DNA of 64,000 bases from Brachyhypopomus gauderio (Eukaryota; Chordata; Actinopteri; Gymnotiformes; Hypopomidae). Numbering within the stretch: the first letter of the stretch is position 1; each line of letters begins with the position of its first letter. Positions 1-64,000 of the stretch are shown one piece after another. Below the pieces are notes generated by a model. That model searched no databases. It saw only the letters and a program-made list of their open reading frames with translations, and had not been told where the DNA came from. Where the stretch lies: contig NC_135212.1 in the NCBI RefSeq assembly GCF_052324685.1, positions 46,583,626 through 46,647,625 of the forward strand. Reading direction: 5' to 3'. A program made the position numbers and the translations under genes.

Positions 1-309
1 GTTGCCACGGTAATGACAGGCGTGCCCAGGGGACGTGACGGTACTGACACAAGTACCCAGGGGATGTGACCATGGGTAACCAATGTATGTGATGGTAATT
101 ACATATTTCCATGGAAACGCTCCACGGCCACACTACCCTACTTCATGTACGGTTTTGGCTTAAAGCACAAGAGGACATCAACAGTTCGGATATCAACACA
201 TGGAAACTACCAAGTTCCTGTTGTTAAGCTTGTAGATAAACCACTGATTGCACCATGACTCACACCTGCACTGGTGATTTTCTCTCGGTGTCCTGCTGGT
301 TGGGGTCAG
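1..309. other. slc4a1 intron or upstream sequence, no exon seen
   Basis: The first 309 bases contain no exon I can recognise. There is a short imperfect duplication around positions 20-80 built on a CCCAGGGGA(C/T)GTGAC core. The stretch ends in an AG acceptor that opens the first visible slc4a1 exon, so it is most simply intron of that gene. Confidence 0.6.
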
Positions 310-9222
<8,913 letters not shown>

Positions 9223-9970
9223 TCCCTGCAAATCCAGGGACCACGCCGTAATGCCTTTGTGAAACTATCTGCAAAAATACAGCATGAATCAAACAGGAAA
9301 CATTCAGCTGATGGATTTTAAAACTGTTGTACAGTCTAGACTTAAATCCCTGCCGGTATGAGTTTGCATTTTCATCATTGCCTTCTAGTCATTAATATAC
9401 ATTCCACAAGTCATACATTCTAGGGGCATTAATATACATTACATTAAATACATTTCTAGATTAATACACATTCCATGCTTTTTCCAGAACACTGTCTTGC
9501 TTTACTCTTTTTGTTTCGTGCACTTGTTTACTTTGGTTTTACACATTGTGAAATCCATTATATGATCTTTTAACTACTTTAGTTTTATGGCTCATGCAAC
9601 TTTGGTTTTATGGCTCCCTGCAGCCAGTGTGTGAGATTGAATCTAGTGTTAAGCCCAGATGAGATGAATCTAGTGTTAAGCCCAGATGCGATAAATCTAG
9701 TGTTAAGCCCTTTCTATATTGAAAGCCACAATATCACACTGTGTCTCTTCATTTCTGTCTGAATCGTTTCATGTTTTAGGTAAAGTTCATGTTTGTAAAT
9801 ATATTTAGCTAGACGTTACTGAATAATTTAGATTTAAAAATTAAGTATAGATATTCAAGGACTTTGAGTGGGTTTGTTTGAACAGTGATTTATGTACATT
9901 AACTTTTATTGTTATACCTTCTTGATTGATTTTCACTCATTTATCTAATAAAATTCTATGACCAAAACAA
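9223..9970 (+). other. slc4a1: slc4a1 3' UTR
   Basis: Non-coding sequence between the slc4a1 stop and the AATAAA at 9947. It contains about three copies of a 26-bp repeat built on AATCTAGTGTTAAGCCC near 9635-9715. Confidence 0.7.
9947..9952 (+). promoter_or_regulatory. slc4a1: Poly(A) signal AATAAA, slc4a1
   Basis: Perfect AATAAA about 725 bases after the slc4a1 stop and before the next promoter-like region. Confidence 0.65.
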
Positions 9971-10147
9971 CCTTATTGGGATGAACACGTTTTTTTGATG
10001 GAGACTTAAAATAACTTTAGCCAGTAACACTTTTAATAGGCTGTAACACTGCTCGGTTTTTATATATGTCGTTTCCCTTGTGAGTACGCCTTGTCTCCTT
10101 CGGATCACTATTCGCCTGTCATTCCACTGATGTTCTAACGAGGCCGT

Positions 10148-10345
10148 GCGCTCATTGGAAAATCATTTGTTTTGACCAGATCTCAGCGCCTTGATTGGAC
10201 AGTGTTGGTAACGCCCATAAACAGGCAAGGTGGAGTTGAATGATATTACAGGGCGGAAAAAAAGATGTAGCTGTCAAACAGACTTAAAAGGGGGAAAAAA
10301 AGAACTAGGCTATATAAAAGTGAAGTCGAGAACATTGTTCCGGGG
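10148..10345 (+). promoter_or_regulatory. CCAAT/TATA promoter-like cluster
   Basis: Two inverted CCAAT boxes (CTCATTGGA near 10150 and TTGATTGGA near 10192) sit 110-160 bases before a TATATAAAAG at 10311. A GGGGGCTTTTCCCC motif resembling a kappa-B site follows near 10340. The spacing suits a RNA polymerase II core promoter firing rightward. No open frame of note starts just downstream, so it may be a ubtf 5' UTR promoter or serve a non-coding RNA. Confidence 0.45.
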
Positions 10346-10539
10346 GCTTTTCCCCACCACTTTCCTACTTTTACAGTGTAGGAACACCGCCTAACTTTTC
10401 CATTTTCATAAGGAACACACAGGAGTCATCATAATTTTTAATTTGATTTATTTACAGATGTAGTTACAAATCTAGACCAGTATATGAAGTCAACCAGCAA
10501 ACTCAAAATGCACGGGCAACATTTTGTGTTCCGTCGCCG

Positions 10540-12900
10540 CGTAGCTCCACAGCAGGGCTGCTCGCCCCGCTCGTACCGACCGAGAGCGAAATCCAAATGG
10601 AGGAGCAAAGGCAGCGCGATGCGGGCGGCGGTGGGGGAAGAGCGAAAATGCGGATGTCGCTCTGGAAAGAGAAATGGTCGGAACGAGAGAGCTGCGCGCT
10701 GACTGGAAGGAGAGAGCGCGAGAGATGGAGGCGGGGGGGAAGTCTCCCTGCTCTGCGGGGACTGGAGCGCCCGTGCCCTGGACCGGCGGCGCAGTGCTGG
10801 CCAACATTCAACCCTCCCCTTGTTCCACAACCAGTTCCACACACGCTGCGACAGGTAGGGTTCACCGCCGCCTCCTCATCTGCTCCACCGTTTGATAAAC
10901 AAACCTTTGGTAAACTGACCGACGGAGGTAAGCTACAACACAGCGAGTATTTACCTACAAAATTTGTTTTATTATGTTTATAAACCTTCGACTGGTTCTT
11001 TTTTAATGCCTTTTTTATAAATCGCATTGCCTGGTGCAGGGTTCAGTACATTCCGAGGTCGCCTTACCCCCATTTCCCGTCCCGAGACTTGGGGGGTAAA
11101 ATAGTCCATTCCGTTTTCGTTGGTCTAATATATATTTAGTTCTATATTTAATTCGCGTAGTCTGCCGCTGAAGTCGATTGCGATACGGGCGCCGGGTGCG
11201 TTTAAAACTCGGTGCGGTCGTCGTTATTTCCGCGCCGAGTCGGGACTCCATGAGGCTGCGAGAACCAGCCGCCTCTGGTTAGCCATCAGGGAGCTCGGTT
11301 AAATATCTCACCGTGTGGGGCTCTCGCTCTCTCGCACGACTTAAAAAAAAAACACCAAGTTCGTGATCGCGGGGCGTTCAGTTGATCAACTAGCGAGGCT
11401 TGAGGAGCGCGTCGGGCGAAGTCCCCGTCCACCAGGTGCGTTTTCACGCCGTTTTCCCCCCCGTTTGGGGCCGAGGCGCGGGGCTGTAGCATGGCGGCTC
11501 GACAACAATCGTCACGCCAGTGAACCGCTCTCAGTCTCGGCCGTCATTGTTTCCTTTCACATTGCGGGGAAGAAATTGAACGGACGACCCCCTCCACGGC
11601 AGCAGTTTCTCGCGGGTTTACTTCGGCTTGTATTTGTCTAAAAACTAAACACCCAGCGGTTTAGAGCCAGCGAGTTTATTTCTATTTAATGTTTTTTTTT
11701 CCTTCCAAAGATATCGAAGACCTCGCGTCCACCCCACCGCCACACGGCCACGAACGCCTCGCGTTTAGCCCGTATTCCTCGACGTCACTTGAAAGTCGGG
11801 GTAGCGGACAGATTTTTACGGTAAGACCATTTTTTATAAAAGATACTCGAGTCAGAAACAACACGTATCCATATTTTTTAAATAAATTAATCTCGTATTT
11901 TCTAAATTTAAGACGCGCTCTCCACGGCGGAGGGGACGCGAAGCTAGCTAGCTCTAGCCGTCTAGCTAGTGTAGGTCAGTCATAGGTCGCTCGGCAAGAT
12001 TATATCGGCTATTTTATTCATTTTTATTATTTACAACCAAATGTGAAAATGGCTCTTTTGTTAGTAGTTATTGCTTAAAAATATCAAGGTTAGGTCGAGA
12101 TTTAACATGAACCCGCATAATCGAGCCTACTAAATGGAACCCACACGAACCACAGCTGACGACGTGCCGTCGGTTGTAGCTTAGCTAGCTAACCCACTTC
12201 CAATTTTCACTAAAATTGCCGTTTCTGGAGTTACGTTTACCCCCCATTTAATATTTTCCATTTTAAAGAGCCAATAAATTTCCGCGTGTTTTTGTGTCGG
12301 GAGGGTACTTCTCAAACGTGATTTCAGTAGTTTTTTATCGGATTTGGTTCGTTTCGGTCTTAACTGTGAATCTGGCTGTTGAGAGCTCGAGCGTGTCGGT
12401 TCAACCGTCGCCATTACACATTCAATGATGGCAACGCCTCGCTGTGGAAGCGGTCGTTTTGTGATTAATTCGACCGGTCAATTCATGCGAAAAACGAAAA
12501 AAAAAAATTTAATGTGTTTCAGAGTACAACTGTTCCCTAACAGATGGCGAACCAGCCATTTCAACGAGAGGATTCAACGGTTTTTCTCGCTCCGTAAAAT
12601 GGTGGTGCGAGGCGCGAACCCGAAGCCTCCGTGGCGGAAGCGAGCTCCGCGCCCCGTCAGAAGTGAGGCAGAGTCGAGTGGTGCATTCTGTAGTGATGTT
12701 CCCTGACCACCTTTCCCCCCTCGTCGGAGACCGAAAGCAGATCCTCCGTGGTCAGCTGGTTGCCTACAGCTGCCCGCCCGTCGTCGACACAGCTCGCTTC
12801 CTCCTTCCGTAGTACCTCCCAGTATCCAGCTCGTCCCGACAAAAAAAATATCCCATTCGACGCGAGAACCGACCCCGGTCGAAATGGTTGTCTCGAAACG
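10540..12900. promoter_or_regulatory. ubtf: CpG-rich region, probable ubtf promoter and 5' UTR
   Basis: CpG is frequent here and scarce in neighbouring introns, as in a CpG-island promoter. A plausible 5' UTR exon donor is the ACAG/GTAGGG at 10851-10860. Several long open frames on both strands here are low-complexity Arg/Ser/Pro translations of GC-rich DNA with no recognisable domain. The coding part of ubtf starts at 13482. Confidence 0.6.
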
Positions 12901-13481
12901 GCCGCGCCCGAGTAGTTTGAGTGGGATGAGCCCTCCAAATCTTAGACCAGTTGACAAAATGGAAGATTGGACGGGTTGCCGTTGTGGCTGGTGTCGACTG
13001 CAGAGTTATTTGAGATTTGAAACCGTCACAAGCTACGGGGCTATGTCTCACGATGCGGCGTAAACGCTTAGGGGCGGTGTAATGAACTACTATTATGTGT
13101 AGGGCTGGCTTTTAATTCCCATGCACAAAAGTAACGCGGCATTCGACACCTTTTAGGGGTTTTTTTGGGTTATAAGTCGACTTATCTAAGTCAAGGTAGA
13201 CGTTCACAAAAATGAAATAAAACGGGAAGAGAAAACGGCAGCCCGTCTTAAGATTATTTTTTTTGTCGTGCATGACGTATCGCGTTGTTGACTACTTTTT
13301 TAGGAAGGTCGTATTTGTATAAACCGGTTGTAGTTATATCTGCAATATATGACCGCTTAATATTACGTTTTAAAATACTATGGTTCATAAATGTTGTGCA
13401 TTCATTATTATATTATATATATTAGTATATATTATATTTTGTTGTCTTCATTTTCTCCATCTTCAGAGGTGATTTTGGAGA

Positions 13482-16400
13482 ATGAATGGAGGAATGGATT
13501 CCGCCAATACAGAGCAAGGTGAGGGTAAATTTAAGAAAAGAAAATGGAAAAAATGGCCTTTAGTTAATTCTCAGAAGGGACATTTAAGTGATTAAGTGTA
13601 GTACTACTTTAAACCAGATAATATGCTGTGATGATCTTTTGACATTTAGCAGATGTCAACAAATGAGTTTAGACATAAAGCCTGTATCCACAGTAATTTC
13701 CAATCTTCACTTTTGTAGTCTGGGCCCAGGATGATATGTTGAAACTCCTGGATGCCATGAAACTTAATCTACCAGAGAAAGACTTGGCCAAGTACAAGAC
13801 ATCAGAAGCCCATCTGGACTGGGAGAAGGTGGCCTTTAACACGTATTCAGCTGAGATGTGCAAGCAGAAATGGCTTGAGGTCTCAAGAGTGGTAAGGGAT
13901 TGTTTCACAATGGTATACTTAAACCCTCAAACCTAAAAGGTAAAATAGAATACTAGAAGGCTCACCAGCCTTTACTGACAATGATGGTTGAGTTCAGTTC
14001 TTAATTTGAGATGCACAGCATTAACAATAATGACTAGATTGTTTAAGTTTATTTGTACTGTTGTGGTATGCTTCTAGAGCTTTACTGGTTTTTACGTTTA
14101 CTCATTTGTTTGCAGGCTGTGTATATGTTTAAATGTAAGAACATTTAGCATTTGTTGAGATTTGTTGATTCCCTCAAATCAAGGTTTTTCTTTCAGATCC
14201 GCAAATTTCGCACACTGACTGAGCTAATCTTTGATGCACAAGACTACGTCAAGAATCCCTATAAAGGCAAAAAACTGAAGGTATGCCAACCGGTTCTGCC
14301 TTTTTCAAATGCAGTTTTGTTAAAGCCTTTAACTGTATCTGTCAGTACTTTTAATGGAAGCTTATGCTACATGACTTTCAAAGTTATCAGACCACTATAG
14401 TGTTCATACTACACATCTTGCTATCTTGTAATTGGGGAAACTTGAAGTCATTGTGGCTTGCACATCACATGATGGATCAGAGAAAGGGGGTTTCACATTG
14501 CAAGGACTTTACTATCTGATGAGTCTGTCTGGTCTACGTTTTGTCACACAAAAAATAACATGGGGGGGGTGTGATGCCATGTGTGAGGATAATTTTTCTT
14601 CCAAAGCGAACAAAGCTCAAAGAAGAACAAAGAACAACCAGTCAATAGACTTCAACAGAGTCTATATTATTTTCTTTTACTTCACATGATATTCACAAAC
14701 GTGTTAAGGTGTTAAATACACTTTGAGATGTGGTACATTTGTTGACTTCACGTTAAACCACAGCCGTGTCCCTCAGTGTAAACCACAGCAGCAGTAGAAG
14801 GTGGTTTTGGTTCACCAGCACGGGAAGATCCCCCCCCCCTCCCCATAGCACCCAGTCACACACTTATGACCCATGCATTCACCTGTGTTACTGATGTAAA
14901 TGGTGCAATACATTTCATTCACAGGCCTACAGTTTAAATAAAATAAGAAATTGTACATTATTTTATGTCATTACTTAGTTAGCAGTTAATAATAACATTA
15001 GTATACAAGGGCAAGCCATTAGTGTGCACAACATCGACACATTTTCCTTGTTTGTGCCATTGCACTTCAGAAGTTTGTATGTGGTCAACACAAAAAAAAA
15101 CCTCGCAAAACAATCAATGCTCTTCATTTCATAACCAAATATGCCATTCACCAATGTGCCATTTTGCTTTTTTTTCCCTTTTATGTTTTAAAACTTGGAC
15201 TGTGCACCATTAATTGTGGGAGCCTGAAGGTCCGGAAGCCAGTGTCTGCAGAATGACAAACAGCCAAGACGTGCGTCCTACCTAGGGGTTGTCCTTGGCT
15301 TTAAGACAACGTGTATCTCCTTGTTTTTCTCAACAGAAACACCCAGATTTTCCCAAGAAGCCACTTACTCCATACTTCCGCTTCTTCATGGAAAAGAGAG
15401 CAAAGTATGCCAAGCTTCATCCGGAGATGAGCAACCTGGATCTCACAAAAATCCTCTCCAAGAAATACAAAGAGCTCCCGGATCGTAAAAAGGTGAGAGC
15501 ATGGACTGAGTTTAGGGCTAAGGTGAAGGTGACCTCCAGATATACAGGTAGACTTTGAATACAGAAATGTAATGCTAATAAACCTTGTTACATGGTTTAT
15601 AAAAAAAATGAAAGAACCCTGAAAAAAACTGGTTCCAGAAGATTCTAGATTTTCTCAGAATGTTCCTTAGTTTGCATTATAGTCCCACCCCCTTGGATAT
15701 TGTTGCTATGCCTATCATATTAATCTGACATGTTATCAGTCAGAGATATTCCAAAGGAAACTCTTCTATCGTATATTGATGAGGGAAAATCTGACTTCCC
15801 AATGCAAGTGTTGGGCATCCCAAGTCTCAAATCACTCAGGACACACACAGGAGAGTGATGTTCTCACATAGCAGGAATGCAGTAAACATGCATTGTTTTA
15901 AGCTAACTTTTAGTTATGATTCCCCACAGCCCCTTTCACTATTTGTTTAACCCCTTGCCAGTAAAACAAAAATGTCTTGTTATTCTATTTGTTGGAACCT
16001 CATCAGGATATTCCACAGTGAAGACCTTCACACAATTTTGTCCATATCTGACATCTCTTGCATTTTTGGCTTCAAAAAGAACAACTCCATCTCGCCCCCA
16101 AAATTTTGAGCATGTCTGCTCTTTGTCCTGTACACCATTTCATAATTTTTCAGTTACTCTGAAAACTTGAGAGGCCTCCCTCATTTAGTAATTGACAGTG
16201 GATGTTTTTAAGGGAGGGGCATAGCAAAAGGTCTGAGAATTCTGCCACCATTAAATAAATTGTATTCAATAATTTTAGGTCAAATGATTTTACTACAATT
16301 TAAATGCATACCTGCTCGCGTAAATGAGCAATTTTATCCATTCTTTCATCTATGAGCATTTCAAGAGGTGAATACACTGGAGACTTGGGAGTCCCTTCAT

Positions 16401-18364
16401 TCCTCTGCTCTTGTACATTTGCACTTTTAGTTCAGTCTTATATTAATTGCATCTAAGTGCTGTTTAGCACCACAGACTGACAAAATGACCTCTAATTCAA
16501 CTGTGGGATTCTCAGTTTTTTTCTGTTTCATGCTTTTCTCTGCAGGAGAAATATGTGAATGACTTCCTCAGAGAAAAAGAAACTTTCGTGCTTAACATGT
16601 TGAAATTCAAGTAAGTGCAAACTAGTTATTACCATACAATTCTATAGAGCGTTTTTGATGTCTTTTGACTTTGGAATGACAGTGGAGTCCATGGAGAGAA
16701 AAGCTCTGCGTAGCATCACGCACGAGACTCTCCTCCTTTTAATTCACACTGCCATCCCTGTTCACGTGTGGAGCTTTAAGTCATGGGCCTGACGTGTGTT
16801 TAGGGAGGATCATCCTGACCTACTGGAGTGTACGGGTAAGAAGGGCTCAAACGTGCCAGAAAAACCCAAGACCCCTCAACAGCTGTGGTACAACCACGAG
16901 AAGAAGGCGTACCTCAAAACCCACGCTGACGTGAGTCTGTCCACCTGCCTGCCTGATTCTTCCCATTTCCCCAAAGTATAGAGAGTGTGAGTGAGTGAGT
17001 GAGATCAGTGTGGACTCGTTAAAACCTCGTTTTTGTTTGCGTTTTTGTTTAGGTTTAGGGCCTTGTATTTAAAAGGCTGAATGCTTGTGTTTCTCTGTGC
17101 TCAGGCCACCACCAAAGACATTAAAGACAGCCTGGGGAAGAGGTGGACGCAGCTGTCGGACAAGAAAAGGCTGAAGTGGATCGGCAAGTCTCTGGAGCAG
17201 CGCAAGCTGTACGAGGTGAGGCCCGCTTCGCCATCTGCTTCCTTAATGACCCAGTGAAGCTTGAGAGGTGCTTCCAGTCGTCTTTAACGAAGGGTTCTTT
17301 TTTTAAACAGGCACATTTTTAACATGCGTCTTGTCCTGGCTTGCCTAGCTGTGACTAGCCCAGCTTGTTTCTGGCGTTTCGTTTTTTTAAAAGGGCACTC
17401 AACGATGGTGGTAGAAATGGCAGCAAAGGCAGTGGTGTGCCACTGCTCGAGAAAATGGCGGATGTCTTTCCTGCTTCTGGCTGCGCTTCACGTCTTTTCC
17501 GTTGCTCTTGCAGGAGACGATGCGTGAGTTTATTCAACAGCACCCAGAGCAGAACCTGACTGAAGACGACATAGTCAAGTCCACTCTAACCAAAGCGGAA
17601 AGACAGCTTAAGGACAAGTTTGACGGTCGGCCTGACAAACCACCATCGTAAGTAGATGTGCATTGGAGCTGGTGGGCGTGTACGCCTCTGCTCCCGCTCC
17701 TGTGGGGCACTGGGGTTCAATCCCCAATCCGGGCAAGTACTGGACCAATAAGGGTCCTTGGGCAAGACTCGTATTCTACACTCGCCTACCTAACAGTGGC
17801 TCTCCCCTCCTGTCCTTCCAGAAACGGTTACTCCATGTTCTGTGCCGAGCTGATGTCCAGCATGAAGGACGTCCCCAGCACAGAGCGCATGGTCATGTGC
17901 AGCCAGCGCTGGAAGCAGCTCAAACCGAGCGAGAAGGACGCCTACCAGAAGCGCTGCGAGCAGGTCTGCAAGAGCTCCAGAAGAACGTGCCAACGTGCAC
18001 CACGAACGTGTCGAGACCATGTCGAGACTGAGCTGATTCACACAGAAATCACATTTTTCTGTCACCCATTAATGTTCTCGCCCTCTTCCATTTTCTGTTA
18101 CAGAAAAAAAAAGAATATGAAGTTGACATGAACCGATACCTGTGTGTAAGTGGAGACTCTTCCTCGGCAGCTGCCCCTCTTGTGCACGTTTAAGTGGTTC
18201 TTTGTTGTAATCGTGTCTTTGATCTGCAGAGCATTTCAGAGGAGGAGCAGCAGAGAATCTTAGGAGAGCAAAAGATGGTGGGTTTTAAGAAGGGCACTGG
18301 AGGCAGCAGCCCCGCACCTAAGAAGAGCACCTCTAAAGCTAAGGTGAGACGTCTTTCTCTTTCC

Positions 18365-18398
<34 letters not shown>

Positions 18399-21300
18399 TG
18401 TTCTTTATGACCTCACCCATCCCACGCCACTTTCGTCCCGTACACAGAACAGCTCAGAGAAGCCCAAGAGGCCCATCTCCGCCATGTTCATCTTCTCCGA
18501 GGAGAAACGGCCCAAGCTCCAGCAGGAACGGCCCGACCTGTCCGACAACGAGCTCACCAGACTCCTGGCCCGCATGTGGAACGAGCTCGCCGACAAGAAG
18601 AAGGTACTGAATCACGTACGGCGAGCGCCAACACTCCTTCAGCCCTGACTTGCAGCTGAATCCCTCTGGAAACAGTGACTGTGGGTGGAAGCTTGTGCAG
18701 CCATACTTTGATTTTGATTATGCTGATTTAGAACTCGATTTAGACACAATTTCTAAATAGTTTGTCGCCCATTTGTGGCTGACCTTTTCCAAAAACATGT
18801 CCAATCAGCTTGAGCTCTCTGACGAGCAGACGCGTCCAGTCCCTCTCTTCTGTAAGGTTCGGTAAAATCATCCTCCCACGCGGCTAAGTTGATCCGGTTT
18901 GGGGAAGGATGGCAGCATGTGCCATTTTGCTGCTGATGTATTAGGCTAATGTTCTTACTGGAAGCGAAAGTAGGCAAAGTCGAGTAAAGTCGAGCATTGT
19001 CAAAGTGTACAAGGGAGTATGGCAGCACAAGCTTTCGCCCACGGTCACTGAAAGGTCCACCCAATAACAGGAAAAATACAAGAACCTGGAGGCAGTGCTC
19101 AAGGCGGAGTCAGAGAGACGAGGGAGGGAGGAGCAAAGCAAGCTGCCGGACCCGCCCAAGACTGCACAGGACATTTGGCAACATAGTGTCATTGGCGATT
19201 ACATGGCCCGCTTTAAGGTAGTAAATGTCACCTAGCTAAGGTTTTGTTAACTGTAGCGTCCTGATATGATGGCTAGCATCTGTGTCTTTAATACCAAACT
19301 TGTTACCCCATCTGTGTGTTTGTTCAGAATGACCGGCCAAAGGCACAGAAAGCTATGGAAGCCACCTGGAACACCATGGAGAAGAAGGAGAAGATTATGT
19401 GGATCAAAAAGGCTGCGGAGGATCAGAAGAGATACGAGGTGGGCAGACCTTGTTGGAACATTTTACATCTTACCACCTACCAAAGTCAGGCCACCGTGTT
19501 CCAGATAAGGTCTGCGAGTGTTTGACCCGAATACTGGTGTCAGTGTGAACTGAAAAACTGGAGCTCTTGCTGCACTTCTAACAGAAGCATTTCAGAGCCT
19601 CTTGGCTACTTCTTAAGCCAGAACTGCCCGTCATCCCCATCACCTCTCCCATCGGGTTAATCTTTTGGCTTGCCGTAACCTTGCTAAAAATCACGATCAT
19701 GCCTTTTGAACCTCTACGTCAGAGTCTGACCAAGGCGTGCGGTATGTTGGGCCTCACGCCGTCTCCCTGTTCACTGTGTCCTTGTGCTCAGAGAGAGCTG
19801 AGTGAGATGCGCTCCCCCACGGCCATAATCGCCTCCGGCAAGAAGATGAAATTTGACGGAGAGCCCAAAAAACCACCATCGTGAGTGTTTATCTTTGCTC
19901 TTATCTGCTTGCGTATTGGTTGTTGGTGTTGCTGCGATGTTGCGTGATTGGGCGTTTGAAATCTTACGAACCATAACGAATCGTAGACTGCGCGTGGTCC
20001 GTAGCCAGTTGGTGACGCTGCGATGTCGTTCTCTTTCGTCTCTTTGCCGAATCAGAAACGGCTATCAGAAGTTCTCCCAGGAGATGCTGTCCAATGGGGA
20101 GCTGAACCATCTGCCCATGAAGGAGCGCATGGCCGAGATTGGCGGGCGCTGGCAGAGACTCCCGCTGAAGGAGAAGGACCGCTACAAGAAGATCGCTGAG
20201 GAGAAACAGAAGCAGTACAAAGTGCAGCTGGAACAGTGGCTCGCGGTAACTCAACCACCGCCAAATATCAACCCCATCTCTTAGACTTAGACAATCTTGT
20301 CATTCATTGTAGACGGGTGTACGCAGAACGAAATTTAGTTGCATTTAAGCTCGCGCAGTGTGCACAAAATTTGGATATAAATATATATCAATATATTTTT
20401 CAGTAAGATAGGGTTAAGATTTAAGATTACAAGAATGTGACTGGTGGCATCACAGGATTAACCAAAATACGTAATACGTGTGTACAAATATAGAGATGTA
20501 GAAGTGTAGAAACTGGGATACTGAATATAGAAGTGCAGACGTATAGCAGCAGGGATAATTAAATATGGGTATGTGGTATAGATATATAATACACATCTGC
20601 ATATATATCTATATGTATATACATATCTACAAATAAAATAGAATAGCAGCACGAATAAATATCAGTAAAGTGGCATTGTGGAATCAGATCTCCCTCTTGC
20701 AGTTCGAGAATGGCCATGTACAGTTAGATGTTCCTTTTATCATATCTTTTTTTTTTCTTTCTTTAAGTGTAAATTGATCAATGTTAATATAGGTTTGTAA
20801 ATAAAATGTCACATGGTGAAATTATGTCTCCAATACAGAGCTTATCATCTCAGGAGAGAGCGACCTATAAGGAATACAACTCCTTGGTAAGTTAGCTGTT
20901 TGTTTTTCTCCATGTTAACGTCTCCATGTTAACTAGCATTTAACACACAGCTGCCTTCCTTCCCTATTCCTCTGCAGAAAAGGAGGAATGTGGGTAAAGC
21001 GAGTGCTGCCACTGCCAAGAAGAAGGCAAAGACCAAGTGCTCTGTGAGTATACTTCCACACTCCCGCACCTCCACGCTCCCGCGTCTGTCCCGCACCTCC
21101 ACGCTCCCGCGTCTGTCCCGCACCTCCACGCTCCCGCGTCTGTCCCGCACCTCCACGCTCCCGCGTCTGTCCCGCACCTCCACGCTCCCGCGTCTGTCCC
21201 GCACCTCCACGCTCCCGCGTCTGTCCCGCACCTCCACGCTCCCGCGTCTGTCCCGCACCTCCACGCTCCCGCGTCTGTCCCGCACCTCCACGCTCCCGCG

Positions 21301-22066
21301 TCTGTCCCGCACCTCCACGCTCCCGCGTCTGTCCCGCACCTCCACGCTCCCGCGTCTGTCCCGCACCTCCACGCTCCCGCGTCTGTCCCGCGTCTGTCCC
21401 GCACCTCCACGCTCCCGCGTCTGTCCCGCACCTCCACAGTCTGGGCTCAAGTCATTTTTCTCCTCTGTAGGACTTGGATGACGATGACGAAGATGACGAT
21501 GACGAAGATGATGATGACGAAGAAGAAAAGGAGTCTGAGGACGGATCATCTAGCGGCGATGACAGCGAGGAGGAAGATGACGATGATGACGTGAGATTGC
21601 TAGCGTTGTTTGTGAATGATAAAATATAGTTTATAGGTAGATTAGATGCATAGGGTTTGAACCAGAGGTGCAGAGTTGAGACGATTAAAGTAAATTCAGC
21701 ATCCTGATTTTCCTCAAACTGCTAATAGCTCATTGGGCGATACATATCTGTATGTGACCAGTGACTTACATTCAAGCAAACTGGGTGGTGTGAATCCTGG
21801 CAGCATTTACTTTATGGTACTTCTGATTTTAACCAGTGACTTGTTGTCCTGTAGCTGTTAGAAATCTGTTCTTTAAAACATGTCAAATGTTGTTTCCGTA
21901 ACACCCCAGGACTGTTTATGGTTGTGATATTAAAACCTACTTTGTCTGCTTTGATCAGAATGAGGATGAGGAAGAGGATGAAGAGGCCGAGGATAAGGAG
22001 AATAAATCTGAGAGCAGCAGCAGTGCGTCCAGTTCGGGTGATTCATCTGATTCCGACTCTGACTGA
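13482..22066 (+). CDS. ubtf: Upstream binding transcription factor UBF
   Basis: HMG-box factor that bends rDNA promoter DNA and drives RNA polymerase I transcription in the nucleolus. Twenty coding exons with matching phases: 13482-13518, 13719-13891, 14197-14280, 15337-15492, 16546-16610, 16804-16930, 17105-17215, 17514-17647, 17822-17963, 18104-18145, 18230-18343, 18448-18603, 19071-19217, 19328-19438, 19792-19880, 20056-20245, 20839-20886, 20978-21043, 21471-21590 and 21959-22066, giving 739 residues (human UBF1 is 764). The N-terminal dimerisation region is followed by six HMG boxes, at roughly residues 99-165 ([17 protein letters not shown]), 185-255, 295-360, 396-465 ([17 protein letters not shown]), 470-535 and 560-625. 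The Asp/Glu/Ser acidic tail runs from about 665 to the TGA at 22064. The start MNGGMDSAN fits the family start MNGEAD. It lies tail-to-head after slc4a1, as in human. Confidence 0.97.
14281..15336. other. ubtf intron 3, no feature
   Basis: No gene, element or tandem repeat that I can support, apart from a short poly-C run near 14830. Confidence 0.7.
15493..16545. other. ubtf intron 4, no feature
   Basis: AT-rich intron, nothing recognisable. Confidence 0.7.
17105..17215 (+). other. ubtf: ubtf 37-codon cassette exon (UBF1/UBF2 switch)
   Basis: This exon is exactly 111 nt (37 codons) with phase 0 at both ends and covers most of HMG box 2. In mammals UBF2 lacks 37 residues of HMG box 2 through skipping of the equivalent exon. 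Skipping here would keep the frame, so the same isoform pair is possible. Confidence 0.7.
17660..17812 (+). mobile_element. tRNA-derived SINE-like relic
   Basis: Within the ubtf intron after exon 17514-17647. It contains a B-box-like GGGGTTCAATCCCC followed by a GGTCCTTGGGCAAGACTC tract, a combination seen in fish tRNA-derived SINEs. An A box and target duplication were not clear, so family and borders are uncertain. Confidence 0.45.
18367..18397. repeat. (TG)n microsatellite in ubtf intron
   Basis: About 15 TG units, a short distance before the exon at 18448. Confidence 0.95.
18604..19070. other. ubtf intron, no feature
   Basis: Contains a few near-repeated GTCGAGTAAAG motifs around 18970-19000, otherwise nothing recognisable. 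Confidence 0.6.
20285..20690. mobile_element. Decayed interspersed repeat in ubtf intron
   Basis: The stretch GTACGCAGAACGAAATTTAG near 20320, followed by an AT-rich tract with loosely repeated ATATAGAAGTG-type words, resembles the ends of common fish retroelement copies carrying an ACGAAATTTCGTTGC core. Class and borders cannot be fixed by eye. Confidence 0.35.
21050..21439. repeat. 27-bp CpG-rich minisatellite, about 14 copies
   Basis: Nearly identical units of CTCCCGCGTCTGTCCCGCACCTCCACG begin within 15 bases of the donor at 21043 and fill almost the whole ubtf intron up to the acceptor at 21470. One copy carries an extra partial unit near 21385. The period is nine codons, so long open frames appear in several frames. 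They are repeat artefacts, since the flanking exons splice cleanly in phase. Confidence 0.97.
21591..21958. other. Last ubtf intron, no feature
   Basis: Nothing recognisable. Confidence 0.7.
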
Positions 22067-24190
22067 GGGAGCTGGAGCAGAGCGAGCCCACAGACTGCCA
22101 GAGACCCTGTGAACTGAGCCATGTCAGAGCCCTGGGCCTGCACTGCCCTCCTCCACCCAGCAGGGGGAGCTCACCACTGCATCGCCACATCCACTCACTG
22201 AGCAATCATCTCTGTCCCCTCTCTTTCTCTCACCGTCTCTCTGCCTCAGTCTCTCTCTTTCTCTCACACACAAACACACACGTGCATCATTTTGCTCCCC
22301 CCCCCCCCCCCCCCCCCCCCCGCCTCACTACGCTTGCTTGAAGAATTTAAAGAAAGGTTGTAAAGAATACAATAGATTGAATGAGGGGAGTAGCGCACAC
22401 ACACAGTACTAGTGATGTAAACCCCAGTCCCCTGCCCCACTGCCATTTTAACAGGGTTAAGTGTCTTGTTAGCCAACAGCCCCCCCTTCATTTGTCCAAT
22501 CTTTTCATTCATTTCTTTTACACGACATAGTAGCTGTTATTCATCACATTTGATGTCTAAAGCCATTATTTCACAGCACGATGGAGGAGGGCACGAGGCG
22601 CTTTCTCTTCTCCACGTGTTTTTAGTGGAGTGACAGACCCACGAGCCAAAGAATCTCTTAGCTAGTCGGATTCCTTTGGGGAGGTAAAGGGGACCAAACA
22701 ATTGCACTCTAGAGAATGTCCTTCTTTCCCGTCTTATTTCTTTCTGTCCCATTTACTGTCATGCGTTTCCGGTTTGAAGTCATGGCTCCCTTTTACTGTG
22801 GTGGTGTGTTTCAATAATTCTTCGGTTCCTAATGTGGTATTTTCAAAAACGGTGTAGTCATTTTTGAATGTCAGTTTTTGTGTACACACAACCAGCTTGT
22901 TCGTCATGCCATGTACAGTAGCTGCCATCGCGTTTACGCTTTTTTGTTTTTCGTCTTTTTAAACAAAAAGCTGGAATTTTTTTTAGTTGGAGTTTTAATC
23001 ATTTTGACACTATCAGATGGCCTAAAAATGAATTTATTTTTGGAATAATATTTTAAAAAAGCTCAGTAAAAGACATCTCGATAAACATTTTTGTTTAAAC
23101 TAGAAATATATACCAGAAATCTCCACCCGAGCCCCATTAGTTCCTAGTTTTGATTGTACTTGGTATTCGTCTTTGTTCCAGATTTTTCTTTCACAGACTT
23201 ATTTGGCGCTGCTTTAGATTTTTCATTTTATAATAAACATTTAATTTGTTTTAAATGTCTGCTAAAATTTGACATGTTTATTTGATCCGATTGCGGTATG
23301 AATATCCCCCCACAATGCTGTGCACTTATCCCTGATAAGACGACCAGCTGGCTGTCCTCTCTGATCCTGTACTTCCCTTTCTTCACCTCTTACATACTTC
23401 AACCACTGACGTGTTCTTATACGCACCAGCTCAAGGAATGTAAAAGAATGTTTTATTTAACAGAGAGAAGGAAACCCTTTTTTGTGTATATATGAACAGT
23501 TTTGGGTAGCTGTTTTTTTTTTCTTCCTCTTCAGTGCCCCACGAGTTAAGAGAGTGAAATTGTGGACAAAAAGCCTTGTAGAAAGATTGGGGGAGTTTTG
23601 AGCTATATGCTCACACCACTTGGATGGATCACAGGTGTGTGTATGTCCCTAGTACATGCAGGGCTGTATCAGCAACCCTCCAGAACAAGTCAGGGAAGGT
23701 GCTGTGTGCGCACCTGGGTGGACTTGGCTAAACTGGGAAGGTGTAGCAGTTATTTGTGATAGTGGTGAGGAACAGAAGGCGTAGGACCTATGACGTGCTG
23801 TGTACATTTGGCAATAGAAGTAGGAATAATGAGGGCAATGTGATGGGTTGGTTCACTGCTGTTGTAAGGTATTTGTAAATAATGCTTTTTTTTTTTTTTT
23901 AATTGAGTGATTGTTTAATTTGTATTTTCATTTGGCCAGACTGTCCCTACATGGGACTGGTCAGTGGTCCGTATTCTGGATTTGTTTGTCAATTGCTCTG
24001 AAGAGGGAACGTTTTTAATTTGGTATGTTTTAGTTTTTATATCCCTCAGCTGTTTGTTTATTTGTAGAAAATGGCAAAAAAAAAATTTGTACTGCTGATA
24101 ATTTGGACCATTTGGGTGTTTTCTATAGTCAGAGGTGTTATATTCCTGGAATTTACCAAATCAAATAAATTTGTCTTTAGCAACGTCTTG
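22067..24190 (+). other. ubtf: ubtf 3' UTR
   Basis: About 2.1 kb with no coding frame of interest. Includes a poly-C run of about 24 at 22297-22321 and AATAAA signals at 23232-23237 and 24164-24169, suggesting a short and a long form. Confidence 0.65.
24164..24169 (+). promoter_or_regulatory. ubtf: Distal poly(A) signal AATAAA, ubtf
   Basis: Perfect AATAAA; a second one lies at 23232-23237. Either could end the ubtf transcript. Confidence 0.5.
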
Positions 24191-25300
24191 GAAGTTCTCT
24201 ATTTATTTTAAGAAAACGTTAAATAATAAAACGTTTCCACCGAGTGCCACTGCAAAGCTTGTTCCACTTCACGTCCAACCGCATCGATGTGATGTGATCG
24301 GCAGCTGACTAGTGACGCCTTGTGGGTGTCAAAATGGCTGCGCTTTATTATTCCTGCATACCTCCTGTTTTTACATTCTCTCTGGTTCCTTCACCGATTT
24401 GAACCCGATTTACATTTCCACATTTTTAAGTCATTTTAAGTGTGCCAGTCACTTTCCGATATCGTTTTGTAATCCTGGGGGTTATCAGGAAGGACGTGGG
24501 CCGTTGTGTTATGGTAGGTGTAGCAGTCTTGTTACATTACGGGGTTTCAAAACAGCGTATTGTATCAACATGACAGTTCAGCTGTTTAATCAACAGTTAT
24601 TTACATGCTCGGTACGTATAATAATACTGGGGAGGTTTTTATGTAGCTACAATTGTTGTTTCTGTTTAGCTTGCAACAAATGTGGCGTGATTGCGGTGGT
24701 TAAAACTAACCCCTTCATAAGCTAGGCAGCTAGCCGCAGAGCTGCCTGTATTTACCCGTGTGACATGAACACTTCATATCCACCTCCAGGAGACGCGGCC
24801 CTGAAACCTTCACCCTCCAGCCACCTCCGTGTGGGGCTTCTGCCCGCGTCTATGGTCACGTTTCCTGTTGACAGCCTGGCAGGCTCGCAAGTTAGTGAGG
24901 AATTACATGATATATGTGTTTAATAAACTAGTAAGGTGTCACCTCTCCACCCCCCCCCCCCCCCCCAAGTTAACTTTGCATGTTCCTGTTTGAAGAGGGT
25001 CATTAACGTATAATTAATTAACGTTCAGTGTAAGGTTGTAATGTGTTTTATGTCTCTGTGTTTCAAGTAAGTACGAGATACGGCCTTTGGTTTTGTTCTC
25101 TGAAGTGCGACGGTGTGAACTGCCCGAGAACACTGCAGGTAAGTTGGCTACACTGGTAGACCTGACCCTTCGGACACTAAACTTCGTTTAACATTGATAA
25201 AAAAAACCCGACCTGAATCCTCTTTTGTTTTGTGACAGTGTGGCGACCCACCTGCTGTACCAGATAAGCTATGACGGCTCCCCTACAATAGCTTTTGCCA
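24191..25300 (+). promoter_or_regulatory. atxn7l3: atxn7l3 upstream region and 5' UTR
   Basis: Intergenic sequence between ubtf and the atxn7l3 start codon. CpG content rises around 24240-24900, fitting a promoter. Possible 5' UTR splice sites occur (for example the donor CACTGCAG/GTAAGT near 25132-25144). A poly-C run lies at about 24950-24966. No coding gene found. Confidence 0.5.
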
Positions 25301-28300
25301 ATGAAAATGGAGGATATGTCGCTGTCAGGCCTGGATAACACCAAGCTAGAGGTTAGTGTGTGATTTTATTATTCCTCCAGTTACTGCCCAGTTGGCTCGT
25401 TATTATAAAAATGAAACAAAAGCTTTGTCTGAATATCAAGCAGTAAACCCAGCTACTGTTCTCCTGTGTTTCGTCTTAGGCCTTGGCTCATGACATTTAC
25501 TCAGACTTGGTGGAAGATGCCTGTTTGGGGCTGTGCTTTGAGGTGCACCGAGCAGTCAAACAGGGCTACTTCTTCCTGGATGAGACGGACCAAGAAAGCA
25601 TGAAGGATTTTGGTAAGTGATGTTTAACCAGCGTTTGTTTTATCCGTGAGTGCGTTTTGAAAGTTTTGTCACGTTTACAGATTTGGCTCCATTTCAATTC
25701 ATAACCAGGCCTGAGATGCTTTCAGGTTTTCACGTCTTTCTGTCCAATTTCTCTAGAAATTGTGGACCAGCCAGGGGTGGACATATTTGGGCAGGTGTAC
25801 AATCAGTGGAAGAATAAGGAATGTGTGTGTCCCAACTGTAGCAGGAGTATAGCGGCCTCGCGTTTTGCCCCTCACCTGGAGAAGTGTCTGGGCATGGGCC
25901 GAAACAGCAGCCGTATTGCCAGCCGCAGGTCTGCACGCACACCGCTACACCGCTTCCTCTTCACACCTGCTTGCTTCAGTTGGAACCGTTTTTATTTGTT
26001 TTGCATTTTATTTGAGCCATTGGGGGGATCCAGAATCCACATTAGGAACACACTTGTTGTGTATAGTAGATTTCCGGTTGTGATAACAGCCGTCCACATT
26101 CACAGGACTGCATAGAAATGTTCTCAGCAGTCATTTCTGAATGCACAATGTGAGTTCAGGTGTAGTATTGCAAAAAATGTAGTTTAATTTTGCAATTCAG
26201 CTTTTTCTAAGTTGTTTAACAATTTTTAAGGCCGTAATTAAAGCCTCAAGCCTTAATTAAACCAACTCTCATACAAATATACTGAGTATATGTAAAAAGG
26301 GTTTTGCGTTAGTAATAGCTAACACGATATGTCATGGATTTCTTTGCAATTCATGTGTGTAGCCAATGTGATAAGTATAATGCCTTCTCTACAGGATAGC
26401 CAGCAGTAACAACACAAGCAAGTCAGAAAGCGACCAAGAAGACAATGATGACATCAATGACAATGACTGGTCATATGGTTCAGAGAAGAAACGTGAGCAC
26501 TCTCTCACTCCCTTTTCCTCTCTCTATACTACCACTTTCAGAAACTTACCTGCCTTTTACATTTGCTTGTACAGTTTGTAAAGTGTTTTTGTTTTGTCCC
26601 TGGCAGCCAAGAAGAGAAAGTCAGACAAGGTAATGAAATATTTTTATAAGTTCTATAACATTTTGTAAAAAACTTGTTTAATAATATTCTGCCTAATATT
26701 TTATGGCTTTGCTCTCTCTCAGAATCCAAATTCTCCCAGAAGATCCAAATCCTTGAAGCATAAAAATGGTGATTTAATTTTTTTTATTTCTTTGTTGATT
26801 TTCAAATAGTGAAATACTCTTACTTAAAATAGGGAAAAGCATAACTCTTAAATAACCCTTAAAATGCATGTATATTAAAAGTATGTCTTAGGATAATTGT
26901 TATTGTTGTGTTTATTTCAAAAGCTGAAATGTAAAAAACCTCACTTCCTGTCTGAGCCCTTTTCCCCTTGTCTCCTCCGTGCAGGGGAGCTCAGCGGTAG
27001 TGTCAATCCTGATCTTTACAAGGTACGCTCCTTTGCTCTAGCATTTCTCCCTCCGTCCTTGCCTTGACTGGGTGCCCTGTCACTATGCTGTGTGTGTTCA
27101 TGTCAGTTCTCTTTAGTAAAGTCCTCTTCTCCACCCTCTCCTCCACAGTACAACTACAGTTCTGGGATCAGCTATGAGACTCTGGCTCCAGATGAGCTAC
27201 GATCTCTTCTAACGACGGTACGCACACGCACAACCAGCCGTTCATCCCAATCATCCTAACCCAGTCATACTCCTCACGTCCTCAGTCCTTTGATTAACTC
27301 TATGTGAAGTTTTGTCTGTGGTTTTTTTAATGTAATGTAGTTAATGTCACAACATGGTTGTGTCTCTGTAATTGATTTGACCTAATGTATATTTTGCTCT
27401 GAGGGGACAAAAAAAGACAAAATAATGGGTGTGTAAGTCTTAATGTCATTTGTGCTATATTTGTTTTTCAATCAAAGCACAGATCTAATAATATCACTTA
27501 TGACTAAGTAAAGGACATGCTTGTTGTACTGCTGGCAAGCTGTGAGTTTGCCAACCATTTGTGTTTTTATAGTATCAACTTGATGTGTGTTTTTAGTAAG
27601 TAACAGCTGTTGTTAACAGGCGTGTGGCTAACGGGAGCTCTTCTGTCCTCAGCAATGCGGTGTTGTGTCGGAGCACACTAAGAAGATGTGTACTCGGTAC
27701 GTACGCCAGACGCTATTACACCTGCCAGACGCTATTACACCTGCCAGACGCTTATTTCTGTTTTGTTTTTGTTTTTTTTTAAGCAATGATGGACACAAAT
27801 GCATATACTCAAGAAAGGATGAAAAAAATCATTTTTTAAAATTATTTTAACTCGCAATCCCAAATTAAGAAACATGATTGATTAAAATCTTCAGAGTGGA
27901 ACCATTAAATTAGTTGCTTAAACCAATGAATTAGTTATTTAAATGAAAATGTAAAAAAGTAAACGGATATGGTGGTATATATGACTCAACACACCAGCGA
28001 CTCCTTCTGCTTGCACTGGCCGCATTAATTTTTTTTTCAGTCATGACAATATGGTCTTTTCTATGAGCAAAACACTAGAACTTCCCGCGTCACACACAGC
28101 ACTCCCGCGTCACACACAGCACTCCCGCGTCACACACAGCTCTCCCGCGTCACACACAGCTTTCTCGCGTCACACACAGCATTCTCGCGTCACACACAGC
28201 ATTCTCGCGTCACACACAGCTTTCCCGCGTCACACACAGCTTTCCCGCGTCACACACAGCTTTCTCACGTCACACACAGCACTCCCGCGTCACACACAGC

Positions 28301-31300
28301 TTTCCTGACATTTGTCAGATTGTTTCCAAATTCTAATTTTTGCTGTCTAAATAAAACTTCTTTTTTGTTTGTTTTACATACAGTACAAATCATTTATCAA
28401 GCTTTCCTTAACACAATTACTTGCCCCATGGCTCTTAAGATTTACCAATCACTTTGAATTTGTATGCGCACACACGCACGACACACACACACACACACCT
28501 CCCTTCTCTTCTGCTTACACTAATACGCAGCTCATAACTTGGTTGATCACCCCTTCACCCCCAGACTCCCGTTCTTGCTTGTTATGGGCCTTCTGTTTAA
28601 CATTATATTTCATGAGTGATGAGAATGTTACTAGAACCAGACGAGGAAACTGGTGAGGATCAGATCTTGCATGGTTTACTGTCATTGTGTGCTACCAGCT
28701 CCATTGACGCTTGTCTTCCTGGCTTTGAGCACCACAGCTGTGAGGCCTGTGTAGCGTCCTGTGGATTCTGCATTCTTCCTGAGGATGTGTGTGTGTGTGT
28801 GTGTGCGTACGTGTGCTCGTTTATGACTGAAGTCGATTGTGCATGTCGTGTGAAGGCATGATCTTTTTCATTTTTCTAAATGGAAATGATCGTGTCATGT
28901 TGGGACTGATATTATGGGAACACAAGTGGCAACTCAATATGCATCTCAATTTCCCATTATTTTGGCTCTTCTGTATTATTTTCCAGCATCTGACCATTCA
29001 CTGAAAAGATCAATCTCCATTCTGATTGGATAAAAATGTGACCCATTCTATTCCAATTGGTCACTTCAAGGTTGATTCAAAGCACTGCCTGACTTTCATG
29101 GCATGGGGCTCCTTAGACATCTGCCAGCACCCAAGACCCATCCTAACTGCTAATGTCTAACTCCGAACATCCCTCTTATGTCCTGTTGGTTGCTGGCGAA
29201 GTCTGTCCAGTCTCCGGCCCAATCAGTGTCTCTGGTGCAGTGCATAATGCCACGTTGTGTCCTGGCAGGTCCCAGCGGTGTCCTCAGCACACGGACGAGC
29301 AGAGGAGGGCAGTCAGGGTCTTCCTCCTGGGGCCGTCCGCGTGAGTCTCACCCCACCTCCCCCCACCTCACTGGACCAGGCCTTCCATGCCACTGTAGCC
29401 CTACTTTACAATTCAGGGAAACCCCTCCGCTTCTCCCTCCTGTGATTTTGTTTTTGACGAGTGTCCATATTGCATGTTTATCAAATGATGCAGTATCTTT
29501 CATCAAACCACTTCTTTTCATCATTTGTTATATTGTTCCTGTAGTAGTTTGGATAATCCCAGTAAATCAGTGAAACTACACGGATTTTCATTTCACCATT
29601 TCATTAACTGGAAGATGACAACTTTTGTACATCTGTCCCACACTCTCACAAGTTTCAAAAGGCAAGGAGGAGTGAAGACCTAACTTCTGACTCGGGGGAC
29701 AGAGTCCTGTCTTCTCTTTTCTCCTCTGATTCTCAGACTGATTTCAGAAGTCTTGTGTAAATGTAGTGGAGACTGATGAAATAATAACAAGACTGAGCTC
29801 GACATTCTGTTTAATTAATTTTGTGGGACCACTGATCTAGTGTCATCTGAACTGTAGTTCTAGTGTTTGTGTTTCCCTTTTTTGGGCTTAGCTTAGCATG
29901 TAGGATGAAGGCCTGCAAGAACCACGCGGCTCTTAAAAACAGAGAAGTGTATCCTGGAGGATAATTAAACCTCGTCACCCACAGCTGCATTTTTAGTACT
30001 TGGTCATTTGCAGTTGACAGTAATGTAGTAACTGCACAATGGAACAGCATAACTGATGGAGAAGCATAAATGCTTCTAAACAACAAAAAAAATTGACAAA
30101 ACAGTAATTCTGGCATTGTAATTTGGTGCATTTTTCTGTCTTTTGTGAACTTCCTATATCTGTGTTTCTATTAATATCCCTTAAGATGCTTGTAGTTCTG
30201 GTTTGTATGCAGAAAGGTAAAAGTGGTACTGTCTGATTGTACTGTACGGATTTGTTAGATAGGACAGACTTGTCCAGGTAGTCATTGGGTCATCGATGGA
30301 CAGTAGTGGTCAGCACACACTGCACTAATGCTCGCCATTTGATTGAGGAGGTGCTCAGTCTAACTAACTCCTCTTTGTGAGCAAAGGAACATGTTGAAAC
30401 GCGGGTAGTGAGGACTAATGGATCTGGAAGGGCACGTGTTTGTCACGCGGTGCTCACGATTCGGCTGTTGGTTCATGTTAAGTTGTTGCCCATTACCAGC
30501 TTAGGACGAGCGGCAAATGTAAAGAGCTTTACTGTTAATTGACAGGTCATCACTGCCAGACCCTGAATCCCTGCTGGACAACGACGGTTATGATATCCCT
30601 GATGGAGGCATGCTCATGTCCCGTCTGCAGTGGGACGCGTCATCGGACATCTCACCGTCAGATTCCGCGTCCTCGAAAGCCAGTGAGTTCCTCATAGGGG
30701 TGCCCTGTGTCGTACGGTAATACATACACACTGTCAAGTGCTTTGTTGTCTCCATTACATTTATATCCATGAAGCTAACACAAGCACAGTAAACCCAGAG
30801 GTTAAAAATCAGATATCGCCAAGCTGGAGAGCGGTCAGATACCTGTTTAATAGCTTATATGAAAGCTGACCTAAATCTTTATACAGTTCTAATTGAAGGT
30901 TATGGGTAGCTTGAGAACTGCAGCCACAGGTCATGTTATTTGATTTGTTAAGAATGTATTTGTTGATAAATGTTTCTTCTTTCTGGTAAGGGTGGAATTT
31001 CAGTAGAGCAGACATCCTGCTTGAATTTGAACTAAAAAAGGATAGCACTGAACACTGAAATTACTTAGTTAACACAGAATCTAACACTGTACATTAGTAA
31101 TTACTTAGTTAACACTTTATACTAGCAATTACTTAGTTAACACTGAATCCAATACTACAGTAATACCCCAAAATTCGCAGGCATTACGTTCCTAGACCCC
31201 ACGCAAATTTTGGATAGACAACTAACAAAGGCCTATAAAGACCTATCTTCATATGTTAAACCCGAAATATGTCCCCAAAACACTTCAAGTTCACTTAAAA

Positions 31301-32070
31301 ATGTATGGTATAATTTACATTACCCTTTAAAATTGTACAGGTAAAAATAAGTAAATATATACAATACTGTACTTTACAGTACTGTACGGCCATCTTGTGC
31401 CCACCCACGTCTTTTCTGAGATCCTGCTCTCGTTAGCACATTTTCTATGAGACACTGAATGCTATCCTGTCATTTTCTTTGTGTACGATAAAATTAGGGT
31501 AAGCTCAACTCGTGAGCACGTTTTCGATGAGACACTGGTTAACATTTTCTTTGCTTACAATAGGGTACTGTATGTTAAAATTTCCAAGGAAAATACATGC
31601 GAATTCGTGAAGCCGCAGATTTAGTAGAGCACGTTTTCGGGTTATTGCTGTATAAAGTAGTAATTAATTAACACTGAACCTTAACAGGTGTGTATTACTA
31701 ATTACTTAGTTAACTGCCCTCCTTTAGATCTCGTCACAATTTCATATTCGTATCTAAATGTCCTTTGCCCCCCTCCCCCCCAGGTACCAACAACTCCGAC
31801 TCTAAGAGACCTAAAAAGAAGAAGAAACCTGGCTCGCTGCTCGTGGGCGGTGCAGGGGGGTGCGAGAGGGACAAAGGCGGTGATCGCGACAGGGGGGAGA
31901 GAGAGCGAGGAGGGGGTGGCTGCAGCGGCGGGACCGGACTGGGCGGGACCGGACTGGGCGTGGCCGGCGGCAGCAGCAGCTCCCAGAATGCACTCAGCCA
32001 GTCAAGTCGAAAAAAGAGACCAAGACCGCCAGTTCCACCGGCGCCTAGTATTTATGATGACTTGGACTGA
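25301..32070 (+). CDS. atxn7l3: Ataxin-7-like protein 3, SAGA deubiquitinase module subunit
   Basis: Orthologue of yeast Sgf11: it anchors USP22 and ENY2 in the SAGA histone H2B deubiquitinase module in the nucleus. Twelve exons with matching phases: 25301-25351, 25480-25612, 25757-25928, 26395-26492, 26607-26629, 26723-26768, 26985-27022, 27149-27217, 27653-27696, 29269-29340, 30546-30682 and 31784-32070, giving 389 residues (human about 350). The start is [13 protein letters not shown]; the second Met at codon 3 is also plausible. The N-terminal helix that threads through ENY2 is followed by the Sgf11 zinc finger at about residues 83-105 (C-x2-C, then H and C in [20 protein letters not shown]). 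The SCA7 zinc-binding domain is at about 211-250 ([12 protein letters not shown], then [10 protein letters not shown]). The tail is basic and Gly/Ser-rich, ending PSIYDDLD. The last exon's Gly-rich stretch (about 85 residues) is longer than in mammals. Confidence 0.97.
27697..29268. other. atxn7l3 intron with small repeats
   Basis: Contains a short 21-bp duplication near 27700-27745 (CCAGACGCTATTACACCTG), the 20-bp array listed separately and a (CA/TG)n tract near 28480 and 28785. No gene. Confidence 0.7.
28087..28305. repeat. 20-bp minisatellite, about 11 copies
   Basis: Unit CCGCGTCACACACAGCACTC with CACT/TTTC/ATTC variants, in the atxn7l3 intron between exons 27653-27696 and 29269-29340. 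Confidence 0.95.
29341..30545. other. atxn7l3 intron, no feature
   Basis: No repeat array or element recognised. Confidence 0.7.
31040..31715. repeat. Small TTACTTAGTTAACACTGAAT tandem repeat split by an insertion
   Basis: Imperfect copies of a 30- to 40-bp unit (core AATTACTTAGTTAACACT) lie at 31058-31155 and again at 31660-31712, on both sides of the MITE-like element. Confidence 0.7.
31158..31650. mobile_element. Pogo/Tigger-like non-autonomous DNA element (MITE)
   Basis: The 493-bp segment starts CAGTAATACCCC and ends GGGTTATTGCTG, so the ends are imperfect inverted repeats. TA flanks both sides (31156-31157 and 31651-31652), the Tc1/mariner/pogo target duplication. Sub-terminal words such as AAAATTCGC on the left and GCGAATTCG on the right also pair. 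No transposase frame is present. It sits in the last atxn7l3 intron. Confidence 0.55.
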
Positions 32071-33106
32071 AAGAACAGCACAAAGACGCATGCACACCGC
32101 CTCGCCTCTGTGGGATGTGATTATTACACCGAATCGTCTAACGGTGTCATTTTTTTCTCTGCAAGAGACCTAAACGAGGCGATTGATTGGTCAGTCATGT
32201 GCAGAAGACTACTTGTGTTCAGCATAATCATGCCATAGTGTGTTCAGATGTGTGTGGTACGTCTGTAAGTTGGCGTGAGTGTGTGTGTGTGGTAATAGTG
32301 ATAAAACGGTTTGAATACTTGTGCTTCTAAGACTGCACAATAATGTTACTGCGACTTGCTTCTTGCCCATAATAATCCAACTCCATTATGCTCCTTCGTA
32401 CTTTACAATTCTACAAGAATGTCCGTTTCTACTGCTTCTTGCTAAATAATGCTCCTTTGATAATCATTGTTCCAGCTTCAGGCCAAATTTTGCTTGTTAT
32501 AGAAGACATGTCGATTTCTCCTGCCACTTAGTAATTATTTTAGTGTACATTACACTACGTTTGAAATCAGCTGTGTATAGTGTAAGTGACTTTTGTTTTT
32601 GCCTGTCGTTCTGTGTTCCTTCCTGCTAAAGTTTGCCACTTGCTATGCATGTTCTTGTCGGGTCTTGGAGCATGAACTAGGTTGTCAGTGTTTAGTGCAC
32701 TTATTCTGTTCAGTATTTTTATTTTTTTTTTAGGTGTGAAGAAGCTTTTCTTTGTGAAGATAACATTCTGCCCTTCAGTGGTCTGGTGGAGCTCTGGCAC
32801 TTACCATGTGTGAAGTGCAGCTGGTTAATACTGCTCAGAGTGATGCTGTTCATCTGGATCAAATCCAGTCTACACAAAAGCCTTATTGCTTTTAAAGTGC
32901 TTTTCTTCCCCTTTGTCCTGTGTATCTTATGGATTCAGCTAAAGCGTGAGAGACCGAGTTATTGTATTTGTGTGGTGAAGGGGGGAAAAAAGATTCTACA
33001 GTTCCTTATCCCTAAATGTGTCTGGATAGGTTCTTACTTTCACTGCTGTCATTAGTTCTGTCACTTCTGAGTGAACTGTGGTAGCCTGTGCTGTAGTCTG
33101 AATAAA
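32071..33106 (+). other. atxn7l3: atxn7l3 3' UTR
   Basis: About 1 kb ending at AATAAA 33101-33106. No gene within. Confidence 0.7.
33101..33106 (+). promoter_or_regulatory. atxn7l3: Poly(A) signal AATAAA, atxn7l3
   Basis: Perfect hexamer followed by a GT-rich stretch (GTCCAGTGTGTCTC), as expected downstream of a cleavage site. Confidence 0.7.
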
Positions 33107-33815
33107 GTCCAGTGTGTCTCAGGAGAGCGACGTCTCCTAGTCCTCCTTCAGGTCACTCTTCCCCTGCACCAGAGACAGGGGCACATACATATTGGCTTCA
33201 GAAAATACTATTTATTTGTAGGACGTAACATTAATCATTTGATTTGTTTTTCATATTCATGAGCAAAAGACAGCAAACATATGGCTACATAATATGTTTC
33301 CAAGCAACATAACTATGGGAACCAACATTGACATATGATAGCTCACAATGGAAAAATGAGCCAAACACCAGTGAAATGTACACTTCAATACCTGTTGCTG
33401 AGAATGCAGTTCAACATTAACCAGCATCACTGTGAGTGTTTGTTGTAGGTGAACTCCACCACTACATACACGTCCTTGTGTTCTGCTTAGAGTTTAATGA
33501 GAGCACATGACCGGTTCTAAACTGTACAGGTCTGTCATTTGGAGCAGTATGATGTGCAGGGTAGCATTAGATGTGCAAGTAAACAAGAAACAAAAACATT
33601 AAGGGCCGCTAGCCCATTCAATTGCCTTAAAATGCAGACATTTATGCCATATAAGGGAAAATGCTTGTAAGAGCTGATACCCTAATACAACCAAGGAAAT
33701 ACTAAGCCCTGTGTTACGATTAAATTACTATAAAGGTTACATGATTCAAAAGTATTAATTACAGCCTCTAACTGCTCAGCCATGAATAAATCTATGAATA
33801 CACATACACACTATA

Positions 33816-33857
<42 letters not shown>

Positions 33858-34104
33858 ACTCACACACACCATTCCAGTCATCTAAATGGCACCAGAAGCC
33901 TGAAGGCCCCCTGAGTACTTTGCTACTATTTTGCTGTACTCAACTCAACAGCTGTTTATTTGAGCCCAATATCATTCCCATGATTCAAATGTAATAGGCA
34001 ACTGACAGAGCAAACATGCCTTAATCTGCGCTTTGCCCTCCCCGCCAATCTGGCATTGTTTGTCCTTTTCTGGTTCATTCTTCAGAGCGCCTGTCACGGC
34101 ACTC
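33107..34104. other. Convergent intergenic region atxn7l3 / tmub2
   Basis: The two genes converge here. Contains a (CT)n tract at 33818-33852 and, on the minus strand, AATAAA at 33955-33960, which can end tmub2 about 145 bases after its stop. Confidence 0.7.
33955..33960 (-). promoter_or_regulatory. tmub2: Poly(A) signal AATAAA, tmub2
   Basis: TTTATT on the plus strand, the first hexamer downstream of the tmub2 stop. Confidence 0.55.
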
Positions 34105-36918
<2,814 letters not shown>

Positions 36919-38878
36919 CCTGGACCCTTACTGCATGCACTACAACACAGAAACACATCAGACTGTCAAGTTCTTCATTTTCACATGGCACGCTTCAGGA
37001 GTGCTCATAATCAGACTAAAACTCTAGTTACCTTCCTGCACCCCACACACACACACAAACCAGTTACCACATATTTCACCTCCAAACTAAATCAAATACA
37101 CACCATCCAGGTAATCAGGGACTAGGATTTGAACTAAACTGCAGGGATAAAGATCTTCAGCTGCAGGGTTCGTGACCACTAGCTGCAGGATTAAACTGAT
37201 AAATGGTCACTTCATTTGTAACATGTTTAGTTTGCCTGTTTGTTATCTACTCGGTTGCTGTTAGCTACGCAGACCCGTTAGCTACACAGTTTCTCTTAGT
37301 TTAGGCTTATTTGATCGTTAGCTATCTTTTCAATGCTTCAATGCCAATTCTGTCAAACATTTTATACCACGGACTCTTGAACACTTTAAACTATTAAGCT
37401 AGCACGGCGAGAGCAAACAAGTCATAAATCTGGTAGATAAACGTGTCCAAGATGTAAAGTCACTAAAGCAGCTCCAGCAGCTCTTCGCTACCACGGCTAG
37501 CTGGCTAGCATGTTGGCTAGTTAGTTCCGTCCAGTCAGCTACGCACGGTACAAGTTACCGACACAAATCAAACGATGTCGCTCGGAATATATGGGCACAG
37601 TGCAGTTACTCTTGTGGTGCTCTACACAGAAAATAAAATGCAAACAAGCGTATTTGCCAAGTTAGCATCTGGCGAATGAAGTGAGCAGCCAGCTAGCTCG
37701 CTAGCGCGCCGACGGCAGGCAAGGACGACCTTCGCGCAGCTGCTAGCCAACTAGCCACAGCAGTGGTCGTCTAATGTACCGTCCAGTACGCTGCGTTTAG
37801 TCCACACGCCTGCGCTACATTTTGGAGTGGCAAACTAAGCAAAAGATGAACTACCGTCGGATCAAATCATCCTCGGAGGGAGATAGTTTAGCCTCCGCGC
37901 AGACTCGCAACGCCACCGGACTAATAAACAAACACGCACCGCTGCCGCTACGTCAGCGCCGAGCTGACCACAGTCAGAAAGAGGCCAAACACTCAAACTC
38001 AGACACTCAAACAACTCAAACTCTCAAACAACTCAAACCAAAACACTCAAACAACTCACACTCAAACAACTCAAACACTCAAACAACGTCCAAAAGTATA
38101 TGTCCCTTTAAAAAACTTGCTACATTTGTCTACAATGGTCATGTAACCCTATAATGTGAATTGACTTATTCCAGTCTCTTTTCTGAGGTGTGGGAAGGAA
38201 AAATAGTCGGGTTACAAATAAAGGAATTTCTCTTTATTTCCAGCCGAACAGCTCAGTACTGTGAAAAACTCGTAGCGCAACTACGCACACACTCTCCTCT
38301 CGTGCGAGCACAAGGTCAGCCCCTCAGGTGTCCCTTAATTAGTCAGCCCATCGGAACTAAAATGAACCAAACTGCAGTACAGTGCTACGGAACTTGTATA
38401 ATATAACGTATAACATATTGCATCACCACATTTTACCCATACATTTTAACTATTAATTTTAACTATGAAATTAACTCTGAATAGTAAACATATATATCCA
38501 TCCCCCTCACAGTAACAAAATCATTCTGTCGTGTATGTGTTTATAAGGGTTCACAAAATGGTGTGGAACATCTGTCCACAACGAATTCTCGGGTAACTTT
38601 GTAGTGGCATAACATAAATGCTTTTCTTGATTGCTATTAAACATGTTTTAATTGGTGCGTGGTTTGGTTAAACTTCCATGAATTAGGCAGCCGGGTCAAG
38701 TCAGGAGAGCACAGGTACAGCTGCACCTGTCAAACTGTCGATCACAACATCAAAGTGAGACGAGGCAAGTGCCATGAGCAATATTATACCACAGCCCTGT
38801 TTGTGGCTCTATGTATTTTTAATTAGTTTTTTAATTTGAATATGTTCGTTTGTTGACGTTCAGCGGTGTCCTTGAGTT
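36919..38878. promoter_or_regulatory. tmub2 promoter and 5' UTR region; asb16 3' flank
   Basis: CpG frequency rises between about 37390 and 37960, consistent with the tmub2 promoter and its 5' UTR exon on the minus strand. A run of ACTCAAACAACTCAAAC repeats lies at 37990-38090. From 38400 to 38878 is the presumed asb16 3' UTR. No other gene seen. Confidence 0.5.
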
Positions 38879-40288
38879 TCAGTGGAGCTGCCCTTCGATG
38901 CGCAGTAGCAGATAGTCTTTCAGGGCGCAAGGGATGTCAAGTTTATTAACGACACAGTGATATCGCGCCCCCAGGTGGCATCGCAGTGAACATCGACAGA
39001 GGTGTTGCAGCCTGCGCGGCTGACCTCTCATTCGCCAAACAGAGTTAAAGAAAGTCTGATGCTCCTGAGGATACGGAGAAATGCATAAAATGATAAATTA
39101 AGTAAAATCAAAACGCAAATCCCACGATTGTGTATACAGGATCTTTCTTGGTATGACTACTTGTGCCTAGGTTACAATAAACCAACCTTCAGTAGTTCAT
39201 CTGGGATGTCCTGGAGCCAGTCCTCACAGTTAGGAACCACCTTGTAACAATTTAACATCATCTCCAGCAAGGTAGGGTATAGAAAACACAGCTTTAGCAT
39301 CTACACACACACACACACACACACACATTAAAATGAGTTAATTACTCAGTGATGTTTTTTTTCACTATTGTGATATAATTGTCTTTTTATGAATAACTAG
39401 GCACAGGTCTTACATCCTAATGACACTAGAAATGTTTTTATAGTTGGTTGTTTTATTGCTGGTTGTTTGTACTTGTTTATGTTATGTTGTTTTTATTCTT
39501 TTAGTATGTGTACAGCAGCTTAGTTAACACTTTGTTGTTGTTATAAAGTGCTATATAAATAAATTGAATTGAATTGGATAGAAATGCAGTTATAACAGGA
39601 CAATGCTGATTATCAGATGTATTATGTTACATGCGTCTCAATGTTCAGGAGTGCAGTGGCTTACTGTGGGAGAAGGGGCCCTTGCCCCATGGTTTAGAAG
39701 TGAGCACACAACGAGTTCTGAGTGTTGTTCTGGGTAATCCTCAACTACCTGCAGAGAGACCACACATCAGTCTAGTCTCAGATGATCAGACGTGCTTAAC
39801 CCAGCACAAATAAATGTCGTTTTGTCTTTCTTTCTCATCTTTTTTCTTACGCGCTCTCCATCTCTCTGACCTGGAGCAGGCAGTCCATGGGCGTGTACCC
39901 GGCCGCGTTCCTGGTGTCCGCACGGGCGCCGTTGTGCAGTAGCAGCTGGGCGATGCGAGGGCTGCAGTTCCCGCAGGCGTTGTGGAGTGCGGTGTGCTGC
40001 TTGCGCCCGGCGGTGCCCGCCTCGGCCCCCGCAGCCAGCAGTGCCTGCACCACACACAGGTAGCGGCCCGCCTCCGAGGGCTTCTCTGCACCGGCGCACG
40101 TGGCGTTCAGAGGGGTCTCGCCCTCACGGCTCCGGGCACTCACGTTGGCCCCGCGCACCAGCAGAAGTTCCACGTGCTCCTGGAGGCCACGGCGGCATGC
40201 CACGTGGAGGGGGGTGAGGAGTGAGTCACGCTGGGCCACGTTTACGTCAGCACCACTGTTCACCAACAGCTCTGCGCAGCTGACAGAG

Positions 40289-40345
<57 letters not shown>

Positions 40346-40460
40346 ACGCAAACACACACACACACACAAACACACAAACACACACACACAAACACACGCA
40401 CACACATGCACACACAAGCACACACACAAACACACGCACACACAAACACACACATACACA

Positions 40461-40518
<58 letters not shown>

Positions 40519-41755
40519 AACACACGCACACACATGCACACACACGTACAAACACAGACACACGCACACACACAAACACACGCACACACAAACACACACA
40601 CACACACATACATACACACACGTATACACACACACACACACACACACACGTATACACACACACACAAACACACACACACAAACATTAGAACTAAATGATG
40701 ATGAATTTTGTCACAATCTACCACCTTTTAGTTTGCTTTCCCTGACCTAATTAAATAGCTGAATGAAGAGAACCCAAAGCTGCAGTAACACCTCTACAGT
40801 AACACCTCAAGTCCAGAACCCAAAGCTGTAGCTAAATGTACACAATCACCAAATGTTAGTGTTACTTTAGATGCCTTAATATAATAAGGTCAAAGCGTTA
40901 CTACTCGTGTTACGCTAACTTATTTAGAATCAGTATTATAACATCATTTTCCCTTTTCCACCTTTTTTTCTCTCAGTTTCACTCTGACGTTCTCATGTTC
41001 CCATGGCAACAGCAGCCTCCACTCACAGGTAAGTGTCAGCAGTGCTGCACAGGTGAAGTGGTGCGTTGCCGTCAGCGGACAACACGTCGGGGTCAGCGCC
41101 GTGGTCCAGCAGAAGCTTCACGCAGGTGTGGTGAGCCCCAGAGCAGGCGTCGTGGAGGGCTGTTCTCCCACCCGGGTCCGCGTCCACCTCCGCTCCCCGG
41201 AACAACAGCTCCTCCACGCAGCCACAGTGCCCCCTGCTGGCGGCCAGGCGCAGTGCGGAGGTCTGATTCACTTTGGACGAGATAGTCCACATGCCTGCAG
41301 GAAATTATTCTACATTACTATTATCATTTTATGAATGAGTTCATCATAACCACTGAAAGACTGAGAAGGGGTCCTGAGAATGTGTGTAACCCACATAACT
41401 CGCTGTATCGGTCCCTACCCATCTCTGGTGTCCACACCATTTCCTCACGCACCGTCTCCATCAGAGCGTTCACCATGCCGGGCTCTTTCAGCACGTCGTA
41501 CACGCCCTTCATGTCGCCGCACATGAACGTGTTGTGGACCACCGGGTCCCTGCAGCGCAGCTGGGGCGGCGCCGCCCGCACCGTCTGGATCCTCTCGGCC
41601 CCGTGTCTGAGGCGGGGAGCTGCCGGGAGGGGCCGCCTGCTCATGGCCCGCCGCTGGGCCAGAGTCCTGCGGGCCTCCTCCCAGTCCTGGAGCTCCTGCT
41701 CCAGCCGCAAGGAGCGCAGCGAGGCCGCCGTGAAGGCGAAGCTGTCGCGGGACAT
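38879..41755 (-). CDS. asb16: Ankyrin repeat and SOCS box protein 16
   Basis: Substrate-recognition subunit of a Cullin5-type (ECS) ubiquitin ligase. Six exons on the minus strand: 41755-41419, 41294-41027, 40279-39871, 39748-39665, 39300-39187 and 39064-38879, with phases consistent throughout, giving 465 residues (human 453). The N-terminus MSRDSFAFTAASLRSLRLEQ resembles the family start. Ankyrin repeats cover exons 2 to 4 (for example TPLHVACRRGLQEHVELLL, TALHNACGNCSPRIAQLLL, GYTPMDCLLQ). The last exon carries the SOCS box and ends DYLLLRIEGQLH, close to the human ending. I placed the exon 3 donor at GTCAGA (after CTCCAG) rather than GTAAGA 20 bases later, because only the former keeps phase. 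Intron 2 is mostly CA repeat. Located between tmub2 and a divergent promoter region. Confidence 0.95.
39430..39580 (+). mobile_element. LINE/SINE 3' tail relic
   Basis: Ends TATAAAGTGCTATATAAATA followed by repeated ATTGA, the typical 3' tail of fish L2/CR1-type retroelements and SINEs that share it. Located in an asb16 intron; the 5' border is unclear. Confidence 0.45.
40290..40685. repeat. (CA)n microsatellite, about 395 bp
   Basis: Long CA tract with CACG, CACAAA and CATG interruptions, starting close to the acceptor of asb16 exon 3. It gives open frames on both strands that are Cys/Val or His/Thr repeats and not genes. Confidence 0.97.
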
Positions 41756-43107
41756 GCGGCAGGTTGGGGGGGGGGGGGGGGTGGGGGAGACTCACAGCGC
41801 AGTGACTACAGAAGAGAAACGTCTCATTTGACCTGAAGGTTTATTTGATCCCACTCCAGAGTTTCTTTATTGAGAGCCGCACGACCTTTAGGATATGTTG
41901 TAAAACAATGGCTTTGCAAGGTTACTACAACGGTATTATAATACTTTTGGCCATGCTATCATAAATTAAACATCCGTGAGTAAAATTAATTCTTACCAGA
42001 CATGACCTACACTCACCCTTGAAGGCAGGATGAACATCCAACGAAACCCTTGTTTGGCCAACACTGCACTTTAAGATAAACTTATCCAGTCTTGTTCAAT
42101 ATCTGACACAGATACAACTGCTTGGTATTGATAAGACTATAATGTCCACCGAATGTCCTTTGAGAGGCAGCGTGGTCAGTCACAGGATAATGTTGACCCA
42201 GCACACGTTGGCGCTCCTGTTATTAATAGAATAGAATGCAAGCCGATATGATCGGTGCAGTTGCATTAAACCGCCTTTGGAGGGCGCAGTAAATGCAGTC
42301 AATTCACTTAGATTGTTTTTCAGCTATTCTTTTCTTACACAGCTTTTAACACTTTTATAGTCACTCTTATACACTGCCTTTAATTGGGTTTGTCATGCAG
42401 AATATCTGTTGTGGAGACATCAAGTTACCGGTAACAACAGGTTTGTTAGTATCCAAAACAGCTTTTACCACCAGCTGACACCAGCCTGGAGAGACAATAA
42501 CACGTTCACATATTCTGTATTTAGTATTATTTTCACGCTTGAACAACAGTTTATAACGTACAAAAAACAACGAGGACACGAAGTGTTTACAGCATAAACA
42601 TTGTTTTAATAAAAAAAAATTACTTTTGTAAAGTTATTTTTTTGCCAGCTTTAAGCCACATTATCTAAAATGTTTGGAAAGTCGAGTCTACGTCAAAGCG
42701 TATCCAAGGATTAACTTCATACTTTCGCTTTTCTTTTCACGACCACATACAAAGATGGCAGTGTTTTAATGGGTGAGGGATATATAAATATATCTATGCA
42801 TACGCCTATATAAGCGATATAGTTACATAATAATAAGACCAATTGAAGAGAGTTGATTTTATTTTCTCGTAACGACGATGAACCTGTTGATAGTCGATCT
42901 CATCTAACGCCAAAGGTATTGCTCATACTTCCTGTAAAACCAGCTAGCTTCAGTGTGAGCGATCATGTTTCGTGGCGCTTAAGACATTTTTTTCATCCAA
43001 TAGATTCAATTAATGACGTCTAAAAATCTATCCAGCAAAAACTGTTAAAAACTTGAACACACGTTTTGTGTTCATGTCCTTTAAACAGGTACCCGAGTGT
43101 CCAGAAG
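41756..43107. promoter_or_regulatory. Divergent promoter interval asb16 / RBM43-DTC gene
   Basis: Head-to-head interval of 1.35 kb. A poly-G run of 14 lies just 5' of asb16 (41766-41780). The right half is AT-rich and holds the ISRE-like site listed separately. No open frame of note. Confidence 0.5.
42720..42741 (-). promoter_or_regulatory. ISRE/IRF-like element
   Basis: The minus strand reads GTGAAAAGAAAAGCGAAAGT, containing two AANNGAAA IRF half-sites in tandem. It lies about 370 bases upstream of the start codon of the RBM43-DTC gene. Position and composition suit an interferon-stimulated response element; function is inferred only. Confidence 0.45.
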
Positions 43108-46100
43108 ATGGCGGAAGTGCTGCGCACCGTATGTGTTCGCGGTTTGCCCAGCGGCATCAAACACGAGCGACTAGCAGATAAACTTGAAGTTCATTTTCTG
43201 CGGGCGCGGAACGGAGGAGGAGAGATAACTTCACTTATCATTAAAGCAGTGGACCGACTTGCCCTCATTACCTTTGAAGATAGCACAGGTCTCTCTTTAT
43301 TCGGCTCTTCAGGAGAATACGTGAATGAGGGGAACAGAGAAGGGCTTAATTTAACATCAAAAATAATGTATAGATAGCATACGAAGATACAGATATTGAT
43401 GTGATATTTAAAATACTTTTGTAAGCCACTTCAGCAGTACTTCATATTATAATTAAGTCTGTGTGGCTTTAGGTCTGCAATTCTTTACCGTCTGGTTTGC
43501 CAAGACTGCCATTAACTTTTTATTTATAGCCTGGCAGAGGCTGAGTTTATTTACTGGTTGTCTAAAATGTCTGAGTATCTTTACCGCCCGCCATTATATA
43601 CATATATGTGTGTGTGTGTGTGTGTGTGTGCATCTACACTGCTTTTTCTGAGTACATCCTCATTCTTTAAATGAGACTGGTCTTTCTTTCTGACTTCATC
43701 CAGTCGCTCTCCGTGTGCTCAGACACTGCCCACACATCTTTGAGGTGGACGGTAGACAGTACAAGCTTGCTGTGAGTTTTCCATGGCAAAAGTCATGGCA
43801 CCCAAACAAGGTATAGTAGAAAGCAAGAATAAACAAACAAAAAATGCAGTTGCTTTCCTATAAATGCAATTTAATATTTATTTGAAAATCACCCTCCTTC
43901 ATATCACACCTCCGTGTCTTCCTCTCCTGTACCAGGTGATCCTTAATATGTCTGTGACCATAGACTACAGTCAGCTGACCCAGGGCGAGGACGCTGTAAA
44001 AAGTCTAAGCGAGAAATTTCCGGGCCTTCGTGTCCACTTCCTCAGACAACAGAGGCAGTGTTCCTTGCACGGGCCGTTTTCAGAGGTGCAGTCCGTTGTG
44101 TCTCACCTGATGGAGCTCTTTGGAAACCCTGACGCACTAGAAGAAAATGGTTCTTCATACGAAGGAGACAGAAATCAAAGTTCAGGGAATAACCATGGTG
44201 ATATACAACACCAAGGAGAAGCCAGACCTGCAGACCACACTCATGGGCTTCTGTGGAAGAACCCAAGTAATGAGAGGACAAATTTGGACTTCTCCCCAAC
44301 ACGGACTCGCACTACTGAGGAGAGGAAGGACTGGACAGAAGAGTTAGGTGTGGAGGATCTGTCCCTGATCATGGAGGCCGACGTGTTTGCATACTTGCAC
44401 ACCAGGAGTAAGGCGTACAGGCATATATTAGACAGCCATGGGGTGTATGTGGTTGATGTGACATCAGAGGGGGTCACTACACTGTACTTGCAGTCTGACG
44501 CAAATGCGAAGACAGAATCAGACACAGAGAAACGCTTGAGGCAAGCCCGTGAGGAGCTGAGTTGCCTTTACCACCAGCTGGAAGGTAATCTGAGAAGAGC
44601 TCAGATCCGGAGGAGTGCCCTCAGCCTGCGGGGAGGGGACACTGCGGCTTTTAAAGACTTGCAGTCCTTACTTCCCAAAGTACTGCTCAGCTACGATCAG
44701 ACACATGTTTACGTTGTAGGTGAGAGCAGTGAAGTCTCTCAGGCCAAACAGATCCTCCTGCTTGGTTCAAGAGATGAGCAGTGGCTGAACGGCACCCCGA
44801 AGAACGACACGTCACGTTCCTCAACCCCCCCGAACCCTGACGCCCCAGCCCCTCAAGTGGAGACACCCCAGGCAGGAGAGTTCACTGGTAGCATCACAGC
44901 AGCTACCCCCAAAATGACCGTCTCAGGAGCTGAACACAGAGGAAGGGGCAGGGAGGAGTACAAACTGGCAGCTCGGTTTAAGAAGTCTGATACGAGATTC
45001 TTGGGCTTCAGCCCTGGAGAAAGTAGGAGAGCTAAAGAGCTCCGAGATTTAACCCTAGGCATGAACCCAAAAACTCTAACCTCAAACTCGAGACCAACAC
45101 TGCCCCCAGAGGCCTCTTTAGGTACTGCAGGAACGGTGAATGACGAGAAGGCTGGACCTTCTCAGATTAGTGCTCCTTACACTGGTGTGCTTCAGCCAAT
45201 AGGAGCAAGCCACACAGGAGATGATATTTTGTATCAGAATACCGGTCGCCAGATGTTTACAAACACATCCAAAACCTGTGAACCACTCTCAAGTAGAGTT
45301 AGTAAAACATGTTCCACAAAATCAACCTCCACATTAACACCTGCAGTCAAAGCTCCACCCAGCACATCTGTGAACGCCCTATCAGGGCTTGACAAACAGA
45401 CCAAGGCTCCCATCCAAGCTGCATTAGGGACTTTCTCCACTCCCCGTCCTTCCTTGAGAAGATCGAATAGTTTTTCTGGACGATCTTCTCAAAAACAGGA
45501 AACACAAAAGACTGGGCTCAATAAAAAACCAAGCCATCACCTTAAAAAAACACGGTCCAGTAGTTTTAAAAGTGGTGAACAGGGCGATGAACGTTCATGT
45601 TGTGTTGTCTCATCAGACATCATAGTGTCTGCAGTGATGTGGAACTACATGAAAGTGGCGTACGAGTCCCGTCTGGCAGCTCTGGTCTCTGATCTACAGG
45701 TCTCTGAGTGCCCAGCAGGCACCCGTGAGGTCAGAGTTAATCTGAAGGGATCAGAGGCGTCAAAGGTTGGCGATTGTCAGCATGAGCTTCAGAGGCTGGT
45801 TGGTATGATAGCTTCAGACTTTTCTGTGCAGGAGCTTCACCTGTCTGATCCTGGTGGAACTGCAGGCAGCGAAGTACTTGAAGCTTGTTGCTCAAACATT
45901 CGTTCCCGCTTCAGCAAAATCTGCCTGCGCAATGTGAAGGACAAAGTTCTCCTGACCGGACCCAAGCTGCTCTGTGCCCAGGTCACTGACATGCTCAGAG
46001 AAGTGTTTCCTAACTTGGTGACAGATCCCAGTCAAGCAACTGCAGTTATTGAGACTCTGTTCCAATGCAATGATCATATCACACCAAGTCAGATGAAAGT

Positions 46101-47497
46101 TGACACAGAGTGTCGTGAAGGATATCAAACAGGTGGACACAGAGCCTCCCAATCTCCATTCTGGAGCTCTGGAATCAAATCACCAAAACAGAACCCAGTT
46201 GTTAAGGAGATGCTTAAGAAGGGTGGACCCACAAATTTGGAAGGAGGAAAGGTTGACATGTTACCGAGCCAATCATCTTTGGCTAGCTCTAGTGCTCCAG
46301 CGCTCACGGCACATAAAAAAGAAAACACAACCCCACTGACCTCAAAACCCTCCACCTCGCTGGTCGGTAACTATTCAGAACCTTCTGAATGTGGAGGGCG
46401 GGGTTTACCTGTAGCACAAACAAGTGAGATGTTCCTGGGCCCCCACTACCTTCCACTGGTGTGTCCCACAGTGAAGACACCTGGGGAGCCTTCACACGAC
46501 ATGTGGGCGTGTCGGCTTAAAGAGGCGCAGACTACAGAAAAGCTCACAGGAAAAGAAACATGCAAGGGACCGCCCCAAGTGCGAGGTATTCAAGGCACCA
46601 TGAAGTGTGTCAAGATACCACAAAGCCTGTCAGGCCACGAACCATACCCAACCGCCAGGATCACCTATCACATTCCTGACGGCATCCAAGGGGTATAAGT
46701 TTGAAAGCACTTTCTTCCCCATTGTTGAGAAACCTTTTTGATAGACACGCTGAATGGTTTAGAACTTGTTTATACCGGCTCATCACCGTTTGTTTTGTTT
46801 TTTTTTTTTGTTTTACTCATAGGAGGGGCATCCTAACCCTGGGTCGCCATTCCAAGGAGGCATATTTGACGCATATCTGCCCATGAGTGCAAAGGAGCTG
46901 GACTTACTGCATAGCCTAGAGAAAGCATTTAAACAAGGGTTAACCTTCACTATTCACCCTGGTGACACGGAGGGCTACAGAGGTGCAAGGGTAGTTTGGA
47001 ACAGAATCCCTCACAAGATGAATATGGAAGGAGGGAGGAGTGGGTGAGTTTTAGTACACCTTCCTTGTGAAAAAAAATACAAGGAAATAATATAAGGAAG
47101 TAAAGGTATACAGGAAATACATAAAAGAATAAAGGCTAGAGGACATGTGACTGTGGTTTTAAAAGAATGCAGGCCAAGCCACAGAGACGTGTGACCTGGT
47201 TCAAAAATAGATACGCTTAAGTCCTTTACAAAATAGAGGTACTCACGTTCAGCTTCAATTACGTTTCAGCTTTAATTACATAAAAGTAGCTTTAGAGTAT
47301 TAAAGTAGTAAACATTGCTGCTCTATGAAATGTTGAATTTGTTAAATCAGTGCACATCTTGTGTGGTTTTTCTAATAGTTTGTTCAAGATTGCTAACAGG
47401 TTATTTCGTGTGTACGTACAGGAATGGATATCCGGACTCCACCTACCTTAATGACCTGGCTGAGGTGTTGATGGCTGGAAGAACTGATAAAGACTAA
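43108..47497 (+). CDS. RBM43/NMI-like N-terminus fused to RING-less Deltex C-terminal domain
   Basis: Five exons with matching phases: 43108-43288, 43704-43810, 43936-46692, 46823-47043 and 47422-47497, giving 1113 residues. Residues 1-100 form an RRM/NID-like domain close to RBM43 and the repeats of NMI/IFI35 (VRGLPSGIK, then LEVHFLRARNGGGEI). Residues 100-160 and 232-365 look like the KH-like segments of RBM43 (LSLIMEADVFAYLH, VYVVDVTSEGVTTLYLQ). About 366-650 is low-complexity, Ser/Thr/Pro-rich and probably disordered. Residues 651-790 are another KH-like block (VMWNYMKVAYESRL), and about 981-1113 are a DTC domain (ARITYHIPDGIQ, GHPNPGSPF, GYPDSTYL) most like DTX3L. No RING precedes the DTC; only scattered Cys remain. 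The motif usually WNDIHHKT reads WNRIPHKM (residues 1074-1081). Such proteins suggest RNA binding plus ubiquitin or ADP-ribose recognition in antiviral responses; this is inference. The ATG (AAGATGGCGG) is in good context. Confidence 0.85.
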
Positions 47498-47944
47498 ATG
47501 CAGTAAAGTTTCCTTAATCTCAACAGCTCCAGGCATATTTTCTTGAGAATCACCCCTTGTAAAGACATCTATATAAATCTTCGGTCGGTTTATAACATTT
47601 AACTTTAAAGTGTATAATGCTGCATTTTATTATGAGAGCTGCACTTTCTAAATGATAACTCAGTTTTTCACATAAAGCAGATAATTTGGGTGTGTTTATG
47701 GTGTTACTCTGGTTTAGTACATACACCTGTTAATCTCATTTCATGTATTAATAGCCAATTAACATAATTGTTTCATTAAATGTATGTCTTTTATATTACT
47801 GAAATATATTTATTTATATTTATAGCTGCTCCCAGTGCAGACACACACCAGGCACTGTTCTCATTCATACACATGATTACTGGTGTGGTAGATACACACA
47901 GACAAATCTCCACTCTTAACTCAGTGTAACAATGAGCATAATGA
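47498..47944 (+). other. 3' UTR of the RBM43-DTC gene
   Basis: AT-rich non-coding sequence after the stop, with an ATTAAA candidate poly(A) signal at 47775-47780. Confidence 0.5.
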
Positions 47945-49535
47945 ATGAGATACACACCAATCATATCCTCCGTGGACTTCAGGAAGAGATACATACCAAT
48001 CATATCCTCCGTGGACTTCAGGAAGAGATACACACCAATCATATCCTCCGTGGACTGCAGGAAGAGATACACACCAATCATATCCTCCGTGGACTTCAGG
48101 ATGAGATACGCACCAATCATATCCTCCGTGAACTTCAGGATGAGATACGCACCAATCATATCCTACGTGGACTTCAGGATGAGATACGCACCAATCATAT
48201 CCTCCATGGACTTCAGGAAGAGATACGCATCAATCATATCCTCCGTGGACTGCAGGAAGAGATACGCACCAATCATATCCTCCGTGAACTTCAGGATGAG
48301 ATTCGCACCAATCATATCCTCCGTGGACTGCCGGAAGAGATATGCACCAATCATATCCTCCGTGGACTGCAGGTTGAGATATGCACCAATCATATCCTCC
48401 GTGGACTGCAGGAAGAGATACGCACCAATCATATCCTCCGTGGACTGCAGGAAGAGATACGCACCAATCATATTCTCCGTGGACTGCAGGAAGAGATATG
48501 CACCAATCATATCCTCCGTGGACTGCAGGTTGAGATACGCACCAATCATATCCTCTGTGAACTTCAGGTTGAGATACGCACCAATCATATCCTCCGTGAA
48601 CTTCAGGATGAGATACGCACCAATCATATCCTCCATGGACTGCAGGTTGAGATACGCACCAATCATATCCTCCGTGGACTGCAGGTTGAGATACGCACCA
48701 ATCATATCCTCCGTGGACTGCAGGACGAGATACGCACCAATCATATCCTCCGTGGACTGCAGGTTGAGATACGCACCAATCATATCCTCCGTGAACTTCA
48801 GGATGAGATACGCACCAATCATATCCTCCGTGGACTGCAGGAAGAGATACGCACCAATCATATCCTCCGTGGACTTCAGGATGAGATACGCACCAATCAT
48901 ATCCTCCGTGAACTTCAGGATGAGATTCGCACCAATCATATCCTCCGTGGACTGCAGGAAGAGATACGCACCAATCATATCCTCCGTGAACTTCAGGATG
49001 AGATTCGCACCAATCATATCCTCCGTGGACTGCCGGAAGAGATATGCACCAATCATATCCTCCGTGGACTGCAGGTTGAGATACGCACCAATCATATCCT
49101 CCGTGGACTGCAGGAAGAGATATGCACCAATCATATCCTCCGTGGACTGCAGGAAGAGATAGGCACCAATCATATCCTCCGTGGACTGCAGGTTGAGATA
49201 CGCACCAATCATATCCTCCGTGGACGGCAGGACGAGATACGGACCAATCATATCCTCCGTGGACTGCAGGACGAGATACGCACCAATCAAATCCTTCGTG
49301 GACTGCAGGACGAGATACGCACCAATCAAATCCTCCGTGGACTGCAGGACGAGATACGCACCAATCAAATCCTCCGTGGACTGCAGGACGAGATACGCAC
49401 CAATCAAATCCTCCGTGGACTGCAGGACGAGATACGCACCAATCAAATCCTCCGTGGACTGCAGGACGAGATACGCACCAATCAAATCCTCCGTGGACTG
49501 CAGGACGAGATACGCACCAATCAAATCCTCCTCCA
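47945..49535. repeat. 39-bp minisatellite, about 41 copies, open in three frames
   Basis: Units share the core ACCAATCATATCCTCCGTGG and differ in the following GACTGCAGGA / GACTTCAGGA / AACTTCAGGT segment. The last seven units switch to AATCAAATCC and are nearly identical to one another. The period is 13 codons without stops, so the plus strand shows 553- and 405-codon frames and the minus strand 457 codons. The plus frame reads as repeats of EIRTNHILRGLQE. No splice links to neighbouring genes and no known domain; regarded as satellite. Confidence 0.97.
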
Positions 49536-51303
49536 TCTTGGAGAGCCGTTTAAAGGCAGAGACAGAAAATCACTAAGGCCACTGCATAGTTAATGGAGAC
49601 GATCTGCTTTCATCATAAAAAGGCCCCTGGAGATTTTCTATTGCACTTACCAGCAACTGATGTGTTATTTGTGCATAACGGATGACAATAAAGATCCGTC
49701 TCAGAGGGAAGAAAGAGCATCTGAAGCACAGTGACTCTTACAGCCCTGTACAACATTCTCTTGGCATATAAGCATTAAAAGATATGGATCATTATATCAA
49801 GCTAAGAAGAAGATTCAGTTCTAAGAAGCAGTTCCATGGCAACTGGTTTGTTTGCTGTCAGGGGTGAGTGAATGATGTAGGAACTGTTTGCCAGCAATGA
49901 ATCACAGAGAACCAGCATGAAGTGCCTGTGCTGGGAAAAGCAGTTATAAAGGCCATTCACTGGCAGAGGAAGTGTTGACTAGGGACTCCAAAGTCTTGCA
50001 CAGACTAGGAACCAGGAGACTCGCAGTATACTTGCACCGTTGGTGCAAACGTAAGCTATTTGTACTACTACAAGTGGTTACAGTGTGTAGAGTACATTTA
50101 ATTCCGATATGTTTTTGTCTTTCAGCCTTGGACAATTTAAGACTGTGTAAACATTGACTTTTTGTGATCATGTTCTCTATTTTTCTGAACTGGCCTTCTG
50201 TTTGAACATGTTTTCATATCTCCAGAAAATATTCTAACAGCCCTCATTTCTTTGACTAATAATTACTTAGATGTCAACGAACTATATATATTGTACATGG
50301 TGTAAACATTGTTATATTAAACATCACTAGTGATTTATCATGGTCATGCCAGAGAGTACTTCACACAATCTTTACTTTCCCACCTAATCATGCATGGACT
50401 TCAGGGATGTTTGAAAAATCCCGAGACAAGCAGGTGAATACAGATAGTCATAAAGATTTGTGCTGGTTTTCAACCTTTGGTTTACGCACCAACTGGAGTT
50501 TTGTAGACGTGTCATTGTAGCGATTAATATACTTGATATATTTGCAACATGATTGGAATGTCAGCTGCATCATTTTATGAAAGACGTTTCACTGTTATCA
50601 CTGGAGTGTTGAGGAATTCCTGTCACTTCCCTTAATGACAAAATAAAATACTTTTTCTTTTTCATTTTTTAAAAATGTGATCGTTTGGGATGAATTCACA
50701 GAGAAACGTTATTTGAAATCATAAAAGGACGCCAATCTCATTAGTCTCATCTCACTTGAGGCGTTTGGTTTGGCTATTTGTGCTGCATTTGAGATTTGTA
50801 AAACATTGTGTTGACAAGGCAGTCATGGCAGATTTGTTTACATCTATCGCATTTAGCAGATTAAACTTCCCTAAATTGCTGTGGACAAGAACGTTTGCTA
50901 AATGCCATGAGTGTAAATATGATTCACTGTTAGTATAAATTCATTTACACTCTAGATAGATTCGACAGTACTGTAATTTCCCCGTTTTTATTTGCCTAAT
51001 CAGTGCGTGAGGGGGAGCGTTCAGCAGGGTGTTGGTTCAAGAACAGCTTTAAAGCAATTCCTCAATTGTCCCTCAGGGATGAATAAAGTTTTCTGAATCT
51101 GAAATGTATTTGTTTTTAATAAAATGTTTACCACCCAGGTCTAGCTCATAACATGGAGAGATATAGGTGAAATGTTCCCAGATATGTGTCCATCAGACTC
51201 CATTCCACTTTATTTCACCAGAACGATCACCGCAGGCCTGTCAAAGCCACAATGCTGAAAGACTTGAATGACAGGACACACCACTAAATGACATCACCTG
51301 CAC
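49536..51303. other. Intergenic region before TRIM-like gene
   Basis: No gene recognised. Several short open frames below 80 codons look random. A retroelement tail relic is listed at 51005-51105. Confidence 0.65.
51005..51105 (+). mobile_element. Retroelement 3' tail relic
   Basis: Contains TTGTCCCTCAGGGATGAATA followed by AAGTTTTCTGAATCTGAA, matching the widespread fish non-LTR 3' end with a CCCTCxGGGAT hairpin and AATAAAGT. The 5' part is missing or unrecognisable. Confidence 0.5.
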
Positions 51304-51411
51304 ATGTATACCGTGTCTTCTTTCATTCTTACACACACCCACGAAGCTCAAATGATTAGCAACAAGAAAGCTGGAGCTCAAGAACGGCAAATCCTGACAC
51401 CGATGTGGAAG

Positions 51412-52338
51412 ATGGCAGACACGGCGCTAGAGGACCACGACTCTTTCAGCTGTCCCATCTGTCTGGACCCACTCCAGGATCCGGTCACCATCCCGTGTGG
51501 ACATAACTACTGCATGGCTTGCATTAATGATTACTGGAACCAGCATGAGTACACTGGCGCCTACAGATGCCCTGAGTGCAGGGAGTCCTTCACGCCAAGG
51601 CCCACGCTCAACAAGAACGGTATGTTTGCTGAGGTGGTGGAGCGGTTGCAAAAGACGAGACTGCGGGACTCCTCGCCTGCCGATTCCGGTCCTGCACATG
51701 TGGAATGCCGAGAGTGTGTGGGACGGAATCCCCAAGCTATCGGAACCTGCCCCGAGCGGGGGCTTGACGCAGACCGCTACGACTCCGCCAATTTACGGGA
51801 GAAACACATCGTGATTGTTGTCAGCGGAGACCCCAGCAAGAACATCTGTGTTCACAACATGCCCCTGGAGATCTACTGTCGTACGGACCAGCAGCTGATC
51901 TGCTCCTTCTGCTACGTCGAGAGTCACAGGAACCACGACGCCGTTTCGGTCGCACCGTTTAGTTCGGAAAGACCGTTGTGCGAGAGGTGTCATGGGAAGA
52001 AGTGCCACAGGCAGAGGTCACATGGGCACAGCAGAAAGTCACACAAGTGCAGCGGGCACAGGAGCGGGCACGGGAGCGGGAAGAAGTCCCCGCTGAGAAG
52101 CACACGTGAAGCTGGTCACTGTGAAAGTCACGGGCATGGGCGTAGAAGGCAGGAGCGAGGCAGCGAGGGAGGTGGGCATGTGGTGGGCAGGCCCGACAAC
52201 TGGCAGATGAACAGCAGACATGGGAGTAGGACCCCGGGGCCAAGCAGGGCCAACAGAAGCCGACACCTGCAGCATGTAGCCGTGGCTCGGACCCACATCA
52301 GACATGGACATGGGCTCCAGAGTCGGGAAACGCAGTGA
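51412..52338 (+). CDS. Intronless TRIM-like RING/B-box protein with His/Arg-rich tail
   Basis: Single-exon frame of 308 codons from ATG 51412 (AAGATGGCA context). In-frame ATGs at 51403 and 51304 would extend the N-terminus, but the family usually starts about a dozen residues before the RING. C3HC4 RING at residues 14-56: C14, C17, C29, H31, C34, C37, C53, C56 (SCPICLDPLQDPVTIPCGH). The first B-box is degenerate: C99, C102 and C113 are present but later ligands are missing. The second B-box is complete at 146-175 (C146, H148, C156, D159, C164, C167, H172, H175). There is no coiled coil or PRY/SPRY; residues 178-308 are rich in His, Ser, Gly and Arg. It resembles the first exon of fish finTRIM/TRIM25-like genes with a novel tail. 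Probable E3 ubiquitin ligase; whether it is a live gene or a truncated one is open. AATAAA lies at 52577-52582. Confidence 0.75.
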   Translation: MADTALEDHDSFSCPICLDPLQDPVTIPCGHNYCMACINDYWNQHEYTGAYRCPECRESFTPRPTLNKNGMFAEVVERLQKTRLRDSSPADSGPAHVECRECVGRNPQAIGTCPERGLDADRYDSANLREKHIVIVVSGDPSKNICVHNMPLEIYCRTDQQLICSFCYVESHRNHDAVSVAPFSSERPLCERCHGKKCHRQRSHGHSRKSHKCSGHRSGHGSGKKSPLRSTREAGHCESHGHGRRRQERGSEGGGHVVGRPDNWQMNSRHGSRTPGPSRANRSRHLQHVAVARTHIRHGHGLQSRETQ

Positions 52339-54631
52339 AAGTCCAGACTCCAGGTTACAGACAACCACCTGGACCAGCCGCATTATTTTGATATCCAATG
52401 CATTTCCGAATGTGACTGTAATTCTTGTAATATGCATTATTGGCTGTTTGGTTTATTAAATATTTGTTTGGGAAATCAATCTTGCATCAAGGCCGTAATT
52501 TCGCACTGAAATCATTCCAATTAAGTAATATTTATATTTTGTATGTGTATGTCAGTGACAATATTTGTATGTTATGAATAAACAATGCAGAAACTTTGCA
52601 TATGTATGTATACACCCCAGTAATTTCTAAAGGACATTAAAATTAATTTAAATCTTTAATCATTGCCTCAAATAATGTTTTCAGAAGTTTGAATATACAA
52701 ATGTATGTAATCAAATACATCAAAACATTTTTAAAAGAGTGAACAATTTCTATGTAAATTTACTCCTTAATCGTGAACATGTGTGTGCTCTGAGCACTAG
52801 TGTTGCATGTGCACACAAGCAGCCTTGTAGTGTGCATACAACCGTGCACAAGAATGTACAACTTCCAAGTTTTAATAATGAATGATGCAAAAAGCCATCT
52901 TATTTTTGTTATGCTCTTTTATTAGTCCTGGAAAACATGTAAGGCATAATGGTAACATCACACACAGAAGCGTTAACGAGCTCTACGGTCCACGAGACCG
53001 CACGTCTCAATCGTGCGCGGTCCAACCCAGAGTCAAGCACAGAAGTGGTGGCACTTCAGAAGATCTCAAACAGAACGGAGAGAGCGGTGAGGTGGGGACA
53101 GGAGGAGAGGAGAGAGAGAGAGAACAAACCTGTCACGCTTCTCTGACGTGTGTGGGGGGGAGAGGGGAGGCCATACGGACCGGAGGGGATCGCCTTTTTT
53201 GTGGCAGGAAGTCGATTTAGCAACTGCTCGGCCTAGCCGGTGCCGATTGGTGGGTGGTCATGTACGTCACATGATAAGACTGAAGGCTGGGGGCTCTGAT
53301 TATGGGCCCTGGGGCATTTAAACAATAGATCAGGCGAAATGGGGAGGGGCTAACGAGAGCATAAGCTACATGCATAACAAATGCATATGCATAACAAAAC
53401 AAAAATGTAAAGAAAATCCAAACCAAATATCTCGGTTCTTACAAATACATAATCACTGTAATAACGTGCATCACTACTGTGAAGAAAACAATGAGATGTG
53501 TTTGTGAGATTTAAAAATTAAGTTCTGTGAGATTGTGTTTGTAGGTGACTGTATGTGTATATGTTGTATGCACAATTATAACACTGGGAAGAAACCTAAT
53601 AATCCTACATCATGCAGAATTATAATCCTCCCTGTCTAAGCTAAATTTCACTTTTTTCCCATTTTTGCCTTAAGTCTGGTTATGATTGACTAGCAGTTTG
53701 AGTCACTGCAGTTTGCAGCAGGCAGCATGACTGTTCTTGGAGCTGATAGGCTCAGGGCAGGCGTCCGACACTTGGAGGGCGGGACCTCAGCCTGCAGGCT
53801 GTGCTGCTATTGGCTTGCTCGGTGGAGCTCGGCGGGGCCATGGTCCAGCTCGACCTCGTCGCGACCCCGCGCACTCCCGGCCCAGCGAGGTCCGACAGGC
53901 GAGCACACCTGCAGCCCGGCTCACCTCGGGGACAGGGCGAGCTCCGAGCTGATGGGGCGGGACGAGGGGGGGGGGGGGGGGGGGGGTGCTACATGCATGC
54001 CTATAAACACACGTCACATGGCAGGAAGTGTGCACTCACAGCCCAGATGTTCACACAGTTGGGAACGGGATCCGAATTCCTTTCTGAGCCAATTCCAGAA
54101 TATTGGATTTTTTTTTCTTTTTTGCTATGCAGAGACTAGGGGGGCGGAGCCAAGGCGAAAAGTGATGATGTCACACACAGCTGGAGTTCTAGAACCAGAA
54201 CAGCTGGAATATTCCAGAGAAGGACGGGGTAGAACTGGGAAGGAACCTGGGTTCTATATCCAGAATAGCCAGACCAACAGAGCAGCCAATAGTGAAACTA
54301 TTTGTGCCGACCGAGACACTGTTACACAACTCGGTCTATTTTTTTTTTTTTTTAAACCAGTGAACTCAGCAAAGACTGGTGCTTTTTCTGCATTTTGCCA
54401 TCAGGAAGAAACTTGCATAACACTCAAGTTAACGCTTCCTCTGTTTTTCACTACCCTAATGTCCGTTTATGTCTGATCACATGTAACTGCTCAGAAAGTG
54501 TATCGCTGCTGTGCTGTTGGATCTGGTCTAGTATCGTAAGTGCACACTGCAGTGATATTGTAAACAGTTTTAACTGATCTGGCATCAGATCATATAAGCC
54601 CTTTATGAGAGGGCTATTGGGCCAAAGAGAG

Positions 54632-54677
<46 letters not shown>

Positions 54678-56071
54678 GTGTGTGTGTGTATGTATGTGTG
54701 GTGTGGAGGTATTCTGGTGTTCGTTAACAATTAGCACAGTAAGAACTGGACAGAGTTTGCATGGATCGGTATGTTGGCGAAAAAGCACCAGTAAAGGTCA
54801 GGGGGACGGCCAACCACACACCACAGATACGATGTCATTTTTTTTTGTTTTTGCTGTTTTATCTTAAAAGCAACCAGAAAGATCCTGTTATTTCATTTTC
54901 ATATTTTTTTTGTCTTTCAGTATAGTGAGCACAGCCGGAGTGAAGCCCAAAGCCTCAAACATAGTTTGGCACATTTAATCAGGATCAACAAAAATGTCAG
55001 AACTCCTCACATTTGAACAGAACTGCAAAGCCTTGCCAACTTAAACCCTTGGAAACACTCAAACCGTTAAGCAGGCCTACACAGCAACAACAACAACAGC
55101 CACAACAACAACAACAACAACAACAACGGAATTCATGTGAATAAGGAAATGTAAGAGAATGCGGTCAGACAGCTGCCGCTGGACCTCTGGGCCACACGCT
55201 GCTCAGAAACTGAAGCATCTTCCACAAGAACACAGGCACCAAAAAATAAAGAAAAACGCAGTGAAAACTGGAACTCGAGTCCTGATCCAAATCTGAACCT
55301 GGTGAGAATCCAGCTCCGGGTCTTGCGTCACAACACCGTCACTCTTCAGATGAGGATGGCAGTGCCACGCCCTTCCCGATGCATTCTGGGTTAGCTCCTC
55401 TGCACAGGAGGAGAAGAGAGCTTGCTGCTGCTTGGCTCGACAGCTGGTGTGTGATTGTGATTTGTGTGTGTGCACGCAGGAGATGGAGAGACTGAGGCCG
55501 AGATGAACGCACTGTGCTTGCGTCTGGGGCTGCACGCGTGTACATGTGACTAGGAACATTAAGCCAAGGTCTGTAGTGCCTCTGTGTAAGGAGGAAAAAA
55601 AATCAAACAAACAAAAAGTTGTGCACATGTGTGTATTTTTGGAAGAGAGCAAACTAGAGGGAGTGCACGTATATGCTAATGGTTGCAAATAAACCCCGGA
55701 GAGGCCTCCAGAAGAACCTCCAGTAGAACCTCCTGAAGTCTTATGGGAGTGGGACTGCCATCCATATAAGTGCATTAAGACTCACAAGCAGAGTGCAAAT
55801 AATACCAAACCAACACAGGTCACTCATCAGAGAGAGAAAGAGGAGAGAGGGAGCGAGAGAGACAGAGAGAGGAGAGAGAGAGAGAGAGAGAGAGAGACGG
55901 GAGGGAGAGAGAGAGACTACGGATTATAGAAAATGAAAGAGATATAATACTGTGAAAAAGAAAGGGGATGAGACATGCTAGCTCATAGGGAGGTAGAGAC
56001 AGGAAAAACCTAAATCTAAATCTGACAATCGACCTGAGGACACACAGATATACATTCCCTCAAACACAAGA

Positions 56072-56135
<64 letters not shown>

Positions 56136-57728
56136 TGACTTTCACAAACAGCAAATATGACCATGCTGGTCAGCTCATACACCTCAGACAGAAACCAGAC
56201 TCACTGAGAGAGAGACGGGGCAGGGCTGGAAAACATCTGACAATCTAGGAGTTACATTTCCCCGCAGTGCATATGTACGGCCACTAGGGGCAGAAGAGTA
56301 CTTCACATGGACAAACGGGCTAAGGGAGGAGTCATTGTGTTGGACTGACAAGTTTGAGACCAGGGAGGGCGTTGGGGTTACGCCCTTGCAACAAGTCTGA
56401 CACAGCTGTCTAAATGAAAAAATAAAAATTACTCGACAGTAACGAAAATAACACGCATGTCATCTGGGCAGCCAGAGAAAGCTTTCTGAACACTCTTCAC
56501 ATATCGAGGGTGGAATAAAGGAGACGGACCGAATACGACGGCGTGGCGCGTGTGCGTAGCGGAGGAGGGCCAACCCGACTCCCATCGCATACTGGCCAAA
56601 CGCCTGTTGCTATGCCAACCAGTGACGACAAAACAGAGAGGGAGAAGGGACGGAGAGAGGGAGATGAAGAAAAGCCAGAGATGGAGGCTAGCTCAGCGGG
56701 ACGGAGAGCCAGCGCACGGCAGGACGGCCAGAGCGGGCCGGACCGGCGCGGAAAGCTCCGGATAATGTGGAATCCTGGAGCGAAGACTCTGGAACGAGAC
56801 ATGCTGCTCCGATTGGTGCAGCATGGTAGTTGGGTTCATTAAGATCCTGCCTGGCACCTGCCCCGGTTATTTTATGTTGTTTTTATGTTCCTTAAGGCAG
56901 GCCGGAAGAGCAGGTATCTCCAGGGCGTGGAGCGCCACTCAATCACACCAACAGCACACGCTGTTACTGAAAACAGACATCGTAGAATAAGGAGAGGCAG
57001 CTAGCGCGTAGCCTGATGTTAACTGGAAAGATTTTCAAGGTTTTTTAACAGCACGACGCATAAAAAAAAAAAGAATGAATAGGCAACCACTGGCGTGTCT
57101 AGATCTAGGCAAACGACCTCTCACTGATCCAGTCAGAAACCACAGTGACTCCTCCTAATTGCCATAAGAAGCTCTGTGGGCGGGGCTCAGCAAGTGATCC
57201 GCCCATCAGCGAGTGTGGTCCAATGAGGAGGAGGGAACCTCTAATTAGAAGACAGGTGGGTAGAGATTTGAAAGGAACATTCTAGGTAAGAGGGCAAGGT
57301 GGATCTGGGGACACTGTAGTCGTAGCAACACAGCTCCCGCCCAACCCAGGCCTTTACCCATAATCCTTAGGAGGTACACAACTTTCAAATACCTACACTT
57401 ACAAAAGGCCATAGGGTGCAGCTAGGAAAACGATTCTACATGTGTCTATATAGCTACTCAAGATGAATTCAATGGTATATAATCATTCGAGTGCAAAAAT
57501 AGCTCTAGCAACATTAGTAGTGTATCATGATATTGATGCGTACACATCTTTGACAAGAAACCAATTGAGTAAAACACTTGAGTGGTAAATGTGGCGATAT
57601 AATACTGATTTAGCACACCTGAGGGCACGCAGTCACAGATTAATAACAGCACAGGGCCTCATTTCACAAGAAAACTAGCAGTACAATGTCTAATATACAG
57701 TGGCATAGTGGTACATGCGTGTGATGTA

Positions 57729-57766
<38 letters not shown>

Positions 57767-58042
57767 ATGCATCTGCTTAATGAATATTAAGTAGCGTTTG
57801 AGTGCTGAAGGTACTGTGTGTTACTATTAGGATTTCAGTGTGAGATGTTGATCTAAGGCCAGAGTAATCACCCAGGGTTGAGCTGAGAGCTGGACTACAT
57901 TGTACTCCCCACCACCCCAACATACACACACGCATACACACGCGCACACACACACACGCACACACACACACACACACATTATCTCCTACTCCCTACACAA
58001 ACACAATTCACAGCCACCAATTTTCTGCCTAGCCATCTTTTC
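52339..58042. other. Intergenic region and presumed vat1 3' UTR
   Basis: 5.7 kb with no gene I can support. Contains a poly-G run at about 53969-53986, (TG)n at 54631-54674, (AAC)n near 55085-55125, (GA)n at 55855-55897, (CA)n at 56073-56127, (TG)n at 57730-57764 and (CA)n near 57925-57978. A GC-rich patch at 53730-53980 has open frames on both strands without recognisable domains. Part of 55-58 kb is probably the vat1 3' UTR. Confidence 0.55.
52577..52582 (+). promoter_or_regulatory. Poly(A) signal AATAAA after TRIM-like gene
   Basis: Perfect hexamer about 240 bases after the TRIM-like stop codon. Confidence 0.5.
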
Positions 58043-58471
58043 TCAATTCTCTTCCTTCTTGGTCTCTTCTTTCTTTTCTTCTGCCTTCTTCTCCTCCTTC
58101 TTCTCCTCCTTTTTCTCCTCCTTCTTTTCCTCTTTCTTCTCCTCCTTCTTCTCCTCCTTCTTGCCTTCATCCTTCTTCTTCTCCTCTTTCTTCTCCTCTT
58201 TCTTGGTCTCCTCCTTCTTTTTGTCTTCCTTTTTCTTTTCCTCTTTCTTCTTCTCTTCCTTCTTGTCCTTCTCCTCCTTCTTGGCGTCCTCCTTCTTGGG
58301 CTCCTCCTTCATGGGCTCAGTGGTGAGGAGGATCTTGCCAACATTGTTCCTCTCCTGCATCCGACGCATGGCTTCACCAACCTGCACAGAGGAGGAGACA
58401 TGGAGAAAAAGACTGAGAGGCAAAAAGACTGAGAGGCATAAAGTGAGAGAGAATGAGCTTGAGCAATTGAA

Positions 58472-58479
<8 letters not shown>

Positions 58480-58552
<73 letters not shown>
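58480..58552. repeat. (GA)n microsatellite in vat1 intron
   Basis: About 36 GA units with one interruption, 100 bases before the last vat1 exon. Confidence 0.95.
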
Positions 58553-58553
<1 letters not shown>

Positions 58554-58659
58554 AGCTTGAAGATCCATCTGCTGGAATAAGAATATCTAACAAGCTGTCG
58601 GGCTGATCTAATGCAGGACAGCACACGCACATGTGCACGCACACACAGAGATGAGAGCC

Positions 58660-58745
58660 CGAGGTGGAGAAGTGATGGAGAGAGAGGTGGAGAAGTGATG
58701 GAGAGAGAGGTGGAGAAGTGATGGAGCGAGAGGTGGAGAAGGCAG
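58660..58745. repeat. 21-bp tandem repeat, about 4 copies
   Basis: Unit GGTGGAGAAGTGATGGAGAGA repeated in a vat1 intron. Confidence 0.9.
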
Positions 58746-59254
58746 GAGGAGCAGCATGTGAGCACGGGTGCTGAGGTCAGACGGGCCGACCCCGTCAGCG
58801 CCACGACGAGCAGACGAACGGATCGGCGCCTGGCCTACGTCACTGTGCAGAGCACCAATCCCCCTCTCCATCTCTCTCCACCTCTAGCTCTTCCTCTCCA
58901 CCTCTAACGCTCCAACGCTCCATCTCTCTCCGCTCCGCTTCACTCCTCCTCCAGCCATTCACCTCTCCCACACCACACCACCTAGCAACTAACGCCATGG
59001 CAACAAAGAGACATTTCCTAGCAACAGAGCCTGACCCTGACGACTGACTACTAGACAGAAAGGGGGTGGGGAAGCAGGCGGAGGGAGAGCAAGTGAACTA
59101 CGCTGCTGCTGCTGGAGGAATTTTACAAACACACTCTTCATTTCACAGATTTGACATCGTTCAGCTCATAAGCCACATGCATGGAAGCCATTGATGTCCA
59201 ACTCTAACAACTCTCAAGAGAGAGGTCACCATAACTACAAGAGAGGCACAGAGA

Positions 59255-59451
<197 letters not shown>

Positions 59452-60061
59452 ATGACAGGTAAGAGGCATTTTCTAAGACTGAAGGAACGGAGGCATTAAT
59501 AGAGGTGATAGATGAAGCATGAATGAAAACATCCTTGCATAACACACCAGCTTACTCACACACACGTACGTACACACACCCACAGACACACACCCACCCA
59601 CAGACACACCCACCCACAGACACACACCTGCTCCAGGTGGTAGATGTTGTCAATGCGGGGTTTGATCTTGCTCTCACTGTACATCTTCAGAAGGGCTTCC
59701 ATGACCTGGTCGATCAGCTCCGGTTTCTCCGTCCAGGTACCCCAGATGGAAGCCGCAGACCGAGCGGTTCCCCTGGATCAGGCTGAGCGTGTGCACAGAG
59801 AACTGCTGGTACCAGGTCTTCGCCACGGCAAACAGGTTCTTCTTCTGACCCGACAGCATGTTGGCGGCACCTGTGGAGAGTGACAGCATGAGGGGTTCGG
59901 CCTGAACGGTGCGACCCCTCGTCGTTGGGTGCGACCCCTCGCCCCTGGGGTTAGAGTTCAGGCTTGGTCAACAGAATCGGATTTGGCTTTCCGCTCACCC
60001 AGCTTCATTTGGACATTCAGCACCAGAGAAAAACTCCAACTCATCCAGACTTTCAACTGAG

Positions 60062-60190
60062 ACGAGAACAGCCCAGCAGGGCCTGAGAACAGCCCAGAAC
60101 AGCCCAGCAGGGCCTGAGAACAGCCCAGAACAGCCCAGCAGGGCCTGAGAACAGCCCAGAACAGCCCAGCAGGGCCTGAGAACAGCCAGA
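60062..60190. repeat. 31-bp tandem repeat, about 4 copies
   Basis: Unit built from CAGCAGGGCCTGAGAACAGC plus CCAGAACAGCC, in a vat1 intron. Confidence 0.95.
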
Positions 60191-61388
60191 AGGGCTAAAT
60201 AGGAAACAGCAAAGAGAAGTAAATGGATCACCACACCACACGCCCAGATTCTGCAAGCCTGCTGCAGGAAAGCAGCCCTGGAGCAGGAGAGCTGGGGAGG
60301 CCAAGGAGGACACGCTGGGGACGTCGGGACACACGTCCACACTCCTCCTGCAAGGAGCCCCAGACAAGGGCGAGTCCGAGACGAGCCGAGAAGTCGTGAT
60401 TCGGCTAGCGTCTCGCCCCACGTCCGCGTCCGTCTCGCCCCACGTCCGCTTGCCAGTGCATCCGTGAAACGCCCGTTCTGATTAACTTCTGAAAATATGA
60501 ACGGCTTTCTGGAGGCCTGTAACTGAATGTTCAGTGCGAGAACAGGGGCGTTGTAGAGACTCTGGTTCTGGAGCCGTTACCCAGAAGGTTCCAAAGCTCC
60601 ACTAAGCCGTGACAGAGTAGGCCCAATGTGGCCAGGATGTACAGCTGGTGCCGGGGTCACGCACACGTGCTTCACATAGGCCTTTGGTTTTTGCTCAGTA
60701 GAGAAGCATGCTGGAGAACTCTTCACCGTCCTGCATGATTAAACACCATCCAGAGCTTCTGGTCATACACGGCCAGGCCGGTTGAGTTCACTTCTGCCCA
60801 CGTCCGACATGGGCAACAGCATCATCCCTCACTGACCACCGCAAAACTGCCCAATCTTGGAGGACAAAGATCACAGGTTCCATTTTTATCGAGTTTCAGA
60901 ATATCACTGCTGTGTGTGTGTGTGTGTGTGTGTGTGCGGTGTGTTAAACGAGTGTGGCAGTTTTGCACTTAATTTGTAGAGTACATTAATATAATGAATG
61001 GTGCCAATGTGTGCACTGTGTTTTGTGGGCGAGGTGTATTACTGAAGGAATTTTTGCGTCTGAATTTGGAGGTGTGTTCTCAAAGCATGGGTGAATAAGA
61101 GCTTGTGTGTGCGCGCGTTGTGAATGTGTGTGTGCGCGTGTGTGTTCTCTGGTGAGCTATTGTTTCATGGTTCCACTGGTGAGTCCTCTTCATTGAGTGA
61201 CCCATCGCGTGCGTCTTTTGCCTCTTCAGACGCCTCCTCTCCCCCTGCTCACGGACCCCGCCTCCTCCTTCTCCTCATGCACCCCTCTCTCTCTCTCTCT
61301 CTCTCTCTACATTTCCCATCATCCTTTCTTTGGCCTTTACCTAATCACTTTCTCCAAACCTGCCACAAAGTCAATTATTCTCTACTTG

Positions 61389-61518
<130 letters not shown>

Positions 61519-61672
61519 CTGAACTGGGCTGGGAGCTGGAGCAGGACCAGTCTGCTACATTCGGACACATTCCGGGTTCTGAGGCAGATAGAGGGGCATT
61601 GTTCCGTCAGGCTGACACGACACCGATAAGCTTCAGCTGAGAGAGAGAAGGAAACAGAGAGAGAAGAGGAAA

Positions 61673-61709
<37 letters not shown>

Positions 61710-62219
61710 GGGGGGGGGAGGGTGCTAAAGCAGCTTAATGCTGCTGTTTGGTGTAATAAGCTTGTCAGGGGCACCGGTTTCTAACCATGTGGTTAATGCA
61801 GGGCCATGTGGGTAATGCAGGGCCTTATGGGTAATACAAATGCAAGCTTTGTGGGTAATGCAAATGCAAGGCCTTGTGGGGTAACGCACGGGTCACTACA
61901 TGTGCGTATCATGTGCGCTCCTCCCACGCGATCAGCTGAGGCCTGCGTGCACACTGCCTTAATGTGTCCATATTAATGAACTGCTGCAGGGACGTGAATC
62001 GAGCCCTTTGTGCACCAGTGGTGCACAAACATGGAGCATCACGTGAAGGTGATCCACGCAGGTGGAGGGTCGGGCGGATGCGGAGAGCGCGGCGGAGGCC
62101 CGGAGCTCCACGGGCTCCTTCACTCACCGTAGCTGATGAGGTTTACCCATGGGCTTCAACAGGTTGTATCCCTTATGGGTGTCAGAACCGCCCAGGGGGT
62201 CCAGGACAATATCCAACCT

Positions 62220-62220
<1 letters not shown>

Positions 62221-62276
<56 letters not shown>
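62221..62276. repeat. (GA)n microsatellite abutting a vat1 exon
   Basis: Begins three bases from the acceptor of exon 62217-62128 on the minus strand, forming its CT-rich polypyrimidine tract. Confidence 0.95.
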
Positions 62277-62278
<2 letters not shown>

Positions 62279-63027
62279 GTATAATTGGATGGGATGATGT
62301 GTTACCATTTCACATTTTTTATTCCGTTGATAAGTACAAATGTTTCAAACATTGTGTGTGTTGGTGTGTGGTACATTTGATTTATTTATTATGGGTTTTA
62401 GACACACAAAGGCAGAATGACACTTATCTTCACCCACACACAATGATCGAGTTGAATGGGAGAGATACACTTCAAGGTTAAAATCCCTGACCAGATAAGG
62501 CACAACAAGCCAATGCAAAGCTACACCCACAGAGGCTCTTCAGCCTGGCAACACGCCGTCCACCGAGGTTCGTCTTACTACACGCCTTAGCATTTAAAGG
62601 TAATACATACAATAATCTGTTTGTATTTTGTTAGAATATATCTCTCCAGTGCTCACATCAACCCACCGCAGAAGTGATCACTGTTTTTATCCGAGTGAGC
62701 ATACAATCAAAGCCATACCTTGGTGACCATTCTCTTAAACAGGCATAAAGGATATCAAATGTCAATTTTTACAGAGAAAGGTCAGCCTGTATACTATTTG
62801 CAAGTCCTCAATTAATTAGTCCTTACTATATTCATTAAATAGACATTAAAGACGTGTAAAAGACAGGTTGATGTAAATACATGTAACAGGCTACGCTGTT
62901 GTACTTCTGACTCACTCCTCAAAATGGGCTCTTCAGGATTCGAAATTAACTTCAATTTAAAAGCAACCGACACAAGCTTCTTCTTCTTAAGTGCCTTGCT
63001 TGGTTAACAGCAACAGCCCGATATTTT

Positions 63028-63140
63028 AGCATTCCCCTTAAGGGCTGGTGTGAGCTGGTAGTTTAGCATTCCCCTTAAGGGCTGGTGTGAGCTGGTAGTT
63101 TAGCATTCCCCTTAAGGGCTGGGTGAGCTGGGTAAACTAG
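63028..63140. repeat. 37-bp tandem repeat, about 3 copies
   Basis: Unit contains AGCATTCCCCTTAAGGGCTG; in a vat1 intron. The inner CCCTTAAGGG is palindromic. Confidence 0.92.
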
Positions 63141-63461
63141 TCTTCACCTTTGGCTGTGGTCCAGGCAGGTAGTTTAGGTTTCATTTTAGGGAAGGCTAGT
63201 GTTCTCCTTTAGATCTGAGAAGGCACATTTCACCTTTGGGGCTGATCTTGCGAACCTCCTCCACGTAGTCCCGCGTGCGGTAGTCGATGGGGTGCGTGAC
63301 TGCCGCCCTCACGGATGGTGTCGTGCTTGCTGGCAGAGGCGGTGCCAAACACAGTGACATCACTGACCGTCTTGCACAGCTGGGTGCAGCCGTGCCCACT
63401 CCTCCTGCAAAGAGACAAGACATGGAGAGAATCCAGCTATTAAAGAGGACATAGGACAACG

Positions 63462-63462
<1 letters not shown>

Positions 63463-63520
<58 letters not shown>
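63463..63520. repeat. (CA)n microsatellite
   Basis: About 29 CA units, some 60 bases 5' of the first visible vat1 exon on the minus strand. Confidence 0.95.
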
Positions 63521-63522
<2 letters not shown>

Positions 63523-63677
63523 CCGTAAGACTGCTGTTTCAGACAAGCGAGTCAAGCTAATGACATGTCAAACGTTACGTGAAATGCAGCGTTTTTAATG
63601 AGTCCGTGTGTATGCGTTTCAAAATTGAGCTTAAAGTGCAAGTAAGATTAATTTGCATACGAAAGAAGTTTTATCTT

Positions 63678-63711
<34 letters not shown>

Positions 63712-64000
63712 TAGAGAGAGAGAAGAGAGAGTGAGAGAGATAGAGAGAGAGAAGAGAGAGTCAGAGGATAGAGAAGAGAGAGAGGAAGTAAAGAGGAGTG
63801 AATGTGTGTGTAAAGGTCACAGCAAATGACCCAACAAAGGGCAAAAGCTTATTGATGCCAAAATGGAGCACACATGCAAACACACCATACACACACACAC
63901 ACAGCTACATGCATGCAAACACACCATACATACATACGCACACACACACACTTCTGCATGCATGCACACACATTGCTGCATGCATGCAAACACCATGCGT
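63521..64000. other. vat1 intron, microsatellite-rich
   Basis: (TG)n and (GA)n at about 63678-63785 and CACA/GCATGCA tracts to the window end; no exon seen. Confidence 0.7.

Follow-up and report, generated by a model that had tools for sequence, protein, structure and literature searches.

A RING-less Deltex C-terminal protein with replaced catalytic residues, and its retained paralogue, in the genome of Brachyhypopomus gauderio

Results

Gene model and domain architecture

The window analysed, a 64,000-nucleotide stretch of contig NC_135212.1, carries a forward-strand gene predicted to comprise five exons, the spliced product of which runs through 1113 codons to a stop codon. Its exons and the segments discussed below are listed here; identities refer to L012, a second copy in the same genome.

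43108..43288, + strand: exon 1, start codon and first portion of the NID-type RRM (residues 1-61)
43704..43810, + strand: exon 2, last part of the RRM (residues 61-96), with a counterpart in L012
43936..46692, + strand: exon 3, KH-like blocks, linkers and start of the DTC (residues 97-1015)
43936..44127, + strand: KHL1-like block (residues 97-160), at the position that D2 takes in DTX3L; 39% identity over 59 aligned residues
44344..44787, + strand: KHL2-3-like block (residues 233-380); 31.2% identity over 138 aligned residues
45451..45483, + strand: linker motif SLRRSNSFSGR (residues 602-612), ALKRSNSFSGR in L012 and ALRRSSSLPRQ in L016
45595..46047, + strand: conserved block, possibly KHL4-5 (residues 650-800); 27.2% identity over 147 aligned residues
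46048..46581, + strand: linker (residues 801-978), the site of the RING in DTX3L, here without a C-x2-C pair
46582..46692, + strand: first part of the DTC (residues 979-1015), matched by Pfam and PDB phmmer
46823..47043, + strand: exon 4, DTC core (residues 1016-1089), matching PF18102 at 7.9e-14 on its own and also matched in the genome search
47009..47011, + strand: Pro1078 codon, replacing the catalytic His (DTX2 H582, DTX3L H707)
47422..47497, + strand: exon 5, last part of the DTC, closed by the stop codon
47423..47425, + strand: Asn1090 codon, replacing DTX2 H594 / DTX3L Y719
47465..47467, + strand: Val1104 codon, replacing the catalytic Glu (DTX2 E608 / DTX3L E733), with a Glu one residue earlier

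All four predicted introns are GT-AG, the frame is open throughout, and the last two exon junctions gain support from the DTC match, which spans exons 3, 4 and 5; the five-exon, 1113-residue model put forward in the earlier note is borne out by these features.

A Pfam search of the spliced protein returned five families up to E 10, a search in which the HMMER filters remove most matches above 0.1. The C-terminal DTC domain previously assigned was recovered with PF18102 (E 3.3e-30, residues 982-1105), and phmmer comparison with PDB sequences aligned approximately residues 980-1110 with DTX2 (5.5e-24), DTX1 (1.2e-20) and DTX3L (7e-17). The N-terminal RRM/NID domain was likewise confirmed, by NID PF07292 (E 1.5e-12, best stretch residues 5-41) and by PDB matches to solved domains of NMI and IFI35. 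The remaining families were RRM_PARP14_3 (E 2.9e-5, 24.5 bits against a cut-off of 24), RRM_PARP14_1 (E 3.3e-5, 24.1 bits against a cut-off of 27) and KH_PARP14_3 (E 0.0057, under its cut-off), the last bearing on the KHL1-like block.

The KH-like segments attributed to the protein are the weak point of this predicted architecture. Profile searches with window pieces 232-385 and 640-800 matched no KH family, whereas the L012 piece matching 232-385 hit KH_DTX3L (PF21718) at 34.1 bits against a cut-off of 27.4, which was thus passed in the paralogue only. The 650-800 block is conserved between the two copies and is possibly of KH character. Profile comparisons were weak for the 232-385 family block against the DTX3L block of this genome (22.8%), for the 640-800 block against the next DTX3L block (0.3%) and for the 640-800 block against the 232-385 family block (31.3%). 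Because the two comparisons with DTX3L are weak and the window's own pieces match no KH family, binding of PARP9 or PARP14 finds no support in sequence. The KHL1-like block is likened to DTX3L D2 by its order within the protein only, and to name a fish block D2 conflicts with one paper, which places the origin of D2 with amniotes.

A retained paralogue with a constrained DTC

L012 shares the domain layout of the window gene, and no RING was found in it. Its large exon (963 codons) answers to the larger part of exon 3, the ends of its first exons and of its DTC exons match those of the window gene, and the two genes were grouped with 99/99 support. The DTC is the most conserved block between them (50.0% identity over 134 residues; pN 0.334, pS 0.728), two long linkers reaching pN 0.581 and 0.597 and the first linker, compared separately over 33 residues, pN 0.463 and pS 0.623. 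Synonymous sites are near saturation. This paralogue comparison points to amino-acid constraint on the DTC, an estimate that leans on a partly unreliable linker alignment; the middle of L012 is incompletely modelled.

A pseudogene in decay, or a model joined wrongly, would fit the poor linker alignment, as well as the loss of the RING and of the catalytic residues described below; 1113 open codons with intact splice sites, the matching ends of the first and DTC exons in L012, and amino-acid constraint despite near-saturated synonymous divergence make this highly improbable.

The same conservation weighs on a second reading, that of a long RBM43-type protein whose RRM and KH-like blocks bind RNA or protein and whose DTC is a structural remnant. 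This reading draws on L016, a locus elsewhere in the genome with a NID exon and KH-like blocks and no DTC match on its contig; its large exon holds one KH_DTX3L-like block and a tail, and then ends without a DTC. L016 shares with the window gene the NID-type RRM, the serine-basic motif and the first intron, whose place and phase, read by eye, are also those of L012. RBM43 carries KH-like repeats behind a NID-type RRM and is not known to have a DTC; L016 may be called RBM43-like. Of the N-terminus that the earlier note likened to RBM43, the NID-type RRM is upheld, the RBM43 label being putative. A DTC more conserved between paralogues than all other blocks is, however, unlike a remnant, and we consider this reading improbable.

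Replacement of the catalytic residues

The DTC was examined in an alignment of 13 rows, in which ten (seven from this genome and three from the PDB) served as reference. The positions of DTX2 His582, His594 and Glu608 are occupied by Pro1078, Asn1090 and Val1104 in the window protein and by Pro, Asn and Thr in L012. Among the 12 other rows, only L012 and L013 lack the catalytic His and Glu; the remaining 10 retain both. A pairwise phmmer alignment with DTX2 inserts a gap that places Glu1103 on the catalytic Glu, with which the multiple alignment and the ungapped phmmer match to DTX3L disagree. Since 29 (window) and 28 (L012) of the 41 columns invariant in the ten reference rows are kept, much of the domain has been retained while its catalytic positions have been lost.

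Published work describes five Deltex RING E3s with a strictly conserved His-Glu pair, reports that H707A in DTX3L abolished and E733A impaired ubiquitination of ssDNA, and holds that the catalytic His contacts ADP-ribose (this and other Deltex and DTX3L background from PMC11460948, PMC11080071, PMC7615817, PMC13224862 and PMC10955461). Judged by its residues, the window DTC looks catalytically dead. Recognition of ADP-ribosylated or NAD-linked targets, as once suggested for this protein, becomes less plausible for the usual pocket, given that the ADP-ribose-contacting His and the two other triad positions are replaced.

Both copies are changed at nine invariant columns. At four of these the new residue is identical (Arg to Phe, Val to Leu twice, His to Pro). 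The Asn at the His594 site is also common to both. Such shared changes, together with the standing of the DTC as the best-conserved block and the published binding of ssDNA in the ADPr-binding pocket of the DTX3L DTC, would suit a pocket that reads a new ligand, be it a modified nucleotide, a nucleic acid or a protein surface, and thus acts as a reader rather than a decoy. The other five columns nevertheless differ between window and L012 (Ile to Ala/Leu, Gly to Glu/Thr, Gly to His/Lys, Ser to Gly/Glu, Glu to Val/Thr), and a new-ligand reader appears unlikely.

L013, a RING-less protein of 178 residues consisting almost only of a DTC, begins in a myristoylation-like manner, carries the His-to-Pro change as well and lacks the catalytic His and Glu. 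A single origin of the three dead DTCs was not rejected (AU p 0.304), and the free tree separates L013, which lies on a long branch.

Absence of a RING

The claim that no RING precedes the DTC is upheld by two findings: no Pfam RING model matched the spliced protein up to E 10, including residues 790-985, singled out beforehand as the stretch where a RING would tell against it, and none of its 1113 residues form a C-x2-C pair. The 963-residue large exon of L012 likewise has no such pair. These findings, and not the silence of a pattern scan, carry the claim. The six-frame C3HC4 scan of 11 loci and the window matched only L009, L010, L011 and a TRIM-like ORF, and its own silence proves little, as it was silent also in the four DTX1/2/4-type loci (L014, L023-L025), which should contain a RING. 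In the incompletely modelled stretch 2771-3722 of L012, one C-x2-C occurs in one of three forward frames, and the scan found no RING pattern.

A hidden RING in the window protein was considered and rejected, given the lack of C-x2-C pairs and of a Pfam RING match. Single-sequence structure predictions of two window pieces reached mean pLDDT values of only 36.2 and 39.7, and they were disregarded. RING-bearing DTX3L-like genes are present in the same genome (L010, L011). Literature searches on RING-less or pseudoligase Deltex returned no title about a RING-less Deltex protein, and one on Deltex C-terminal and RING in teleosts returned nothing.

The TRIM-like ORF (51292-52338) encodes a RING and a B-box, lies on the same strand about 3.8 kb downstream and has TRIM25 as its best PDB match. 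It could belong to a split ligase whose RING is supplied by a partner, either this neighbour or DTX3L, which is reported to oligomerise. Against this, a search around the paralogue (L012, L020 and L021) showed no match to the ORF at E 1e-4, and the DTC has lost its catalytic His and Glu as well. In published work, moreover, the RING and DTC of DTX3L yielded no ssDNA product when combined in trans, even at 10:1, which argues against a borrowed RING and weakens the earlier proposal of RING-partner recruitment. We regard a split ligase as very unlikely.

Genomic neighbourhood

A VAT1-like gene (VAT-1 match) lies near the window gene and near L012; human IFI35 adjoins VAT1. No exact GAAANNGAAA core was found in 40500-43300, and there is thus no sign of interferon control of the window gene. 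L012 has one such core some 520 bases upstream of its start codon, and with eight in the 64-kb window this carries no weight either way. A PARP search gave at least 36 matches, and none of those listed, the best candidates, is close to either DTX3L-like locus (C1:25.6 Mb and C3:30.16 Mb).

Discussion

A candidate Deltex pseudoligase

The window gene and L012 look like retained paralogues that share their changes and encode a pseudo-enzyme rather than a working ligase. The account that we favour, with somewhat more confidence than doubt, is that of a non-catalytic Deltex pseudoligase, a relative of DTX3/DTX3L acting as a scaffold or decoy. With no RING and a replaced triad, the protein should be able neither to load an E2 nor to activate an acceptor hydroxyl. 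By analogy with DTX3L, whose counterparts do so with DTX3L, PARP9 and PARP14, the N-terminal blocks might oligomerise or bind partners, and the altered but conserved DTC may bind some ligand or protein surface that it does not ubiquitinate; any link to interferon or ADP-ribose signalling is likewise putative.

More tentatively, and rather doubtfully, an old fish duplication, perhaps the teleost genome duplication, may have left Deltex pseudoligases that lost the RING and the triad before they split and that had their DTC pocket remodelled into a non-catalytic reader competing with DTX3L. As L013 is almost only a DTC and has the His-to-Pro change, dead DTCs are suggested to form a wider class of binding modules.

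Deltex proteins connect ADP-ribosylation, nucleic acids and ubiquitin. A retained gene pair without RING and triad would represent a natural separation-of-function form, in which DTC and N-terminal scaffold serve some function worth keeping even without catalysis, and might act in fish immunity as an inbuilt check on DTX3L-type complexes.

Comparison with known systems

DTX3L is close in layout. The description of the gene as a chimera was overstated, since DTX3L is itself published as an RRM, five KH-like domains, a RING and a DTC, and both DTC introns match, by eye, in position and phase those of all three RING-bearing DTX3/DTX3L-type loci of this genome (L009, L010 and L011). The RRM, KH-like blocks and C-terminal DTC follow in the same order. 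In contrast with DTX3L, the window gene has no RING, three replaced catalytic positions and long linkers, and its RRM is a NID by Pfam, unlike the presumed RRM exon of L011, the DTX3L of this genome. D1-D2 of DTX3L are reported to be needed for its oligomers and its KH-like domains to bind PARP9 and PARP14, whereas the PARP-binding KH-like block is only putative in the window gene.

DTX1, DTX2 and DTX4 also possess a DTC, with the first DTC intron at about the same place; the second lies elsewhere in all four such loci of this genome, and these proteins, as published, carry WWE domains and a RING, unlike the window protein.

The N-terminus resembles other families. NMI and IFI35 share its domain matches, and the nearby VAT1-like gene adds to the likeness; neither is known to carry a DTC. 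RBM43 likewise places KH-like blocks after a NID-type RRM, and the window gene differs from it in carrying a DTC.

Results

Gene model and domain architecture

The five-exon gene with a DTC domain proposed in the earlier note was confirmed at 43108-47497 (+), where exons joined by GT-AG junctions encode 1113 codons and exon 3 lies within a 944-codon open frame. Against Pfam, the spliced protein matched NID/RRM at about residues 5-84 and DTC at residues 982-1105; among PDB sequences, its N terminus matched NMI and IFI35, and its C terminus DTX2, DTX1 and DTX3L. Because the DTC match spans three exons in turn, the last two exon junctions are backed by homology. Within the domain list of that note, RRM/NID and DTC stand, and least certainty attaches to the KH-like blocks.

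A serine-basic motif is kept within otherwise poorly conserved stretches of the studied gene (SLRRSNSFSGR, window 45451-45483), its paralogue L012 (ALKRSNSFSGR) and the NID gene L016 (ALRRSSSLPRQ); we take it to resemble a kinase or 14-3-3 site. Other features of the window were:

2544-3260 (-): transposase ORF, Sleeping Beauty/Tc1 type
20929-21549 and 35010-36410: long repeat-like ORFs, candidate further tandem arrays (from the ORF list)
47945-49531: 39-bp minisatellite, 40.7 copies, directly downstream of the studied gene, with several open frames giving long spurious ORFs
51292-52338 (+): RING and B-box ORF, best PDB match TRIM25
59677-59967: VAT-1-matching gene

Absence of a RING

The lack of a RING before the DTC was borne out: no Pfam RING model matched the spliced protein or exon 3 up to E 10, and no C-x2-C pair occurs in the spliced protein. 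In the RING-bearing DTX3/DTX3L-type loci of the same genome (L009, L010 and L011), the RING is encoded by the exon in which the DTC begins. The corresponding stretch of the studied gene, from the last conserved block to the DTC, is one unbroken open exon and gives no sign that a RING-coding exon was overlooked. Literature searches of open-licence papers returned no RING-less Deltex protein. L010 (C3:30159000-30167500) is a short DTX3L-like gene with a single weak KH_DTX3L-like block in its large exon, ahead of the RING and the first part of the DTC.

Catalytic positions of the DTC

The DTC was aligned in 13 rows, comprising the window, nine other loci of the same genome and three PDB chains. 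Over the ten rows other than the window, L012 and the DTC-only gene L013, 41 columns were invariant, and these were kept at 29/41 in the window, 28/41 in L012 and 29/41 in L013. The studied gene carries Pro1078 at the catalytic His site, Asn1090 at the His/Tyr/Phe site and Val1104 at the catalytic Glu site, with a Glu one residue before; the spacing of the three sites equals the published numbering of DTX2 (582, 594, 608) and DTX3L (707, 719, 733). Excerpts of PMC7615817 describe the His and Glu as strictly conserved across DTX proteins, with the His touching ADP-ribose directly. In ssDNA ubiquitination by DTX3L, H707A abolished, E733A impaired and Y719A rendered defective the reaction, according to excerpts of PMC11460948. 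Given the replacement of all three sites, which the earlier note had not described, own ligase activity of the protein is predicted to be very unlikely, in line with the earlier proposal, and the suggested ADP-ribose recognition through the usual DTC pocket appears doubtful, the contacting His being replaced by Pro1078.

Paralogues

When the 796.5-Mb assembly containing the window was searched for DTC domains and the best candidates were scored, at least 23 matches were obtained, which among those candidates group into 10 loci. L012, on contig C3, repeats the layout of the window gene, its RRM being split over two exons and followed by an exon with a KHL1-like block; a large exon of 963 codons, free of C-x2-C, comes next, and the final exons carry the DTC. 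The model of L012 is partial and lacks an exon between KHL1 and the large exon. Its DTC sites read Pro, Asn and Thr, and it clusters with the window gene at 99/99 in the 13-row tree. Over 1022 aligned codons, pS between the two was 0.788, synonymous differences being near saturation. The DTC was the block conserved most (pN 0.334), followed by the RRM (0.381), three KH-like blocks (0.444-0.551) and two long linkers (0.581-0.597).

Each copy has a VAT-1-matching gene nearby, in the window and in L021 near L012, the two sequences sharing 71% identity. This shared neighbour is compatible with an old segmental or whole-genome duplication, perhaps the teleost duplication, the species being presumably a teleost. 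In the window, the TRIM-like ORF sits between the studied gene and the VAT-1-like gene; it had no match at E 1e-4 in L012 or in the surrounding loci L020 and L021.

A third DTC of this kind was modelled on contig C13:

L013:6155-8815 (C13:23900500-23909500): DTC-only protein

This four-exon model gives a complete 178-residue protein, nearly all DTC (145.4 bits), without C-x2-C, in which Pro replaces the catalytic His and Ile the catalytic Glu. It starts with MGSAQSK, which we take to be a myristoylation-like motif. The three DTCs with replaced catalytic sites may share one origin, which the tree comparison did not reject.

Discussion

Possible mode of action

Beyond the layout, losses and constraint apparent at the sequence level, we infer a scaffold or decoy role. 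In the excerpted literature, DTX3L oligomers require D1-D2 (PMC10955461), and binding of PARP9 and PARP14 is assigned to different KH-like domains of DTX3L by different sources: KHL4 for both (PMC11080071), or KH2-KH3 for PARP14 and KH4-KH5 for PARP9 (PMC13224862). Complexes of this DTX3L type could be poisoned or organised by a relative that lacks RING and triad but has N-terminal blocks like those of DTX3L. Three results count against this idea: the 640-800 block had no match to its counterpart region in the DTX3L of this genome (L011), the 232-385 block matched the same protein weakly, and a search of 40500-43300 gave no interferon element. Recruitment of a RING partner, also suggested previously, is unlikely, since DTX3L RING and DTC supplied in trans yielded no ssDNA product (excerpts of PMC11460948).

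Origin

The window gene shares its two DTC introns, one in phase 0 after GIQ and the other in phase 2 before YPD (read by eye), with L012, L013 and three RING-bearing loci (L009, L010 and L011). In four loci grouping with DTX1 and DTX2, the last DTC match starts near profile position 66 and continues unbroken to the end of the profile. By this pattern, the studied DTC is assigned to DTX3/DTX3L. With the KH_DTX3L profile, the KHL2-3 block of L012 scored above the cut-off, its counterparts in L010, L016 and L011 below it, and a second piece of L011 above it; the gene is possibly a DTX3L relative minus its RING. Its RRM is NID-type, a feature in common with L016, a gene that has the same first intron and no DTC; an NID gene that acquired a DTC is likewise possible. 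The two-parent RBM43-like/DTX3L-like chimera first proposed is possible but unneeded, as DTX3L itself is laid out, in excerpts of its published descriptions, as an RRM, five KH-like domains, a RING and a DTC (PMC11080071; PMC13224862).
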